64,000 nt of DNA from NCBI RefSeq assembly GCF_007750855.1, contig NZ_CP036291.1, forward strand, positions 5,678,905-5,742,904, in the 5' to 3' direction. Below the pieces are notes generated by a model. The model saw only the letters and a list, made by a program, of their open reading frames with translations, was not told the DNA's origin and did no database searches. This DNA is from Pirellulimonas nuda. GTDB taxonomy: Bacteria; Planctomycetota; Planctomycetia; Pirellulales; Lacipirellulaceae. Made by a program: the position numbers and the translations under genes. Positions 1 through 64,000 of this stretch are shown here, in pieces; positions within the stretch are counted from its first letter, which is position 1, and each line of letters opens with the position of its first letter.

Positions 1-1098
1 GGGGTCGTCGTTGGCCGACCTGTAGCTTGCTAATTGGCACCAGTAGAAATAGAACTCTTCCTGTCCCCAGGCGGCCCGCCAGCCTTGAATCAGGGCGACC
101 ATCCGCCTGCCGTACTGCTCTGGAAGGTACCCGGAGTTGCTTTCCCCCTGATACCAGATGGCGCCCTTGACCGCGTAGGGGATCAGGGGGCGCACCATGC
201 CGTGGTAAAGCGTGCCGCAGAACTGTTTGTCGCGCGATGGATGCTCGGGCTTCTGCGGCTCTTTCGGCGCCCGCCTCGCCTGGGCTCTTGCCTTCTTCCA
301 CTCCTCCAATGCCCGTGCATACTTGGCGCGTTCTCGGTCGTCGTCCCACTGCTCCAGTCGGTTTTGGTAGGCCGCGAGGCTGCTCTGGTACTCTTGTTTG
401 AGCGCTTCGCCGCTCTCAAACGCTTGGGGCGGCATCCATGGTTCGATGCGGGTCGCCCCCAGGTTGCAGCTGATGAGCGCAACGGGGACGCCCAGTTCTC
501 GCCTCAACTGGCGGCCAAAGAAGTAAGCTGTTCCGCAGAACTCGTTCACCTCGCGGGGCGCGGCCCGTGACCAATTGCCCCGGCCCTGCGTACGCGCTTC
601 GAGCGGGCTGTAGTCGGGCCCAACACGGTACTGGCGGAGGAGCGGGTCGTTCGCGTTGGCGGCCTCGTCGCGCAGGTATTCGGCGACCGGCTCGTACGCC
701 GGGTCCACCGCCGGGCCGACCAGCATCCTGAACGGTCGGTACATGTTGGATTGACCGCCACACAGCCACACCTCGCCCACGACGACGTCGGCAATCTCAC
801 GCGCAGCGGTATCGTCTGCTAGCGTGGCGGCGATCCTCAAGACACGCGCCTCGCTTGAAGCCTCCAGCGGATCGAGGTCGACCCGCCACCGGCCGTCCGC
901 GTCCGCGACGGCGTGCTTCTGCTGCGCCCCGAACTCAACGACAACGGCGGCGCCCGCGTCGGCCGTGCCCCACACCGGCGCCTGCTGATTGCGTTGCAGG
1001 ACCATGTGATCCGCGAAGATGCTCGGCATGCTCAGGTCGAGCGCGAGGGCGCTATTCGAGAGCACGAGGCAAGAAGCGACCCAAAAACAAGCCTTCAT
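1..1098 (-). CDS. Sialate O-acetylesterase family protein (3' end outside window)
   Basis: The frame is open from ATG at 1098 to the window edge, giving 366 codons and no stop, so the C-terminus is missing. A short signal peptide (MKACFWVASCLVLSNSALAL) is followed by a beta-rich domain. The SGNH/SASA nucleophile block GGQSNM lies near residue 111, and a second block, WYQGESNSGY, lies near residue 322. This family removes O-acetyl groups from sialic acids or other acetylated glycans, and planctomycetes carry many exported copies for polysaccharide use. An Arg/Lys/Glu-rich stretch near residues 250-300 is an insertion between the catalytic blocks. The exact substrate cannot be told from sequence. 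Confidence 0.9.
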   Translation of the reverse strand, partial: MKACFWVASCLVLSNSALALDLSMPSIFADHMVLQRNQQAPVWGTADAGAAVVVEFGAQQKHAVADADGRWRVDLDPLEASSEARVLRIAATLADDTAAREIADVVVGEVWLCGGQSNMYRPFRMLVGPAVDPAYEPVAEYLRDEAANANDPLLRQYRVGPDYSPLEARTQGRGNWSRAAPREVNEFCGTAYFFGRQLRRELGVPVALISCNLGATRIEPWMPPQAFESGEALKQEYQSSLAAYQNRLEQWDDDRERAKYARALEEWKKARAQARRAPKEPQKPEHPSRDKQFCGTLYHGMVRPLIPYAVKGAIWYQGESNSGYLPEQYGRRMVALIQGWRAAWGQEEFYFYWCQLASYRSANDDP

Positions 1099-1177
1099 TC
1101 GATTCACTCTTGTTCGCCGGACGCGCGGCGTGCGAGGTATTCCGGCACGGTGGCGCCGGGGGCAGTTGCCCGGCCGC

Positions 1178-3226
1178 TTAGCGGCGGCGACGGAGTGCTG
1201 CTCCCGCGGCGGCGGCGACCAGCAGCCACGCCGCGGCCGGTTCGGGGACGCTTTGACCCGCGGCGGCGCCGAGGGCCGGCAGGCCGAAGTTCGCTTTCCA
1301 GGTGTTGTACTGCGCGACGCCGATCACGCCGCCGTTGGGGTCGTTGGGGAGCGATCCCGCGGCGGCGCCCAGGTTGTCGCGCCACACGGTGTAGTCGGCG
1401 GCGTCGACAAAGCCGTCGCCCGTGTAGTCGCCCGGAGTGCCGGCGGCGACGACGGCCAGGATGACCGAGTCGCTGGTGTACTGCACGTCAAAAGCCAGGC
1501 CCCCCGAGAGTACCGGGAGCGACTCGGCTGCAAACACGCCCGAGCGGCCGCCGCTGGCCTGCAGCACCTTGTACGAGTCTCCGAGGCTGGGCGTGAAGCC
1601 GCTGGCGAGCGAGACCGTAAGCCCGCCCCCCAGCGAAGCGGCGCCCCCGACGCTGGCCAGCCCGAACGCCTCGGTGGGGTCGTCGGCCGGGTCGATCGAG
1701 GCGAGCTCGACATTGAAGCTGGCGCCGGGGACGAAGCTGAGGTTCTCCAGCAGCACGATCTCGCTCGACGCAGAGACAAAGATCGTGCCGTTGTTGGTCA
1801 CCGCGTCGTGGAAGACCGCGGTCGAGCCCCCGACCACGGCGATCTCGGCGCCGAAGCTATTGGAGACGAGGCCGAAGACGTCGACCACGCCGCTGGTGAC
1901 GGCGAGCTGTGAGTTGGCGTTGTTGACCAAGCCGGAGCCCCCCAGCCGCAGCACGGCGCCGTTGCGGGCGCTGATGTCGCTAGAGTTGGACAGGGTGCTG
2001 CCGAGCTCGATCTCACCGCCGCCCAGGTCGATGAAGCCGGTGTTGCTGACGGTGCCGGTGAATAGAAGGTGGTCCCCGTCGCCCACGCGTACCCTGCCCC
2101 GCGGCCCCGCGGAGCTGAGGGTCACGGCGGCCGCGTCGACCACCCCGGCGCCTTCCACCACGCCGGTGATCGACATGCCGTTGGGCGCCACGCGTCCGCC
2201 GTCGAGCGTCAGGCGTCCGGTCGGGCCCAGCGTCAGGCTGCCGGTCATGGTCACGACACCGCCGCCGGAGATGGCCACCTGTGCGTCCCCCTGCCCCGTG
2301 CTCAGCGAGCCGGTAATGTCGAGCCGCGAGCCGACGCCGTCGACCGTGAGCTGGCCCACGGAGCCGACGTTGGCGGCGACGGTCGCCACCCCGGAGACGG
2401 TCGTCCTGGCGCCGGAGCGGATCAGCATGGTGCCATCGCCGCTGAACCCCACCGAGACGCCGCCGTTGACCGCCCAGAGGCTGCCGATGCCAACCACGTC
2501 GACCAGGCCTGTGCCGGTTGAGCCGACGACCGCGTCGGACGCGTTGAAACGGCCGCCGTTGAGGATCTCCAGCAGGCCGTTGCCGGCGACGCCGATGGCG
2601 GTGGAGGTGGCGTTCCAGCGCGAGAGGTCGTCGCTGATGGTTATGCGGCCTTGGCTGCTGGCCGAAACGCCGACGAAAACTGCGTCGGATTCAACGGCGC
2701 CGCCGCTGGTGATCTCGACGATCCCCGCGCCGGCGTTGGCGACGGAGAAGTCGTCGTTGGTGTCGTAGAGGCTCCCCAGGCCCGCTACCGTCAGCCGGCC
2801 GTTGGAGAACTGCTGGGCGCCTATCACGGTGTCGTCCGGGACGATGACGCGGGCGGCGTTGGCGAGGGAGACTTGCCCGGTCCCCTCGTCGCCGATCACG
2901 AGGTCGGAGGTAGCGCCGCTGATGGTCCAGTCCGCGCCGAAGCCGTTGAGGCTGACTACGCCGATCCCATTCACGCCGTCGCCGACCGTTCCGACGCTGG
3001 GGCCGCCGCTGCTGATGGGCATGCCGGTGGCCGTGACCGACCCGTAGGCGTTCTGACCGACGATGAACTGCCCTCCCACCGCCCCCGTGGTGGGGTTGGG
3101 GGCGTTGGGCACGGCGCCCACGGTGACGATCGCGGCGCTAGCGGCGCCGGGAAGCGCCCCGGCGAGGCACGCCCCCACCACAAGGCCAACGAAGACGCAA
3201 CGGACCCGAACGCTGGGGGGGAACAT
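1178..3226 (-). CDS. PEP-CTERM surface protein with autotransporter-type beta repeats and dockerin-like segment
   Basis: A 682-residue exported protein. I chose ATG at 3226 because GGAGG sits 10 nt upstream and a signal peptide (ending GAASAA) starts there; an in-frame TTG at 3253 lies further upstream. The body is built of Gly/Val/Ser-rich repeats with recurring GxGxxxVxGxGSxW/L motifs, typical of T5SS/PEP-CTERM-associated repeat proteins predicted to form a beta-helix. At residue 599 a dockerin-like block begins (GDYTGDGFVDAADY), with a degenerate second half ending TWKANFG. At residue 660 a PEP-CTERM sorting signal follows (VPEP, hydrophobic stretch, RRRR end). The family is processed by exosortase and attached at or released from the surface. 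No exosortase gene is in the window, and the ligand is unknown. Confidence 0.88.
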   Translation of the reverse strand: MFPPSVRVRCVFVGLVVGACLAGALPGAASAAIVTVGAVPNAPNPTTGAVGGQFIVGQNAYGSVTATGMPISSGGPSVGTVGDGVNGIGVVSLNGFGADWTISGATSDLVIGDEGTGQVSLANAARVIVPDDTVIGAQQFSNGRLTVAGLGSLYDTNDDFSVANAGAGIVEITSGGAVESDAVFVGVSASSQGRITISDDLSRWNATSTAIGVAGNGLLEILNGGRFNASDAVVGSTGTGLVDVVGIGSLWAVNGGVSVGFSGDGTMLIRSGARTTVSGVATVAANVGSVGQLTVDGVGSRLDITGSLSTGQGDAQVAISGGGVVTMTGSLTLGPTGRLTLDGGRVAPNGMSITGVVEGAGVVDAAAVTLSSAGPRGRVRVGDGDHLLFTGTVSNTGFIDLGGGEIELGSTLSNSSDISARNGAVLRLGGSGLVNNANSQLAVTSGVVDVFGLVSNSFGAEIAVVGGSTAVFHDAVTNNGTIFVSASSEIVLLENLSFVPGASFNVELASIDPADDPTEAFGLASVGGAASLGGGLTVSLASGFTPSLGDSYKVLQASGGRSGVFAAESLPVLSGGLAFDVQYTSDSVILAVVAAGTPGDYTGDGFVDAADYTVWRDNLGAAAGSLPNDPNGGVIGVAQYNTWKANFGLPALGAAAGQSVPEPAAAWLLVAAAAGAALRRRR

Positions 3227-3387
3227 CGACAAGCCTCCGACTAGTTGCAGCAAACAGGCCGTAGTATAGTCGCGCCCAGGGGCGCCGGTACGGAAAATGA
3301 TCGGGGTGGGAAGCGAATGATTGGCGGGCGCTGCCCGGAGTTCGAGAGCCGCCCCCGCGCTCGATGACCGCGTAGGAGAACCAAGCG

Positions 3388-3969
3388 ATGCCCGAAGTCT
3401 ACCTCGACCCCCGCGACGACGAGCCGGGCATCCCCGTGCGGCCGGTGGGGTGGCAGTTCCCGCTGCTGCAGGGGCTGCTGCTGGTTGCGGTCGGGCTGCT
3501 AGCGGTGGTCGACCCGAAGCGGGCCGTTGAGGCCGTGACGCAGCTCATCGGCGCGCTGCTGGTCCTGCAAGGGCTGCTGTCGCTGTGGCAGAGCTTCGGC
3601 CCCGGCAGGCGCCTGGGACGCGGCGGGGCGGTCTTTACGCTGGCGGTGGGGCTGGTCGTGCTGCTGTTCCCGCTGGTGGTCAGCGGCGCGCTGGCCACCG
3701 TGCTGATGGCGATTGCGGGGGGCGTGATCGTGCTGGCCGCGGCGGTGCGGATGGCCCTGCTGTGGCCGCTGCAGGGCCGCCCCGGCGCCCGCTGGGCGAT
3801 GCTGGGCGCCGTGCTCAACCTGGCGCTGGGCCTGCTGCTGCTGTGCGCGCCGCTGAGCGTGGGGCTCGTAGCGGTGCGGGTGCTGGGAGCGTGCGCCCTG
3901 CTGGCCGGCGTGGGGCTGGTGGGGATCGGTATGAGCGCCGCGTTTTCCGGCCCGCGGGACGCCGCGTAG
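3388..3969 (+). CDS. HdeD/DUF308-family membrane protein
   Basis: A 193-residue polytopic protein with about six hydrophobic helices between residues 22 and 185, separated by short Arg-rich loops. This matches the HdeD (acid-resistance) DUF308 layout in length and helix pairing. In E. coli HdeD is linked to acid tolerance at high cell density; here only the fold is supported, not the role. The start ATG has AGGAG about 11 nt upstream. It is convergent with the choice-of-anchor gene, with only 28 bp between the stops. Confidence 0.75.
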   Translation: MPEVYLDPRDDEPGIPVRPVGWQFPLLQGLLLVAVGLLAVVDPKRAVEAVTQLIGALLVLQGLLSLWQSFGPGRRLGRGGAVFTLAVGLVVLLFPLVVSGALATVLMAIAGGVIVLAAAVRMALLWPLQGRPGARWAMLGAVLNLALGLLLLCAPLSVGLVAVRVLGACALLAGVGLVGIGMSAAFSGPRDAA

Positions 3970-3997
3970 CAGGAAACACCGCGACCCTCGGTTCGGC

Positions 3998-4978
3998 CTA
4001 CTTCTTGGGGCGCCGCGACAGCGCCGCCAGCCCGCCCAGCCCCAGCAGCGCCAGCGACGACGGCTCGGGGACCGGCACGTTGCCGGAGAAGGTCGGCAGG
4101 TGGATCTCAACGCTCGAGCTCAGCGAGCTGACGATCACGCTGCCGTCGATGGCCCCGGCCACGGCGGATAGGTCGGCGTCCGGCGAGAGGATGGCGCCGT
4201 AGAACTGCCGATTGATGGTGATCGTTTGCGCCTCGTAGAAGTTAAACAAGATCTTGCCGGCGCTGGCGTCGTTGAACCCGCCGACAAAGTTGCCCGTGCC
4301 CTGGGTCAAGTTGATGTCTGCCCCGCTGACGTTGAACACCACGGTGTCGGCGCCGTTGAAGTTCAACCCGATCGAACCGAGGTTGGTCTCGAACAGCGCG
4401 TCGTCGATCGAGAAAACGGCGACGTTGTTCGGGCCGGCGGGGACGGCGGAGAAGACCGGGTTGCCGTTCATCACGATGGCGGGGTTGGGGCCGGTGGCCG
4501 GTAGTCCGCCCAGCAGGGCCTGGGCGGCGTTCGCCTGGCTGAGCAGGTCGCCCCCGAGCGTCTGCAGGTCGTTCTTTAGACCCGCCACGGGGGTCGCCGT
4601 GCCGGCCTGAACCACCCCCGGGATCGCGGCGCTATCGTAGTAGTAGACGCCGCCGCTGAGGTTGATGATGGCGCCCCCCGCGTTGTCGCCACCCACCTGA
4701 GCGTCGTTGCCGCTGCCGATGCTGCGGGGCGCCGACCCTACGATGTCGCCGACAAGCCGCAGGGCGACGATGTTGTTCTGTGCGATGCCAAAGTTGGCCG
4801 AGCCGCCCAACAGGTCGCCGCCGATGAAGCTGGCGCCCTCGACTTCGCTGGTCAGGCTCACGTCGCCGAACGACACGAGGTTGTAATCGAAGATGCCCGC
4901 CGCGGGGGACTCCGTCGATCCGAGCGCGGCGACGGCGACGCCCGCAATGAGGGCGAGCCGGCTAACGAAAAACTTCAT
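3998..4978 (-). CDS. Choice-of-anchor A family protein with PEP-CTERM signal
   Basis: A 326-residue exported protein. A signal peptide (residues 1-27, ending SPAAG) is followed by the conserved opening FDYNLVSFGDVSLTSEVEG, which marks the choice-of-anchor A domain found on secreted proteins with different C-terminal anchors (PEP-CTERM, LPXTG). The body ends with HLPTFSGNVPVPEPSSLALL and a terminal RRPKK, a classic PEP-CTERM tail. The domain is suspected to act in adhesion or matrix formation, but no activity is established. It is the second PEP-CTERM protein within 4 kb. The 169-bp gap upstream would hold its promoter; I see no clear boxes. Confidence 0.85.
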   Translation of the reverse strand: MKFFVSRLALIAGVAVAALGSTESPAAGIFDYNLVSFGDVSLTSEVEGASFIGGDLLGGSANFGIAQNNIVALRLVGDIVGSAPRSIGSGNDAQVGGDNAGGAIINLSGGVYYYDSAAIPGVVQAGTATPVAGLKNDLQTLGGDLLSQANAAQALLGGLPATGPNPAIVMNGNPVFSAVPAGPNNVAVFSIDDALFETNLGSIGLNFNGADTVVFNVSGADINLTQGTGNFVGGFNDASAGKILFNFYEAQTITINRQFYGAILSPDADLSAVAGAIDGSVIVSSLSSSVEIHLPTFSGNVPVPEPSSLALLGLGGLAALSRRPKK

Positions 4979-5147
4979 GAGCGTTCCCTTCGAGTGACGC
5001 GCCCCGACGATGCGTCCGGGGCCGGGCTTGGTTCAATCTCCTATCCTGAACCAATCGTCGCTCAAGTCAAACGATCGGGGCCGCGCGGGGTACGACGGCG
5101 CCGATGCCACGCGTCTGCGCGCGGCAATCCGAACCAAACATGCGGGC

Positions 5148-7379
5148 CTACGAGTCGTCGCGCGGCCCGATCGTCGCCCACAAGAAGGCCCACAGGTCGG
5201 CGGCCTGCTCGATGAGCTTCGCGGTCGGCGTCCCCGCGCCGTGCCCCGCCCGCGACTCGATGCGGATCAGCAGCGGGGCGTCGCCCGCGGCCCCATTTGC
5301 AGCATCTGACGTTTGCTGCGCGTGCTGCAGCGCCGCGGCGAACTTGAAGCTGTGCATCGGCACCACGCGGTCGTCGGTGTCGGCGGTGGTGACCAGCGTA
5401 GGCGGGTAGGCGACCCCCGGACGCACGTTGTGGTAGGGGGAGTAGCCCAGCAGGTACTCGGCCATCTCGGGGTCGTCCGACGAGCCGAACTCGTCGCGCC
5501 AGAACTGCCCCGCCGTGAACGTGTGGAACCGCATCATGTCCATCACGCCGACCGCCGGCAGGCACGCGCCGAACAGCTCGGGGCGTTGGGTCATCACGGC
5601 GCCCACGAGCAGGCCGCCGTTGCTTCCGCCCTGGATTCCCAGATGCTTCGGGCTGGTGATCTTCTCGTCGATAAGCCACTGAGCCGCGGCGATGAAGTCG
5701 TCGAACACGTTCTGCTTGTTGCGGAGCTTGCCCGCCTCGTGCCACGGCTCGCCGTACTCGCCCCCGCCGCGCAGGTTGGCCACGGCGAGCACGCCCCCCT
5801 GCTCCACCCACGCCATCCGGCTGGGGGAGTAGCCGGGGGTCATCGAGATAGTGAAGCCCCCGTAGCCGTACAGCAGCGTGGGGTTCTTGCCGTCCAGCGG
5901 CAGGTCTTTGCGGTGCGTCAAGAAGATAGGGATGCGGGCGCCGTCTTTGGACGTGTAGAACTCTCGGCGGACCGTGTACTTGGAGAAGTCAACGCCCACG
6001 TTGGGCTCGAACAGCTTCTCTGATACCTGGGCGTCGATGTCGTAGCGGTAGGTCGTCGGCGGGGCGGCGTAGCTGGTGTAGGTGTAGAAGGTTTCCTTGG
6101 CGTCCTGCCAGCCGCCGAAGCCCATGGCGCTGCCGACGCCGGGGAGCTTGACTTCCCCCAACAGTCCGCCGTCCGGCGAGTAGCGCCGCACCACCGACGC
6201 CACGTCTTCCAGGTAGCTGGCGAAGACCTCGCCGCCGATCAGCGAGGCGCCTTCGAGCGTGGCCTCGCGTTCGGGGACCACCTCTACCAGCGCCTCTCGG
6301 AAGTCTGCTTCGCCGGCCTTCGACAGATCGAACGCCGCGACGCGTCGCTGCGGGGCGTCTTGGTCGGTTAGCAAGAACAGCTTGTCTCCGACCGACGCGA
6401 ACGGGTCGAACGCGTTGTCGAAGTCCTCGACCAACGCGGTCCAGCCGGAGCTGGGATCGTCCCCCAGCGGCCCGTCGCCTAGCGGGGCGTCTGCACGGCG
6501 TGCGTACAGGCGGTTCTGGTGGTCGGTCCCCTTGCTCTCGCTCACCAGCAGCCAGCGGCCGTCCTCGGTCAGCCACGCGCCGGCGGACCAGTCGGGGTGG
6601 TCTGGGTTCTCAAAGACGACGACGTCCTTCGACTGGGGGTCGCCCAGCTTGTGGAAGCAGAGTTTGCGATTGAGCGCCGAAGCCTGGTACGCCTCGCCCG
6701 CCTCGGGCTCGGGGTACCGGCTGTAGTAAAAGCCGGCGCCGTCCGGGGTCCACTGCACGCCGCCGAACTTGACCCACCGCAGCTCGTCCTCAAGCTCTTT
6801 GCCCGAGTCGACCTCGAGGACGCGGATCACCCGCCAGTCGCTGCCGGCCTCGCTGCGCTGGTAGGCCAGCAGCCGGCCGTCGTTGCTGGGCGAGTAGCCC
6901 GCCAGCGCCACGGTGCCGTCTTCGCTCCACTGGTTCGGGTCGATCAGCACCCGGCCGTCGCCGTTGAAGCGGTCGGTCAGGTAGAGAACCGATTGGTTCT
7001 GCAGCCCGTCGTTCTGCGCGTAGGTGTACCGCAGGGGGCTGGCGCCGGGCCTCCCCAGCCGCTGCGGCGCCCCCCGGCGTTGGAAGTTCCACAGCTTGGT
7101 GAGCCGCTCGACCCACTCGCCCCGCGAGGGGAGCGACCGCAGGTAGGCGTCGGTCACCGCTTGCTGCTGGGCCACCCACTCGGCGACCCGCTCCGACTCG
7201 CGCACGTCGGCCTCAAGCCAGCGATACGGGTCGGCTACTTCAAGCGTCTTGCCCCCTGCCGACTGGTACTTATCGACAACTTGCTCGCGGGCCGTCTCTG
7301 GGTACTCAACGGCCAGGGCCGGCGACGTGAACAACGGAAGGATAGCCATCCATAACCGGGGGAAGCTGCGAAGGGGCAT
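5148..7379 (-). CDS. Prolyl oligopeptidase family serine peptidase (S9A), secreted
   Basis: A 743-residue protein if ATG 7379 is used; a TTG at 7403 would only add eight residues before the signal peptide. The signal peptide ends near SPALAVEYP. An N-terminal seven-blade propeller region (about 60-450) is followed by an alpha/beta hydrolase. The catalytic Ser is in GGSNGG (Ser near 586), the Asp in TADTDDRVVP (near 675) and the His in RAGHGAG (near 713). Prolyl oligopeptidases cut short peptides after proline. Export suggests periplasmic or external peptide degradation. The length fits the S9A family (about 700 residues plus signal). Confidence 0.92.
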   Translation of the reverse strand: MPLRSFPRLWMAILPLFTSPALAVEYPETAREQVVDKYQSAGGKTLEVADPYRWLEADVRESERVAEWVAQQQAVTDAYLRSLPSRGEWVERLTKLWNFQRRGAPQRLGRPGASPLRYTYAQNDGLQNQSVLYLTDRFNGDGRVLIDPNQWSEDGTVALAGYSPSNDGRLLAYQRSEAGSDWRVIRVLEVDSGKELEDELRWVKFGGVQWTPDGAGFYYSRYPEPEAGEAYQASALNRKLCFHKLGDPQSKDVVVFENPDHPDWSAGAWLTEDGRWLLVSESKGTDHQNRLYARRADAPLGDGPLGDDPSSGWTALVEDFDNAFDPFASVGDKLFLLTDQDAPQRRVAAFDLSKAGEADFREALVEVVPEREATLEGASLIGGEVFASYLEDVASVVRRYSPDGGLLGEVKLPGVGSAMGFGGWQDAKETFYTYTSYAAPPTTYRYDIDAQVSEKLFEPNVGVDFSKYTVRREFYTSKDGARIPIFLTHRKDLPLDGKNPTLLYGYGGFTISMTPGYSPSRMAWVEQGGVLAVANLRGGGEYGEPWHEAGKLRNKQNVFDDFIAAAQWLIDEKITSPKHLGIQGGSNGGLLVGAVMTQRPELFGACLPAVGVMDMMRFHTFTAGQFWRDEFGSSDDPEMAEYLLGYSPYHNVRPGVAYPPTLVTTADTDDRVVPMHSFKFAAALQHAQQTSDAANGAAGDAPLLIRIESRAGHGAGTPTAKLIEQAADLWAFLWATIGPRDDS

Positions 7380-7457
7380 CGGGGCCTGCTCGGTGAAATC
7401 CAAAACACAACGGCGCCGCCGGAAGCGCCAAACTTCGATTGAGCTTCCAGCGAAGCG

Positions 7458-7667
7458 CTAGGCCGCGACCGGCTCGATGCTGCACATGCAGACCAGCGCG
7501 AGGATCTTCGCCCGCAGCTTTCCATCGGCCTCGCGGCAGAGAACATAAGCAGCGATGTCGTCGACGATTATCATCTCGCGGCTGGCGACGGTAAATTGTT
7601 TACCGTCGTTCATCCCGATAACGATAGGGCCTTCAGCAATCGCTTGATTCAAAGTCTCTCGGTCCAT
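7458..7667 (-). CDS. Small conserved-looking protein of unknown function
   Basis: A 69-residue protein, ATG at 7667, beginning MDRETLNQAIAEGPIVIGMN. It shows a short beta-strand pattern with alternating hydrophobics, the block MIIVDDIAAYVLCREADGK and a Cys pair (CMC) near the end. Its composition is markedly less GC-rich than the neighbours. It resembles small planctomycete proteins that start MDRETLxxAI, which I recall only as hypothetical. It is not coupled to the flanking genes (78 bp to the peptidase start, 130 bp to the redoxin stop). Confidence 0.6.
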   Translation of the reverse strand: MDRETLNQAIAEGPIVIGMNDGKQFTVASREMIIVDDIAAYVLCREADGKLRAKILALVCMCSIEPVAA

Positions 7668-7797
7668 AGCGGTCGTGAGGTTGCTTGTGGCGGATAGGCG
7701 CGCGGCCGGCGAGGTTCGCGCCGCGGTTATACCGCAATTATCGCTTCCTGCGCCGTGCGATTCAAATCTCGTCCCGACAAGCCGCCACAGCCGGCGC

Positions 7798-9237
7798 CTA
7801 GCTGCCGACCGGCGCGGCGGCCCGCTTCTTGGCGAACCTGGCCTCGAGCTCTGCCAGCCGCTCCGCGCGCTCCGCCTCGATCCGCTGACGCTCGATGACG
7901 GCCTCGGCGGCCAGGTCTTTCCCTTCGACCAGCGCGTTGAGCTCCTTGGTGAGCTTCTTCTCCAGGTCGGGCGAGAAGCCGACGTGCACCACCTGCACCT
8001 TGCCGTCCTTGCCGATGACCACCGACTGGGGGATGCCGCTCACGCCGAACTCCGAGCCGACCTCGCCCTCGACGTCGTACAGCACGTTCAGTGAGTAGTC
8101 CTTGTCCTCGAGGAACGCGGCGACCTTCTCTTCGTCTTCGCGCTGGTTGACCGCGTAGAACACCACGCCCTTGTCGGCGAAGTCGTCCGCAACCGTCGTC
8201 AGCGCCGGGAACGCCCGCACGCAGGGGCCGCACCAGGTGGCCCAGAAGTCGAGGATGATGATCTTCTCACCCACCAGATCGGCCAGGTCGACGTCCTCGC
8301 CGCCGTCGGTCGCCAGCGTGAAGGTCGGCGCCTGCTCGCCCAACAGCGGGTGGGGCTCGTCGCCGCCGCCGAAGAGCGACTCAACAAACTCGGCCTTCTT
8401 CGGGATGCTCAGCACAAACGCCTGCGAGGTCGCGGGCGCGTCGAACTGCCAGTCGCTGAAGTTCAGCCCGGCGGTTACTTCAAGGCCCGCCTTGCGCTGC
8501 TGCGGCGAGATCCGCTTGCTCATGTCGGGCTCTGCCCGCACCAGGGTGGGGGAGTCGCCCGTGGTGACGAACAGCTTCCAGGGCCGGCCGCGGAAGTCTG
8601 CAGAAACGACGTCTACCTTCTCGCCGTCCAGCTCTTGCTGTCCCTCGTAGGCTAGGTCTGCCGCGGCGAGCAGCGGCTTTGCCGATTCGGGCGACACCAG
8701 GTTGAGCGCAGTGCTCGCGTCGCCGTTGGCCAGCATCCCGAGCACGCGGTTCTGTAGCGCCTCGGCGATGCTCTTGGGCGCGGCCTCCACCACGAACTTG
8801 TCTTGGAACCGCGTCATCATGTCGTCGCCGTCGCTCTTGATAAAGAACGGCCCGTCTGGATCGACAACCGAGAACCGGTTGGGGCCGGCGAGCGCGACTA
8901 GGTACTTGGTCGCTTGCTCTCCCCCTCTCTCGCCCATCTTGAAACTGACGGTGTACTCCATCGTGACCGACGCCGACGGCTGCTGGCTGACGTGCTTCGC
9001 CGCGGCCATCAGCACCGCGCGGGCCTTCTCGGCGGAAGCCTCGGCTTCTTCCTCGGTCATCTCCTCTGCTTGCTCTTCTTCGGCCGGTTTCTGGGCCACC
9101 ACGGTCTTGGCTTCGGAAGTCTCGGCCTCGTCGGCCCAGGCGTAGAAGGGAAGACAGACGCCCAGCAGGGCGACGAAGGAAAGGCTTCGGAGCATCGGAG
9201 TGATCCTGGGGGAGTGGGGGGCAGTGGAAGGGAGCAT
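7798..9237 (-). CDS. DUF2092 plus TlpA-like thioredoxin fusion protein, exported
   Basis: A 479-residue protein from ATG 9237, chosen because GAGGAG lies 7 nt upstream. ATG 9195 gives a more compact signal peptide (ending AWADE) and is the alternative. After an acidic linker comes a DUF2092-like lipoprotein-carrier-type beta domain (about residues 75-275), then a TlpA/AhpC-TSA thioredoxin domain (about 300-430) with the active-site WCGPC at 335-339 and the cis-Pro segment GIPQS. The C-terminus is a charged Arg/Glu helix. TlpA proteins reduce exported disulfides, for example in cytochrome c maturation. The fused carrier-like domain may present a substrate; that part is inference. Confidence 0.87.
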   Translation of the reverse strand: MLPSTAPHSPRITPMLRSLSFVALLGVCLPFYAWADEAETSEAKTVVAQKPAEEEQAEEMTEEEAEASAEKARAVLMAAAKHVSQQPSASVTMEYTVSFKMGERGGEQATKYLVALAGPNRFSVVDPDGPFFIKSDGDDMMTRFQDKFVVEAAPKSIAEALQNRVLGMLANGDASTALNLVSPESAKPLLAAADLAYEGQQELDGEKVDVVSADFRGRPWKLFVTTGDSPTLVRAEPDMSKRISPQQRKAGLEVTAGLNFSDWQFDAPATSQAFVLSIPKKAEFVESLFGGGDEPHPLLGEQAPTFTLATDGGEDVDLADLVGEKIIILDFWATWCGPCVRAFPALTTVADDFADKGVVFYAVNQREDEEKVAAFLEDKDYSLNVLYDVEGEVGSEFGVSGIPQSVVIGKDGKVQVVHVGFSPDLEKKLTKELNALVEGKDLAAEAVIERQRIEAERAERLAELEARFAKKRAAAPVGS

Positions 9238-9339
9238 TGTCCGCTCCTCGTGGGCCGGAAGCAAGCATCGCCCCCCGAATTTGGTGGGTAGCGCAACGTT
9301 CAAACTGGCCCGAAAACGCGCAACAGCCCGCCACCCAAA

Positions 9340-9410
9340 GGCGAGCCGCCGGCGTCAGCCGACGGGGTTTTAGCTAGCTCAGCTCCGACGGCTTACACCG
9401 ACGGCTCGCC
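9340..9410. repeat. Palindromic intergenic repeat, family 1, copy a
   Basis: Left arm GGCGAGCCGCCGGCGTCAGC and its near-complement ending CCGACGGCTCGCC bracket a short AT-richer centre. The same arms recur at 20314, 39974 and 60195. It lies between the ppdK stop (9418) and the region upstream of the TlpA-like gene. Confidence 0.85.
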
Positions 9411-9417
9411 TTGGGGG

Positions 9418-12072
9418 TTAGCCCCGCAGCGCCGCCTGGGCAGCCGCCAGCCGGGCGATGGGCACGCGGAACGGGCTGCACGACACGTAGTCGAGCCCCA
9501 CCTTGTGGCAGAACTGGATGCTCTCCGGGTCGCCGCCGTGCTCGCCGCAGATGCCGCACTTCAGGCCCTTCTTCGCCGAGCGGCCTTTGGTGACGCCCAT
9601 TTCGACCAATTGACCGACACCCGTGGCGTCGAGCGTCTGGAACGGGTCGCGGGCCAGCAGCTCGTGCTTCAGGTAGTCGGGGAGGAACGTGTTCACGTCG
9701 TCCCGGCTGTAGCCGAAGGTCATCTGCGTCAGGTCGTTGGTGCCGAAGCTGAAGAAGTCGGCGTGCTGACCCACCTCGTCGGCGGTCAAGGCCGCGCGGG
9801 GGATCTCGATCATCGTGCCGATCAAGATCGGCAGCTTGCCGGTGTGCTTGGAGGCCGTCTTGACCTTCTCGATGGTCTCCTCGGTCTTCTCACGCAGCAG
9901 CTTCAGCTCCGCGGCCGTGCCGACCAGCGGGATCATGATCTCTGCCTGGGTGTCGACGCCCTTTTTGACGCAGGCGATCACGGCCTCGACGATAGCCGTG
10001 ACCTGCATCTCTAGGATTTCCGGGTACGTGACCGCCAGCCGGCAGCCGCGGTGCCCGAGCATCGGGTTGGCTTCGTGCAGTTGGGCCACACGGTCCTTGA
10101 CCGCCTTGGGGGTGACGCCCAGTTGCTTGGCGATCTCGGCCTGGCTCTTAGCCTCGTGCGGCAGGAACTCGTGAAGCGGCGGGTCGAGCAGCCGGATGGT
10201 GACCGGCAGCCCCTTCATGGCCGTGAACAGGCCGACGAAGTCCTTCCGCTGCATCGGCAGCAACTTCTTCAGCGCCTTGGTGCGGTCTTCGACGTCGGTG
10301 GCGAGGATCATCTCACGCATCGCGGTGATGCGGTCTCCCTCGAAGAACATGTGCTCCGTGCGGCACAGCCCGATCCCTTCGGCGCCGAAGTCGCGGGCGC
10401 GTTTGGCGTCGGCCGGGGTGTCGGCGTTGGTGCGGACCTTGAGCTTGCGGTGCTTGTCGGCCCAGCCCATCACCGTGGCGAAGTCGCCCGACAGCTTGGG
10501 CTGCTGCGTCTCCACCTCGCCCACCATCACCTCGCCGGTCGAGCCGTCGATCGAGAGGGTGTCCTTGTGGGTGAAGGTCTTGCCGCCGACGGTGATCTTG
10601 CGGGCCTTCTCGTCGATGGCGATCGTGCCGGCGCCGGCCACACAGCAGCGTCCCCAACCGCGGGCCACCACGGCCGCGTGGCTGGTCATGCCGCCGGTGC
10701 TGGTGAGGATGCCGGCCGCGGAGTGCATGCCGTCGATGTCCTCGGGGTTGGTCTCCTTGCGGACCAGCAGCACCTTCTCGCCGGCGTGGGTGCGCTCGAC
10801 GGCTTCCTCGGCGGTGAAGGCCAGCTTGCCCACCGCGGCGCCGGGCGACGCCGGCAGGCCGATGGTGAGCGTGGTGGCGGCCTTCTTGGCCGCCGGGCTG
10901 AAGCTGGGGAGCAAGAGCTGCGTCAGGTCGCCCGCCGGGATCCGCAGGATGGCGGTCTTCTCGTCGATCAGCTTCTCCTTGACCATGTCGCAGGCGATCT
11001 TCACCGCGGCCGCGCCGGTGCGCTTGCCGCCGCGTGTCTGCAGCATGTAGAGCTTGCCGTTCTCGATGGTGAACTCGATGTCCTGCACGTCCTTGTAGTG
11101 CTTCTCGAGTTGGTCCTTGATCCCCATCAGTTCCTTGTGGACCGCCTTGTTCCACTTGGGCATCTCTTCGACGGGGAGCGGCGTGCGGATGCCGGCCACT
11201 ACGTCTTCGCCCTGGGCGTTGATGAGGAACTCGCCGTAGAACTTGTTCTCGCCGGTGGACGGGTTGCGGGTGAAGGCCACGCCCGTGCCCGACTCGTCTC
11301 CCATGTTGCCGAACACCATCGACTGGACGTTCACCGCCGTGCCCTTCAGCCCGGTGATGTTTTCTACCTGGCGGTAGCGGACGGCGCGGTTCTGGTTCCA
11401 GCTCTTGAAAACCGCCTCAACGGCCAGCTCAAGCTGCGTGAGCGGGTCTTGGGGGAAGGGCTTGCCGTAGTGCTTCTGGAAGACCTTCTTGTACGCGTCG
11501 CACAGCTCGATCATCCCCTCGAGCGGCACGTCGTTGTCTAGCTTGGCGTTGTGCTTCGACTTGATCTTGTCGAAGGCCTCTTCGAAGTGCTCGTGGTCGA
11601 CGTCGCAGACCACGTCGCCGAACATGTTGATCAGCCGGCGGTAGGCGTCGTAGGCGAACCGCTCGTTGCCGGTGGCGTTCGCGAGGCCGACAACCGACTG
11701 GTCGTTCATCCCCAGGTTGAGGATGGTGTTCATCATGCCGGGCATGCTCACGGCGGCGCCGGAGCGGACCGACATCAACAGCGGCTCCTGGGTGTCGCCG
11801 AACTTCTTGCCAAGCTCCTTCTCGAGCATGGCGATGTTCGTGCGGACCTCGTCCATCAGGCCCGGCGGGAGCTTCTTCTTGTGCTGGTAGTAGAGGTCGC
11901 AGCACTCGGTCGTGATGGTGAACCCGGGGGGCACCGGCAGCCCGATGCTGGTCATGTCCGCCAGGTTGGCGCCCTTGCCGCCCAACAGGGGCTTATCTTT
12001 GGTGGTCCCTTCGGTCTTGGTCTTACCGAAGTAGTAGATCATCTTGGCGCCAGAGGCAGCTTTCTTGGCCAT
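9418..12072 (-). CDS. ppdK: Pyruvate, phosphate dikinase
   Basis: An 884-residue protein, the usual PPDK length. It interconverts pyruvate + ATP + Pi with PEP + AMP + PPi. I chose ATG 12072 because homologues start just before KMIYYFG; an upstream in-frame ATG (12150) would add an unlikely Pro/Arg-rich leader. Visible parts are the N-terminal nucleotide-binding domain (GGKGANLADM, then SVRSGAAVSMPGMMNTILNL), the swivelling phospho-His domain with GGMTSHAAVVARGWGR (His 465) and the C-terminal PEP/pyruvate barrel with CGICGEHGGDPESI (catalytic Cys near 842). It is monocistronic, ending at a palindromic repeat. Confidence 0.97.
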   Translation of the reverse strand: MAKKAASGAKMIYYFGKTKTEGTTKDKPLLGGKGANLADMTSIGLPVPPGFTITTECCDLYYQHKKKLPPGLMDEVRTNIAMLEKELGKKFGDTQEPLLMSVRSGAAVSMPGMMNTILNLGMNDQSVVGLANATGNERFAYDAYRRLINMFGDVVCDVDHEHFEEAFDKIKSKHNAKLDNDVPLEGMIELCDAYKKVFQKHYGKPFPQDPLTQLELAVEAVFKSWNQNRAVRYRQVENITGLKGTAVNVQSMVFGNMGDESGTGVAFTRNPSTGENKFYGEFLINAQGEDVVAGIRTPLPVEEMPKWNKAVHKELMGIKDQLEKHYKDVQDIEFTIENGKLYMLQTRGGKRTGAAAVKIACDMVKEKLIDEKTAILRIPAGDLTQLLLPSFSPAAKKAATTLTIGLPASPGAAVGKLAFTAEEAVERTHAGEKVLLVRKETNPEDIDGMHSAAGILTSTGGMTSHAAVVARGWGRCCVAGAGTIAIDEKARKITVGGKTFTHKDTLSIDGSTGEVMVGEVETQQPKLSGDFATVMGWADKHRKLKVRTNADTPADAKRARDFGAEGIGLCRTEHMFFEGDRITAMREMILATDVEDRTKALKKLLPMQRKDFVGLFTAMKGLPVTIRLLDPPLHEFLPHEAKSQAEIAKQLGVTPKAVKDRVAQLHEANPMLGHRGCRLAVTYPEILEMQVTAIVEAVIACVKKGVDTQAEIMIPLVGTAAELKLLREKTEETIEKVKTASKHTGKLPILIGTMIEIPRAALTADEVGQHADFFSFGTNDLTQMTFGYSRDDVNTFLPDYLKHELLARDPFQTLDATGVGQLVEMGVTKGRSAKKGLKCGICGEHGGDPESIQFCHKVGLDYVSCSPFRVPIARLAAAQAALRG

Positions 12073-12212
12073 CGCGGGTGTAGTCCTTGGACTCTCTGTC
12101 TGAGAAAAAGGGCGTTCTTCAGTGAAAAACCTGGGAAAATGAGGCGGCATCGTAGCTCGCCCCTCCGCAGACCGTCAACCCGCCGTGCGCGGCACGTCCC
12201 ACAAACCACGCC

Positions 12213-12302
12213 CAACAGCCGCCGGGCTACGCCCCGGCGGCGCGGCTGGGTAGAACCATCTTGCGAGCCACTCCGCCGGGGCGTTGCCCGGCGGCTATTG
12301 GC
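12213..12302. repeat. Palindromic intergenic repeat, family 2, copy a
   Basis: Two palindromic halves: the first around GCCGGGCTACGCCCCGGC, the second around GCCGGGGCGTTGCCCGGCGG followed by CTATTGGC. The same two-part layout with the CTATTGGC tail occurs at 33557-33642, and a single half at 42633. Confidence 0.8.
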
Positions 12303-12331
12303 TTGCGCGTCTGACCGCCTAGTTTTGCGTC

Positions 12332-12925
12332 ATGCACCAACCCGAAGAACAATCCGAACGCCGCAGCCGGATGCGCTGGATCGCCCTGCTCGAGGCGGGC
12401 CTGGCGCTGCTGGGCGCCGGCCTGGCCTGGCTGATGGGGGTCCCGCTGCTGGGGATGCTCTCGCCGACCGAGGGCTGGGCCTGGGCCATCGGCCGGGGGC
12501 TGCTGGCCGCACTGCCGCTGGTGGCGCTGCTGGCCCTCGCCCGGCAGGCCTCCTGGGGGCCGATCGCCCGGTTCCGCCGGCAAGTGAAGCGGATCTTGCG
12601 GGCCGCCTTCCCGCGGGCCCGCGTGGGCGAGCTGCTGCTGGTCTCCCTGGCTGCCGGCATCGGCGAGGAGGTGCTGTTCCGCGGCGTGCTGCAGTACCTG
12701 CTGATCCAGTGGCTGGGGGTCTGGCCCGGGCTGGGGCTGGCGAGCCTGGCGTTCGGGCTGGTCCACCCGATCTCGGTGGCCTACGTCGCGGTTGCTACGT
12801 TCGGGGGCGCCTACTTCGGCTGGCTGGCCGTGTGCTCGCCCGACCACGAGATCGTCTCGGCCATCACCGCCCACGCCGCGTACGACTTCGTCGCCTTGAT
12901 GCTGCTGACCCGCCGCGAAGCGTAG
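12332..12925 (+). CDS. CPBP family intramembrane glutamic endopeptidase
   Basis: A 197-residue membrane protein with hydrophobic helices throughout. It carries the ABI/CPBP motifs: GEEVLFRGVLQY (EExxxR) near residues 110-121, a His in FGLVHP, and a third block with His in AHAAYDF. These are the catalytic residues of Rce1-like intramembrane proteases. The substrate is unknown; bacterial members act in processing of prenylated or bacteriocin-related peptides or in stress responses. The start ATG follows directly after family-2 repeat DNA and has no clear Shine-Dalgarno. Confidence 0.85.
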   Translation: MHQPEEQSERRSRMRWIALLEAGLALLGAGLAWLMGVPLLGMLSPTEGWAWAIGRGLLAALPLVALLALARQASWGPIARFRRQVKRILRAAFPRARVGELLLVSLAAGIGEEVLFRGVLQYLLIQWLGVWPGLGLASLAFGLVHPISVAYVAVATFGGAYFGWLAVCSPDHEIVSAITAHAAYDFVALMLLTRREA

Positions 12926-12975
12926 CCCGCTCACTCCGTGAGCGGAAGCATCTCACGGGAATGAGATGGCTACAC

Positions 12976-13665
12976 TCAGAACTTCAGCCCGATGGCGTGG
13001 CACAAGAACCCCACGTACGGCGCCGCGGCCTGGAACTTGGCGGTCACCGTCTTGACGACCGTCGGCTTGAACAGGTCGTCGATTGGTAGCTGACACGCGC
13101 CGATGTGGTCTTTGCGTTTGAGGTGCTCGACCAGCGGGTGCTGGGCGTCGTAGCCCTTCGGCGGGCGTTTGAGCGACTCGCCCCCCGGTTCGTAGTCCTT
13201 GCGGAACGACGCGGCGCCGAGGGCCTTAAGGTACGCATCGGGCCGGGTGTCGATCGCCTTGCGGATGGCCCCCAGCGCCGCCGGGTCCGGATGCCAGATG
13301 CCGGCGCCGAGGAACACTTCTTCGGGCTCGATGTGCAGGTAGAAGCCGGGGGCGTGGACGTCCTTGCCGCGCTCGTGCCGGAAGTGGATGCCGACGTTCG
13401 TCTTGTACGGCGTCTTGTCGTTCGAGAAGCGGACGTCGCGGTGGACCCGCATCAGCGACCCTCCGACCTTCTTGTCGACCGCGACAAAGTGGGGCGAGAC
13501 CGTGGCCAGGGGCCCCTGCATCGCGCGGATAAACGCCAGCGCCGGCTCACGGACCTCGCTCTCGTACCGCGCGCGGTTCTTCTCGAACCAGGGCTTGGTG
13601 TTGTTGCGCGCCAGCGCGTCGAGGAAGTGGACCAGACCGATCGGGAACCCGGGGAACTTCGCCAT
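12976..13665 (-). CDS. DUF2461 domain-containing protein
   Basis: A 229-residue protein matching DUF2461/TIGR02453 in length and in its hallmark blocks: NNTKPWFEKNRARYE near the N-terminus, RVHRDVRFSNDKTPYKTNVG in the middle and PGFYLHIEPEEVFLGAGIWH after it. The family has no established biochemical function and is widespread in bacteria and fungi. It is soluble with no signal peptide. It is convergent with the CPBP gene. Confidence 0.9.
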   Translation of the reverse strand: MAKFPGFPIGLVHFLDALARNNTKPWFEKNRARYESEVREPALAFIRAMQGPLATVSPHFVAVDKKVGGSLMRVHRDVRFSNDKTPYKTNVGIHFRHERGKDVHAPGFYLHIEPEEVFLGAGIWHPDPAALGAIRKAIDTRPDAYLKALGAASFRKDYEPGGESLKRPPKGYDAQHPLVEHLKRKDHIGACQLPIDDLFKPTVVKTVTAKFQAAAPYVGFLCHAIGLKF

Positions 13666-13704
13666 GCCGAGAGTGTAGCGGACCGCAACGCAACGAGAAG
13701 CTGA

Positions 13705-13760
13705 CCACGGATGTCACAGATGATATACGACGTCATCCGTGAAAACCGTGCTATCCGTGG
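13705..13760. repeat. Inverted repeat of the CCACGGAT type
   Basis: CCACGGAT at 13705-13712 is matched by ATCCGTGG at 13753-13760, with further ATCCGTG copies between. The same sequence type (CCACGGAT...ATCCGTGG) forms the larger palindrome at 27967-28107. Confidence 0.65.
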
Positions 13761-13779
13761 CCAAAACGTCCGTCAACAA

Positions 13780-13818
13780 ACGAGAAAAGCGGCCCGGTTC
13801 ACGTTGAACCGGGCCGCT
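13780..13818 (-). terminator. Rho-independent terminator of the YTV-repeat gene
   Basis: A 14-bp perfect GC-rich stem (AGCGGCCCGGTTCA and complement) with a 3-nt loop at 13788-13818. On the minus strand it is followed by TTTTCTC. It lies 69 nt past the stop of the YTV protein gene. Confidence 0.85.
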
Positions 13819-13886
13819 CGCTCATCCGTCGTTTGACCAGCCCTCTTCCGTACAAGGGAAGCGAGAGTCTCAGTCGTTACTACTAC

Positions 13887-15464
13887 TTAACCGTTGCAGC
13901 CACAATCCGAAGCGGCGGCGGCCGGGGCCGACCCGCTGCCTTGGCAGCAGGGTTGGCAGCTGCTCACTTCAACGGCAATCTGCTTGCAGACGGTCTTCGG
14001 CACGCAGCGGGTCACCGTGTACGGCACCTTGCGGGCGACGCACTTGATGTCCTGCACGGTCTTCGTGCAGCACACCGGCTTGCAGACGGTGTAGCACACG
14101 CTCTTGGTGCGGCACTCGGGAACCATCTTGCACACGGTGTAGGTGCAGCTCTTGCACTCGGGCACCATCTTGCACACACGGTAGCAGCAGGTGCGGGTGC
14201 GGCACTCGGGCACCATCCGGCAGACCGTGTAGTTGCAGCTCTTGCACTCCGAGACCATACGGCACACCTTGTAGCAGCAGGTCTTGGTGCGGCACTCGGG
14301 CACCATCCGGCACACGGTGTAGCAGCAAGTCTTGCACTCAGGAACCATCGTGCAGACCTTGTAGCAGCAGGTCTTGCACTCGGGGACCATCTTGCAAACC
14401 TTGTAGCAGCACGTGCGGGTGCGGCACTCGGGAACCATCTTGCAGACCTGGTAGGTGCAGGTCTTGCACTCGGGGACCATCTTGCAAACGTTGTAGCAAA
14501 CGGTCTTCGTGCGGGGCTCGCACACGGTCTTGCAGCAGGTGATCTGCTTCTCGCAGCAGCTCGGCACCCAAACCTTCTTGCAGCAGGTCTTCGGCGGGCA
14601 CTGCACGCAGATCGTGCTGCACGCACCCGGCTTGTAGCAGCACTTGCAGCTGCAAGGATCGAACACCCAAGTCCCCGGCTCGCGGACCGTCTGACGACGG
14701 ACGGGGCCGGCTACTTCGTACGTCTGGGTCTCCCAGTGACCGCTGTTGACCGTGATGGTCTTGGTGTAGGGGACCGTCTTCGAGACGTAGTACGTGACTT
14801 CCCGGCTACGCTGCTCGGTGACCGGACGCATCACCGTGTAGTTGCGGGTGCGGGTCTCGTACACCGGCTTCATCACCGTGTACGGGACTTCCTTCGTGCG
14901 GGTCTCGTAGACCGGCTTCATCACCGTGTAGTTGCGGGTGCGGGTCTCGTAGACCGGCTTGTGCACGGTGTAGGTGCGGGTCTTCTGCTCGTACACCGGC
15001 TTCATCACCGTGTACTGAACCTCACGCTGACGGGTTTCCCAAACCGGCTTCTGGACAGTCCAGGTGCGGGTCTTGGTCTCGTACACCGGCTTCATCACCG
15101 TGTACGGGATCTCTTTGGTGCGGGTCTCGTAGACCGGCTTCATCACCGTCCAGGTGCGGGTCTTCTCTTCGTGCACCGGCACCATCACGGTGTACTGAAC
15201 CTCTTTGGTCCGGGCCTCGGACACCATCTTCGTGTACGAAACTTCTCGGTCTTCCGCGATCCGGTCGTAGACCGTCTTGTAGCAGGTAACCTGCTGGTTC
15301 TCGTACACCGTCTCGCGGACGGTCTTCATCACAGTGTGTGTGTGCGGCTGACAGCACGGGTCACAACTGCTGTAGCGAGCGCCGCCACAGCAATCGGCGT
15401 TGGCTTGCGCCGACGCCATTAGGACCACGGCTGCCACCAGCGGCATGCCAAACAAGCGCTTCAT
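13887..15464 (-). CDS. YTV-repeat, cysteine-rich exported wall protein
   Basis: A 525-residue protein; ATG 15464 has GGAGG 10 nt upstream. A signal peptide (1-23, ending QANA) precedes a Cys cluster. Residues 76-235 are about ten units of a 14-15-residue repeat of the type YTVMKPVYETRTRN. A non-repeated linker (236-320) carries Cys clusters. Residues 322-465 are about nine units of the type YKVCKMVPECKTCC. This is the YTV family (Pfam YTV), described in Rhodopirellula and relatives as abundant Cys-rich proteins proposed to form the proteinaceous cell wall. A strong terminator and clear Shine-Dalgarno fit high expression. The two repeat types align residue by residue (see findings). Confidence 0.9.
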   Translation of the reverse strand: MKRLFGMPLVAAVVLMASAQANADCCGGARYSSCDPCCQPHTHTVMKTVRETVYENQQVTCYKTVYDRIAEDREVSYTKMVSEARTKEVQYTVMVPVHEEKTRTWTVMKPVYETRTKEIPYTVMKPVYETKTRTWTVQKPVWETRQREVQYTVMKPVYEQKTRTYTVHKPVYETRTRNYTVMKPVYETRTKEVPYTVMKPVYETRTRNYTVMRPVTEQRSREVTYYVSKTVPYTKTITVNSGHWETQTYEVAGPVRRQTVREPGTWVFDPCSCKCCYKPGACSTICVQCPPKTCCKKVWVPSCCEKQITCCKTVCEPRTKTVCYNVCKMVPECKTCTYQVCKMVPECRTRTCCYKVCKMVPECKTCCYKVCTMVPECKTCCYTVCRMVPECRTKTCCYKVCRMVSECKSCNYTVCRMVPECRTRTCCYRVCKMVPECKSCTYTVCKMVPECRTKSVCYTVCKPVCCTKTVQDIKCVARKVPYTVTRCVPKTVCKQIAVEVSSCQPCCQGSGSAPAAAASDCGCNG

Positions 15465-15977
15465 TGCAGGGTCGCCTCCAGAAAGAGTTGCACGGGTGAA
15501 TTAGGGTGAGCTGGTCAAGGCAGGTAATCCTGCCCGTGTTTTTCTTCGGAACGCGGAGCCAGCACTCCTTAACGCAAGCACTCAAATCCCCCTGTTACCC
15601 CGAGTTCTCCTGTCGCCTCATTTTGCGCCACGCAAAGGGTCGCAAGTCGCACTCAGGCAGGGGTTTACGTCGACCTGAGGGGTCAAACAGCGGCCAACGG
15701 TCGGTCCGTTTATGCCTGCCGTTCCGCGCATGACGCGCACCGGCGCGTGCCGCCGCTAGCAAGCTCGGCCCAATTAGGCGCGGTCGGAGCCCGCGGCGGG
15801 CCCTGCGCGGCGCCTGCCAAGGGGCCCGCGCGACGCCCCGCACGGCCGGGCGGACCGATGCCGTCAGATCCGACGTAAGTGTTTATCAGCGTTGCCTTTC
15901 AGGCGATCCGCGAGTAAAGTTCCTTCATCTGGCCGGGTCTGTCTGGCCGGAGGCCTTCCCTTTGCTGGCAAACGGGT
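15465..15977. other. Intergenic region between divergent YTV gene and rex
   Basis: Holds the upstream regions of both divergent genes. I see a candidate rex promoter (15892-15920), a small hairpin GGCAGGTAATCCTGCC near 15523, and a direct repeat of TCTGGCCGG near 15930-15950. No convincing gene, and no palindrome resembling the TTGTGA-n6-TCACAA Rex operator. Confidence 0.5.
15892..15920 (+). promoter_or_regulatory. Candidate sigma-70-type promoter of rex
   Basis: TTGCCT (15892-15897) and TAAAGT (15915-15920) are spaced by 17 nt, each matching 4 of 6 consensus positions, about 58 nt before the rex start. Confidence 0.35.
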
Positions 15978-16646
15978 GTGAACGTCGGAAAACGCAAACC
16001 AGCACCGGTCGACCCTGCCAGCGTCCCCAAGGCCGTCGTTAGCCGGTTGAGCCTCTACCTGCGCGAGTTGCAGCAACTGCTACGCGGCGGGCAGACCACG
16101 GTCAGCTCCAGCCAGTTGGGCCGGTTGTTGGGGTTCACGGACGCCCAGGTGCGGCGAGACCTGGCCTACTTCGGGCATTTCGGCCAGCGGGGGGTCGGCT
16201 ACCGCTGCGACGAGCTGGTCCGCGCGATCCGCGGCATCCTGGGGACCGACCGCGAGTGGACCGTCGCCATGGTGGGGGTAGGAAACCTGGGCCGGGCCCT
16301 GCTGGGCTACCGTGGGTTCAACGCCCAGGGGTTCCGCATCGTGGCGGCGTTCGACGCCGACCCGGGCAAGGTAAACCGCACAATCGAAGGGATCCCGATC
16401 TTCCCCCCCGACCACCTGGGGCAGGTGATCCGCGAGCAAGCGATCCCCATCGGGCTGATCGCTTCCCCGGCCGCGGCCGCCCAGCAGGTGGCCGATCAGA
16501 TGGTCGAGGCCGGGGTGGTAGGGATCCTGAACTTCGCCCCGGTTACGCTGGCCCTGCCGGGCCACGTGAGCCTCGTGGGGGTCGACCTGGCGACCGAACT
16601 CGAGCAGCTCTGCTTCTCGGTAGCCAATCGGGCGGGCCCCCGTTAG
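15978..16646 (+). CDS. rex: Redox-sensing transcriptional repressor Rex
   Basis: A 222-residue protein with the Rex layout. A winged-helix DNA-binding domain (about 15-85) includes SSSQLGRLLGFTDAQVRRDL and AYFGHFGQRGVGY. A Rossmann domain starts at MVGVGNLGRALLGY (glycine motif 100-105). The C-terminal domain-swapping helix includes FSVANR. Rex senses the NADH/NAD+ ratio and represses respiration and fermentation genes when NADH is low. The start is GTG 15978; I see no ATG alternative in a better place. It stands alone and is followed by tRNA-Gln. Confidence 0.95.
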   Translation: MNVGKRKPAPVDPASVPKAVVSRLSLYLRELQQLLRGGQTTVSSSQLGRLLGFTDAQVRRDLAYFGHFGQRGVGYRCDELVRAIRGILGTDREWTVAMVGVGNLGRALLGYRGFNAQGFRIVAAFDADPGKVNRTIEGIPIFPPDHLGQVIREQAIPIGLIASPAAAAQQVADQMVEAGVVGILNFAPVTLALPGHVSLVGVDLATELEQLCFSVANRAGPR

Positions 16647-16695
16647 CCTAACGGGCGTTTCGCGGTAGACTACGTGCAGCGAGCAGAAGCTTCGT

Positions 16696-16766
16696 TACCC
16701 CGTGGTGTAATGGTAACACTAGGGATTTTGATTCCCTCATTCCAGGTTCGAGCCCTGGCGGGGTAG
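16696..16766 (+). tRNA. tRNA-Gln (anticodon TTG)
   Basis: A 71-nt cloverleaf: acceptor TACCCCG/CGGGGTA, D arm GTGT-loop-ACAC, anticodon stem AGGGA/TCCCT with loop TTTTGAT (anticodon TTG, reading CAA), T arm CCAGG-TTCGAGC-CCTGG and discriminator G. CCA is not encoded. A run of six T follows directly and could end transcription. Confidence 0.97.
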
Positions 16767-16877
16767 TTTTTTCGTAGTTCGTGGCCCGTTGTCCGTGGTC
16801 AGTTGCGGGCCCGTGAGTGTGCGGCCCGTGGGCTGACCGCTGAAAGCTGACCGCCGAACGCTCTCTGGAAACGCAGC

Positions 16878-17876
16878 ATGTTCGATCGGCCCGAGGCCCA
16901 GTTCGCGATCAGCGCCGTCCGCGAGGCGGCCCAACTGGTCCGGCGGGTGCAGGCAGAGATGGTCACCGACGCCCTCACCAAGGGGGACCGCTCGCCGGTG
17001 ACCGTGGGCGACTTCGCGGCCCAGGCGCTGGTCGCCTACCGCATGAAAGAAGCGCTCCCGGGCGCGGTGCTGCTGGGCGAAGAGAACGCCGCGAGCCTCC
17101 GCACGGCCGACGGCGCCGAGACGCTGGCCGCGGTTACCAAGTTTGTCGCCTCGGCGCTTCCGGGCATCGACTCCGAAGCGGTGTGCGACCTGATCGACCG
17201 CGGCGCCGCAGACGCGACCGCCGACTACTGGACGCTCGACCCCATCGACGGCACCAAGGGCTTCCTGCGCGGCGATCAGTACGCCGTGGCGTTGGGGCTG
17301 GTCGAGGGGGGACGCGTCGCAATCGGCGTGCTTGGCTGCCCCGACCTGGCCGACGGCGTCACGGGCCAGAAAGGGGGCCCGGGGTCGATCCTGGCCGCCT
17401 CGCGCGGCCGAGGCGCCCACCTTCAGGCGCTCGACCAACCAGACAGCCCGTGGCGGCGGCTGAGCGTGTCGACCGTTGCCGACCCCGCACAGACCCGCGT
17501 GCTGCGGTCGGTAGAGAAGGCCCACACCAGCATCTCCGGCATCGACCGCGTGCTGGACGCGATGGGCGTTTCCGGCCAAGCCATCCCGATGGACAGCCAG
17601 GCCAAGTACGCGGTGCTCGCCGCCGGCGGTGGTGAGATGCTGGTGCGTTTGCTCGCCGCGGACCGCCCCGACTACCGCGAGAAGGTGTGGGACCAAGCCG
17701 CCGGCTCGATCGTGATCGAAGAGGCCGGGGGCCGGGTGACCGACCTGGCGGGCAGGACGCTCGACTTCGGCCAGGGCCGCACGCTGGCCCACAACCGCGG
17801 CGTGCTGGCCACCAACGGCCCGCTGCACGACGCGGCGCTCGCGGCGATCGCAGAGCTTGGTTACGGATCCAAGTAG
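16878..17876 (+). CDS. 3'(2'),5'-bisphosphate nucleotidase (CysQ/HAL2-type)
   Basis: A 332-residue member of the inositol-phosphatase superfamily. The metal-binding blocks are GEEN (near 77), DPIDGTKGFLRGDQYAVALG (near 121-140) and WDQAAGSIVIEEAGG (near 271). GTKGFLRG rather than GTxNF is typical of HAL2-like 3'-phosphoadenosine 5'-phosphate phosphatases, which remove toxic pAp formed in sulfate assimilation. The length is greater than SuhB-type enzymes and fits HAL2. A second superfamily member (27115-27942) has the SuhB-like signature, so the two probably divide substrates. Confidence 0.88.
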   Translation: MFDRPEAQFAISAVREAAQLVRRVQAEMVTDALTKGDRSPVTVGDFAAQALVAYRMKEALPGAVLLGEENAASLRTADGAETLAAVTKFVASALPGIDSEAVCDLIDRGAADATADYWTLDPIDGTKGFLRGDQYAVALGLVEGGRVAIGVLGCPDLADGVTGQKGGPGSILAASRGRGAHLQALDQPDSPWRRLSVSTVADPAQTRVLRSVEKAHTSISGIDRVLDAMGVSGQAIPMDSQAKYAVLAAGGGEMLVRLLAADRPDYREKVWDQAAGSIVIEEAGGRVTDLAGRTLDFGQGRTLAHNRGVLATNGPLHDAALAAIAELGYGSK

Positions 17877-18011
17877 GGCCCGCCGCGGCGGGCCGAGCCG
17901 CGGAAGGCGCCGTCGCCCCGAGCACTGTTGCGTAGAAGGATTCGACTTCCCGCCCGCTTCGACATCTCCCCCGCACGTCGGGCGCCGCCCGACCTACCCC
18001 CCCGCCCACCC

Positions 18012-19139
18012 GTGACCGCAGACGAGCGTGAAGCCCTGCTGCTCGCCTCCTTCGCGGTCCGCAGCGCCGGCGCCGTGCGGCGCCACGCGGAGCCGCTCCA
18101 CCGCTACCGCTCTGCGTTCCAGCGGGACCGCGACCGCATTGTCCACAGCGCCGCCTTCCGCCGCCTCGCGCAGAAGACGCAGGTGTTCACCGGCGATGGA
18201 CATGGCTACCACCGCACGCGGCTGACCCACACGATGGAAGTGGCGTCTATCGCGCGGACGCTCGCCCGCGCGCTGCGGCTCAATGAAGACCTGGTCGAGG
18301 CGCTGGCGCTGCTGCACGACATCGGCCACCCCCCCTTTGGCCACGCCGGCGAGGACGTGCTGGACGCCAAGCTTGAGGGCGTCGGGGGGTTCAACCACAA
18401 CGCCCAGGCGCTGCGGATCGTCGAGCGGCTGGAGCAGCGCTACCCCAACTTCCCCGGGCTGAACCTCACCACCGACGTGCTGGACGGCCAGCGCCGTCGG
18501 GCCGCGGGGGGAAAGCGGCACGGGCCGGGCGCCACGCTGGAGGCCCAGGTGGTGGAGGCCGCCGACAGCATCGCGTACAACGCCCACGACGCAGACGACG
18601 CCCTAGAGATCGGGCTGCTGGAGTTCAAGGACCTGCTCGACGCCGAACTCTGGGCGAGCGCCGCCGAAGCCGTTGACCACCGGCACTCCGCGCTCGACAC
18701 GCACCAGCGGCGGAGGGCGGTCGTTCACGAACTGCTCGACGTCCAGGTGGGAGACCTCTTGAACGCCACGCAGCGCCGCCTGACCGAGGCGGGTTTCGAC
18801 TCGCCCGACGACGCCCGAGCCGCACCGCCGGTGGTTGGCGTCTCCGCCGCGATGCAGGTCCGCAAGCGGCAGCTCGAAGCGCTATTGTTCGAGCGCGTCT
18901 ACCGGCATCCGCGGCTGCTGGAGCGGCGGGACCAGGTGAAGCAAACGCTGGGCAATGCGTTCGACGAGTTGGTCCGCAAGCACGACATGCTGCCAGAACC
19001 ATACGCATCGGTCGCGCAAGACGAGGGGGCGGCGCGGGGCGTTGCAGACATATTGGCGAACCTCACCGACGATGCCGTGCTCTCGATCAAACGCTTCGAT
19101 CACGGGGCGGAACACGGCCGTGACTTCTTGGACGTCTGA
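18012..19139 (+). CDS. dgt: Deoxyguanosinetriphosphate triphosphohydrolase-like protein (dGTPase)
   Basis: 375 residues from GTG 18012. A TTG at 17928 would add 28 Pro/Arg-rich residues and looks unlikely. The HD-domain metal ligands are visible: His in RLTHTMEV (near 73), HD in LLHDIGHPPFGHAGED (102-103), and a later Asp in DSIAYNAHDADD. The N-terminal block YRSAFQRDRDRIVHSAAFRRLAQKTQVF (residues about 32-59) is diagnostic of dGTPase-like proteins. The enzyme cleaves dNTPs to nucleoside and triphosphate, controlling dNTP pools. The length suits the short (type 2) subgroup. Confidence 0.92.
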   Translation: MTADEREALLLASFAVRSAGAVRRHAEPLHRYRSAFQRDRDRIVHSAAFRRLAQKTQVFTGDGHGYHRTRLTHTMEVASIARTLARALRLNEDLVEALALLHDIGHPPFGHAGEDVLDAKLEGVGGFNHNAQALRIVERLEQRYPNFPGLNLTTDVLDGQRRRAAGGKRHGPGATLEAQVVEAADSIAYNAHDADDALEIGLLEFKDLLDAELWASAAEAVDHRHSALDTHQRRRAVVHELLDVQVGDLLNATQRRLTEAGFDSPDDARAAPPVVGVSAAMQVRKRQLEALLFERVYRHPRLLERRDQVKQTLGNAFDELVRKHDMLPEPYASVAQDEGAARGVADILANLTDDAVLSIKRFDHGAEHGRDFLDV

Positions 19140-19158
19140 GTCTTTCCAGACCTCCCCG

Positions 19159-20292
19159 CTACAGCAACTCTGGCCAAATCGCGTCGCTCACCAGCAGGCC
19201 GTCGCGGGTAAGGCGTACCCGCTCGCCGTCGTCGCTGAGCATCCCGAGCGCGACGAATTTCTCGATCGCGGCGCCGGCAAGCCCGTCGAGTCCGAAGCCG
19301 GTGTCCGCGGCAAACGCGGCGCGCTCCACCCCTTCGATCCGCCGCAAACCGAACACCAGCCGCTCGCGCGCCCGCGCTTCGGCGTCCAGCGTCTCGCGTT
19401 CGGCGACCGGCGACCGGCCCCCCAGCACGCGCTTGAGGTACGTCGTGGTGCTGCGGTGGTTGGTCTCGCGCACCCCCTGGGTGTACCGCGCCGCGCCCGG
19501 GCCGAGCGCGTCGAACGCCCCCCCCGACCAGTAGACCTGGTTGTGGCGGCTGCGGCGCCCGGGGAGGGCGAAGTTGGACACCTCGTAGTGCTCAAACCCC
19601 GCGGCGGTCAATCGCTCGATGGCCAGCTCGTACATCGCGCGCTGCGGCTCGTCTCCCAGCTCTTCCAGCCCGCCGTGCATCCGACGCGACCAGAACGACG
19701 TGCCGCGTTCGAACGTCAGCCCGTAGGTCGACGCGTGGTCGGGCCCGAGGGCTGCCAGCGCGTCGAGGTCGGCCCGCCACTGGTCGAGGGTCTCGCCGGG
19801 CGCCGCAAAGATCAGGTCGAGCGCGACCCTGATGCCGTGCTGCTTGGCCGAAGCGACCGTGCGTGCGATGTCGCCCGCAGCGTGGTCGCGTTCCAGCAGC
19901 CGCAGCTTCGCGTCGCGCAGCGACTGGGCGCCCAGGCTGAGCCGGGTGACCCCCAGCTCCGCCATCCGGGCGACGTAGGCGTCGCCCAGGTCGGCCGGGT
20001 TCGCCTCGACGGTCCACTCGGCGCCGGCCGCCAGCGGGCGGGCTGCTAGCAGCATCTCGCTGAGCCGAACGAAGTCTGGCAGCGGCAGACGGGTCGGCGT
20101 GCCGCCGCCGAAGTAGAGGGTGTCCACCTCGCACGGCCCGGGACGCAGGGCCAGCTCTGCTTCGATCGCCCTCAGGTAGTCGCCCACCAGGTGATCGCGG
20201 CCGGCGACCACCGCAAAGTTGCAGTAGCCGCAGCGGTGGGCGCAGAACGGCACATGAACGTAGGCGCTACGCGGCGTTGCGAAGGGGTCCAT
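19159..20292 (-). CDS. hemW: Radical SAM heme chaperone HemW
   Basis: A 377-residue protein; ATG 20292 is preferred over TTG 20310. It begins SAYVHVPFCAHRCGYCNF with the CxxxCxxC [4Fe-4S] cluster motif (Cys 17, 21, 24) and continues with GGGTPTRLP, EANP and RLSLGAQS, the HemW/HemN-like radical SAM series. The C-terminal HemN_C-type domain ends LTRDGLLVSDAIW. HemW binds heme and delivers it to respiratory enzymes; it lacks the extra Cys and coproporphyrinogen-binding features of true HemN. It is the last gene of a minus-strand series, but repeat DNA separates it from the upstream gene. Confidence 0.9.
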   Translation of the reverse strand: MDPFATPRSAYVHVPFCAHRCGYCNFAVVAGRDHLVGDYLRAIEAELALRPGPCEVDTLYFGGGTPTRLPLPDFVRLSEMLLAARPLAAGAEWTVEANPADLGDAYVARMAELGVTRLSLGAQSLRDAKLRLLERDHAAGDIARTVASAKQHGIRVALDLIFAAPGETLDQWRADLDALAALGPDHASTYGLTFERGTSFWSRRMHGGLEELGDEPQRAMYELAIERLTAAGFEHYEVSNFALPGRRSRHNQVYWSGGAFDALGPGAARYTQGVRETNHRSTTTYLKRVLGGRSPVAERETLDAEARARERLVFGLRRIEGVERAAFAADTGFGLDGLAGAAIEKFVALGMLSDDGERVRLTRDGLLVSDAIWPELL

Positions 20293-20313
20293 CAGACAAA
20301 CGTCCACCAACCG

Positions 20314-20405
20314 GGCGAGCCGTCGGCGTCAGCCGCCGGAGTAGTACGCAGCGATCCGTCGCTCCCGCCCTGCAGCACTCCGGCGGCTGACGCCGCCGGC
20401 TCGCC
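20314..20405. repeat. Palindromic intergenic repeat, family 1, copy b
   Basis: Left arm GGCGAGCCGTCGGCGTCAGC, right arm GGCTGACGCCGCCGGCTCGCC, about 50 nt of centre. It fills the gap between the small-protein stop (20416) and the hemW start. Confidence 0.87.
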
Positions 20406-20415
20406 TGGGGCCCGG

Positions 20416-20604
20416 CTATTTGGCGTTCTTCTTGGCGGCGGCCGCCAGCGCCTTGGCGATTAGCGCAGAGGAGTCGGGGGTGCTCATCTTCGAGAGCACC
20501 ACGAACGCCTCGGACAGCACCCGCTTGGTTTCGGCGACGTTGATCTGCGTCTTGCCGGTGTCTACGCGGCGGGAGACTTCGTTGTAGAACTCAGAAACGT
20601 TCAT
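20416..20604 (-). CDS. Small protein of unknown function (62 residues)
   Basis: From ATG 20604 it reads MNVSEFYNEVSRRVDTGKTQ and ends in an Ala/Lys-rich helix. It is all-helical by pattern with no Cys and no membrane segment. A longer frame reaching further upstream would add Arg/Pro-rich shadow sequence and is not believed. Similar short proteins (an N-terminal FYxEVxRRVD block followed by a VAETKRVLSEAF block) occur in planctomycetes, as far as I recall without function. The gap to the egtB stop is 124 bp, so it is probably transcribed separately. Confidence 0.65.
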   Translation of the reverse strand: MNVSEFYNEVSRRVDTGKTQINVAETKRVLSEAFVVLSKMSTPDSSALIAKALAAAAKKNAK

Positions 20605-20728
20605 GCGGATTTGCGGGGCTGAAGGTGCGAACAAGTGACCGGTGCGGCCGATTGTAGACGCTCCGCGTAGAAGCGCGAACCGCTGGCGCACGACGGGGCA
20701 GACGATCTCGGACCGACGGCCCGGGCGC

Positions 20729-22033
20729 CTACGCGGACGGTTCGCCGTCGCGGGCGAGGCGCAGGCCGGTGAACTGCCAACGCGCGTCGGGCGCAAAGAA
20801 GTTGCGGTAGGTAGCACGCGCGTGCCCCGACGGCGTGGCGCACGACGCGCCGCGCAGCACGAACGATCCGCACATGAACTTGCCGTTGTACTCGCCGAGC
20901 GCCCCCGCGGGGGGGCGGTAGCCCGGGTAGGCAGAGTAGGCGCTAGAGGTCCACTGCCAGGCCTCGCCGTACGCCTGCCGATCGGCGCCGGTCGCGGGGC
21001 CGGGGTGGATCGCCTGCCGCGAAGCGATCCGCTGGTCCGCGAACGCCCCCTGGACCTTCTCGTTTGCGAAGGCGACCTCCCACTCGGCCTCGGTGGGCAG
21101 GCGGGCGCCGGCCCAGCGGGCGTAGGCGTCTGCCTCGAAGTAGCTGACGTGGGTGACCGGCTCGGCGCCGACCACCGGCCGCGGGCCGGCGAGCGTGAAC
21201 TGCGACCACGCCTGAGCCGCGTCGTCGCGGCGCCAGTATAGCGGCGCCTTCCAGGCGCCTTGCTGCACGGCCTGCCAGCCGGCGCTCAGCCAAAACTCGG
21301 GCCGGCGGTAGCCGCCGTCGTCGATGAACGCCCCGTACTCTTCGCAGGTCACCAGCCGGCCGGCGATCTGAAAGTCGTCGAGCCACACGCGGTGGCGGGG
21401 CGACTCATTGTCGTAGGCGAAGCCCGGCCCCCCGTGCCCGATCCTGCACTGCCCCCCCGCAACGCTGATCCAGCGCGCCTGCCGCGCGGTCGCGGTCGAG
21501 GACGCCCGCGGCTCTCGGAACACGGGCCCCAGCGGGTTGAGCGACAGGGCGTGCTTGATGTCGGTAAGGATCAGCTCTTGATGCTGCTGCTCGTGGTTGA
21601 CGCCGATCTCCAGCACCGACGCCGCGTTTGCCGGAAGATCGGCTTCGAGCAGCGTGCTGTCGACGTGGCTTCGGTACGCCATCACCTCGTCTAGCGTGGG
21701 CCGCGACAGCAGCCCCCGCTGGGCCCGGGGGAACTGCTCGCCCACCGTGTTGTAGTACGAGTTGAAAAGCGTCTCGAACGCCGGGTGGGGCGACCGGTAG
21801 CCCGGCAGCGGCTTGAGCAGAAACGTCTCGAAGAACCAAGTGGTGTGCGCCAGGTGCCACCGCACCGGACTGGCGTCGGGCATCGATTGCAGCACCGTGT
21901 CTTCGGGGTGCAGCGTCTCGCACAGCGTGCGCGAGAAGCCGCGGACCGACCGGTAGCGGTCGAGCAGTGCGTCCAGCGACGGGGGGGGGCGTACGGCGCC
22001 GGGGCCATCGGACGTTGGGGGGGCGAACGTCAT
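20729..22033 (-). CDS. egtB: Ergothioneine biosynthesis protein EgtB (sulfoxide synthase)
   Basis: A 434-residue non-heme iron enzyme that joins a thiol donor (gamma-Glu-Cys or Cys) to trimethylhistidine with O2. An N-terminal DinB_2 domain carries the iron ligands: HLAHTTWFFE (His 60/63) and NHEQQHQE (His 147, His 151, HxxxHxE). The C-terminal formylglycine-enzyme-like domain contains RLPTEAEWEVA, WQWTSSAY and YRNFFAPDARWQFTGLRLAR. ATG 22033 overlaps the DUF427 stop by 4 nt (ATGA), showing translational coupling. The operon order is egtD, DUF427, egtB. There is no EgtC amidotransferase or EgtE lyase in the window. Confidence 0.94.
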   Translation of the reverse strand: MTFAPPTSDGPGAVRPPPSLDALLDRYRSVRGFSRTLCETLHPEDTVLQSMPDASPVRWHLAHTTWFFETFLLKPLPGYRSPHPAFETLFNSYYNTVGEQFPRAQRGLLSRPTLDEVMAYRSHVDSTLLEADLPANAASVLEIGVNHEQQHQELILTDIKHALSLNPLGPVFREPRASSTATARQARWISVAGGQCRIGHGGPGFAYDNESPRHRVWLDDFQIAGRLVTCEEYGAFIDDGGYRRPEFWLSAGWQAVQQGAWKAPLYWRRDDAAQAWSQFTLAGPRPVVGAEPVTHVSYFEADAYARWAGARLPTEAEWEVAFANEKVQGAFADQRIASRQAIHPGPATGADRQAYGEAWQWTSSAYSAYPGYRPPAGALGEYNGKFMCGSFVLRGASCATPSGHARATYRNFFAPDARWQFTGLRLARDGEPSA

Positions 22034-22314
22034 GGCGCCACCGTCACTCCTTTCCAGAACGCCACGTAGCCGCGGATCGCTTCGGCCTTGGGCTTGGGAT
22101 CGGGGTAGTACCAAGCGGCCTGTTCGTTCACGTGGCCGTCGACCTCGACGTCGTAGTAGCTGGCGGTCCCCTTCCAGCCGCACACGGTGTGGGCGTCCGA
22201 GGGCTTGAACATCTCTTGCTTGAGCGAGTCGGGGGGGAAGTAGACGTTCCCCTCGACGATCTGCGTGTCGTCGCTCTCGGCCAGGGTGGCGCCGTTCCAC
22301 ATTGCTTTGGGCAT
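22030..22314 (-). CDS. DUF427 domain-containing protein
   Basis: A 94-residue protein beginning MPKAMWNGATLAESDDT and containing VYFPPDSL, CGWKGTASYYDV and AWYYPDPKPKAEAIRGYVAFW, the standard DUF427 series. Longer frames upstream only extend into antisense/shadow sequence of egtD. The function of DUF427 is not established. The ATGA overlap with egtB makes co-translation likely and suggests a role linked to ergothioneine, which is inference. Confidence 0.88.
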   Translation of the reverse strand: MPKAMWNGATLAESDDTQIVEGNVYFPPDSLKQEMFKPSDAHTVCGWKGTASYYDVEVDGHVNEQAAWYYPDPKPKAEAIRGYVAFWKGVTVAP

Positions 22315-22360
22315 GCTGCTTGGAAGGTGCAAAGTGATCAGGAAGTAGCTATTGAAATAG

Positions 22361-22425
22361 TAGCCCGATGGGTAAGCGAGGAAGCAGCGGTTGTTATCCC
22401 CGGTCCCTCGTTTACGCGTCGGGCT
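22361..22425. repeat. Inverted repeat inside the egt operon
   Basis: TAGCCCGATGGGTAAGCGAGG at 22361-22381 (21 nt; the core is AGCCCGATGGGTAAGCGAGG) pairs with CCTCGTTTACGCGTCGGGCT at 22406-22425 with three mismatches. It sits in the 136-bp gap between egtD and DUF427. I recall this AGCCCGACGCGxAAGCGAGG type as common in Pirellulales intergenic DNA. Confidence 0.75.
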
Positions 22426-22450
22426 GCCGTTGTGATGCGTCTCTTTCCGG

Positions 22451-23446
22451 TTAGCTGGGTCGTTCCACGACGCAGTGAGCAACCGCAAACCACTGTTTGG
22501 GGTCGGTCCAGACGCGGTGGACCCCCATGCCGGCCGAGGCCGCCATCGCCTCGAACTGGGGGAGCGTGTACTTGTGGGAGTACTCGGTGTGGATCGATTC
22601 GCCGGCTTCGAACGCGATCGACGCGTCGCCGATCTCAACCGTTTGGCGCTGGCGTGAGACCAGCGAGATCGATACCCGGCCCTGGGCGTCCTGGTAAACG
22701 GCGCGGTGCGCGAACCGATCGACCTCGAACCGGCCGTCGAGCTCGCGGTTGATGCGGTGCAGCAGGTTGAGGTTGAACGCGGCGGTGACCCCCTCGCGGT
22801 CGTTGTACGCCGCCTCGATGACGCGCGGGTCTTTCTGCAGGTCGAAGCCAATCACCAACCCGCCCCCAACGCCCACCAGCCGTGCGATGCCGCTCAGCAA
22901 CCCGCGGGCGGCGTCGGGCAAGAAATTGCCGATGGTTGATCCGGGGAAGAACACCGCGCTGTGCGATGGGGGCCGCGGGAAGTCTGGCAGGCTGAACCCT
23001 TGGCTGAAGTCCGCGCACACTGGCAGCACGTCGACCGCCGGGTAGGCGCGGGCGATCCCGGCCGCGGAGGCCTCGAGGTGACGCAGCGAGATATCGACCG
23101 GCACGTAGGCAATCGGGTCGATCATCGCGTCGAGCAGCAGCCGCGACTTCACGCTGCTGCCGCTGCCGTACTCCACGAGCGCCGCGCGGGGGCCGATCTG
23201 CCGGGCGATCGACGCGGCGTGACGGGTCAGGATCGCCCGTTCGGTCCGGGTCGGGTAGTATTCGGGGAGCTCGCAGATCTTGTCGAACAGCAGCGACCCC
23301 GGCCGGTCGTACAGGTATTTACAGTGGATGTGCTTCGCCCGGCTCGAGAGGCCCGTTAATACGTCGCGGCGGAAGGCCGCAGCAGCGCGGGACGGGGGCG
23401 GGGCGACCAGAGCAGAGAGAGTAGAAGACACGCCTGGGCGCCTCAT
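22451..23446 (-). CDS. egtD: L-histidine N(alpha)-methyltransferase EgtD
   Basis: A 331-residue SAM-dependent enzyme making hercynine (trimethylhistidine), the first step of ergothioneine synthesis. Conserved EgtD blocks are KYLYDRPGSLLFDKICELPE and YYPTRTERAIL near the N-terminus, the SAM motif EYGSGSSVKSRLLLDA (GSGSS 94-98), FFPGSTIGNF, the YNDREGVTAAFNLNLLHRIN region and HTEYSHKYT. It is the first gene of the operon with egtB. Its ATG is divergent from the M28 gene, sharing about 140 bp of upstream DNA. Confidence 0.95.
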   Translation of the reverse strand: MRRPGVSSTLSALVAPPPSRAAAAFRRDVLTGLSSRAKHIHCKYLYDRPGSLLFDKICELPEYYPTRTERAILTRHAASIARQIGPRAALVEYGSGSSVKSRLLLDAMIDPIAYVPVDISLRHLEASAAGIARAYPAVDVLPVCADFSQGFSLPDFPRPPSHSAVFFPGSTIGNFLPDAARGLLSGIARLVGVGGGLVIGFDLQKDPRVIEAAYNDREGVTAAFNLNLLHRINRELDGRFEVDRFAHRAVYQDAQGRVSISLVSRQRQTVEIGDASIAFEAGESIHTEYSHKYTLPQFEAMAASAGMGVHRVWTDPKQWFAVAHCVVERPS

Positions 23447-23586
23447 CGAGATGCGAGTGTTTTAGCATTCATAGCCGGTTGGCTTGGTTCGACAACCGCC
23501 GGGGTCCGAATGCAAACCGCGCGCCGCTTGGCCGGCAGGCCGCGGGGCGACCGCCCTACCGACTACAAATCGCGGAACAAAACCCG

Positions 23587-24564
23587 ATGACAAATCTTTG
23601 GCGCCGATTGATTTTCTTTGGAGTAACGTTCGGGATGGCCCTGTGCATGACTGAGGGCGCCCGAGCGGCGGGGGACGCCCCCGCCAACCCGCTCGACGCC
23701 CAACGGGCGATGGGCTACCTCAAGCAGGTGTGCGAGTTGGGCCCCCGCCCCGCGGGCAGCCGGGCGATGATCGCCCAGCAGGAGCTGCTCACGAAGCACT
23801 TCGAGGCGCTGGGCGGCCAGGTTGAGCTGCAGGCGTTCGCGGCCCGCAACCCGCTGGGGGGCAAGCCCGTGCCGATGGCGAACCTGATCGTCCGTTGGCG
23901 CCCCGAGGCCAAACGCCGCGTGCTGTTGTGCGCGCACTACGACACCCGCCCCCTCCCCAGCAGCGACCCCAACCCGCGGGCCCGCCGCAGCGGACGGTTC
24001 ATCGGCGCCAACGACGGCGGCAGCGGCGTGGCGGTGTTGATGGAGCTGGCCCACCACATGAAGGACCTGCCCCCCGACTTGGCGGTCGATTTCTGCCTGT
24101 TCGACGGCGAAGAACTCGTGTTCACCGAGGGCCGCGACCCGTACTTCCTTGGCAGCACCTGGTTCGCCAGGGAGTACGACCGCGACAAGCAGCGCGGCTA
24201 CGTGTACGACGCGGCCGTGCTGCTAGACATGGTGGGGGACGCCGACCTGCAGATCTACCAAGAAGCCAACTCGGTAAGCTGGCCCGAGTCGAAGCCGCTG
24301 GTCGACCAGGTGTGGTCGACCGCCCAGCGACTGGGGGTAAAGGAGTTCATCGCCCGACCCAAGCACGTGGTGCGTGACGACCACCTGCAGTTGCGGAACA
24401 TCGCCGGCATCCCGGCCTGCGACGTGATTGATTTCGACTACCCCGCCTGGCACACCGTTCGCGACACGCACCATCAGTGCTCCGGCGAGTCGCTGGCGAA
24501 GGTTGGTTGGGTGATGCTAGAGTGGATGCGGCAGCCCCCGGCGAGCCGGGCCGAAGAGCCATAG
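23587..24564 (+). CDS. Secreted M28-family enzyme resembling glutaminyl-peptide cyclotransferase
   Basis: 325 residues from ATG 23587, with a signal peptide ending ARAAGD. The M28 zinc-site series is LCAHYDTRP (117-119), GANDGGSG (Asp 143), FDGEEL (Glu 175-176), then DDH (264-266) and WHT (288-290). The combination FDGEE, YFLGSTWFA, VRDDHLQLRNIAGIP and PAWHTVRDTHH matches glutaminyl cyclases (QPCT-like), which close N-terminal Gln to pyroglutamate, better than aminopeptidases. An exported cyclase could protect secreted proteins from aminopeptidases. The aminopeptidase option is not excluded. Confidence 0.82.
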   Translation: MTNLWRRLIFFGVTFGMALCMTEGARAAGDAPANPLDAQRAMGYLKQVCELGPRPAGSRAMIAQQELLTKHFEALGGQVELQAFAARNPLGGKPVPMANLIVRWRPEAKRRVLLCAHYDTRPLPSSDPNPRARRSGRFIGANDGGSGVAVLMELAHHMKDLPPDLAVDFCLFDGEELVFTEGRDPYFLGSTWFAREYDRDKQRGYVYDAAVLLDMVGDADLQIYQEANSVSWPESKPLVDQVWSTAQRLGVKEFIARPKHVVRDDHLQLRNIAGIPACDVIDFDYPAWHTVRDTHHQCSGESLAKVGWVMLEWMRQPPASRAEEP

Positions 24565-24641
24565 CCGGGCGTCCGCCGCCGTCAGGGCCCCGAGCGCCGC
24601 CGCTTGTGGCCCCCCATCCGACCGGTTCTTAGCCCCCCACG

Positions 24642-25079
24642 TTGAACGGCGTCGTCGTGCTCTGGAACTACCCCCTATCGATGTTGCTGCTCGGCGTGGC
24701 CGGGTACTTGATCGACTCGCACCGCCGCGACTGGCGGGCGAGCCTGCAAGACGCCAAGCTGCCCGACCGCAAGAGGCGCTTTGCGCGCCGGCAGTACCTG
24801 CGGCGGATGCAGGCCAGCAGCATCATCGGCGTCGTGGGGGCGCTCGTCGCCGTCTGGCCGATCGTGCCGCGTCGGCCCGCGTGGATGGCGGTCTACCTGG
24901 CGTTGTTGGTGATCGCCTGCATGTGGATCACGCTGCTGGGGCTGGTCGACGCCTGGTCGTCCAGCAACCGGCTCCGCGACGAGAAGGCAGAGGCCGCCGC
25001 GCGGCGGGCCGAGCTGCTCCATCAGGCGGGCCGCTACGCTCCGTCGGACGCCGCCCCGCACCAGGCAGAAGGAGACTGA
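24642..25079 (+). CDS. Small membrane protein of unknown function
   Basis: 145 residues from TTG 24642; GTG 24657 or ATG 24681 are alternatives. It has a helix near residues 5-25, a strongly basic cytosolic loop (about 26-57, with RKRRFARRQYLRRM), two helices near 58-75 and 80-102, then a charged Arg/Glu/Ala tail. There is no family I can name. Its stop overlaps the next start (ATGA-like TGATG), so the two membrane proteins are made together. Confidence 0.7.
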   Translation: MNGVVVLWNYPLSMLLLGVAGYLIDSHRRDWRASLQDAKLPDRKRRFARRQYLRRMQASSIIGVVGALVAVWPIVPRRPAWMAVYLALLVIACMWITLLGLVDAWSSSNRLRDEKAEAAARRAELLHQAGRYAPSDAAPHQAEGD

Positions 25080-25732
25080 TGGTCGACCCCCTACGACTCG
25101 CGATCGCGGCTACCCCGCTGGCGGCCTACCTGTTGCTGCTTGCGCTGGTGAACGTGCGGCGCCGCCCGCTGCTGGCGACCGGCGCCGGCGACGCGGCCGC
25201 GCTGGGGGGCGGGCTGGTGGGGCTGGCGTTCATCGGCCCGATCGAGCTGTTTCGGCCTGAATCGGCCACCGCAGAGATGGGCCCCTGGGTGTGGGTGGTG
25301 CTGATCGTTCTTTACGCCCTGATCGTCTCGCTGGCGGTGCTGCTGGCGCGGCCGCGGCTGGTGATCTACAACATCGGCCTCGACGAGCTGCGGCCCGCTT
25401 TGGCCGAAGCGGTCGGTCAGCTCGACCGCGAGGCGCGTTGGGCGGGTGACAACCTCACGCTGCCGTCGCTGGGGGTGTCGCTGCACGTCGAGGCGTTCGA
25501 GTTCATGCGCCACGTCTCGCTCAAGAGCAGCGGCGACCGTCAGAACCTCGAGGGCTGGCGCCGGCTGGCACGCGCGCTGCGTCGTTCTCTGGCCAGCGTC
25601 AGCGTGCAGCCAAGCCCGCGTTGGCCCAGCTTCGCGATCACGGCAGCGGTGCTGACGGTGCTAACGCTGATTGCACTGCAGCGCCACCCGCAGCGCGTAG
25701 CCGAAGCCGTGGCGCACCTCACGCACTTCTAG
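25079..25732 (+). CDS. Membrane protein of unknown function, coupled to preceding gene
   Basis: 217 residues from ATG 25079, which overlaps the upstream TGA (TGATG). It has helices near residues 8-25, 39-58, 70-92 and a C-terminal one near 182-200. The soluble part (about 93-180) has LVIYNIGLDELRPAL and a cluster of conserved-looking Asp/Arg residues. No recognised family; a two-gene operon with the preceding membrane protein is clear from the overlap. Confidence 0.75.
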   Translation: MVDPLRLAIAATPLAAYLLLLALVNVRRRPLLATGAGDAAALGGGLVGLAFIGPIELFRPESATAEMGPWVWVVLIVLYALIVSLAVLLARPRLVIYNIGLDELRPALAEAVGQLDREARWAGDNLTLPSLGVSLHVEAFEFMRHVSLKSSGDRQNLEGWRRLARALRRSLASVSVQPSPRWPSFAITAAVLTVLTLIALQRHPQRVAEAVAHLTHF

Positions 25733-25751
25733 CGGGCCCGCTTATTCTTGC

Positions 25752-26069
25752 TCAGCCCTGCGGTTCGTCCTCGGGCGCCAGCGCAAACACCACCCGGTAC
25801 GCCGTGTAGCCCGCCCGGAGCTTGTCCCCGTAGATGGTCCGCAGTTCCTGCTGGAGCGCCGCGGCGGTCTCGAAGCCGTCCGGCGTCGCGTCCGCGTCGG
25901 TGAGCGCGTCGATCGCAACCGCCTCGACCGACTCGATGCGGATCGCCCCCACGCCCGGGATGTAGCTGCGTTGCCCGCTGCGCACGTGGCGGTGTTTCCA
26001 GAGCCGGATGGTCTGGGTCTTGGCGCCGCAGCGGATCGCTTCCAGGAACTTCTTCTTGAACAGCAGCAT
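25752..26069 (-). CDS. ASCH domain-containing protein
   Basis: A 105-residue protein starting MLLFKKKFLEAIRCGAKTQT, followed by IRLWKHRHVRSGQ and a beta strand IRIESVEAVAID. This is the ASCH fold, related to PUA and predicted to bind RNA; some members have nuclease or amidohydrolase activity. The KxxTQTIRLW motif is the family's conserved basic face. Convergent with the upstream membrane-protein pair with 19 bp between. Confidence 0.8.
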   Translation of the reverse strand: MLLFKKKFLEAIRCGAKTQTIRLWKHRHVRSGQRSYIPGVGAIRIESVEAVAIDALTDADATPDGFETAAALQQELRTIYGDKLRAGYTAYRVVFALAPEDEPQG

Positions 26070-26495
26070 GGGTGATCGCCCCGCAACCGTGCGCGTTTAA
26101 CGTGGATAGCAACTGTTCCCAACGCCCGACCGGACAGACTGCGGCCCGCCACATCTAGCCGCCGGTTCCCGCATTCCGCTTGCCCAATCCGGCCACCACG
26201 CTTACTATAAAGCCACTTCGAGAGCGTGTGGCCAAGCCATACGGCTCATCTGCCCGCAGGGAACAATCGCGGGCGCCCGTGTCGCCAATCAGTATCGTGG
26301 CAAGCGTGATCCGGCCGTCAGGCGGCAAGGATCGCGGATACTGATGACTCGCCTGCAAGAACCCGTCGTGCGTCGCGGCTAGCTCGTAGCCGTATCGTAT
26401 CGATTTTGATCCGTGGAGTAGGCGCCCACGTATCAGCTCTTTGGTTCTGCGCGAAAAGCTTCTCTTCTTGGAACAGACCCTGTTGGAGGCACCCC
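26070..26495. other. Intergenic region, no gene supported
   Basis: Lies between the divergent ASCH and HTH genes. It is less GC-rich than its surroundings. Antisense open frames here have unnatural composition. The HTH gene's Shine-Dalgarno (GGAGG, 26485-26489) marks the right edge. I see no strong hairpin or promoter pair. Confidence 0.4.
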
Positions 26496-27035
26496 ATGAG
26501 TATCGCTGAAGGTATCGACACCGCCCGTGAAACGTTAAGCGGCCACACCTTGCCGGGCTACGCTTACGCATCGACCGAGCGCCCGCTGCACCGGATCGCC
26601 GAGGTCCGGCAGAACCAGGGCGTCTCGGTCCGCACGCTTGCGCGCCGGCTTGGAAAATCGATGGACGAGGTCCGCCGGCAAGAGAGGCCCGACAGCGACA
26701 TGCCGCTTTCGGAACTCTACCGCTGGCAGCAGGGGCTCGAGTCGCCCGTGGCGGAGCTGCTGGTAGACATCGACGCCCCGCTCTCCGGCCCGGTGCTCAG
26801 CCGGGCCCGCATGCTGCGCATCATGAAGACGGTGCGCGCCATCATGGAGACCTCCAAGAACCAGGGCGTGCAGAGGCTCACCACCATGCTCGAGTCGCAG
26901 CTCATCGAGGCGATGCCGGAGCTACGCGAAGTGAGCGCCTGGCACTCGGTCGGTCAACGCCGCACCCAGGACGAGCTAGGCCGTGTCGCGGAACGGACCG
27001 TTCCCGACTCGTTCGCTAGCGACTCGCTCCGCTAA
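26496..27035 (+). CDS. Helix-turn-helix regulator-like protein
   Basis: 179 residues. ATG 26496 with GGAGG 7 nt upstream decides the start. Residues about 32-70 read IAEVRQNQGVSVRTLARRLG followed by KSMDEVRRQE, a Cro/C1-type HTH in which a canonical recognition helix is replaced by KSMDEV. The second half is helical (LSRARMLRIMKTVRAIMETS), likely for dimerisation. A DNA-binding regulator is probable; its target is not evident, and it stands alone between two minus-strand genes. Confidence 0.7.
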   Translation: MSIAEGIDTARETLSGHTLPGYAYASTERPLHRIAEVRQNQGVSVRTLARRLGKSMDEVRRQERPDSDMPLSELYRWQQGLESPVAELLVDIDAPLSGPVLSRARMLRIMKTVRAIMETSKNQGVQRLTTMLESQLIEAMPELREVSAWHSVGQRRTQDELGRVAERTVPDSFASDSLR

Positions 27036-27114
27036 CCGGCGGAGCCGGACCCGCCAACCAACTGCGGTCCGACGCGTGAGCGGGGAAGCGGCGCAATCAA
27101 TGCTGCCGCCTGGC

Positions 27115-27942
27115 TTACGCGTCGGGCTGGGATTGGGGCGCGGCCACGGTTAGCGCCGCCAGCAGCTCTGCATGCAGCGCCGGCGTGCTGGCCGCTACGA
27201 AGTCTGCCTTCCACAGGTCGAACGCGCCGCCGTCGGAGGCGCACACCTCGCCCCCCGCCTCGGTCACCAGCAGCACCCCCGCCGCCACGTCCCACGGCTT
27301 GATCTCGCGCGCCCAGTGCCCGTCGATCCGGCCGCAGGCCAGGTAGGCCAGGTTCAACGCCGCGGAGCCGATGCGGCGGACCGCCTGACAGCGGGGCGCC
27401 AAGCGGACGAAGTCGAGCAGGTCGGGCGAGTTCTCCGCGACGTTGGCCGGCAGGCTCATCGCCAGCATGGCCTGGTCGATAGACCGCGATGCCGTGACCC
27501 GCATCGGCCTGCGTGTGCCGGCGTGCTCCAGGAAGGCGCCCCCCCTCAGGCTCGCGGCGAACAGCTCGTCTCGGTTGGGGTCGTAGATCGCCCCCGCCTG
27601 CAAGCGGTCGCCACGCGTCACCCCCACCGACACCGCGTAGCACGGGAACCCGTGCACAAAGTTCATCGTGCCGTCCAGCGGGTCGGCGACCCAGGCCAGC
27701 TCTCCCTCGTCGGGGCGCCGCTCGGAGGCTTCTCCTTCTTCGCCCACAAACACGTCGTCGGGCCGGCTGCGGCGGATCACGGCCTCGATGGCGTGCTGCG
27801 AGGCCTCGTCTGCGTCGGTGACAAAGTCGAACGCCCCCTTCAGCCGCGCCTCAAACCGGCCCGCGCGCTGTACCAGCTCGACCCCCCCGCGGCGGGCGGC
27901 TTCGATGGCGATCTCTAGCAGCGCAGCGGGTGAATCAGACAA
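27115..27942 (-). CDS. Inositol-1-monophosphatase family protein (SuhB-like)
   Basis: A 275-residue protein. The start is TTG 27942, supported by GGGGAGG 8 nt upstream. Family motifs: DFVTDADEASQ (near 39), GEEGE (near 67), WVADPLDGTMNFVHGFPCYAVSVG (residues about 84-107) and IKPWDVAAGVLLVTEAGG (near 209). These bind the two or three Mg2+ ions of Li-sensitive phosphatases. GTMNFVHG places it with SuhB/IMPase rather than HAL2. Inositol or histidinol phosphate are possible substrates. Confidence 0.88.
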   Translation of the reverse strand: MSDSPAALLEIAIEAARRGGVELVQRAGRFEARLKGAFDFVTDADEASQHAIEAVIRRSRPDDVFVGEEGEASERRPDEGELAWVADPLDGTMNFVHGFPCYAVSVGVTRGDRLQAGAIYDPNRDELFAASLRGGAFLEHAGTRRPMRVTASRSIDQAMLAMSLPANVAENSPDLLDFVRLAPRCQAVRRIGSAALNLAYLACGRIDGHWAREIKPWDVAAGVLLVTEAGGEVCASDGGAFDLWKADFVAASTPALHAELLAALTVAAPQSQPDA

Positions 27943-27966
27943 GCTTGGGGCCTCCCCGCATCAGAC

Positions 27967-28107
27967 GGACGCCTGACCACGGATGACACGGATTTCACGG
28001 ATGGGACGGCACAAGCCTAAGAGAGACCCGAGCCAACAGCAACCGTTCTGGCCGAGCGAGGGGCCCTTGTCCCAGAAATCATCCGTGAGATCCGTGGTCG
28101 GGCGTCC
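27967..28107. repeat. Large inverted repeat of the CCACGGAT type
   Basis: GGACGCCTGACCACGGAT at the left and ATCCGTGGTCGGGCGTCC at the right are imperfect complements, with CACGGAT/ATCCGTGA copies inside the arms. The right arm runs up to and touches the stop codon of the gene ending at 28107. Confidence 0.8.
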
Positions 28108-28382
28108 TAGCCCCCCGGTTTCTTCATTGCCAGGCTGTGCAGGATCAGCACGCTCCCGACGCTCATCAGGCACCAACCGAGCCAGTCGGGGGGGCTGAGC
28201 GACTTGGACCCGGCCAGCGCCGGTGGGGCGGAGGCCGCTACGGAGGCCGAGTCTTGCCCCACCTTCTGCACGATCTTGGCCGCCTCGGGAGTAAGGGAGT
28301 ACGACTCGACCATCCGGAACTGGATGCCCAGCAGCAGGATCACGAGCCCCGTGAAGAAGTACTGATTGCGATTGAATTCCAT
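28107..28382 (-). CDS. Small two-helix membrane protein of unknown function
   Basis: 91 residues from ATG 28382 (AGGA 8 nt upstream; ATG 28391 also possible). It begins MEFNRNQYFFTGLVILLLGI (first helix about 9-23) and has a second helix WLGWCLMSVGSVLILHSLAM near 66-85. The loop between (about 30-60) is polar and likely outside. No family I can name. Its stop codon lies in the arm of a palindromic repeat. Confidence 0.7.
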   Translation of the reverse strand: MEFNRNQYFFTGLVILLLGIQFRMVESYSLTPEAAKIVQKVGQDSASVAASAPPALAGSKSLSPPDWLGWCLMSVGSVLILHSLAMKKPGG

Positions 28383-28580
28383 AGCGACCATCCTGGTGCG
28401 GGCCCGCAGGCGCCCGGGGGGCGCGCGTCCTTTCAGTAGGTTTCGGGGCCGATCGCACGCCCGGATCAATGCCCCGCTACGATTATCGATTGCTCGGCCG
28501 GCGCCGGAGCTAGCAGTCGGGCTAGGTCGTAATCGCTGTGCCGATTATTCTGGCGGTCGGCTTGTTCTTGGGGCGACCAA

Positions 28581-28674
28581 CCGGACGCGGATCTTCGCGG
28601 ATGAATCGGACAACGGAAGATCGACTCCTCTCGATCTCTGGAGATCCCCGTCATCCGCGATGATCCGCGTCCGG
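28581..28674. repeat. Inverted repeat of the GGACGCGGATC type, copy a
   Basis: CCGGACGCGGATC (28581-28593) pairs with GATCCGCGTCCGG (28662-28674), with GCGGATGA/TCATCCGC inside. The same core GGACGCGGATCTTCGC begins the inner palindrome at 45951. Confidence 0.8.
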
Positions 28675-28715
28675 TGCGTCGCACTGCTGGCACTTATCAA
28701 AGGGAACCGCGGCCC

Positions 28716-30314
28716 ATGAAGACCTTTCTCCAATCGATGACCCCACCTCGGGCCATGCTGCGCGTCTGCCGGCAGCGGTTGTTCGATTGGAAGATCGCCG
28801 ACTCGACCGGCGACGCGCTGTCGGGGGGGCAGCTCTTGATGCGGGCGCTCATCCTCCGCCGGCTGCTGCGGCGCGAGGTGCTGGCCGCGGACGAGAAGTA
28901 CGTCGGCGTGCTCATCCCCCCCTCCAACGGCTCGATGGTGGTCAACGCCGCCCTGGCGCTCGACCGGCGGGTGGTGGTGAACGTGAACTACTCCGCCACC
29001 AGCGAGGTGGTGAACGCGTGCCTCAAGGCGGCCGGGATCCGCCACGTGCTCACCAGCCAAAAGGTGCTGGATAAGCTCAACCTGAAGCTCGACGCGGAGC
29101 TGGTGCTGCTGGAGTCGCTGAAGGAGAAGCTCACCCTCGCGGACAAGCTGTCTAGCGCGGCGATTGCCTACGGGGCGCCGGCGTGGCTGACCGAGCGGCT
29201 GATCGGGCTCGCCTCGAGCAAGCCCGACGACGAGGTGACCGTCATCTTCACTTCCGGCTCGACCGGCGAGCCTAAAGGCGTCGTGCTGACCAACGGGAAC
29301 GTCACCTCGAACATCTACGGCATGTACAAGGTGGTGCACCTGAACCGCCACGACATCATTCTGGGCGTCCTGCCGTTCTTCCACTCCTTTGGATACACGA
29401 TCACGCTGTGGGGCCCGCTGGCGATCGACCTGCAGGCGGCGTACCACTTCAGCCCGCTGGACGCCCGCCAGGTGGGCAAGCTGGCCGGCGAGCGGAAGGC
29501 GACCATCATCCTCGCCACGCCGACGTTCCTGCGGTCGTACCTCAAACGGTGCGAGAAGGAAGACTTCGCGTCGCTGCAGGTGGTGGTGGCGGGCGCCGAG
29601 AAGCTGCCGGTCGCGCTGTCGGACGCGTTCGAAGAGAAGTTCGGCGTCCGGCCCATCGAGGGCTACGGCGCCACCGAGCTGTCGCCGCTGGTGAGCGTAA
29701 ACGTGCCGGCGGGCCGCTCGACCGGGAAGAAGATCGACTCCCGCGAGGGGAGCGTCGGCCAACCCATTCCCAACGTCGAAGCGCGGATCGTCGACCCCGA
29801 AACTTGGCAGACGCTGCCCACGGGCGAGGACGGCATGCTGCTCATCCGCGGCCCCAACCTGATGAAGGGCTACCTGAACGACCCCGAGAAGACCGCCAAG
29901 GTGGTCCGCGACGGCTGGTACGTCACCGGCGACGTCGCCCGGCTGGACGCCGAGGGGTTCATCCACATCACGGGGCGCGAGAGCCGTTTCTCGAAGATCG
30001 GCGGCGAGATGGTTCCGCACGTGCTGATCGAGGAGACCATCCAGGAGTTCCTGGCCGGCGGTAAAGACGCCGACCCGATCGCGGTCGTGACGGCCGTGCC
30101 GGACGAACGCAAAGGGGAGCGCCTGATCGTGGTCCACCTGCCGATGCCCAAGACGCCGGCCGAGATCTCCAAACACCTAGCAAGCAAGGGGATGCCCAAC
30201 CTGTGGGCGCCGGGCGAGGACAGCTACCTGGAAGTTGAGGAGCTGCCGCTGTTGGGCTCGGGGAAGCTGGACCTGAAGGGCCTGGCGGCGCTCGCCAAGG
30301 CGAAGTTCTCTTAA
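28716..30314 (+). CDS. Acyl-AMP ligase resembling the Aas acyl-ACP synthetase domain
   Basis: A 532-residue adenylate-forming enzyme. The P-loop-like motif is VIFTSGSTGEPKGVVLTNGN (near 176), then EGYGATELSP, TGDVARLDAEGFIHITGR and SRFSKIGGEMVPH. LPFFHSFGYT, VVAGAEKLP, SKIGGEMV and LPLLGSGKLDLKGL closely follow the synthetase half of Aas (2-acylglycerophosphoethanolamine acyltransferase/acyl-ACP synthetase). It should activate fatty acids for lysophospholipid or ACP acylation. The N-terminal acyltransferase half of Aas is missing, so this is a stand-alone ligase. Confidence 0.87.
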   Translation: MKTFLQSMTPPRAMLRVCRQRLFDWKIADSTGDALSGGQLLMRALILRRLLRREVLAADEKYVGVLIPPSNGSMVVNAALALDRRVVVNVNYSATSEVVNACLKAAGIRHVLTSQKVLDKLNLKLDAELVLLESLKEKLTLADKLSSAAIAYGAPAWLTERLIGLASSKPDDEVTVIFTSGSTGEPKGVVLTNGNVTSNIYGMYKVVHLNRHDIILGVLPFFHSFGYTITLWGPLAIDLQAAYHFSPLDARQVGKLAGERKATIILATPTFLRSYLKRCEKEDFASLQVVVAGAEKLPVALSDAFEEKFGVRPIEGYGATELSPLVSVNVPAGRSTGKKIDSREGSVGQPIPNVEARIVDPETWQTLPTGEDGMLLIRGPNLMKGYLNDPEKTAKVVRDGWYVTGDVARLDAEGFIHITGRESRFSKIGGEMVPHVLIEETIQEFLAGGKDADPIAVVTAVPDERKGERLIVVHLPMPKTPAEISKHLASKGMPNLWAPGEDSYLEVEELPLLGSGKLDLKGLAALAKAKFS

Positions 30315-30336
30315 ACGTGTGGCACGCCCAGAATCG

Positions 30337-30382
30337 CAGCGAAGGGCGTGGCGCCCATCTCGACACGCCACGCCCTTTGCTG
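30337..30382. repeat. Hairpin between convergent genes
   Basis: GCAGCGAAGGGCGTGGCG pairs with CGCCACGCCCTTTGCTGC, and a further GGGCGTGGCGCCC follows at 30390. The position between two convergent stops (30314 and 30426) suggests a bidirectional terminator or another repeat-family member. Confidence 0.6.
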
Positions 30383-30425
30383 CGCTTCAGGGCGTGGCGC
30401 CCGGGACGGAGGCCGGCCTGCACCG

Positions 30426-33308
30426 TTAGAACGCCGGCACGGTGGGCAGCGTCGGCGTGGCGGCGCCTGCGTCCGTGAAGTTGATTTCCGCCGGGTTAAA
30501 CGTAAAGGTCTCGTTGCTGTTCCGCGTTGAGAGCGTGGTGAGGTTTGTGATGCGGAACGTTGATCCGGCGTTTTCGGTCAAATCAAAGCCGCCGCCCGAG
30601 GCGTCGTTGCCGTTGAGGTTGGCGAACAGCGTCGACGTGCCAGAGCTTGTGGCCTGAAACTCGACGCCGCCTCCGGTGTTGTTGAACACGTTGTTGGTGA
30701 GCGTCAACTGCAGGTTGGCGTCGGTGGCGGAGTTAATGTTCGCGGTGGTATTGCCGCTGCTGTTCATCAGGATGGCCCCGGTCATCTGGAACTGCACGTT
30801 GGCGCCGGTGATATCCGCCTGCAGCGCCGAGGCGTTGGTCGCATTGAACAGGTTGGCGCCGCTAATCAGCACGTCGCCGCCGGTGACGTTCGTGCCGACG
30901 TTCAGCAGCATAGCCCGGTCCGTGCCCGTGGCGTCGATCGTCACCCCCTGCATCTGCAGGTCGAAGGCGCCGCTGTTCTGAGCGTCAACGATCACGGTGC
31001 TGTCGAACGTCGAGTTGCGGATGCCGACATCCAAGCCCCCGGTGACGGTGGACCCCTTCGACACCAGCACGCCGCCGGTGCTGTCGACGCCGTTCATCCG
31101 CAGCTTGTGGTCGCCGGCGGTGGTGTAAGACGCCACGACCGCCTGACCGACGCCGGAGCCGTTCACGTCGCCGTTCACGGCGACGTTGGTCGCGTTGGTG
31201 ATGCGGGCGCCGTCGCCGGTGAGATTAGAGACGTTTCCGGCGAGCGTTACCGCCCCGGTGCTGTCGGTCACGATCCAGGCGGCCGTGCCGTTGTGGTTCG
31301 CGATGGTGCCGTTGTAGGTCACCGCGGCTGAGCCGCCGTTCACCTCAAGCGCCGCGGCGCCGACATCGCCGGTCACCTGGAAGCCGGACGCAGCGGTCAC
31401 CGCGCCCGTGCCCCCCTGGATGTACACGCCCCGCCCGCTGGTCTGCCCGCCGGTGAGGGTGCCAGAGGTAAGCGTGGTCGCGCCCGCGTTGTTCGAGAGC
31501 CGCACGGCGGAGTCACCCGTTGTGCCGCCGTTGTAGGTGAGCGTGGCGACCGACAGCGTGCTGCCGGCCGTGGTGTTCTCTACAAAGATGCTGTCGCCCA
31601 CCACGTTGGTGGTGGTGACGCCGCTGATGGTCACGTTCTTGTTCCGCGTGGCGCCGGCGGCGGCCGTGTCTGCGGCGTCGATGTGGATGTCGTTCTGGTT
31701 GTTCTCGAACGTCATCGTCGCGATGTTCGTCGTGAACGCCACGGTCTCGTTGGCCGTCCCCGGGTCACGCACCAACGGCGCCAGGTCGATTGCGTGCTGC
31801 GTCTGGTTGCGGATGGTGAGGTTGCGGAGCGTCGGATTTCCGGCGCCCGCGGCGCCGTTGATGGCGGTCTGGCCGCTGTTGAACACGAGGTTCTCGACCG
31901 TGTTGGTGTCGGCCAGCACGACGCCCGAACCGGCCGCGGGGCCGTTGACGATGGGCGTCGCGGTGCCGGTGCTCGCCCGGGGCAGCGGGATCGCGCCCAA
32001 CTGGGTGGTGTTGATGGTGTAGGCGCTGGTGCTGCTCTCGCCCAATAGCTGCTGGCCGTCCTGCAGCGTCGCCGTTTGGTTGGTGAAGGTGCTGTCGGCG
32101 TAGGCCAACACGCGGTCGTTTGCCTGGCTGTTGGCCTGGACGCTGCTGAGCGACGCCAGCGGGCGTTCGACGGTGCCGTCGCCCCCGGGCGCGGCGGCCG
32201 AGTCGACGTGCACAAACCTCAGCTCCTCGCCGGTAGCGGCGTCGGTCAGCGCCTGCGCCCCGGCGACGCTCTCTTCGTACACCGCAACGTAGTTGTTACG
32301 CATCACCGGCTCGCGCATGCGGTCCAGCACGGTGCAGGTGGGCCGCCAGTTGTCGCGCGTGCGGCCGATCATCCACGTAGCGGTGAACACGGTGTTGGTG
32401 TCGAACAGCTCGTCGTCGGTCACCACAAGCTGCAGCAGCAGGTCTGGGGTCACGTAGCCGCGGGCGCCCAGCTTGTAGCCGGCCGAATCGAGCCCCTCGC
32501 CCGCCATCCCGTAGGCGCCGCCGATGAGCCAGAAGTCGCGGTCGCGCACGCGCCGCGCCAACTCGATCTCTCCTACGCTCAGCGCGGTCTCGCGGATGCC
32601 GGTGGTGAGCTGCGACAGGTTGTTGCCGACAAAGTCGATCTCGCCGGTTGGCGAGAAATCTGATTCTAGCGCCTGATCCAACAGCGGCGCGTAGCCGTTG
32701 GCGCGGATGTCGAACGTGTCTCCCAGGTACTCCAGCGAGGTGCCGATCTGGCTGATGAAGCGTCCGTTCTGGGTCGAGGTGCCGTCCGACCAGATGCTGA
32801 CGCCCATCACCTTGGCGTCGTCGGGCCCGACCGGCAGCACCGGCAGGGTGAGGAAGCGGTAGCCGATGCCGGCGTTGTAGCCGACGTGCGACTCTTCATT
32901 CAGCACGATCTGGCCGTCGACGAACAGCATCGCGTCGTCCTCGATCGGAAACAGACGCATGGTGCCCAGGTCGAGGCTCCCGCCCGGCTGCCCGTACCCC
33001 TCGGTGGTGTAGCGTGCGCGGAGGAAGAACCCGCGTGTCGGGTCGACGGAGAAGGCCGTGGGGGGCGGAACCTCGTGGCCGTCCCCTTCCGCGGGGGCGA
33101 AGTACGGAGACTGGTCCACCACGTCCGGAACAATCTGGTAGGGAGAGTTGCCGGCCGGCGCCTGCGCGCCCAGGGGGGCGTTGGGCTCGGGGGGAAGACC
33201 GTCTAGGAACGATCCTTCCTCTGGCGGCAACGACAACTGCTGGGCGCCCGCGGCGCCACACCAAATCGTGAACAGGACCACGAGCGTGGCCAATCGAAGG
33301 AGCGTCAT
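30426..33308 (-). CDS. Inverse-autotransporter-like outer-membrane protein with beta-helix passenger
   Basis: 960 residues from ATG 33308 (AGGAAG 8 nt upstream), with a signal peptide ending GAAGAQQ. Residues about 90-330 form amphipathic strands with blocks GYNAGIGYRFL, YLGDTFDIRANGYAPL and ARRVRDRDFWLIGGAYG. These resemble the inverse-autotransporter (intimin/invasin-type) barrel, where GxGYR and NxYxP-like turns are typical. After a segment FVHVDSAAAPGGDGTVERPL (the usual lead into a right-handed beta-helix), residues about 390-960 are Asn/Thr/Gly-rich repeats. The protein probably anchors in the outer membrane and exposes the helix. There is no PEP-CTERM. The barrel assignment is by resemblance only. 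Confidence 0.75.
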   Translation of the reverse strand: MTLLRLATLVVLFTIWCGAAGAQQLSLPPEEGSFLDGLPPEPNAPLGAQAPAGNSPYQIVPDVVDQSPYFAPAEGDGHEVPPPTAFSVDPTRGFFLRARYTTEGYGQPGGSLDLGTMRLFPIEDDAMLFVDGQIVLNEESHVGYNAGIGYRFLTLPVLPVGPDDAKVMGVSIWSDGTSTQNGRFISQIGTSLEYLGDTFDIRANGYAPLLDQALESDFSPTGEIDFVGNNLSQLTTGIRETALSVGEIELARRVRDRDFWLIGGAYGMAGEGLDSAGYKLGARGYVTPDLLLQLVVTDDELFDTNTVFTATWMIGRTRDNWRPTCTVLDRMREPVMRNNYVAVYEESVAGAQALTDAATGEELRFVHVDSAAAPGGDGTVERPLASLSSVQANSQANDRVLAYADSTFTNQTATLQDGQQLLGESSTSAYTINTTQLGAIPLPRASTGTATPIVNGPAAGSGVVLADTNTVENLVFNSGQTAINGAAGAGNPTLRNLTIRNQTQHAIDLAPLVRDPGTANETVAFTTNIATMTFENNQNDIHIDAADTAAAGATRNKNVTISGVTTTNVVGDSIFVENTTAGSTLSVATLTYNGGTTGDSAVRLSNNAGATTLTSGTLTGGQTSGRGVYIQGGTGAVTAASGFQVTGDVGAAALEVNGGSAAVTYNGTIANHNGTAAWIVTDSTGAVTLAGNVSNLTGDGARITNATNVAVNGDVNGSGVGQAVVASYTTAGDHKLRMNGVDSTGGVLVSKGSTVTGGLDVGIRNSTFDSTVIVDAQNSGAFDLQMQGVTIDATGTDRAMLLNVGTNVTGGDVLISGANLFNATNASALQADITGANVQFQMTGAILMNSSGNTTANINSATDANLQLTLTNNVFNNTGGGVEFQATSSGTSTLFANLNGNDASGGGFDLTENAGSTFRITNLTTLSTRNSNETFTFNPAEINFTDAGAATPTLPTVPAF

Positions 33309-33673
33309 CGGCGACTTCCTGCGCGCATGTTTAGACTCATCGCCCCCACTCCCGCAGCGGAGGCGGCGGGACATTAGCGGCAGGGCCCAGATCGCACAAG
33401 ACCAGTTTCTGGAAATCCCAGACAACGCGCAAGACCGGCTGCTGAGCCTGAATTAAAGCCTAAAGACACACTCACAGAGACCCGCAACAAAAGAAAAACT
33501 ACTCATTGCAAGCCGCGAAGAACGCTCCCCAAGAGAATCCCGCAATGGCCGCCATCGTTGCCGGGCTACGCCCCGGCGGCGGGGCGCAATCGCGGCCGCA
33601 ATGCGCCGCGCGTCGACGGGGCGGAGCCCGTCGGCTATTGGCGTTGGCGGTTGCTGGTCCGCTGCTTGGGGCG
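33309..33673. other. Intergenic region with promoter area and family-2 repeat
   Basis: The left half is upstream DNA of the inverse-autotransporter-like gene, with an AT-richer block near 33455-33505. The right half carries repeat family 2 (33557-33642). I see no gene. Confidence 0.5.
33557..33642. repeat. Palindromic intergenic repeat, family 2, copy b
   Basis: First half around GCCGGGCTACGCCCCGGCGG, second half CGACGGGGCGGAGCCCGTCG followed by GCTATTGGC, matching the layout of 12213-12302. It lies just past the moeA stop (33674). Confidence 0.82.
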
Positions 33674-34861
33674 TTAGCAGAGCGAGACCACTTGCACCGC
33701 TTGCCCCGCGCGCAGCCCGCAGCCCGTGCTTGGCAGCCTGACCAGGTGCGTTGCGCCGACCAGCGACGCTAGGTCAGCCGAGCCGCGCCAGGGGACGATC
33801 GTCGCTCGGCCCTGCTCGATCACGGCGGGGCGGAACGTCTCTCTCCCGGCGGGGTGATCGTGGTCGTGCGCCATCGCTGCTTCGTTCATCGCCAAGCCGC
33901 GCTCGTCCCCGACAAGCTGCGCCAGCAGCGGCGCCACAAACACGCAGAAGCAGACCAGCCCGCTCACCGGGTTGCCGGGCAGGCCGAAGACCGCGGTCGT
34001 ATGATCGCCCGACCGGCCAATGCCAAACCACAGAGGCTTTCCCGGCTTGAGGTTCACCTTGTGGAAGCGCTCTTCGACCCCCAGACCGGCAAGCACTCCC
34101 GGCGCCAGGTCGCGGTCGCCGGCAGACACGCCGCCGCAAACCAGCAACACGTCGGCGGCGAGCCCGCGTCGGATGCTTGCTTCCAATGCGTTGTGATCGT
34201 CGCGGGCGACGCCCAGGTCGATCGCCGAGGCGCCCACGGCTCGCGCCGCGGCCAGCAGCATCGGGCCGTTCGAGTTGCGGATCTGCCCGGCCCCCAAGAC
34301 GCTGGTCGGATCGACCAACTCGTCCCCGGTCGCCAGCACCGCGACACGCGGCCGGACGAACCGGCAAACCGGGTTCGCGGCGCCAAACTCGGCGAGCACG
34401 CCGATCTCGGCCGGCCCCAGCCGCTGGCCGGCGGAGACAACCGTCTGCCCTGCACGTACCGACTCGCCGCGTCGCATCACGTTCTGCCCCGCGGCGGGCG
34501 CCTGCGCCAGCAGCACCCCTGCGTCGGGCTGGAGCTCTGTCTGCTCGACCGGCACGACGCAGTCGGCGCCGTCGGGGATGGGCGCGCCGGTCATGATGCG
34601 GGTCGCCTCGCCGGCGCCCACCGGGCGGTGCGGCACGTCCCCCGCCATCACTTCGTCCACCACCCGCCGCACCGGCTGTGGATCGCCGCTGCGGACCGCG
34701 TAGCCGTCCATCAACGCCTTGTCGTGCGGCGGCGAATCGACGTCGCTGACCACGTCCTCGGCGAGCTGCGCGCCGAGCGCGTCGGCGAGTGCGATGCGCT
34801 GGGGAAGGCGTGCGTCCGTGCTGGCGAGCACGATCGCCAGGGCTTGGTCGACAGAGATCAT
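33674..34861 (-). CDS. moeA: Molybdopterin molybdotransferase MoeA
   Basis: A 395-residue protein inserting molybdate into adenylated molybdopterin. Visible MoeA blocks are DSPPHDKALMDGYAVR, GEATRIMTGAPIPDGADCVV, RPRVAVLATGDELVDP, IRNSNGPML, the MPT-binding CGGVSAGDRD and the VFGLPGNPVSGLV loop; the C-terminal domain is present. It lies 16 nt downstream of the glutamine amidotransferase gene, so the two are likely co-transcribed although their pathways differ. No molybdoenzyme is in the window. Confidence 0.95.
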   Translation of the reverse strand: MISVDQALAIVLASTDARLPQRIALADALGAQLAEDVVSDVDSPPHDKALMDGYAVRSGDPQPVRRVVDEVMAGDVPHRPVGAGEATRIMTGAPIPDGADCVVPVEQTELQPDAGVLLAQAPAAGQNVMRRGESVRAGQTVVSAGQRLGPAEIGVLAEFGAANPVCRFVRPRVAVLATGDELVDPTSVLGAGQIRNSNGPMLLAAARAVGASAIDLGVARDDHNALEASIRRGLAADVLLVCGGVSAGDRDLAPGVLAGLGVEERFHKVNLKPGKPLWFGIGRSGDHTTAVFGLPGNPVSGLVCFCVFVAPLLAQLVGDERGLAMNEAAMAHDHDHPAGRETFRPAVIEQGRATIVPWRGSADLASLVGATHLVRLPSTGCGLRAGQAVQVVSLC

Positions 34862-34877
34862 GAAGGGGCCCTACTCG

Positions 34878-35459
34878 CTACACCGCAAGAAACCGCCGCA
34901 ACAGTTCCGACCCGCAGTCGGTCAAGAAACTCTCCGGGTGGAACTGCACGCCGAACAGAGGGTACTCAACGTGCTCGACGGCCATGATCTCGCGGCCGCC
35001 GTGGGGTTCGTCGCACCAGGCGACGGTGCGGAGCGAGTCGGGGAGCGTCGCCGGGTCGATCACCAGGCTGTGGTAGCGGGTGGCGCGGAACGGGTTCTCG
35101 ATCCCCTCGGTCAGCCGGCCGCCGCTGTGGTGGATCATGTCGGTCTTGCCGTGCATCAGGGTGCGGGCCCGCACGATTTTGGCGCCCAGGGCCTGGCCGA
35201 TCGATTGGTGGCCCAGGCAAACCCCCAGCAGCGGCAGCCTGCCGGCGATGCGGTTGACGCACTCAACGGAGACCCCCGCCTCGTTCGGCGTGCAGGGGCC
35301 GGGAGACAGGATCACCCGCTCGGGGGCCCGGTCGAGGATCTCGTCTACGGAGAGCTCGTCGTTGCGGACCACCTGGATATCAAGCGCGCCGTCGATCTCC
35401 CCCAGCCTCTGGACCAGGTTGTAGGTGAACGAGTCGTAGTTATCGACGATCAGGATCAT
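34878..35459 (-). CDS. pabA: Anthranilate/para-aminobenzoate synthase glutamine amidotransferase
   Basis: A 193-residue class I glutamine amidotransferase. It begins MILIVDNYDSFTYNLVQ, the signature of TrpG/PabA. The triad is Cys81 in GVCLGHQ, His174 and Glu176 in QFHPES. SPGPCTPNEAG and LMHGKTDMIHH are also typical. It supplies ammonia to chorismate-using TrpE or PabB, neither of which is here, so it may serve both (amphibolic). Longer frames upstream run antisense to the M20 gene and are rejected. The gene symbol could equally be trpG. Confidence 0.92.
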   Translation of the reverse strand: MILIVDNYDSFTYNLVQRLGEIDGALDIQVVRNDELSVDEILDRAPERVILSPGPCTPNEAGVSVECVNRIAGRLPLLGVCLGHQSIGQALGAKIVRARTLMHGKTDMIHHSGGRLTEGIENPFRATRYHSLVIDPATLPDSLRTVAWCDEPHGGREIMAVEHVEYPLFGVQFHPESFLTDCGSELLRRFLAV

Positions 35460-35549
35460 GGCGCGGCGGGACCACGTGAGACACGGTTTTCTTGTACGAT
35501 GCGCTGCCCGCACGAGCGGGACGCCTATCCTACAACGCCGTGGTGCCCC

Positions 35550-36761
35550 TTGGCAAAGAAGCAAACTCCCCCCGCCGCTAGGCTGAGCGACCCCCAGGCG
35601 ATCGACCTGGTGACCCAACTCATGGCGATCCCGGGCCGCAGCGGCGAGGAGGGGCTGGTCGCCCAGTTCATCCGCCTGAAGCTGCGCGAGGCGGGCGTGC
35701 CGGACGACGCCGTGCGGCAGGACACGGCCAACAAACGTTCCCCGCTGGGGGGCGACATCGGCAACCTGATCGTCAAGCTGCCCGGCGTCGGCCCGCGGCG
35801 GATGCTGTCGGCCCACCTCGACACGGTGCCCATCTGCGTCGGCTGCAAGCCGCGGCGCAAGGGCCCGGTGATCGTGTCGGCCGACCCCAAAACCGGCCTG
35901 GGGGGCGACAACCGCGCCGGCTGCGCCGTGCTGCTGGCGGCCGCGATGGACATCGCCCGCTCGCCGCTGCCCCACCCGCCGCTGACGTTCTTGTGGACCG
36001 TTCAAGAAGAAGCGGGCCTGCACGGCGCCCGCAACCTGTCTACCGGGCTGCTGGGCCGCCCCCGGCTGGCGTTCAACTTTGACGGCGGCTCGCCGGCCAA
36101 GCTCACGATCGGCGCCACCGGGGGCTACCGGATGACGATCGAGGTCACCGGCCTGGCCAGCCACGCCGGCAACGCGCCGCAGCAGGGGGTGAGCGCCATC
36201 GCGATCGCGTCGCTCGCCATCGCCGACCTCACCCGCAAGGGCTGGCACGGCCTGGTGAAGAAGGGCCGCAAGCAGGGCGCCAGCAACGTGGGGGTGATCC
36301 ACGGGGGCGAGGCGACCAACGTGGTGACCGACCGCGTCACGCTACGGGCCGAGGCGCGCAGCCACGACGCGGCGTTCCTGGAGCGGATCGTCGCCGAGAT
36401 CAAGCAAGCGTTTGATCACGCCGTAGCGGAAGTCCGCAGCGAGTCGGGCCAGACCGGCAACGTCGAGTTCCGCGGCCAGCTCGACTACGCGGCTTTTCGG
36501 CTCCCGGCCAACGACCCGTCGGTCGCGGCGGCCGGGGGGGCGATCCGGGCCGTCGGCCGCGAGCCAGAGATCGCCGTCACCAATGGGGGGCTCGACGCGA
36601 ACTGGCTCACCGCCCGCGGCGTACCAACAGTAACCCTGGGCTGCGGCCAGCGGTCTATCCACACGGTGTCCGAGCAGCTTGATATCGCAGAGTTTTTGCT
36701 CGCACGCGCGATCGCGTTCCGGCTAGCACAGGGCGAATCTGCCGCTCCACAAGCAGGGTGA
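35550..36761 (+). CDS. M20-family metallopeptidase (tripeptidase/PepT-like)
   Basis: 403 residues from TTG 35550 (MAKKQTPPAARLSDP); no upstream ATG fits. Zinc-site motifs are LSAHLDTVP (near 88), GLGGDNRAGCAVLL (near 122), VQEEAGLHGARNL (near 151) and FDGGSPAKL, with the dimerisation lid TIEVTGLASHAGNAPQQGVS in between. The final His in CGQRSIHTVSEQL is in the conserved position. It is cytosolic with no signal peptide. Divergent from pabA with 90 bp between. Confidence 0.88.
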   Translation: MAKKQTPPAARLSDPQAIDLVTQLMAIPGRSGEEGLVAQFIRLKLREAGVPDDAVRQDTANKRSPLGGDIGNLIVKLPGVGPRRMLSAHLDTVPICVGCKPRRKGPVIVSADPKTGLGGDNRAGCAVLLAAAMDIARSPLPHPPLTFLWTVQEEAGLHGARNLSTGLLGRPRLAFNFDGGSPAKLTIGATGGYRMTIEVTGLASHAGNAPQQGVSAIAIASLAIADLTRKGWHGLVKKGRKQGASNVGVIHGGEATNVVTDRVTLRAEARSHDAAFLERIVAEIKQAFDHAVAEVRSESGQTGNVEFRGQLDYAAFRLPANDPSVAAAGGAIRAVGREPEIAVTNGGLDANWLTARGVPTVTLGCGQRSIHTVSEQLDIAEFLLARAIAFRLAQGESAAPQAG

Positions 36762-36906
36762 AGCGTCTAGAATGAGGGCGAGCGACGCGCCGATTGCCGA
36801 TTTTTAGCAGAAATGATCGACGGGCCCGCTCGGCCGGGGTCGCCGGCTAGGGGTCGACCTTCGCCGACCGAAGCCCCGCTGCCGGCCCGCAAAACTGGGA
36901 CTACGC

Positions 36907-38670
36907 ATGAATCTAAGACGATTGACCGCTCTCGCCGTCGCACTGACGGCATCGCTTGCAGCGTCCCTGGCGGCGGCCTGCCCGTTCTGCACGGCGGAGA
37001 CGCAGTCGCTGAGCGAAGAACTCGCCTCGGCCGACGTGGCGGTGCTGGCGCGGCTAATCGAGGCGGCGCCGACCCCCGACCGCGACCTCGAAGCAGGCGA
37101 GCCCTACGGACCGATCGACCCAGAAACAGGCATGGCCAAGTTCAAGGTGGTCGAGGTGCTGATGGGGGGCGAGCCCGCCGAAGGCCTCGACGACATCGAG
37201 GCTATTTTCTTTGGCGAGGCCGACCGTGAGGCCCTCTTCTTGGTGCGTGGGGTCGCCAACCCCCCCGAGGCGGCCGAGCCCTTCGACTGGGCGATCCCGT
37301 TCGAGGTGTCGCAGGAGGCCGCGGCCTACATCAAGAAGCTACGCGCCCTGCCCGAGTCGGGACCGGAGCGGATCGCCTTCTTCCTGGGCTACCTGCAGCA
37401 CGAAGACCCGCTGCTCTCGCAAGACGCCTACGAAGAGTTCGCCCGCGCCCCCTACGCAGACCTAAAGGCGATCAAGGACCGGCTGGACATCGACCAGTTG
37501 TGGGCGTGGATCGACAGCCCCGACACCAGCCCCAGCCGGCGCCGGCTGTTCTTCACGATGCTGGGCGTGTGCGGCGGCCCCGACGATATCCCGCGGCTCG
37601 AAGCCATGCTCGAGTCCGACGCACGTGTGTCGCTCCCCGCGGCAGACGCCGTGGTCGCGGCCAGCGTCGCCAGCGGCGGACCGATGGCCAGCGTGCTGGT
37701 GCGTGAGGTGGTCGCCAGCGAGGAACGCCGCAAGAAGATGGGGCTCGACGCGATGACCGCGTGCTACCTGACGCTCCGCGGCGCCGACGGGCTCGACCTG
37801 ATCGACCGACGCTTCCTGGCAGACACGGGGGCGGACTACTCGCACGTCTACTCGGTGTTGATGGCGTTGCGGTTCTTGGCGGACGAGCCGGGCGCGGTCC
37901 CCATCGAGCGGCTCATGCAGTCGGCCCGGCTGCTGCTCGCGCACCCCGACTTCGCCGACCAGGTGGTGCCCGACCTCGCGCGTTGGGAAGACTGGGGCTC
38001 CATGGACGCGCTGGCAAAGCTGTACCGAGACAGCTTCAAAGAAGACAGCAACCGCTACGTACGCGAGCCGATCGTCACCTACCTCGACGTCGCCGCCGAG
38101 CAGCCCGGCGATGTCGGCGAGCGCGCAAACGCGGCACTCGCGGAGCTTGAGCCGCTCGACCCCGAGTCGTTCTCTCGGGCGCGGAGGCTCAGCGCGTTCG
38201 GGTTCCTCGGCTCGGCACGCGCCAAGGAAGCGGCTACGGCCCAGGCCGACCCGGCCGACGCGCTCGTCGAACCCGACGCCACCTTCGAAGAAACCCAGCC
38301 GGCGCCATCCCTTGAATCCACGGCGGACGCCGCCGACGACGCGATCCCCGATCCAGCGGGCGGCGTGACGCCGACCTACGCCGAGGCCGTGCCGTCGCTC
38401 GAAGAAGACCCGGGCGCCCCAGAAGACACGCCGGAAGCCACGCCAGACGTCGCTTCAGAAGCCGCCGCCGAGGTCGTGCCGACCATCGATCCGTCTGCAG
38501 AAGTCTCGGCACAGACCGCCGAGGTCGAGACGCCGACGACACCCCCGCCGACGGCGGTCGCCGCGACCCTTCCGTCCCCCCCCAATCGGGCGTTGCTGCT
38601 GGGGGCGCCGCTTGCCGCGGGGGGCGTGCTGATGGGATTCTTTTATCTACTGCTCCGCGGGGGCGTGTGA
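36907..38670 (+). CDS. Exported CPFC-motif protein with C-terminal membrane anchor, unknown function
   Basis: 587 residues. A signal peptide ends SLAAA and is followed at once by CPFCTAETQSLSEELASADV, a motif I know from planctomycete exported proteins. Residues about 40-140 form a beta-rich domain; about 150-440 is all-helical and HEAT-like by pattern (repeated helices with RLEAM, LMALRFL, LARWEDW). Residues 450-560 are an acidic Pro/Ala/Glu/Thr spacer, and a final helix (about 565-583) with RGGV end anchors it in the membrane. The CxxC could bind metal or heme or act in redox; that is inference. The next gene starts 32 nt after its stop. Confidence 0.75.
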   Translation: MNLRRLTALAVALTASLAASLAAACPFCTAETQSLSEELASADVAVLARLIEAAPTPDRDLEAGEPYGPIDPETGMAKFKVVEVLMGGEPAEGLDDIEAIFFGEADREALFLVRGVANPPEAAEPFDWAIPFEVSQEAAAYIKKLRALPESGPERIAFFLGYLQHEDPLLSQDAYEEFARAPYADLKAIKDRLDIDQLWAWIDSPDTSPSRRRLFFTMLGVCGGPDDIPRLEAMLESDARVSLPAADAVVAASVASGGPMASVLVREVVASEERRKKMGLDAMTACYLTLRGADGLDLIDRRFLADTGADYSHVYSVLMALRFLADEPGAVPIERLMQSARLLLAHPDFADQVVPDLARWEDWGSMDALAKLYRDSFKEDSNRYVREPIVTYLDVAAEQPGDVGERANAALAELEPLDPESFSRARRLSAFGFLGSARAKEAATAQADPADALVEPDATFEETQPAPSLESTADAADDAIPDPAGGVTPTYAEAVPSLEEDPGAPEDTPEATPDVASEAAAEVVPTIDPSAEVSAQTAEVETPTTPPPTAVAATLPSPPNRALLLGAPLAAGGVLMGFFYLLLRGGV

Positions 38671-38702
38671 CCCACGCCGCGCGACCCTCGAGACCGAAGA
38701 CT

Positions 38703-39413
38703 ATGACAACCACGATGCAAGAAGCCCCGGCACAGCAAGAAGACCTGCTGGCGTACCGGTCGATCCCCACCACGGCCATCCTGGGCGCGGTGTTCGGGCT
38801 CATTTCGGCGTCGGTGCTGATGGTGGCCGCCAGCAGCTTCCAGGCGACGCTGATGCTTGTGCCGATCCCGGTGATCGGTCTGCTGCTCTCCCTGTTCGCG
38901 CTCAAGACCGTGCGAAGCTGCCCCGAGGCCTACACCGGCGCCGGCATCGCGTGGACGGGCGCCGTGCTCTCTGCCCTGTTCTTGTTCGTCGGGGTCGGCT
39001 ATAGCGGGTACGTCTACGCGACGGAGGTGCCCGACGGCTACCAGCGGATCTCCTTCCTCACGCTCAAACCCCAACAAGAAGACCTCGAGGCGCAGCGGTC
39101 TATCCGAAACGACGTGACCGACATGGCCGGCGAGCAGGTGTTCATCAAGGGCTACATCCGCCCCGACTCAACCACGGTCCGCACCGGCATGAAGCGTTTC
39201 CTGCTTGTCCGCGACAATCAGCAGTGCTGCTTCGGCGACATCAGCAAGGTGCAGTTCTACGATCAGATGCAGGTGGAGCTCGAGGGCGACCTCACCGCCG
39301 ACTACTCGCAACGCATCTTCTCGGTCGCCGGTCAGCTCGGCATCGATCCACACAACGTCAACCGCGGCGCCGAGTACCCGGTCTTCTCACTCAAGGCGGA
39401 CTACGTCCATTGA
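38703..39413 (+). CDS. DUF4190-like membrane protein with RDNxxCCFG domain
   Basis: 236 residues from ATG 38703; a GTG at 38667 overlapping the previous stop is possible. The N-terminal half has three helices (about 18-105) of DUF4190 type. The C-terminal domain (about 125-236) contains GEQVFIKGYIRP, FLLVRDNQQCCFGD and a beta-rich end, and faces outside if the helix count is right. The same domain recurs in the next gene. It resembles the DUF3299 type (an OB-like exported domain), but I am not sure of that name. The paired Cys in CCFG may bind metal or form a disulfide. It overlaps the next start by 4 nt. Confidence 0.75.
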   Translation: MTTTMQEAPAQQEDLLAYRSIPTTAILGAVFGLISASVLMVAASSFQATLMLVPIPVIGLLLSLFALKTVRSCPEAYTGAGIAWTGAVLSALFLFVGVGYSGYVYATEVPDGYQRISFLTLKPQQEDLEAQRSIRNDVTDMAGEQVFIKGYIRPDSTTVRTGMKRFLLVRDNQQCCFGDISKVQFYDQMQVELEGDLTADYSQRIFSVAGQLGIDPHNVNRGAEYPVFSLKADYVH

Positions 39414-39967
39414 ACCGCGTGTTGCTGGCAACGTTGTTGATCGTCACGATCGCGGGTTGCGACGTCGGCGCCGATGGTGCGCCCTCCGCGACGAAAGAGC
39501 CCGCGGAGATCGGCGCGGCGCAGGCGGAGCAAACAGAGCCCGCCGTCGCCAAGAACGATCCGCCGCCGGCCGTAGCGCCGCCCCCCGTGCCCGAGCGGAC
39601 CGTCGACAAGTCGTTCGACGACCTGAAGTTCGAGATGGCCGAGGGCGAACGCTTCCGGCTCGAGCTGCTGACCGACGAGATCGAGGCCCTGGAGGGCAAG
39701 AGCATCCGCATCCGCGGCTACATCCTCCCGCCGCCGCAGAAGCGTGGGCTCAAGTCGTTTGTGCTGGTCCGCGACAACATGGAGTGCTGCTTCGGCCCGG
39801 GCGCCGCGCTTTACGACTGCATCCTCATCGAGATGGCGCCCGGCAAGACCGCCGAGTTCTCCACCCGCCCCGTTTCTGTCGAGGGGGAGTTCGCCGTCGA
39901 GGTCTTCCCCGGCCCCGACGACACGCCGCTAGCGATCTACCGCATGACGGGCCAGCGGGTGAAGTAG
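39410..39967 (+). CDS. Lipoprotein with RDNxxCCFG domain
   Basis: 185 residues from TTG 39410, which overlaps the previous TGA by 4 nt and gives a proper lipoprotein signal (MNRVLLATLLIVTIAGC, lipobox IAGC). A Pro/Ala-rich linker (about 20-65) leads to the domain DDLKFEMAEGERFRLELL, LEGKSIRIRGYILPP, FVLVRDNMECCFGPGAALYD and a C-terminal beta strand. It is a paralogue of the domain in the preceding membrane protein. Both therefore face the same exported compartment and probably work together. Function unknown. Confidence 0.78.
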   Translation: MNRVLLATLLIVTIAGCDVGADGAPSATKEPAEIGAAQAEQTEPAVAKNDPPPAVAPPPVPERTVDKSFDDLKFEMAEGERFRLELLTDEIEALEGKSIRIRGYILPPPQKRGLKSFVLVRDNMECCFGPGAALYDCILIEMAPGKTAEFSTRPVSVEGEFAVEVFPGPDDTPLAIYRMTGQRVK

Positions 39968-39973
39968 CACGCA

Positions 39974-40071
39974 GGCGAGCCGTCGGCGCAAGCCGACGGA
40001 GTTCTAGGCGGTAGCTAGAAATCCTCTTGAACCCCCGGGCACGCTCCGGCGGCCAACGCCGACGGCTCACC
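39974..40071. repeat. Palindromic intergenic repeat, family 1, copy c
   Basis: Left arm GGCGAGCCGTCGGCGCAAGC, right arm CCAACGCCGACGGCTCACC, about 45 nt of centre. It fills the gap between the convergent lipoprotein and uvrA stops. Confidence 0.85.
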
Positions 40072-40088
40072 CCTCCTGGCATGGTGGG

Positions 40089-42617
40089 CTAGCTTGGTTC
40101 TTGCAGCCACTTTGCCGTGATGCTTTCTGGGCAGCGTGCGACCTCGATCGGCGTCCCCGCCGCCACGATCCGGCCCCCGGCGGCGCCCCCGCCGGGGCCC
40201 ATGTCGATCAGCCAATCGGACGCCTGCATCACCCCGGTGTGGTGCTCGATCACCAGCACCGTGTTGCCGGCGTCCACCAGCTTGCGCAGCACGCCGATCA
40301 GCCGGCGGATGTCCTCGGCGTGCAGGCCGGTGGTCGGCTCGTCGAGGATATAAAACGTGTGCCCCGCGTTGGTGTTGGACGACGTGGCGCCCAGCTCGCC
40401 GGCCAGCTTTACGCGTTGCGCCTCTCCGCCGGACAGGGTGTTCGACGGCTGGCCCAGACGCAGGTAGCCCAGCCCCACGTCTACCAGCGGCGCGATCAGC
40501 CTGTGCACCGGCGCCACGTTCTCAAACAACGCGGCCGCGTCGTCGATGCACAGGTTCAACACGTCGGCGATGTTCTTGCCGTGGAAGCGGACCGCCAGGG
40601 TCGAGCGTTCAAAGCGTGCGCCCCGGCACACCTCGCAGGGGACGAACAGGTCGGGGAGGAAATTCATCTCCAGACGCGTGGCGCCCTGCCCCTGGCACGC
40701 CTCGCAGCGTCCCCCCTTGGTGTTGAAGCTGAACCTGCCCGCCTTCCAGCCGCGTTGCCTGGCGATCTTCGTCTTGGCGAATACCTTGCGGATCTCGTCG
40801 AAAGCGCCGACAAACGTCGCCGGGTTCGAGCGGGGCGATCGCCCGATCGCTGATTGATCGACCACCACCGCGCGGTCGACGGCGCCCAGCCCCTTGATCC
40901 CGCGGTAGGGCCCACCACGCTGCGTGGCGCCGTGCAGCCGGCGGGCGAGCGCGGCGGCCAGCGTCTCGATCACCAACGAGCTCTTGCCGCTGCCGCTCAC
41001 GCCGGTCACGCAGGTCAGCTTGCCCAGCGGGACCGCGAGGTCGACCTCCCGCAGGTTGTGCAGCGTAGCGCCGGACAGCTCGAGCCAAGCGACCGCCGGC
41101 GCGGCTTCCGACGCGTCCCCCTTCTCGGCGTCCCAGACCCGCCTGCGCCCGCTGAGGTAGGCCCCCGTTACCGAGGCCTCGCAGCCGGTGACCTGCTCGG
41201 GGGTCCCCTCGGCGACGATCGCCCCGCCCCGGGCCCCGGCGCCCGGGCCGACGTCGATCAACCAATCGGCGGCGCGCATCATCGCCTCGTCGTGCTCGAC
41301 CACGATCACGCTGTTGCCCTCCGCCTGCAGGTCGCGCAGCGCCGCCAGCAGCCGGTCGTTGTCGGCCGGGTGGAGCCCGACCGAGGGCTCGTCCAGCAGG
41401 TACATCACCCCCACCAGCCCCGAGCCGATCGCGCTGGCCAGGCGGACGCGTTGCAGCTCGCCCCCGGAGAGCGTGTCCGCGCCGCGGTCGAGCGACAGGT
41501 ACCCGACGCCGGCCCGCACCAAGAACTCCAGCCGCCGGACGATCTCGCGTACGATAGGCTCGGCGATGGGACGCCGGTCCTCGGGGGGGTCCAGCTCCCG
41601 AAAGAACTCGAGCGCGTCGACGACCGGCATCCGCACAATCTCGTCGATCCCCCGCCCCGCTACGCGGCAGGCGCGGGCCTCGGGGCGGAGCCGGCTGCCG
41701 CCGCACGCCTCGCACGGGTAGACGTCGCCGCGGGCCTCGACGGCGCCCAGCCCGTCGCACTCCGGGCACGCGCCATAGGGGGTGTTAAAGCTAAACGTTC
41801 TTGGCTCGATCTCCGCCACGCCCGTGCCGCAATCGGCGCACGCGTAGCGGGTGTTGAACACACGCTCCTTCCATCCGCCGGCCGCCTTGTCGTCCGGCGT
41901 TTGATAGGCCAGCACCAGCACGCCGTCGCCGTGCCGCAGCGCCAGCCGCACGCTCTCCGCGAGCCGGGGCTCGACCCCCTCACGCAGCACGATGCGGTCG
42001 ACCACCGCCTCGATCGTGTGGTTCTTGCGCGGCTCCAGCTCTGGGGCGTCCTCGATGGGGTAGGTCTCGCCGTCGATCCGCACACGCACCAGCCCCGCCT
42101 TGCGCACCTGCTCGATCGCCTCGGCGTGCTTGCCGCGTCGGCCACGCACCAGGGGGGCCAGCAGCATCGCCTTGGTGGCCGGCGGCAACTGCTCGATCAC
42201 TTGGCGGACCTCCTCCGGCGACTGCTGCGAGATCGCGGCCCCGCAGGCGGCGCAGGTCAGGTCGCCGGCGCGGGCGTACAGCAGCCTGAGGAAGTCGTAC
42301 GCCTCGGTGACCGTCCCCACGGTGCTGCGTGGGCTGTGGGTCCCCTGCCGCTGGTCGACGGCGACCGCCGGCTGGAGGCCGTCGATGCGGTCGACGTCGG
42401 GCCGCTCCAACTGCTCAAAGAACTGCCGGGCGTAAACGCTCAGCGAGTCGATGTACTGCCGGCGGGCCTCCGCCAGCAGCGTGTCGAACGCCAACGAGCT
42501 CTTCCCGCTGCCGCTGACCCCGGTAATCACCACCAAGCGGTTCCGCGGGATGTCGATGTCGACGTTACGCAGGTTGTGCGTACGAGCGCCCCGGATGCGG
42601 ATGGTATCGATAGACAT
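40089..42617 (-). CDS. uvrA: UvrA-type excinuclease ATPase lacking the insertion domain
   Basis: 842 residues from ATG 42617; a longer frame upstream is shadow. Both ABC modules are complete: Walker A GVSGSGKSSLAFDT (33-41) and GVSGSGKSSLVIET, signatures LSGGELQRV and LSGGEAQRV, Walker B VMYLLDEP and FYILDEP. The UvrB-binding region (about 120-245) is present. Between zinc ligands CPEC (284-287) and CEAC (302-305) only 14 residues remain, where E. coli UvrA has roughly 100 (insertion domain). The second zinc module CEACQGQG...CEVCRG is intact. UvrA finds DNA damage and loads UvrB. A second, full-length uvrA elsewhere in the genome is likely but not visible here. Confidence 0.92.
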   Translation of the reverse strand: MSIDTIRIRGARTHNLRNVDIDIPRNRLVVITGVSGSGKSSLAFDTLLAEARRQYIDSLSVYARQFFEQLERPDVDRIDGLQPAVAVDQRQGTHSPRSTVGTVTEAYDFLRLLYARAGDLTCAACGAAISQQSPEEVRQVIEQLPPATKAMLLAPLVRGRRGKHAEAIEQVRKAGLVRVRIDGETYPIEDAPELEPRKNHTIEAVVDRIVLREGVEPRLAESVRLALRHGDGVLVLAYQTPDDKAAGGWKERVFNTRYACADCGTGVAEIEPRTFSFNTPYGACPECDGLGAVEARGDVYPCEACGGSRLRPEARACRVAGRGIDEIVRMPVVDALEFFRELDPPEDRRPIAEPIVREIVRRLEFLVRAGVGYLSLDRGADTLSGGELQRVRLASAIGSGLVGVMYLLDEPSVGLHPADNDRLLAALRDLQAEGNSVIVVEHDEAMMRAADWLIDVGPGAGARGGAIVAEGTPEQVTGCEASVTGAYLSGRRRVWDAEKGDASEAAPAVAWLELSGATLHNLREVDLAVPLGKLTCVTGVSGSGKSSLVIETLAAALARRLHGATQRGGPYRGIKGLGAVDRAVVVDQSAIGRSPRSNPATFVGAFDEIRKVFAKTKIARQRGWKAGRFSFNTKGGRCEACQGQGATRLEMNFLPDLFVPCEVCRGARFERSTLAVRFHGKNIADVLNLCIDDAAALFENVAPVHRLIAPLVDVGLGYLRLGQPSNTLSGGEAQRVKLAGELGATSSNTNAGHTFYILDEPTTGLHAEDIRRLIGVLRKLVDAGNTVLVIEHHTGVMQASDWLIDMGPGGGAAGGRIVAAGTPIEVARCPESITAKWLQEPS

Positions 42618-42632
42618 AGGCTGGCGATCGGC

Positions 42633-42660
42633 ACTAGCCGACGGGCTACGCCCCGTCGGG
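42633..42660. repeat. Palindromic repeat, family 2, single half (copy c)
   Basis: CCGACGGGCTACGCCCCGTCGG is a near-perfect hairpin in the gap between the divergent uvrA and methyltransferase genes. It matches the first half of the family-2 elements at 12213 and 33557. Confidence 0.7.
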
Positions 42661-42840
42661 GCTACGGAATGGACCCACTCTGCTTCATTGTCTTGCCCCG
42701 GGGACCCCCGCCCACAAAGCCGGCGCCCCCCTGGTTCCCACGCAACTCTACCCCGGACCGCCCATTGCCGTCTGCCCACCGCCCGCTGCGACACGCTACA
42801 CTCTCGGCTTCCCAAATCCGCATCTGCCCGTGGACCGGCC

Positions 42841-43455
42841 ATGCGTCTAAAGCCCATCGAGTTTGAACCCCCGCTGCGTCCGCTCCCCAGCCGCGTCCGC
42901 ACGCTGCTGGACGACGCAGACGAGCGTATCGAGGCGCTCGTGCAGCTCAGGCGGGACACGCCGTTGCCGGCGTTCGTGCCGTGCGACTTCGTGATGGCCT
43001 GGCACGCCCTGAGCGTGCTTCCGGAGTTAAGCCTGGCGCCCGGAAACCGGTTCCTGGAATGGGGCAGCGGCGCCGGCGTGGTGACCTGCCTGGCGAGCAT
43101 CGTGGGTTTCGACGCGATCGGCATCGAGATCGAAGAAGACCTGGTGGAGCTCGCCGAGTCGTTGTCAGACGATCACGGGCTCGAGACCGAGTTTGTCTGC
43201 GGAACGTTTGTCCCCGACGAAGACGACGACCTGCTAGCGGATCACCGCGAGGTGAACTGGCTGCGCGAGGGGGGGCAGAACGCCTACGAGTGGCTCGACC
43301 TCGAGCCTGACGACTTCGACATCGTGTTCGCCTACCCCTGGCCGGGCGAGGAGGCCGCCATCGTCAACCTGTTCGCCCGTAGGGCGTCGGTCGGCGCGTT
43401 GCTGCTGACCTACCACGGGCAGGACGGGATGCGGCTGGTGCGCAAGGTGAAGTAG
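42841..43455 (+). CDS. SAM-dependent methyltransferase-like protein
   Basis: 204 residues from ATG 42841. The class I SAM-binding motif is RFLEWGSGAGVVTCLASIVG (near 72-91) followed by IGIEIEEDLVELAESL, the acidic loop of the second strand. DDFDIVFAYPWPGEE takes the place of motif IV (normally DPPY-like in N-methylases). FAYPWPGE is conserved-looking and probably lies at the active site. Substrate unknown. It is divergent from uvrA across 223 bp carrying a palindromic repeat. Confidence 0.78.
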   Translation: MRLKPIEFEPPLRPLPSRVRTLLDDADERIEALVQLRRDTPLPAFVPCDFVMAWHALSVLPELSLAPGNRFLEWGSGAGVVTCLASIVGFDAIGIEIEEDLVELAESLSDDHGLETEFVCGTFVPDEDDDLLADHREVNWLREGGQNAYEWLDLEPDDFDIVFAYPWPGEEAAIVNLFARRASVGALLLTYHGQDGMRLVRKVK

Positions 43456-43466
43456 GATGGCATCGC

Positions 43467-43555
43467 GAGCCGGGGCGTCCCCGCCCCCGGCGCGGTGGAG
43501 AAAACTGGGCCGCCGCGACTATCCCGCCGCGCCGGGGGCGGGGACGCCCCGGCTC
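43467..43555. repeat. Perfect 29-bp-arm inverted repeat, family 3
   Basis: The left arm 43467-43495 (GAGCCGGGGCGTCCCCGCCC...) and the right arm 43527-43555 (...GGGCGGGGACGCCCCGGCTC) are exact complements across 29 bp. It lies between the methyltransferase stop and the ubiD-like start. Confidence 0.9.
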
Positions 43556-43589
43556 ACTCGCTTGCTCTATTAGGGAGACATCGCGCCCC

Positions 43590-45506
43590 ATGCCCTACCG
43601 CTCCCTCCGCCATTGCACCGACGACCTCGCCAAGCACGGCAGGCTCGTGCGCATCGACGCGGAGGTCGACGCCAACCTTGAAGTCGCCGCGATCCACCGC
43701 CGGGTGTTCGCCGCGGGGGGGCCCGCGCTGCTGTTCTCGCGCGTGCGGGGCTGCCGCTTCCCGATGGCGAGCAACCTGTTCGGCACGCTCGAGCGGTCGC
43801 GGTTCATGTTCCGCGACGCGTACGAGCGGGTGAGCCGGTTGATCGAGCTGAAGATCGACCCAACGCAGGCGCTCAAGAGCCCGCTGCGTTACGCCTCGGC
43901 CCCGCTCGCTGCGCTCTCGATGCTGCCAAGGTATGTGGGCGACGGCCCCATTACCGCCGGCACGTGCCGGGTGTCGGAGCTTCCTCAGCAGGTGAGCTGG
44001 CCGCGCGACGGGGGCGCGTTCGTCACGCTGCCTCAGGTCTACACCGAAGACCCCCGCGCGGCGGGGCTCGGCAAGTCGAACCTCGGGATGTACCGCATCC
44101 AGCTCTCCGGCGGCGACTACGCGCAAGACGAAGAAATCGGCCTGCACTACCAGTTGCACCGCTCGATCGGCGTGCACCAGGCCGCCGCGATGCGGGCCGG
44201 CAAGCCGTTTCCGGTGAACGTGTTCGTCGGCGGGCCGCCGGCGATGATGCTGGCGGCCGTGATGCCGCTCCCCGAGGGGATGAGCGAGCTTGGCTTCGCC
44301 GGCGCGTTGGGGGGGCGGCGGGTCCGCATGGTCCGCCGCGCCGGGGGGCTGCCGATGCACGCCGACGCAGACTTCGCGATCTGCGGCACGGTGGTCGACG
44401 GGCTGATGAAGCCCGAGGGGCCGTTCGGCGACCACCTGGGCTACTACAGCCTCCGGCACCCGTTCCCCGTGCTGCGGGTCGAGCGGGTCTACTGCCGCAA
44501 GGACGCCATCTGGCCCTTCACCGTGGTGGGGCGACCGCCGCAGGAAGACACCGCCTTTGGCCAGTTGATCCACGACCTCACCGGGCCGATCATCCCCAGC
44601 GTGCTGCCCGGCATCCACGGCGTCCACGCGGTGGACGCCGCCGGCGTCCACCCGCTGCTGCTGGCTATCGGCAGCGAGCGTTACATGCCGTTCATGGCCG
44701 AGGCGCGGCCGCAAGAGCTGCTCACGCAGGCGAGCGCCATCCTCGGCCAGGGGCAGCTTTCGCTCGCCAAGTTCTTGCTGATCGCCGCCCACAACGACGA
44801 CCCCCAGCTCGACATCCACGACCTGCGGGCGTTCTTTGCGCACGTGCTGAGCCGGGCCGACTGGACCCGCGACCTGCACTTCCAGACCCAGACCACCATC
44901 GACACGCTCGACTACTCGGGCGACGCCCTGAACGCCGGCTCGAAGCTGGTGATCGCCGCGGCCGGCCCGCCGAGGTTCGAACTGGCGAGCGACGTGCCGC
45001 ACGACCTCAGGCTGCCCGACGGGTTCTCAGACCCGCACCTGGTGATGCCGGGCGTGCTCGCGATCCGCGGCCCGGGGCTCCCCAAGCCCTCCTTCGACTA
45101 CGACGCCGTTCACCGCGGCGCGCTCAGCGGCCAAGCGATGCAGGCCGCGGCGCTCGGCCAGGCGACCTCCGAGGCCAGCCGCACCATGGAGCGGTTCTGT
45201 GCGCGGGTCCCGCTCGAGCACCCGCTGAACCGCTTCCGCTTGCTGCTGATTGTCGACGACCCCGCCATGACGGCCGCCTCGCTTGAGAACTTTGCGTGGG
45301 TCGCCTTCACCCGCGCCAACCCCGCCGCGGACGTGTACGGCGTCGGCGCCTTCACCCATCAGAAGCACTGGGGCTGCCGCGGCGTGCTGGTGCTCGACGC
45401 CCGCATCAAGCCCCACCACGCGCCGGTGCTGGAGGAAGACCCGGCGGTAACGCGGCGGATCGAGGCCCTGGCGGTCGCCGGTGGTCCTTTGGCGGGGTTG
45501 TGGTGA
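43590..45506 (+). CDS. UbiD family decarboxylase
   Basis: A 638-residue prenylated-FMN-dependent decarboxylase. UbiD blocks: an N-terminal LxxHGRLVRIDAEVD, NLFGTLERSRFMF, the central GMYRIQLSGGDYAQDEEIGLHY region (binding), PEGMSELGFAGAL, KPEGPFGDHLGYYSLRHPFP and the active-site E-R-E region. It is larger than E. coli UbiD (about 500 residues) and belongs to the long subgroup of about 610-640 residues seen in planctomycetes and Bacteroidetes, possibly in menaquinone or aromatic acid metabolism. The UbiX prenyltransferase needed for the cofactor is not in the window. Confidence 0.92.
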   Translation: MPYRSLRHCTDDLAKHGRLVRIDAEVDANLEVAAIHRRVFAAGGPALLFSRVRGCRFPMASNLFGTLERSRFMFRDAYERVSRLIELKIDPTQALKSPLRYASAPLAALSMLPRYVGDGPITAGTCRVSELPQQVSWPRDGGAFVTLPQVYTEDPRAAGLGKSNLGMYRIQLSGGDYAQDEEIGLHYQLHRSIGVHQAAAMRAGKPFPVNVFVGGPPAMMLAAVMPLPEGMSELGFAGALGGRRVRMVRRAGGLPMHADADFAICGTVVDGLMKPEGPFGDHLGYYSLRHPFPVLRVERVYCRKDAIWPFTVVGRPPQEDTAFGQLIHDLTGPIIPSVLPGIHGVHAVDAAGVHPLLLAIGSERYMPFMAEARPQELLTQASAILGQGQLSLAKFLLIAAHNDDPQLDIHDLRAFFAHVLSRADWTRDLHFQTQTTIDTLDYSGDALNAGSKLVIAAAGPPRFELASDVPHDLRLPDGFSDPHLVMPGVLAIRGPGLPKPSFDYDAVHRGALSGQAMQAAALGQATSEASRTMERFCARVPLEHPLNRFRLLLIVDDPAMTAASLENFAWVAFTRANPAADVYGVGAFTHQKHWGCRGVLVLDARIKPHHAPVLEEDPAVTRRIEALAVAGGPLAGLW

Positions 45507-45564
45507 CTAGTGAATGGTGAGTGGTGAATAGTATGCTTCGCATCCACCTTCCACCTTCCACCTC

Positions 45565-45604
45565 TCACCACTCACCACTCACCACTCACCACTCACCACT
45601 CACT
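45565..45604. repeat. Heptanucleotide tandem repeat TCACCAC
   Basis: Five perfect TCACCAC units (45565-45599) plus a partial one, 4 nt before the start of the short prepilin-peptidase gene. Complementary GGTGAGTGGTGA lies upstream near 45514-45526, so the region can fold back. Confidence 0.9.
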
Positions 45605-45607
45605 CCC

Positions 45608-45913
45608 ATGCCCGACGCCCAATGGTGGGTCATCGTCATCTGGATCGCGCTGGTCGGCGGCTGCATCGGCAGCTTCTTCAACGTGGTGCTCTACCGGCTG
45701 CCGCGTGGCGAGAGCGTCGTCTGGCCCGGCAGCCACTGCCCCAAGTGCAACCACGCCATCCGCGCACGGCACAACCTGCCGGTGCTAGGCTGGTTGATGC
45801 TCCGCGGCAAGTGCTACGACTGCAAAGCGCCGATCTCCGTGCGCTACCCGCTGATCGAGGCCGCGTTTGCTGCGGTGGCGGTGGCGATCGCCCTGGCGAC
45901 CCCTTGGTTGTGA
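45608..45913 (+). CDS. Stand-alone prepilin peptidase N-terminal (DiS_P_DiS) domain protein
   Basis: 101 residues from ATG 45608. A helix (about 7-24) runs into GSFFNVVLYRLPRGES, then the zinc-binding tetracysteine HCPKCNHAIRARHNLPVLGW...CYDCKAPISVRYPLIE. These are the hallmarks of the N-terminal domain of type IV prepilin peptidase/N-methylase (PilD, A24). The aspartyl peptidase membrane domain (GxGD motif) that should follow is absent; the frame ends 3 residues after a last helix. It may be a domain made as a separate subunit, or a remnant. The pseudopilin operon lies 3.5 kb away. Confidence 0.8.
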   Translation: MPDAQWWVIVIWIALVGGCIGSFFNVVLYRLPRGESVVWPGSHCPKCNHAIRARHNLPVLGWLMLRGKCYDCKAPISVRYPLIEAAFAAVAVAIALATPWL

Positions 45914-45921
45914 GGGACGAA

Positions 45922-46081
45922 GGAACCGCCAAGACGCCACGACAAGAATGGGACGCGGATCTTCGCTGATTACGCGGATAGGACTTGATTCAACCGAAAG
46001 CCAATCCGTGCAAATCAGCGTCATCCGCCACGATCCGCGTTCCATTCTTCAATATGGCGCTCGTGGCGTCTTGGCGGTTCC
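45922..46081. repeat. Nested composite inverted repeat (160 bp)
   Basis: Outer arms GGAACCGCCAAGACGCCACG and its perfect complement ending GGCGGTTCC enclose an inner palindrome ATGGGACGCGGATCTTCGCT / GCGTCATCC...GATCCGCGTTCCAT. The inner arms belong to the same type as 28581-28674. Confidence 0.85.
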
Positions 46082-46133
46082 CCGTTTAGACTGACCACTC
46101 ATTCACTCGCTCCTCACCCCTCGCCCCGAAAAT

Positions 46134-47519
46134 ATGCCCAAGCTCACCTTCCACGGCGCCGCTCAAACCGTCACCGGCTCGAAGTACCTGCTCGAGGCGG
46201 GCGACACCAAGGTGCTGGTCGACTGCGGGTTGTTCCAGGGCCTCAAAGAGCTGCGGGAGCGCAACTGGGCGCCGACGCCGTTCGACGTGAAGTCGCTCGA
46301 CGCGGTAATGCTCACCCACGCCCACCTCGACCACGTCGGCTACCTGCCCAAGGTGGTGCGAGAGGGGTTCAACCACAAGGTGTTCTGCACCGAGGCGACC
46401 GCCGAGCTGGGCGAGATCATCCTCCGCGACTCCGCCAAGATCCAAGAGCAAGACGCCGAGTACGCCAACAAGAAGGGTTACTCGAAGCACAAGCCGGCGC
46501 TGCCCCTCTACACGGGGCGCGACGTCGACAAGACCGTCAAGCTCTTCCGCCACGTCCGCCGCGAGACGTGGACCCAGATCGCCGGTCCGATCTGGGCCCG
46601 CCTGCACGACGCCGGCCACCTGCTGGGCTCGAACATGATCGAGGTCGAGGTGCGAGAAGACGGCAAGACCACTCGCATCCTCTTCTCCGGCGACGTCGGC
46701 CGCTACGACGGGCCGTTGTACCACGACCCAGAGCCCCCCCACCCCTGCGACTACTTGGTGTGCGAAAGCACCTACGGCAACCGCGACCACCCGGAGAGCG
46801 ACTTGAAGCAGGCGCTGGCCGACGTGGTGCAGCGTTCCCTCAAGCGTGGCGGCGTGATGCTGATGGCGTCGTTCGCGGTGGGCCGGGCGCAGCAGCTCAT
46901 CTACCTGCTGCAGGTGCTCAAGTGCGAGGGAAGAATCCCCGACCTCCCCATCTACCTCGACAGCCCCATGGCGGCCGACGCGACCGAGATCTACCGCAGC
47001 CACGCGATCGACCACGACCTCAGCGAGGGCGAGATGTGCGGCGACCGCCCCGTGCTCGGCGGCCCCGCGGTGCACCTGTGCCGCAGCCCCGACGAGTCGA
47101 AGGCGCTCAACCGGATCACCGGCGGCGCGGTGATCATCGCCTCGAGCGGCATGATGACCGGAGGGCGGATCATCCACCACCTCAAACGCCGCCTCTCGGA
47201 CCCCACGACCACCATCGTCATCGGCGGCTACCAAGCGATCGGCACCCGCGGCCGAGCGCTCGACGAGGGCGCCCCCTTCCTCCGCATGCACGGCCAGGAG
47301 ATCCCGGTCAAGGCCGCCATCGAAAAAGTCCCCGGCCTCAGCGGCCACGCCGACCGCACCGGCCTGCTGCGGTGGCTCAAAGACTTGCCGGAGCCGAAGC
47401 ACACGTTCTTGACGCATGGCGAGCCCGATAGCGCCGAGGCGCTCGCCGAGACGTTGCGCGGAGAACGCGGCTGGGAAGTGAGTGTGCCGGCGATGGGGGA
47501 GAGCGTGGAGCTGGGGTAG
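46134..47519 (+). CDS. Beta-CASP metallo-beta-lactamase-fold RNA nuclease
   Basis: 461 residues. The metallo-beta-lactamase core has LTHAHLDHVGYLP (HxHxDH), then RLHDAGHLLGS and ILFSGDVGRYD (ligands). The beta-CASP insert has LVCESTYGNRDH, MLMASFAVGRAQQLIYLL, IYLDSPMA and IIASSGMMTGGRI, followed by a C-terminal RNA-specificity end GLSGHADRTGLLRWL and LTHGEPDSAEAL. This is the YSH1/CPSF73-like family acting on RNA; bacterial members are predicted exo/endoribonucleases. Every metal ligand is in place. Confidence 0.93.
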   Translation: MPKLTFHGAAQTVTGSKYLLEAGDTKVLVDCGLFQGLKELRERNWAPTPFDVKSLDAVMLTHAHLDHVGYLPKVVREGFNHKVFCTEATAELGEIILRDSAKIQEQDAEYANKKGYSKHKPALPLYTGRDVDKTVKLFRHVRRETWTQIAGPIWARLHDAGHLLGSNMIEVEVREDGKTTRILFSGDVGRYDGPLYHDPEPPHPCDYLVCESTYGNRDHPESDLKQALADVVQRSLKRGGVMLMASFAVGRAQQLIYLLQVLKCEGRIPDLPIYLDSPMAADATEIYRSHAIDHDLSEGEMCGDRPVLGGPAVHLCRSPDESKALNRITGGAVIIASSGMMTGGRIIHHLKRRLSDPTTTIVIGGYQAIGTRGRALDEGAPFLRMHGQEIPVKAAIEKVPGLSGHADRTGLLRWLKDLPEPKHTFLTHGEPDSAEALAETLRGERGWEVSVPAMGESVELG

Positions 47520-47592
47520 GTAAGGCTGAACCGAAAGCAGTTGATTGGAAATCACGTCACCTTTGAGCCGCAAATCTGGAAATGAAATTGCG

Positions 47593-48183
47593 ATGAACTC
47601 GACACAAGCGATACTTTTCGGCAATACGCTACTGCTTGGGTGTTGCTGTTACGTAACCATTTTACCTGGTTGCGAATCGCACTCCCAGAAAGCTGAGGAA
47701 TCGCCTACCCAAAAGGAAGCCCCCACGCAGCAACTGGCAGAAGTTGACGCGAGCATCGATGAGTCACCGGCAGTGACGACGGTGCATCAGCGCATCCAAG
47801 ACATTGAGTTCGACACGCCAGAAGGCTGGCAAGTGGGTAGGACAAACACCCCCGCAACGAAGCTCTTCCTTTTCGTGCCTGATGACAAGGGCGGAGCCAG
47901 GGGAATGCTCAAGGTGGACGTTGGCAAACCCGTTGAGCAGAACTTCGCGGCAATCGTCAAAGGCATGGATGGCCGATTTCAAGGTTCGTCGGAAGAACTC
48001 GTTCCCGGCCAAATAGCCATAACGTCTACGGACTCAAGTTCGCTAGCGTTGCCCCGCTACATTTTTTCTGTGCTGGTGAACGGCCAGGTGTACCTTGTGT
48101 TCATCGCATCTGACGGCAAAGACATTGCCGACGAAGCAAAGCAAGTCGTACGTAAAACACTTCGCGTAACGACCGGTGAATGA
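47593..48183 (+). CDS. Predicted lipoprotein of unknown function, atypically low GC
   Basis: 196 residues from ATG 47593 (TTG 47545 is possible). A hydrophobic N-terminus with Cys residues (GNTLLLGCCCYVTILPGC) suggests a lipoprotein signal, with lipidation at one of the Cys in LLGC or LPGC. After a polar linker the domain from about residue 70 contains FDTPEGWQVG and VFIASDGKDIADEAKQVV, resembling small exported PsbP/DUF-type beta domains of the form seen in pepSY-like proteins; I do not name a family. Base and codon use are clearly less GC-rich than the neighbours, suggesting later acquisition. Confidence 0.68.
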   Translation: MNSTQAILFGNTLLLGCCCYVTILPGCESHSQKAEESPTQKEAPTQQLAEVDASIDESPAVTTVHQRIQDIEFDTPEGWQVGRTNTPATKLFLFVPDDKGGARGMLKVDVGKPVEQNFAAIVKGMDGRFQGSSEELVPGQIAITSTDSSSLALPRYIFSVLVNGQVYLVFIASDGKDIADEAKQVVRKTLRVTTGE

Positions 48184-48233
48184 CTGCTATACTCCGATCG
48201 CGGCGACGAGATTCGACTCGCTTACCCGCTCCA

Positions 48234-48272
48234 CCCCCTCCCCTAACCCCTCGCCCCTAAAAGGGGAGGGGG
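48234..48272. repeat. Inverted repeat CCCCCTCCCCT...AGGGGAGGGGG
   Basis: An 11-bp perfect palindrome around TAACCCCTCGCCCCTAA. This C-rich CCCTAACCCCTCGCCCC type is a common intergenic repeat in bacteria. It lies upstream of the LOG-family gene. Confidence 0.75.
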
Positions 48273-48305
48273 ATGCGTTCCCTCCCACGGACAACCAACC
48301 ACCCC

Positions 48306-49193
48306 ATGTCATCCCCCAACGAGTTCACCCTCGACGCCCACCACGAGCACCTTCCCCCCGCGGTCGAGGCGAACCGGCAAGCGATCCTGAGCGCCCCCAG
48401 CTACGTGTTGGCGGAGAAGGACGCGATGTTCCTTAAGCGCACCGACATGCGCCCGGTGCGGATGCAGCTTGAGCTGCAGAAGACCGAGATGCTGATGCAG
48501 CAAGAACAGGTCGCTTCAACGGTGGTGGTGTTCGGCGGGACCCAGATCGTGACCCGCGGGGCCGCCCAGGCGAAACTCGAGCTTGCCCAGCGGCAACTCG
48601 AGGGCGACCCGGAAAACGAGCGCCTCAAACGCGGTGTGTTCCGCGCAGAACGGGTGCTAGCCAAGAGCCATTTCTACGACCACGCCCTCGAGTTCGGCAA
48701 GCTGGTGTCGCAGCGGTGCCAGCTCGACGGGAAGTGCGAGTTTGTCGTCACAACCGGCGGCGGCCCCGGCGTGATGGAGGCGGCCAACCGCGGCGCGTTC
48801 GAGGTGGGCGCCAAGAACATCGGCCTGAACATCGAGCTGCCCCACGAGCAAGAACCCAACCCCTACATCACGCCGGAGCTCTGCTTCCAGTTCCACTACT
48901 TCGCGATGCGCAAGTTCCACTTCATCCTGCGGGCCGCGGCGCTGGTGGTGTTCCCCGGTGGCTTCGGCACGCTCGACGAGCTGTTCAACACGCTCTGCTT
49001 GCGCCAGACGGGCCGGATGCAGGCGATCCCGATCATCCTGTACGGGCGCGAGTACTGGGACAGCATCCTCGACCTCCCCAAGCTTGCCGACGAAGGGGTG
49101 ATCGCGGACGAGCACCTAGAACTGGTGAGCTACGCCGAAACCCCCGAGCAGGCATGGGGCATCATCTCGGCGTTTCATGGCCTAGAGAGTTAG
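48306..49193 (+). CDS. LOG-family (TIGR00730-like) protein
   Basis: 295 residues from ATG 48306. The LOG/lysine-decarboxylase-like fold is marked by VVVFGGTQIV, VVTTGGGPGVMEAANRGAFEV and VVFPGGFGTLDELFNTLCL (PGGxGTxxE). The family hydrolyses cytokinin-type or purine nucleotide 5'-monophosphates to the free base; many bacterial members are AMP/GMP nucleosidases. An N-terminal helical extension of about 90 residues, with KTEMLMQQEQ, is longer than in the plant LOG type and fits the PpnN-like/large subgroup. Confidence 0.87.
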   Translation: MSSPNEFTLDAHHEHLPPAVEANRQAILSAPSYVLAEKDAMFLKRTDMRPVRMQLELQKTEMLMQQEQVASTVVVFGGTQIVTRGAAQAKLELAQRQLEGDPENERLKRGVFRAERVLAKSHFYDHALEFGKLVSQRCQLDGKCEFVVTTGGGPGVMEAANRGAFEVGAKNIGLNIELPHEQEPNPYITPELCFQFHYFAMRKFHFILRAAALVVFPGGFGTLDELFNTLCLRQTGRMQAIPIILYGREYWDSILDLPKLADEGVIADEHLELVSYAETPEQAWGIISAFHGLES

Positions 49194-49239
49194 CCACAGA
49201 GCCTCAGAAATCGCAGAGACGGACGGAGAACGATAGATA

Positions 49240-49366
49240 GCCACGAACAGGCGCGAGAAGGCACAATGTAAGGAAGGGGAAAGTCGACGACCGACATGCC
49301 GGTAGGTACCGCCCAGCCGTAAGCAGCCGGCGGCTTTCTTTGTGCCTTCTTGTGCCTCTTCGTGGC
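49240..49366. repeat. Inverted repeat between convergent genes (GCCACGA type)
   Basis: GCCACGAACAGGCGCGAGAA runs into GGCACAA; the right side is TTTGTGCCTTCTTGTGCC then TCTTCGTGGC, an imperfect complement of about 27 nt. It lies between the convergent LOG and DUF1559-operon stops and could end both transcripts. Confidence 0.75.
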
Positions 49367-49415
49367 AATCGTCCGTCGCACTTCTTGCACCGTGGTCGCT
49401 GGGTTGAACCCTGCC

Positions 49416-49817
49416 TCAGTAGGCCCGCACCCGCAGCGCGATCGCTACGGCCAGCGGCACCACGACGGCCACTCCCTGCCCCGCCAGCCCAGCGGGTGAG
49501 TTGGAGATGAGCAAGGCGGCCAGCGCCACCACAGCGCCGGCGGCCGCTCCCAGCATAGCGCCGCGTCCGGGTTTCGTCCCCCCCGAGCCCGCCACGGCGC
49601 CGATCAACGCCCCCAGTGTCATCACGACACTCAATGCCGCCGCAGCCGCCTCGGGGTCTTGCTGCACAAGCTTATCGATCGAGATCCCGCGTGGGTTCAC
49701 ACAGGCCAGCAGCGACGCAACCGCCGCCGTCGCCCAGATCGCGGTGATCAGGGCAAAGCTCGATCCGGCCTGGCCGGGGGACGGACCTTCTTGTCGCGGT
49801 GTCGTGGGTGTGCTCAT
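49416..49817 (-). CDS. Small membrane protein at the end of the pseudopilin operon
   Basis: 133 residues from ATG 49817. A polar, Pro/Gln-rich N-terminus (residues 1-20) precedes a first helix (about 21-40). The helices at about 62-82, 86-106 and 112-130 are Ala/Val/Gly-rich. No family I can name. It starts 11 nt after the DUF1559 stop and is therefore probably the last gene of the secretion operon. Confidence 0.65.
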   Translation of the reverse strand: MSTPTTPRQEGPSPGQAGSSFALITAIWATAAVASLLACVNPRGISIDKLVQQDPEAAAAALSVVMTLGALIGAVAGSGGTKPGRGAMLGAAAGAVVALAALLISNSPAGLAGQGVAVVVPLAVAIALRVRAY

Positions 49818-49828
49818 GCGATCTGCTC

Positions 49829-50992
49829 CTACCAGGCCCCGTTCTCGATCATCTCGCCATCGCCCCGGTTGGCGAGCTGGCGGAGGACCTTGGGGTCGGT
49901 GTCGGCAGACAAGTACTCGATGTGACCATCCGCGAAGGAGAACTGGGCGCCCCCGGGGTGCCGGCTGCTAAAGCCCCCCACACGCAGCGGATTGGCCGTG
50001 TCGCCCCCCAGCGTGATCCACGGGTCGAGCTGCCGCTCGGGCTTGCCGCGGGCCGGTTGGTCGCCCGCGGGCGCCGCGGCGTCGTTCTCGGTTTCCTCCT
50101 CGGTCTGGTTGTCCAAACCGTTCGCGGCGGCGTCGTCTCCGCTGACGTCTTCTCCGCTGGCGTCTGTTTCGCTGGCGTCTGTTTCGCTGTTCTCTAGGAA
50201 CCCGTCGGACGGGTCGGCCTCGTCGGCGTCCTGCATCGGATCGAACGAGAAGTCGGTACCGAATTCATCGGCCGACGTCATCGCGTACTCGGTCCACGGG
50301 GTCTCGCCATTGATCAAGTCGCGGTAGGCCTGCCGCCCGGCGTCGATATCGAAGTTGATCGCCGGCCCCAGGTTCCGCAGGCTCGCCGGCGTGCCGGTGA
50401 TCCAGCCGAGCGTGGTGGCGGTATACGGCGTCTTCTCGCCCAGCAGCAGCGTGTAGCCGGCGCCGTCCATCAGGTCTTCGAACCTCACTCGGCTGTTGAG
50501 GTAGAGGACGCCGGTGTTGTTGACGTCGATCGGCGTCTCCCGGTGGTGGTGCACGCCGGCGTAGGTTGAGTAGGGCCCCTCGTCGCCCGGGTACGACGGG
50601 CACATCAGCATCGAAACAATCGACTGCCGCACGGCGTTGTTTGCCTTGTGGTAGGCGCCCACCTTCCAGTCCATCTTCTCGTGGCGGACCTGCTCGCCAA
50701 AGTAGGGGAGCACCCGGGCGATCCAGCCCTTGTGGTCGCCGCTGGGGAGGTTCTGAATGGGACCCGTCGGGTTGGTGGAACCCGCGGGGAAGTGCTCGTG
50801 AGCCATGTCGTAGTTGTGAACCGCCAGGGTGAGCTGGCGGAGCTGGTTCTGGCAGCTCGAGCGCCGCGCCGCCTCACGGGCCGCCTGCACCGCGGGCAGC
50901 AGCAGCGCCACTAAGATGCCGATGATGGCGATGACTACCAACAGCTCGACCAGGGTGAATGCTTTGATTGGCGGCGTCTTGGTGTGGGGCAT
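49829..50992 (-). CDS. DUF1559 pseudopilin with acidic insert
   Basis: 387 residues from ATG 50992; the frame extending upstream is not used. The prepilin leader MPHTKTPPIKA is followed by FTLVELLVVIAIIGILVALL, so cleavage is after Ala (Gly is usual), and methylation would be at Phe. Then come AAREAARRSSCQNQLRQL and the DUF1559 body with ENHxxxPG-like HFPAGS, TLLLGE and the C-terminal HPGGAQFSFADGHIEYLS (H-x9-DG motif). The middle (about 225-315) carries an unusual stretch rich in Asp/Glu/Ser/Ala. Dozens of DUF1559 paralogues occur per planctomycete genome; they are thought to be pseudopilins or surface-layer-like. Confidence 0.9.
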   Translation of the reverse strand: MPHTKTPPIKAFTLVELLVVIAIIGILVALLLPAVQAAREAARRSSCQNQLRQLTLAVHNYDMAHEHFPAGSTNPTGPIQNLPSGDHKGWIARVLPYFGEQVRHEKMDWKVGAYHKANNAVRQSIVSMLMCPSYPGDEGPYSTYAGVHHHRETPIDVNNTGVLYLNSRVRFEDLMDGAGYTLLLGEKTPYTATTLGWITGTPASLRNLGPAINFDIDAGRQAYRDLINGETPWTEYAMTSADEFGTDFSFDPMQDADEADPSDGFLENSETDASETDASGEDVSGDDAAANGLDNQTEEETENDAAAPAGDQPARGKPERQLDPWITLGGDTANPLRVGGFSSRHPGGAQFSFADGHIEYLSADTDPKVLRQLANRGDGEMIENGAW

Positions 50993-51078
50993 CGTCGGAT
51001 TTCTGGGGATGGAGTGGAAGGGCCTTTCTAGGCTCAAAGATTGCAAATCGACGAATCGAATACGTCTGCTGGCGGCTT

Positions 51079-51483
51079 TCAATCGTCTCTATCGGGCAAG
51101 GCTTCTGCGGCGAGCATCGCCCGCCGCGTGACTCGCACGCGCACAGCGTCTCCCGGCGGGATCGCCACGCGCACCGTAAGCTCGTCCTCATCAAGCTGAA
51201 TCGCGACCTCGGCGTCTTCGCCGCCACGCAACTCGCTGGCCGGCACACGCCATGTCTCGCCATCATAGGCCTTGTCTAGCAAAACCTGCACGCGCGCCCG
51301 GGCAACGCCGGCCGTCGCCAGCCAGTCGGCCTGCACCTGCAAGTGGGCAAGCCGCGTCTGACGCGAGCGTCGCAGCGCCGAGGCGGTCCACGTAGAAGCG
51401 AGCGCCGCCACGACCGCCAGCACCGCGACCACGACAAAGATCGTAGCGCCACGACGGCCGACTTGGCTGGTAGCGTGCATCAT
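51079..51483 (-). CDS. Pseudopilin-like protein, GspK/PilX type
   Basis: 134 residues from ATG 51483, overlapping the upstream stop by 4 nt. The N-terminus is RRGATIFVVVAVLAVVAALA, a hydrophobic helix after a Gly, like minor pilins (no Glu at +5; K/X types often lack it). The rest is short, with a basic Arg-rich segment and QADWLATAGVARARVQ resembling the helix of PilX/GspK proteins. A minor-pseudopilin role at the pilus tip is inferred from the operon position. Gene order after it is the DUF1559 pseudopilin (86 nt). Confidence 0.7.
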   Translation of the reverse strand: MMHATSQVGRRGATIFVVVAVLAVVAALASTWTASALRRSRQTRLAHLQVQADWLATAGVARARVQVLLDKAYDGETWRVPASELRGGEDAEVAIQLDEDELTVRVAIPPGDAVRVRVTRRAMLAAEALPDRDD

Positions 51484-51956
51484 GGGTCGCTCCCTGGGTT
51501 GGAGGGGGGCGCGTCGCGGCCGACCAGGCCGACGACCTCGACTTCTTGGCGTCGCTTGTGGGCTTCGCGCCGCGTTAGCCGGATCCGGAACAGGGCGCCG
51601 GCTTCAGCGGGATCGGCGTCTGCCGAGGCGCTCAACTCAGCGATACGGAACGCGCCCGCCGGACCGCCCGCCTCGAGCCGCCGGCAGACCGTGGGCAAGA
51701 AGACGTACTCCAACCGGCCGTCGAGCGTCAGCGTCTGCGACGCCTCGTCCCAGCGGGCGGCCCGGGACGCGTGCAGATCGAGCCGGATCGAGCGTGCTAG
51801 CCTGCCGAGCTCGTCCGCGGACGCCGCCTCGTGCCGCAGCCGATGGTCGACCTGCCCCAGCGAGGCGACGAGCGCCGTCGCGGTCCCCATCAGCACCGCG
51901 CTCGCGGCGATGGTCGCAATCAGCTCGATCAGCGAGAGCCCGCGGCGACGAGTCAT
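51480..51956 (-). CDS. Prepilin-type minor pseudopilin (GspJ-like)
   Basis: 158 residues from ATG 51956. The leader MTRRRG is followed by LSLIELIATIAASAVLMGTA, a class III signal with Gly at -1 and Glu at +5. The rest has beta strands such as TLTLDGRLEYVFLPTV and VEVVGLVG. Its length and the pattern Q-x3-R-L-R (HRLRHEAASADELGRLARSI) suit a GspJ/PilW-like minor pseudopilin. It overlaps both neighbours by 4 nt (ATGA). Longer frames start outside the operon logic. Confidence 0.8.
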   Translation of the reverse strand: MTRRRGLSLIELIATIAASAVLMGTATALVASLGQVDHRLRHEAASADELGRLARSIRLDLHASRAARWDEASQTLTLDGRLEYVFLPTVCRRLEAGGPAGAFRIAELSASADADPAEAGALFRIRLTRREAHKRRQEVEVVGLVGRDAPPSNPGSDP

Positions 51957-52381
51957 GGCGCCTCCTCCCCGCGGAACACCCAACCCGACAGCGCCGCTTG
52001 GGTCGGCTCGGCGCCGGGGAAGTCGCGCCAGCGGAGGGTCAGCGTCACACGGCGGCTCGGCAACGGGTCGTCCTGCTCGTCGACGGCAGCGCTCAGCGCC
52101 CCGTCTGGCAGCGACGCCGGGGCGCTCGATTCCGCGGCCAGCCGCGCGACCGCTTCGGGTGAGGCGGCCTGCCATCGCGTGGTCGCTTCCTCCATCAGGT
52201 TCTGCAGCACGGCGCTGGCCTGGGTGCGGCGCTCGGCCAGCCGAGCCTGCCGATCGACGGCAAGCACCAGCCGAGTGGCCAGCACCAACAGCACGGCGAG
52301 CATCACGCCGCTGGCCGCGAGCTCGACCAGCGTGACCCCCGATCGCCGGGCGGCCGGCTGTTTGGACGCAACCCGTTTCAT
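51953..52381 (-). CDS. Prepilin-type minor pseudopilin (GspI/PilV-like)
   Basis: 142 residues from ATG 52381. The leader is MKRVASKQPAARRSG and the mature start VTLVELAASGVMLAVLLVLA, with Gly -1 and Glu +5. The remainder is a short soluble domain with RRVTLTLRWRDFPG, like the I/V type. The start overlaps the gspF stop by 4 nt and the end overlaps the next pseudopilin by 4 nt. Three adjacent minor pseudopilins of I/J/K type match the tip complex of type II secretion systems. Confidence 0.8.
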   Translation of the reverse strand: MKRVASKQPAARRSGVTLVELAASGVMLAVLLVLATRLVLAVDRQARLAERRTQASAVLQNLMEEATTRWQAASPEAVARLAAESSAPASLPDGALSAAVDEQDDPLPSRRVTLTLRWRDFPGAEPTQAALSGWVFRGEEAP

Positions 52382-53643
52382 GTAAGCCCCTCGATCAGTT
52401 TCACCAGCGGCACGAACAGGGCGCACGCGTAGAACGCCATAAACATCCCGATGGCGATAATCACCAGGGGCAGGCCGATCTGTTGGATCAGGTCGGAACG
52501 GAAGCTGGAAGCGGTTTCTCGGCGTTGGGCGATCATCCGCAGCCCCCACGGCAGGTTGCCGGCCCGCTGCGTCGCATCGAGCAGCGGCGCCTCGGAGTCG
52601 CTGATCAAGCCGGCGTGGAAGAGCGCACTGGTCCAAGGGTCGCCGCTACGCACCAGGGCCGCGGCCCTGGCAAGCCGGCGCCGCACCACGGCGCTCGCCA
52701 AGCAAGGCGGGTCCGAAGAGAGTCGCTGCAGCGCCACGTCCAGCGGCAGCCGGTGCTCAACTGCTACCGCCAGCAACCGCAGGGCCTGGCCGCGCCGCTG
52801 AGCATAGAACCAGCGGTCGGACAACGGGCTGAGTACGTGCAGGTCCAGCGCGTAGCAGAGGCAGATGATCAGGATCACCGGCACGGCCAACAGCATCGCC
52901 GCCCCGATGACGGTCCCGATCGGCGTCGCGATCACGAAGTCGCCTAGGCCGACGAGCGACCGCGTGATCTGCGGAAGCTCGATCTCGAACTCGTCGAAGA
53001 TCTTGCTAAACTCTGGGACGATCTTCAGCAGCACGAACGTAAGCACTCCCAACATGATCAGCCCGAGCGCCGCCGCGTGCATCAGGGCCGCGACGTGCCT
53101 GGTTCCGCTAGCCAGGCTCGTGTCGTGCACGCTCTCGTCGGCCACGACCGCCAGCGGGCCTCCCTGCTTGGCCAGCGCCGCGTAGCCTTGGGCGACGCGG
53201 GGGAAGGCGCGTCGGCGGCGGGCGATGGCGTCGGCCGGATCGGCCCCCGCGCGTAGATCGCCGGCAAACCGCCGGAAGGCCCTCCCCACGATCCCCCCGA
53301 AGCGGTCGGCCTGGGCGCTGGCGGCCCGCTCCAGCGGGGTTCCGCGACGGACCGCCTGGATCACGACGCCCCAGGCCGACGCACGCGCCAGCTCTCGACG
53401 GGCGACCACCAGCTCGGTGGCGTTCACCGCCAGGATCACCAGCGCCGGCGCCGCGCCAAACAGCAGCATCGCCGTCCCCGCCAGCACGCCGATGGTCGCC
53501 AACGTGCTCCCGGCCGAGCTGGCCAAACGGTACAAATCGTCGCCGGGCGCCGGCCCCCGCGCGCCGTACATCAAGCGCAGCGACGCACGCGTCGAAAGCC
53601 CAATGGCGAACATTGTCAGCGGCAAGGCGGCTAGTTCGAGCAT
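52378..53643 (-). CDS. Type II secretion inner-membrane protein GspF, copy 1 (C-terminal-type)
   Basis: 421 residues. Helical domains are at about 75-190 and 285-390, with membrane helices near 195-215, 240-265 and 390-415, the GspF double-domain layout. The C-terminus is ACALFVPLVKLIEGLT. GspF is the platform for the ATPase and pseudopilins. The start ATG 53643 is 42 nt after the stop of copy 2; the copies differ in sequence but share the ending PLxKLIEGLT. Confidence 0.82.
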   Translation of the reverse strand: MLELAALPLTMFAIGLSTRASLRLMYGARGPAPGDDLYRLASSAGSTLATIGVLAGTAMLLFGAAPALVILAVNATELVVARRELARASAWGVVIQAVRRGTPLERAASAQADRFGGIVGRAFRRFAGDLRAGADPADAIARRRRAFPRVAQGYAALAKQGGPLAVVADESVHDTSLASGTRHVAALMHAAALGLIMLGVLTFVLLKIVPEFSKIFDEFEIELPQITRSLVGLGDFVIATPIGTVIGAAMLLAVPVILIICLCYALDLHVLSPLSDRWFYAQRRGQALRLLAVAVEHRLPLDVALQRLSSDPPCLASAVVRRRLARAAALVRSGDPWTSALFHAGLISDSEAPLLDATQRAGNLPWGLRMIAQRRETASSFRSDLIQQIGLPLVIIAIGMFMAFYACALFVPLVKLIEGLT

Positions 53644-53685
53644 GGCGTGGGGGGCCCGGGCGATCGTTTAGGCGATCCGCCCGTC

Positions 53686-54738
53686 CTAGGTCAGTCCTTC
53701 GATAAGCTTGATCAGGGGCAGCACGAACGCCAACGCCAAGATGCCGACCAGGCACACGAACGCGACCACCATCACCGGGCTGGCGGTGCGGCGGAGGAAG
53801 ACGCACGCGTAGTCGAGCCTGCGAGAGTACTGCTCTGCGGCGTTGTCGAGCGCGGCCGCAACATCCCCTTCGGATTCTCCCCACCGCACCTGGGCCGCGA
53901 GCCCGCGCTCGAAGTGCAGCGACTGGTCCATGGCGCCGCTGAGCGTTTCCCCTTCCTCGACGCGTTGGGCGAGCCGGCCCGTCGCCCGCGCCACACTGCG
54001 ATCCGCCAATCCCGAGGCTGCCGCACGCAACGCGTCGGGGAGCGGCGTGCGGGCGTGCAGCAGCGCAGCGGTGAGCGCCGAGAACTCCAGGTGCGAGGCG
54101 TCGACGACGGCCCCGCCTACCAGGGGCAGCCCGGTCGCTAGCCAATGAACTACGCGCGCCGTGGCCTGCGCCCGGCACGCCGCAACCAAGGCGAAAACCA
54201 CGAGCAGCGCCACGAGCGTGATGGGCGCCACCTGACGGGCCGCGGCGAGTGCGAACACCGTCATGTTCGGCAACTCGAGATCGAACTCGTCGTAGACCTC
54301 TTGAAAGCCGGGCGCCACAAACACCGCCAGAAAGACGATCAGCGCCCACAGCCCGGAGAGCAACAACGTAGGATACGCCAGCGCCGCCCACAGCCGGCGG
54401 CGGCGCTGCCGGAACGTCGCCTGCTGCGACACAACCGCGGGAAGCGCCGCGGCCAAGTCGGCGCCGCGCGGCGCGCAGGCGGCGATCGCCTGGAGCGTCC
54501 GCCGCAGCCGGCGCGGCATCTCGCGGCCCGAATCCGCTACCGCCTCGGCAAGCCCCTCGCCCTGCCGCAGCCGCTGGGCCACCGCCGCCAGCGCCCGCCG
54601 ATCGGCCGGCGGCAGGTCTTCTGCGATCGCGTCGAGCGCCTCGGGGAGCGGCACACGGGCCTCGGTCCACAACGCGATCCGCTCGGCGACCGATTCGGTC
54701 GAGACCTGGGGTTCGTAGGCAGCGGTCTGGTCGAGCAT
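53686..54738 (-). CDS. Type II secretion GspF homologue, copy 2
   Basis: 350 residues from ATG 54738 (GTG 54744 is the alternative). Two GspF-type domains: PLPEALDAIAEDLPPADRRA near 35-100 and ALTAALLHARTPLPDALRAA near 220, which has the LxxLLxxG-P-L core of the family (second domain). The ending is LAFVLPLIKLIEGLT, nearly the same as in copy 1. The YDEFDLELPNMTVF segment is the usual link between helix 1 and domain 2. The gap to copy 3's stop is only 7 nt or less. Confidence 0.85.
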   Translation of the reverse strand: MLDQTAAYEPQVSTESVAERIALWTEARVPLPEALDAIAEDLPPADRRALAAVAQRLRQGEGLAEAVADSGREMPRRLRRTLQAIAACAPRGADLAAALPAVVSQQATFRQRRRRLWAALAYPTLLLSGLWALIVFLAVFVAPGFQEVYDEFDLELPNMTVFALAAARQVAPITLVALLVVFALVAACRAQATARVVHWLATGLPLVGGAVVDASHLEFSALTAALLHARTPLPDALRAAASGLADRSVARATGRLAQRVEEGETLSGAMDQSLHFERGLAAQVRWGESEGDVAAALDNAAEQYSRRLDYACVFLRRTASPVMVVAFVCLVGILALAFVLPLIKLIEGLT

Positions 54739-54745
54739 CGTCACG

Positions 54746-55783
54746 TCAGTGCCAGGCGGCGATCTCTTGCAGGGAGAAGATGTAGGGGGTCAGCATCAAC
54801 AACGCGTACGCGAGCGTCACCGTGCCGCCGATGGCTACGGTGGCCGCCATCGGGAGCGTTACCGAAAGGCCCTCGGCGGCCGCCGCGGCGCGTGATTCGT
54901 ACTGCTGCGCCGCGCCGCGCAGCATCCGGGGCAGCAGGTTGCTCTCGGGCGGGGTCCGTAGCGCCATGCTAACCGCCGACGGCAACGCCGCTAATGCTTC
55001 GGATTGATCGCGCACCGCCTCGCCACGCCCGATGGCGTCGGCGATCTGAGCGCACGGCGCCAGGTACGCCGGCCAGCCCGAGGCGTCGCTCGCCAGCCGC
55101 AACGACTCGGCCAGCGGGGTCCGGTGCGTCACCAGCAGGGCCAGCAGATCGGCCAGGTTCGCGGCCGCGGTCAGCCGGATCACGCGTCCCACGCCGGGGA
55201 CCCACCGCAGCCAGCCCGCCTTGGCCGAGAGCGTGCGACTAGCCGCCCCAGACCGCTGCCAGCAGAACCACGCACCCAGCATCACCAGCAAAGGAAGCAC
55301 AACAACCAGCGTCGCCACGAGCCCATCGCCCGCTTCCCAGCGGAAGAACTCCAGCGGGTACCGGCGATCCGGATCGATCCAGCCGTACGCCGGGATCAGC
55401 TTCTTCCCAGCAAACACCAGCAGTTGCCACGCTAGCACTACCAGGATCAACGGGTAGACCATCGCCAGCGCAACGACGTGGCGCAAATGGATAGCGCGAG
55501 CAAGCGCACGCGCGTAGTCTTCGAGCGCCGCCGGCAGCCGGCCCGACCGGACCCCCGCCTCGACCACGGCCCCGTAGGTCGCCGGCAACCGGTCCCCCTG
55601 GCTGCGCACCGCCTCGGCGAGCGACGCGCCCGCCGTCATCCGTTGGCCCAGCACGTCGGCCAACTCGGCGCCCCGGCCGCTGGCGCCGCAGAGCGCCGCT
55701 TCGATCGGCAGGCCGGCCCGTGTGAGCGCAAGCAGCTCTGCGTTGAGCGCGTGCAGGTCGTCGAGCGTTGGGGGTGGACGCAT
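54746..55783 (-). CDS. Type II secretion GspF homologue, copy 3
   Basis: 345 residues from ATG 55783; longer frames run into antisense of the ATPase gene. The first domain has TRAGLPIEAALCGASGRGAE and VVEAGVRSGRLPAALEDYA, then a helix AMVYPLILVVLAWQLLVFAG. The second has LADLLALLVTHRTPLAESLR and the last helix ends MLTPYIFSLQEIAAWH. It diverges most among the three at its end. Its stop and the copy 2 start are virtually adjacent, so it is co-translated. Confidence 0.84.
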   Translation of the reverse strand: MRPPPTLDDLHALNAELLALTRAGLPIEAALCGASGRGAELADVLGQRMTAGASLAEAVRSQGDRLPATYGAVVEAGVRSGRLPAALEDYARALARAIHLRHVVALAMVYPLILVVLAWQLLVFAGKKLIPAYGWIDPDRRYPLEFFRWEAGDGLVATLVVVLPLLVMLGAWFCWQRSGAASRTLSAKAGWLRWVPGVGRVIRLTAAANLADLLALLVTHRTPLAESLRLASDASGWPAYLAPCAQIADAIGRGEAVRDQSEALAALPSAVSMALRTPPESNLLPRMLRGAAQQYESRAAAAAEGLSVTLPMAATVAIGGTVTLAYALLMLTPYIFSLQEIAAWH

Positions 55784-55854
55784 CCGGCGCCTGGGATTGA
55801 ATGGAAAGCCCGCGCCCCGGATTCTAGCACAGCCCCGCCAAGCGGGCGTAGCTT

Positions 55855-57030
55855 CTAGCCGCGTGGCGGCTCGATCCCCAGCACGCGCACAAGCTCGGCG
55901 TGGTCGATGGCCCCCGCGTTCAGCAGCGCCTCCGCGGATTCCAACAGCGTGGTCATGCCGGCCGCCGCCGCGGCTGCTTCTACGGCGGTGCGGTCCGTCG
56001 ACTCGCGGATCGCGGTCGCTGCCGCGGGCTGCTGGACGCTGAGCCCCTCGGCGATCGCGGCCCGCCCGCGTAGGCCCACGCCGTGGCACTGGGGGCAGTC
56101 GGCGCGCGGCCCTCCCTCGGCGCACGCGCACTGCGTGCGCACCAGCCGCTGGGCAACGATCGCCCGTGTGGCGCCGCGCACAACGAACGGCGGCGTCCCC
56201 ATGTCAAGCAGCCGCACCACGGCCTCGGCGACGCTCGACGCGTGGAACGTGGTCACCACCAACTGCCCCGTCATCGCCGCTTGGTAGGCCAGCCGGGCGG
56301 TCTCCGGATCGCGGATCTCCCCCACCAAGATCACCTCGGGGTCTTGCCGCAACAACGACCGCAACGCCGTGGGCATGTCGAACCCGGCGTGCGGCGCCGC
56401 CTGCGATTGGGCCGCGCCGGCCACCTCGCCCTCGACCGGGTCTTCCAATGTCACCACGCTCCGGCGCCCCGCGGTGCGGCGGATCACCTCACGCAGGCAC
56501 GCGTACGCGGTGGTCGTCTTGCCGCTGCCGGCCGGGCCGACGATGACGATCGCGCCGCTGGTCTGGTCGAGCGCCGCCGAGAGCACCCCCGCGGCTTCGG
56601 CCGGCAGCGCGAGCGCCGCGATCGAATCGAAGCCGCTGTCCCCCAGCGGCAGCACGCGGGCGACGACTTTCTCGCCGTGGATGGTGGGGAAGGTGCTCAC
56701 GCGCACCTGCCGCCCGGGGGGGGCGTCGCGGAGCCGCCCCTCCTGCGGGCGGCTAGTCTCGTAGGTCAGCAGCTCGCACAGCACTTTGAGCCGGCCGACC
56801 ACCGCCGCGGCCAGCGGCCCGGCGATCACCCCAGCGCCGTGCAGCACGCCGTCTACCCGCCACAGCGTGTGCAGCCCGTCACGCTGCGGAAGCAGGTGCA
56901 GGTCGCTGGCGCCGAGCGCGTACGTCTCGTTCAGCAGCCCCTCGACCAGCGCCGGCGCCGGTTCGGGCGAGCCCTGCGCCGCGGCGACAAGCTCGCTGAG
57001 CCGCGACTCTAACCCGGTCGGGCCGCTCAC
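55855..57030 (-). CDS. Type II secretion/pilus assembly ATPase (GspE/PilB-like), short form
   Basis: 391 residues from GTG 57030, overlapping the PQQ stop by 4 nt. Walker A VGPAGSGKTTTAYA (165-172), Asp box VVTLEDPVE (196-200), Walker B PEVILVGEIRDPETA (232-239), and the His box TTFHASS (260-265). Cys ligands CAC (301-303) and CPQC (312-315) match the zinc motif of GspE. At 391 residues it is shorter than typical GspE (about 500) because the N-terminal N1 domain is missing; only the N2 half (ASDLHLLPQRDG) remains. It powers the pseudopilus by rotating GspF. Confidence 0.93.
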   Translation of the reverse strand: MSGPTGLESRLSELVAAAQGSPEPAPALVEGLLNETYALGASDLHLLPQRDGLHTLWRVDGVLHGAGVIAGPLAAAVVGRLKVLCELLTYETSRPQEGRLRDAPPGRQVRVSTFPTIHGEKVVARVLPLGDSGFDSIAALALPAEAAGVLSAALDQTSGAIVIVGPAGSGKTTTAYACLREVIRRTAGRRSVVTLEDPVEGEVAGAAQSQAAPHAGFDMPTALRSLLRQDPEVILVGEIRDPETARLAYQAAMTGQLVVTTFHASSVAEAVVRLLDMGTPPFVVRGATRAIVAQRLVRTQCACAEGGPRADCPQCHGVGLRGRAAIAEGLSVQQPAAATAIRESTDRTAVEAAAAAAGMTTLLESAEALLNAGAIDHAELVRVLGIEPPRG

Positions 57031-58472
57031 GGCTTCGCGATGCAATACAACGTGTCCTCGCTGCGCAGCAGCAGGGCGCCGTCGGCGACCGCGGGGCTCG
57101 ACCAGAACCGGCCGTTGAGCTCGTTCTTGCCAAGCACTTCGAACTCCGGCTTGGGCGCCAGGACGAAGGTGGTGCCCGCTTCGTCGATGCCGAACACCTT
57201 GCCCCCCGCTTCCCACGGCGACGCCCAGAACGCGGCGCCGCCGGGGGCGCGGGTCTGGTAGGCCTTCTCACCGGTGTCGGCCTTGAGGCACACCACCTTG
57301 GCGCCGTTGCGGTCGAACAGGTAGACGAGGCCCTCGTAGATCAGCGGCGAGGCCATCGACGTGCCGTCGCGCCGCGTGGACCACAGCACCCCTTCGGACG
57401 TCGATTCGCCGCTGGCCGGGGCGACCTCGCCCGAGGCGCCCGCCTTCACGGCGAACAGCCCGCCGGGGCCGCCGCCACGGCTCGAACGGTCCTCGGTGCC
57501 GACGATCAGCAGGTCGTCGTTCCCCGTCGGCGAGGCGCAGCTTCGGCCCCCTTCGATGGTGAGCGACCACAACACCTTGCCGGTCTTCGGCTCGTAGGCC
57601 CTTACCGTCTCGCCGCCGCACACCAGCTCGGTGCGGCCCTTGTTGCGCCAGATGATCGGCGAGCACCAGTTGGTCTTTTCGGTGCGCTTGTCACGCCACC
57701 GTTCGTCGCCCGAAAGGACGTCGAGCGCCACGACGAACGAATCCTCTTCGTTGTCGATCTGCAAGAAAACGAGCCCGTCGGCCAGCGCCGGCGAGCTGGC
57801 GGTGCCCCAGTTGTTGTCCAACGGGTAGGCGCCCAGGTCTTTCTTCCACAGCAGCTCGCCGTTGAGGTCGTAGCAGACAACCCCCATCATGCCGAAGTAG
57901 GCGATCACGCGCTTGCCGTCGGACACGGGGGTCTCGGTGGCGAAGGTGTTGTCGCGGTGCGTCGGCTCGCGCGGCGCCGCTTCGATCGCGGTCTGGCGCC
58001 ACAGCTCGTCGCCGGATTGCAGGTCGTAGCAGATCACCTCAAACCGCACCGGCCCGGCCGGCGCCGCGGGACGACCGCCGAAGCCGCGTCCGCCGCCCGG
58101 CCCACCGCGACCGCCGCCGCCGTTGCCGGGGCCACCGTTGCCGGGGCCGCCGTTTCCGGCACGATCGCCGCGGCGTTGGCCTTCGGGGCGCTCCTGCGGG
58201 GGCTGCGACGCCTGCGTCACCCCGGCCGGCTGCTCAACCGGCGTGGCCGAGGTGATGAACACCTTGCCCCCCACCACGATCGGCTGCGACCAGCCCGACC
58301 CGCCCGGCTTCACCTGCCAGCGGATGTTGGTCTCCTCGCCCCAGGTCTGGGGCGTCGCGCCGGCGCCGCTCAGCCCGTTGGCGTCGGGGCCTCGAAACTG
58401 CGGCCAGTCGGCCGTCGCCCAGGACGCGGTGAACAGCGTGAGCAAGCCGGCGATGCAGAACAGGCGAGACAT
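57027..58472 (-). CDS. Exported PQQ-like beta-propeller repeat protein
   Basis: 481 residues; ATG 58472 with GAGGGA about 8 nt upstream. The signal peptide ends SWATADWPQFRGPD, and FRGPDANGLS is the mark of planctomycete beta-propeller proteins. Propeller blades carry ELLWKKDLG, DERWRD and KVLWSLTI (W-motifs of PQQ repeats). A Gly-rich loop with repeated NGGPG units (residues about 107-135) interrupts the first blade. PQQ cofactor residues are not all clear, so this may be BamB-like scaffolding rather than a dehydrogenase. It is the first gene of the operon and is coupled to gspE by the GTGA overlap. Confidence 0.85.
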   Translation of the reverse strand: MSRLFCIAGLLTLFTASWATADWPQFRGPDANGLSGAGATPQTWGEETNIRWQVKPGGSGWSQPIVVGGKVFITSATPVEQPAGVTQASQPPQERPEGQRRGDRAGNGGPGNGGPGNGGGGRGGPGGGRGFGGRPAAPAGPVRFEVICYDLQSGDELWRQTAIEAAPREPTHRDNTFATETPVSDGKRVIAYFGMMGVVCYDLNGELLWKKDLGAYPLDNNWGTASSPALADGLVFLQIDNEEDSFVVALDVLSGDERWRDKRTEKTNWCSPIIWRNKGRTELVCGGETVRAYEPKTGKVLWSLTIEGGRSCASPTGNDDLLIVGTEDRSSRGGGPGGLFAVKAGASGEVAPASGESTSEGVLWSTRRDGTSMASPLIYEGLVYLFDRNGAKVVCLKADTGEKAYQTRAPGGAAFWASPWEAGGKVFGIDEAGTTFVLAPKPEFEVLGKNELNGRFWSSPAVADGALLLRSEDTLYCIAKP

Positions 58473-58661
58473 CCGGTATCCCTCGTGGAGTTATGAAATG
58501 AGGCAGCGACACAACCTACCACGACCGGGCGAGAAAAGCCTCTCGCAAAAGAGCCAAATCGCGTAGCCGCAAGGGGCGCCTCTACTAGGCCCCTTCCCTG
58601 CAACCACGGCCATGCGCCTTTGCCAGAGATTTGTTGGCGCCTGCCGGGTAAACTGACCCAC

Positions 58662-59888
58662 ATGAAACCCCTTCCCCTGTACCGAGTTACGCAGCAGCTT
58701 GTCGAAAACCCCATCAAGGACGTCGCGGCCGAGGTCCGCCGCCAGCTCGACACGCTCGGCGCCCCGCCGCAGGGAGAGGTCGCTATCACTGTCGGCAGCC
58801 GCGGCATCGATAACCTGGCGCTGGTGACCAAGACCGCAGGCGACTGGCTCCGCGAGCGGGGCGCCAGCCCGTTTGTGGTGCCGGCGATGGGCTCGCACAA
58901 CGGCGCCACGGCCGCGGGGCAGCGGGCCATGGTCGAGAGCCTCGGCGTCACCGAGGCCGCTTGCGGCATGCCCATCCGATCGAGCATGGAGTGCGTCCAG
59001 GTGGGCGAGGTCGACGCGGGCCCCGTGTGGATGGACCGCCACGCCTTCCAGTCCGCCGGCGTGCTGGCGCTCAACCGCGTGAAGCTGCACACCAGCTTTT
59101 CGGGGCCCCTGCAGAGCGGGCTGGTGAAGATGCTGGTGGTGGGGCTCGGCAAGATCCAGTCGGCACGCGTGTTTCATGAGACACCCCCGGGACAAATGAG
59201 CGCCTCCCTGGCCGCCATGGCGCGGCCGCTGCTGGCCACCGGCAAGGTCTGGGCCGGCCTGGCGCTGGTGGAAGACGGCGCCGACCACACCGCCGAGGTG
59301 CACGCCTTGGCAGCCGACCAGATTCTTGCTCGCGAGCCGGAATTGCTCGACCGCTGTCGTCACTACTTTCCTCGGCTGCCGGTGGGAACGCTCAACGTGC
59401 TGGTGGTCGAGTCGATCGGCAAGACCTACAGCGGCACCGGCATGGACCCCAACGTCGTCGGCCGCCGCGGCCCGGGGGGGCAAGCGGACACCCAAGGGAC
59501 AGAAGTCCGCACCATCGCCGCGCTGCAACTCGCCGAGGCCTCGCAGGGGAACGCCACCGGCGTCGGCCTGGCCGACGTGGTCACCCAGCGCCTGCGCGAC
59601 GCCATCGACAACGAAAAAACCTTGCTCAACGTCCTCACCACCGGCAGCTTCGACCGCGGCAAAGCCCCCGTCTCGCTGCCGGACGACCAGACGCTGGTCG
59701 CCACGCTCCGCGACCGCTTCGGCGACGCCCGCTGGATGTTTATCCCCAACACGCTGCACCTGGGGGTGCTGTGGACCACGGCCGACGTCGCCCAGGAACT
59801 GCGCGCCCACCCGCGGTGCCAAGTCGCGTCCGCCCCCGCCGACCTCCCGTTCCACGCCGGCCGGCTGAAGCTCGACTGGGTCGACTGA
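58662..59888 (+). CDS. LarA/DUF2088-like (lactate racemase N-domain) protein
   Basis: 408 residues from ATG 58662; a TTG at 58620 adds nothing conserved. The family string is VAITVGSRGIDN, PFVVPAMGSHNGATAAGQ, MPIRSSMECVQVGE, NRVKLHTSFSGPLQSGLVKM and VVGLGKIQSA, shared with DUF2088/LarA_N proteins. In LarA this domain binds the nickel-pincer nucleotide (NPN); the LarA Lys/His pair for NPN cannot be placed confidently here. The function is therefore uncertain (racemase-like or other). No larB/C/E gene is in the window. It is divergent from the PQQ gene with 189 bp between. Confidence 0.75.
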   Translation: MKPLPLYRVTQQLVENPIKDVAAEVRRQLDTLGAPPQGEVAITVGSRGIDNLALVTKTAGDWLRERGASPFVVPAMGSHNGATAAGQRAMVESLGVTEAACGMPIRSSMECVQVGEVDAGPVWMDRHAFQSAGVLALNRVKLHTSFSGPLQSGLVKMLVVGLGKIQSARVFHETPPGQMSASLAAMARPLLATGKVWAGLALVEDGADHTAEVHALAADQILAREPELLDRCRHYFPRLPVGTLNVLVVESIGKTYSGTGMDPNVVGRRGPGGQADTQGTEVRTIAALQLAEASQGNATGVGLADVVTQRLRDAIDNEKTLLNVLTTGSFDRGKAPVSLPDDQTLVATLRDRFGDARWMFIPNTLHLGVLWTTADVAQELRAHPRCQVASAPADLPFHAGRLKLDWVD

Positions 59889-60194
59889 GCGGGGCCGGCT
59901 GAGCCGCTGCCGACTTGTGTCCGTTTGTCCGGTCGGTGCGGCGTTCGATTTTCGGACAAAACCCTCCCCCGCTCGTAAAACCCCGCGTTTTCCTGCCCCG
60001 CGGCCCCCCGCCGCCGCTGCTTTCGCGCTCCGACGGATCGTTTTGACCGTCGGCAGCGGACAAAAGTCCCCCGCGATCGGACAAAACTCTCCCCGCTCGC
60101 GCCGCCCCCATGCGCAGTCGCGCACCCCACGACCCCGCATTATCGGGGCAAAGGTGGCCATTTGCGAGCGAAAACGACCACCCCTCACCAAAAA

Positions 60195-60332
60195 GGCGGG
60201 CCGTCGGCGTCAGCCGCCGGAGCGCCTCACGGACCACGCCGTCAGAGATAGCGCCTGCACCTCGCTGGCGCCCAGGCCGGCTCCGTTTACTGCCCCTGTG
60301 CGACCTCCGGCGGCTAACGCCGACGGCTCGCC
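60195..60332. repeat. Palindromic intergenic repeat, family 1, copy d
   Basis: Left arm GGCGGGCCGTCGGCGTCAGC and right arm CTAACGCCGACGGCTCGCC with about 90 nt between, the longest centre of the four copies. Confidence 0.83.
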
Positions 60333-60367
60333 TGAGCTCGCAGCGAAACTTCTTTTTATTAAGACCA

Positions 60368-60396
60368 TTGACTCATTGAATCAATTTTATTAACAT
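60368..60396 (+). promoter_or_regulatory. Candidate sigma-70 promoter of the DUF2089-TPR operon
   Basis: TTGACT (60368-60373) and TAACAT (60391-60396) with a 17-nt spacer, in an AT-rich tract about 36 nt before the ATG of the DUF2089 gene. Confidence 0.45.
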
Positions 60397-60431
60397 TCAA
60401 AGCACTGCTCATCCAATTAGACCACCCTGCC

Positions 60432-60812
60432 ATGTCCAAGCGGCTCACCAACGCCTGCCCCTACTGCGAGGGCCCGATGGCGACTACCCGCATGGCGTGC
60501 GGCAAGTGCCATGTAGCGGTTGAGGGCGCCTTCCCCGCGTCGCGGCTGGGGGACCTGCCGACCGAACACCAGCGGTTCGTTGAGCTGTTCGTGCTGTGCG
60601 GCGGCTCGCTGAAGAAGATCGCCGAGCAGGCGGGGGTGTCGTACCCCACGGTCCGGTCGCGGCTCGATCGGGTGATCGAGACGCTGCGTCAAACGATCGC
60701 TGATTCAAACGCCCCTGCGGGCGCCCCGGCCGGCGCCAAACCCGCCCCGCCCGCAGACGCGATGCCCCTCTCCGCCGAAGAAGCCGCCCGGCTCATCAAG
60801 TCGATCCAGTAA
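60432..60812 (+). CDS. DUF2089 family zinc-ribbon/HTH protein
   Basis: 126 residues. An N-terminal zinc ribbon (CPYCEGPM...CGKCHV, Cys pairs near 9/12 and 23/26) is followed by LPTEHQRFVELFVLCGGSLK then KIAEQAGVSYPTVRSRLDRV, the DUF2089 sequence with a sigma-factor-like helix-turn-helix (about 55-85). A Pro/Ala-rich spacer and a short C-terminal helix (AEEAARLIKSIQ) end it. The family is predicted to bind DNA or RNA polymerase as a regulator. It starts the operon with the TPR gene, 13 nt upstream. Confidence 0.88.
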   Translation: MSKRLTNACPYCEGPMATTRMACGKCHVAVEGAFPASRLGDLPTEHQRFVELFVLCGGSLKKIAEQAGVSYPTVRSRLDRVIETLRQTIADSNAPAGAPAGAKPAPPADAMPLSAEEAARLIKSIQ

Positions 60813-60825
60813 CCAGCCCAACGCC

Positions 60826-62061
60826 ATGAACCAGCCAACCAGACAAGGCTCGCCGGACCCCTCGTCGACGCATGCCGGCGCGGCCGTCGAAGACTCGACG
60901 CTCGACGCGGTCCTGAACGACTCCGACCAACTGCTCGCCGGTTCCCTTCGCGACGACCAGCGACGCCAGCAACGGCGCCGGCGTTGGGTCGTCGCTTCCT
61001 TGTTGTTTGGAGGCATCGTGATGAGTGTTCTGGCATACGTGGTCGCGGCGGCGCTGATGGCGTCGCCCGGCGCAGCGGTCGCGCAGACCGAGGGCGACCC
61101 CGCCGCACGGTCCGCCGAAGGATGGCGGCTGTGGCAGGCGCAAGAGTTTGGCCCCGCCCAGCAGCAGTTCGAGATGGCGGTCGAGCTCGACCCCAAGGCG
61201 GCCGACGCCTGGAACGGCCTCGGCTGGTCGCGCTTCAACGGCGGCGACGCCGAGGGCGCCGTCCCGGCCTTCGAGAAGTGCGTCGAGCTCGAGCCGCGAC
61301 ACCCCGCGGCGCTCAACGGCCTGGGACAGATCTATTTGATGTGGCGCGACTACGACCGGGCCGAGACGTACCTCAAGAAGGCGTCGCCGCAGGCGTCCGC
61401 CGCGTGGTTCGGCCTCGCAAGGCTTTACCTGCTGACGGGCGACTACCCGCAGGCGCAGCGTTGGGCCCGCAAGGCGCTCGCTCAGTCGCCCACGGACGAG
61501 GGGCTCAAGCGCATCATCGCAGCGGCCCGCGCCAAGCAGGTCGACCCCGACCTGCGGGCGATGCTCGAAGGCCCCGGCCGACCCGACGCCGCCGCCAAGA
61601 GCGTCGGCGAGGGGTGGCGGTTGATGAACACCGGCAAGCGGCCCGAAGCCATCAAGCTGTTCCGAGACATCATCGCCCAAGACGACCAATCAGCCACCGC
61701 CTGGAACGGCCTCGGCTGGGCGCTGATGGGCTCGGGCGAAGTCGCCGAAGCCAAGGCCGCGTTCGAGGCGTGCTTGGAGCTCGACGCGGACGCGCTGGGC
61801 GCGATGAACGGCCTGGCCCGCTGCTTGTACGCAGACGACCAACTCGACGAGGCGGTCGCCCTGTGGCTCAAGATGCACGCCAAGGCGCCGGCCGGCTCCG
61901 CCGCCTCGGTCGGCCTAGCCGGCGCGTACATGGAGCAGGGCGAACCCGCCAAGGCGGTCCCCTACTACCGCGAGCTGGTCAAAGCCGTCCCCGACAGCCA
62001 AGCGTTCCGCGACGGGCTGAAAGCCGCCCAAGCGGCCGCGGATGAGTCGAAGAGCGAGTGA
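60826..62061 (+). CDS. Membrane-anchored TPR protein
   Basis: 411 residues. An N-terminal cytosolic segment (1-50, Arg-rich before the membrane) is followed by one helix (about 53-78, VVASLLFGGIVMSVLAYVVA), then five or more TPR units on the far side, for example AWNGLGWSRFNGGDAEGAVP, ALNGLGQIYLMWRDYDRAET and AWNGLGWALMGSGEVAEAKA. TPR arrays bind protein partners. With a DUF2089 regulator 13 nt upstream, a membrane-linked regulatory pair is plausible (inference). The gene ends before a strong terminator. Confidence 0.85.
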   Translation: MNQPTRQGSPDPSSTHAGAAVEDSTLDAVLNDSDQLLAGSLRDDQRRQQRRRRWVVASLLFGGIVMSVLAYVVAAALMASPGAAVAQTEGDPAARSAEGWRLWQAQEFGPAQQQFEMAVELDPKAADAWNGLGWSRFNGGDAEGAVPAFEKCVELEPRHPAALNGLGQIYLMWRDYDRAETYLKKASPQASAAWFGLARLYLLTGDYPQAQRWARKALAQSPTDEGLKRIIAAARAKQVDPDLRAMLEGPGRPDAAAKSVGEGWRLMNTGKRPEAIKLFRDIIAQDDQSATAWNGLGWALMGSGEVAEAKAAFEACLELDADALGAMNGLARCLYADDQLDEAVALWLKMHAKAPAGSAASVGLAGAYMEQGEPAKAVPYYRELVKAVPDSQAFRDGLKAAQAAADESKSE

Positions 62062-62160
62062 GAATGGGGGCCGACGACGGAGCGATTGAGGCGATTTGGG
62101 CTAGTATACAAAGCGCCCCACCACATCACGCCGCCGACCACCCGACGCTACCGAAAAACT

Positions 62161-62211
62161 AATCCCTGCGGCCAGCGCACGCTAGCCGGGCGCCGGTTGC
62201 GGGGATTTTCT
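62161..62211 (+). terminator. Rho-independent terminator after the TPR gene
   Basis: AATCCCTGC pairs with GCGGGGATT (one G-T pair), an inner GGC/GCC stem lies between, and TTTTCTTG follows directly. Confidence 0.75.
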
Positions 62212-62368
62212 TGCGCCTCCCAAACTTCTTCGCAAAACCCCGTACGGCATGATGCGCGACAACCGTCAAAGTCCCCGCCATACGACTTACCTATCCATCA
62301 AGAGCCCATGCTGATCGCAAATGGCACTTTTGCGTCCGCGGAAACGCTGGAATCCAATAGATCTAGGT

Positions 62369-62377
62369 TGATATACT
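62369..62377 (+). promoter_or_regulatory. Extended -10 promoter element of the SNIPE-like gene
   Basis: TGATATACT matches the extended -10 form TGnTATAAT in 8 of 9 positions, 50 nt before the ATG. I see no good -35, which such promoters do not need. Confidence 0.4.
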
Positions 62378-62427
62378 GACCTCGGAGCTGCCAATTGCCG
62401 CAGCCTGGATCGGTCGGAGACTTCAGA

Positions 62428-64000
62428 ATGCTTACGACTCTCAGTGTCGCGTGCGCAATCCTCCTCGCAGTCGTGGCAGGGCTCACATTCCTGACCCTAT
62501 CCGCGCGACGATCGCTATCGCATTTTGCAGCGATTTCGGATGTGGAAGCATATCGCGACGAGTGCCAAAGTCAGGCCGAAACAGCAGTCCAGCAGCAGCT
62601 TGCGGCCCAGGCTGCGTTGCAACAATCCCAAGCGACAGTATCCGAACTGCAAACAACTATCACCAACTACCGCCAAGCGGTTGGTGATTTCAAATCGGTC
62701 CATGAGCTCCGTAGCCAGTTGAAGACGCTTCGCGCGTTCTACGAAGGCTGCAAAACGCTGCAAGAGCTCACTGCCAAAATCGAGTATCACAAGAACCTTG
62801 GCGATCAATATGTCCAGGACATAACGTCACTGGGATTCGTAGCGGACCAGGCCCGCAAGGCGGGCAATCTTTCGGAACAGGTTAAGTCACTAAAAGAGAC
62901 CATAGCAAGACTGCGTCAGGAGGTCGAAGTCGTCGAAGAGCAAAAAACCCTTCAAGAGTTCGGCTTCTATCGATCTAAGTACGACTTTGAGAATTCAGAT
63001 CGATTCAAACAGCGTCTCGACAGGATCCGCAGCGATCAGAAGGCAATGATCAAGGCAGAATCAGCGGCCAGTTGCGCGACGGAGTGGACCGTAGAAGGAA
63101 GCAAGACCAAAGGAAGAAAGATGGTGAAGGACAAGATCAAGCTCTTGCTCCGTGCCTTCAATGGAGAATGCGACGCTGCGATTTCGAAGGTCAAGTACAA
63201 CAATGCTACCGCACTTGAAAAGCGGATCAACACATCGTTTGTGCAGATCAACAAGATGGGCGAAGTCAACCAAGTAACTCTGTCACCTGAGTACCTGAAC
63301 CTCAAGCTGCAGGAACTTTTTCTTAGCCACGAGTACCGCGAGAAGCAGGAGCAGGAGAAAGAGGAGCAGCGGCAGATTAGGCGGCAAATGGACGAAGAGA
63401 AGAAGGTTGAGGCAGAAATCGATCGAGCGCGAAAGGAAGCTGAGCGAGACGAGGCGACGAAGCGGACAGCCCTTGAGCGAGCCCGTGCAGAGCTTTTCGC
63501 GCGAGAAGGCGCCAATGCCGCGAAACTAGAAGAACTGGTCGCAAAGCTAGAGAGCGAACTAAGTGAGGCTATCGATCGAAAGGCGAAAGCAATCGCCCGC
63601 GCTCAACTTACCCGCTCGGGACATGTCTACGTCCTTTCGAACATCGGGTCATTCGGCGAGAACGTATTCAAGATTGGCATGACACGTCGTCTTGAGCCAC
63701 AAGAGCGGGTCAAAGAGCTGGGAAGCGCCTCTGTTCCATTCATGTTCGATGTTCACGCGATGATCTACAGCGAAGACGCACCCGACTTGGAGACGCGACT
63801 TCATCGCAGATTCGCTGACCGCCGCGTCAACTTGGTTAATCATCGAAAGGAGTTTTTCAATGTGACGTTGGAGGAGATTCGGGTAGCCGTCGCCGAAAAT
63901 CATGGCGAAGTTACTTTCATGCTCGACTGTGACGCGGAGGAGTATAGCAAAACAAGATCGCTGTTGGCTGAACGAGAGTACGCCACGGGATCCGGCGCTT
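62428..64000 (+). CDS. SNIPE-like membrane-anchored DUF4041/GIY-YIG nuclease (3' end outside window)
   Basis: ATG 62428 has GGAGA 7 nt upstream; the frame stays open to the window end (524 codons). Residues 5-25 form one membrane helix (LSVACAILLAVVAGLTFLTL). Coiled coils run at about 40-175 and 300-395. DUF4041 is about 165-300 (begins EFGFYRSKYDFENSDRFKQR). A GIY-YIG nuclease of the T5orf172/MUG113 type spans about 397-490: HVYVLSN (399-405), FKIGMTRR (414-421), Arg427, Glu455 in LETRLHRRF, and NHRKEFFNV. This is the domain order of SNIPE, an anti-phage nuclease that, as I recall from recent literature, cuts incoming phage DNA at the membrane. Base composition is much lower in GC than upstream, suggesting transfer. 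Function is by architecture, not shown. Confidence 0.85.
   Translation, partial: MLTTLSVACAILLAVVAGLTFLTLSARRSLSHFAAISDVEAYRDECQSQAETAVQQQLAAQAALQQSQATVSELQTTITNYRQAVGDFKSVHELRSQLKTLRAFYEGCKTLQELTAKIEYHKNLGDQYVQDITSLGFVADQARKAGNLSEQVKSLKETIARLRQEVEVVEEQKTLQEFGFYRSKYDFENSDRFKQRLDRIRSDQKAMIKAESAASCATEWTVEGSKTKGRKMVKDKIKLLLRAFNGECDAAISKVKYNNATALEKRINTSFVQINKMGEVNQVTLSPEYLNLKLQELFLSHEYREKQEQEKEEQRQIRRQMDEEKKVEAEIDRARKEAERDEATKRTALERARAELFAREGANAAKLEELVAKLESELSEAIDRKAKAIARAQLTRSGHVYVLSNIGSFGENVFKIGMTRRLEPQERVKELGSASVPFMFDVHAMIYSEDAPDLETRLHRRFADRRVNLVNHRKEFFNVTLEEIRVAVAENHGEVTFMLDCDAEEYSKTRSLLAEREYATGSGA

Follow-up and report, generated by a model that had tools for sequence, protein, structure and literature searches.

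At the right-hand end of a 64,000-nucleotide stretch of the Pirellulimonas nuda genome (the window; bases 5678905-5742904 of a single contig of 6.62 Mb), a reading frame begins that the initial annotation took for a SNIPE-like anti-phage nuclease. Three questions follow: whether the frame is a genuine member of that family, how it arrived in a planctomycete, and whether it acts by itself or together with the reverse transcriptase (RT) that lies directly downstream. SNIPE was earlier known as PD-lambda-1 (PMC13190303), and a DUF4041 protein was mentioned when PD-lambda-1 was first described (PMC9519451). Planctomycetes are not mentioned in the text of the SNIPE paper (PMC13190303).

The frame is a real gene. 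It overruns the window by 47 bases and is complete in the genome sequence, where it encodes 539 amino acids. It is preceded by a probable ribosome-binding site and, further upstream, by a terminator-like hairpin at the place where a terminator had been noted; a sigma-70 promoter scan for the gene returned no match. The gene and its signals, in window coordinates, are:

62161..62207, plus strand: terminator-like hairpin 3' of the upstream TPR gene (13-bp outer stem, -31.2 kcal/mol, followed by TTCTT)
62416..62419, plus strand: GGAG, probable ribosome-binding site by its sequence, 8 nt 5' of the ATG at 62428
62428..64000, plus strand: SNIPE (PD-lambda-1) homologue gene as far as the window extends, with its stop at window coordinate 64047 (PADLOC, identity to the E. 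coli protein, genome read)

Searched whole against Pfam, the protein carries both of the domains that the initial annotation had named, with all scores far over the Pfam cut-offs. DUF4041 (PF13250) matches residues 238-293 with 88.4 bits over the entire profile (1-56 of 56), and the nuclease is matched by MUG113 (PF13455; 73.4 bits, residues 414-488) and by T5orf172 (PF10544; 62.4 bits, residues 398-488), while a search of NCBIfam returned no family. Two PADLOC models for PD-Lambda-1 score 534 bits (E 8e-161) and 533 bits (E 2.5e-160), the first of them spanning residues 65-517 and profile positions 28-477 of 491. A further PADLOC resemblance, to the candidate defence family PDC-S57, extends to the nuclease domain only (64 bits) and is confined to residues 396-488 rather than full-length. 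The parts of the protein lie as follows:

62446..62502, plus strand: hydrophobic N-terminal helix, residues 7-25, followed by RR (Kyte-Doolittle mean 2.42; helix 2-85 in the structure model)
62515..62958, plus strand: long N-terminal helices or coiled coil, residues 30-177, the variable adaptor region of the family (model helices)
63139..63306, plus strand: Pfam core of DUF4041, residues 238-293 (PF13250 match)
63307..63621, plus strand: helical linker of standard length between DUF4041 and the nuclease (spacing count; model helices 287-358 and 362-396)
63619..63891, plus strand: GIY-YIG nuclease domain, residues 398-488 (PF13455, PF10544)
63628..63630, plus strand: Tyr401 of the GIY-YIG motif, identical in 100/100 aligned sequences
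63706..63708, plus strand: Arg427, catalytic arginine of GIY-YIG, identical in 100/100 aligned sequences
63790..63792, plus strand: Glu455, counterpart of E. coli SNIPE Glu414 by alignment, identical in 100/100

For comparison with E. coli SNIPE, a 500-residue protein annotated PD-lambda-1 in the record of a lambda-like coliphage was used as the reference, since all nine residues discussed in the SNIPE paper (E223, N250, L253, W257, E264, K305, I308, T319 and E414) occur in it at exactly those positions. This protein contains the same three Pfam families in the same order and is 41% identical to the window protein over 484 amino acids, with a constant numbering offset of +41 at the nine positions from 223 to 414. 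The two share a membrane helix, DUF4041, a helical linker and GIY-YIG in one order, a linker of 106 residues and the catalytic glutamate, whose mutation (E414) abolishes defence in E. coli (PMC13190303). They differ at W257, which aligns to Phe298 of the window protein. The motif positions proposed beforehand proved exact (HVY at 399-401, KIG at 415-417, R427, E455), and the catalytic arginine and glutamate belong to a set of residues (Y401, R427, E455, H459, N468 and E475) that is invariant in all 100 aligned sequences, 99 of them different. Profile search, the long E. coli alignment, the catalytic residues and the domain order together identify the gene as a SNIPE homologue. Both outcomes that would have counted against the initial annotation were looked for, missing profile support for the full gene or DUF4041 and a lack of conservation of the catalytic Arg and Glu, and neither occurred.

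Could the same domains instead belong to a GIY-YIG endonuclease of the homing or mobile-element type, or to a general DNA-processing protein with no part in defence? Many viral proteins whose function is different or not known contain T5orf172 and MUG113 domains, and the gene stands alone as a foreign insertion. Viral T5orf172/MUG113 proteins do resemble the window protein in having a GIY-YIG-type domain, and they match its structure model, but the matches are short (about 90-230 columns), which is consistent with the nuclease domain alone. In contrast, the combination of DUF4041, linker and nuclease matches PD-Lambda-1 nearly end to end, the SNIPE spacing and a predicted membrane anchor are present, and the ORFs listed for a 20-kb stretch include no recognisable integrase, intron or interrupted gene. 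A homing or DNA-processing role is thus very unlikely.

The linker was the one feature for which the initial annotation proposed something particular to planctomycetes, namely that residues 300-395 form a variant of the family's linker. This idea was ruled out. The 106 residues that separate the end of DUF4041 from H399 are found both here and in E. coli, and are the modal value of the family (71/100 aligned sequences). The linker segment itself, KEEQRQIRRQMDEEKK, is of the usual EKEEQR-IREQMREEEK type.

The location of the protein in the cell would depend on its N-terminus. The membrane helix suggested earlier coincides with the hydrophobic peak at residues 7-25, where the AlphaFold2 model also has a helix; these residues are predicted to form a single membrane anchor, with an N-out/C-in orientation suggested by the positive-inside rule, a call made from hydropathy and the helix model. 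A transmembrane segment is predicted in 66% of SNIPE homologues (PMC13190303). The helical or coiled-coil region that follows (30-177) is poorly conserved among homologues, and the N-terminal adaptor of the window protein is about 40 residues longer than that of E. coli SNIPE, with no reported similarity over its first 57 residues. In E. coli this adaptor associates with ManYZ. As the adaptor is not conserved, neither the E. coli partner nor the E. coli phage specificity can be transferred to the window protein.

The AlphaFold2 model, which was built with 45 homologues and has a mean pLDDT of 85.8 with a pTM of only 0.50, begins with the N-terminal helix and long helices up to residue 177; after these come the region of DUF4041, then helices 287-396, and finally the GIY-YIG domain with an alpha/beta fold. 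In a library of viral structures it was matched over 378 columns (E 6.9e-19) by a siphovirus protein named helicase, and by many T5orf172 proteins. Among solved structures, a sequence search found no match and a Foldseek search of the model against the PDB returned nothing at E <= 0.001; in a second structural alignment to the PDB, residues 183-397 were matched, for the most part by coiled coils and long helices. Neither structural result is informative for the nuclease.

The reading that best accounts for these observations, and one that is very probably correct, is that of a SNIPE (PD-lambda-1) gene which was acquired laterally by itself and whose product acts at the membrane according to the E. 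coli model. E. coli SNIPE binds DNA and tape measure proteins and cuts phage DNA during injection (PMC13190303). By homology, the window protein would most likely be anchored in the cytoplasmic membrane through the helix at residues 7-25, with the RR pair on the cytoplasmic side, and the coiled coil, DUF4041 and the GIY-YIG nuclease would all face the cytoplasm. At the site of injection DUF4041 would bind both the incoming phage DNA and the tape measure protein, and the nuclease would cut the DNA on entry, as described for E. coli SNIPE (PMC13190303). The outcome would be direct defence in which the host cell is not killed.

Lateral acquisition had been suggested on the grounds of low GC and of a place just past a terminator, and composition, distribution and phylogeny all point the same way. 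With a GC of 53% the gene is essentially the lowest of all stretches this long across the 77 kb examined (mean 68%, sd 3.2). Its third codon positions stand apart too, with a GC3 of 0.60 compared with 0.86-0.90 in four flanking genes, the RT included. A search for DUF4041 in 43 genomes of the host's family gave no match in the 42 other than the host, and of the 392 Planctomycetota genomes sampled, 18 have the domain. A quick tree places the protein nearest to one from Labilithrix (Myxococcota), with which it shares 61% identity in the conserved region. The smallest set with good support (SH-aLRT 99) contains one Myxococcota, one Planctomycetota and one ungrouped sequence that is evidently the query, and the rows named as planctomycetes are spread over three positions in the tree. 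Composition, absence from the family and tree placement give good support to lateral spread of the gene, with the reservation that a tree of this kind does not prove transfer. A search for direct repeats on either side of the gene yielded only imperfect matches of short length, which lie within genes or span them. In genomes of the host's family the genes that flank it here (TPR, RT and PGRP-like) are widely separated or belong to separate contigs; those searched for an empty-site comparison include no second genome of the host's genus. One planctomycete genome carries two divergent SNIPE homologues adjacent and in tandem (L074, G351:C96, 328-1596 and 1600-2964, minus strand).

A gene of foreign origin might also have been left in the chromosome by a phage or prophage in which it served superinfection exclusion, with the same biochemistry and a different beneficiary. 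The E. coli copy sits in a lambda-like phage, and homologues of the DUF4041 nuclease were found in 37 phage records, including ES18, PhiR26_1 and phages of Klebsiella, Vibrio, Streptococcus and Corynebacterium. Several of these homologues bear the name 'chromosome segregation ATPase' or simply 'ATPase', probably a misnomer due to the coiled coil. However, the listed ORFs on either side of the gene have an ordinary chromosomal look and no phage genes were recognised among them, so a prophage remnant is unlikely here. It would in any case differ from the preferred reading in origin and not in mechanism.

The remaining question is whether the SNIPE homologue works alone. Directly after it, past the end of the window, lie two components of an apparent retron (window numbering continued):

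64263-64432 (L002:7168-7337), plus strand: retron-like ncRNA of 170 bases, which starts before the RT ORF and overlaps its first start codon
64369-65778 (L002:7274-8683), plus strand: retron-type RT ORF with a YADD motif (PADLOC)

The RT is best matched by the PADLOC models RT_other (523 bits) and RT_outgroup (492 bits). Its ORF starts 321 bases past the SNIPE stop and has a high GC unlike that of the SNIPE gene; translation may in fact begin from the ATG at L002:7346. The ncRNA, in which both ends form a long terminal pairing that encloses internal stem-loops and a long hairpin, is common to 11 planctomycete loci, this one and ten others with a related RT. Of its 47 predicted pairs, 26 have changed on both sides, and the folding z-score is -5.9; an Rfam search gave no family. 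Behind the RT are two matches to the Rfam Acido-Lenti-1 RNA, on opposite strands and about 100 bases apart (L002:8711-8756, minus; L002:8860-8905, plus), one of which scores 40.9 bits, over the gathering threshold, and the other 28 bits, under it.

With an RT and a covarying structured RNA following on the same strand, about 215 nt from the SNIPE stop to the ncRNA, the nuclease could be imagined as the effector of the retron, the three forming one new retron defence system. The wider comparison does not support this arrangement: no SNIPE gene was found beside the ten related RT loci (flanks up to 5-6 kb), and no related RT beside 97 other SNIPE loci. Nor was an effector gene common to the 11 ncRNA loci recognised. 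The two genes also differ in GC3 (0.60 for SNIPE against 0.86 for the RT), and E. coli SNIPE acts as a single gene (PMC13190303). A role as retron effector is therefore highly improbable, and it is scarcely to be expected that a composite unit exists in this organism, in which, for example, the retron senses infection and SNIPE is the membrane-bound effector. SNIPE and the retron are best read as two independent genes whose adjacency is not conserved.

The locus thus holds a recognisable SNIPE gene, an ordinary member of its family that probably reached this planctomycete laterally. The SNIPE family is hereby documented in Planctomycetota, while what is known of SNIPE itself is unchanged. Because planctomycetes have an unusual envelope, it could be informative to learn which injection machinery or host partner their adaptor recognises.
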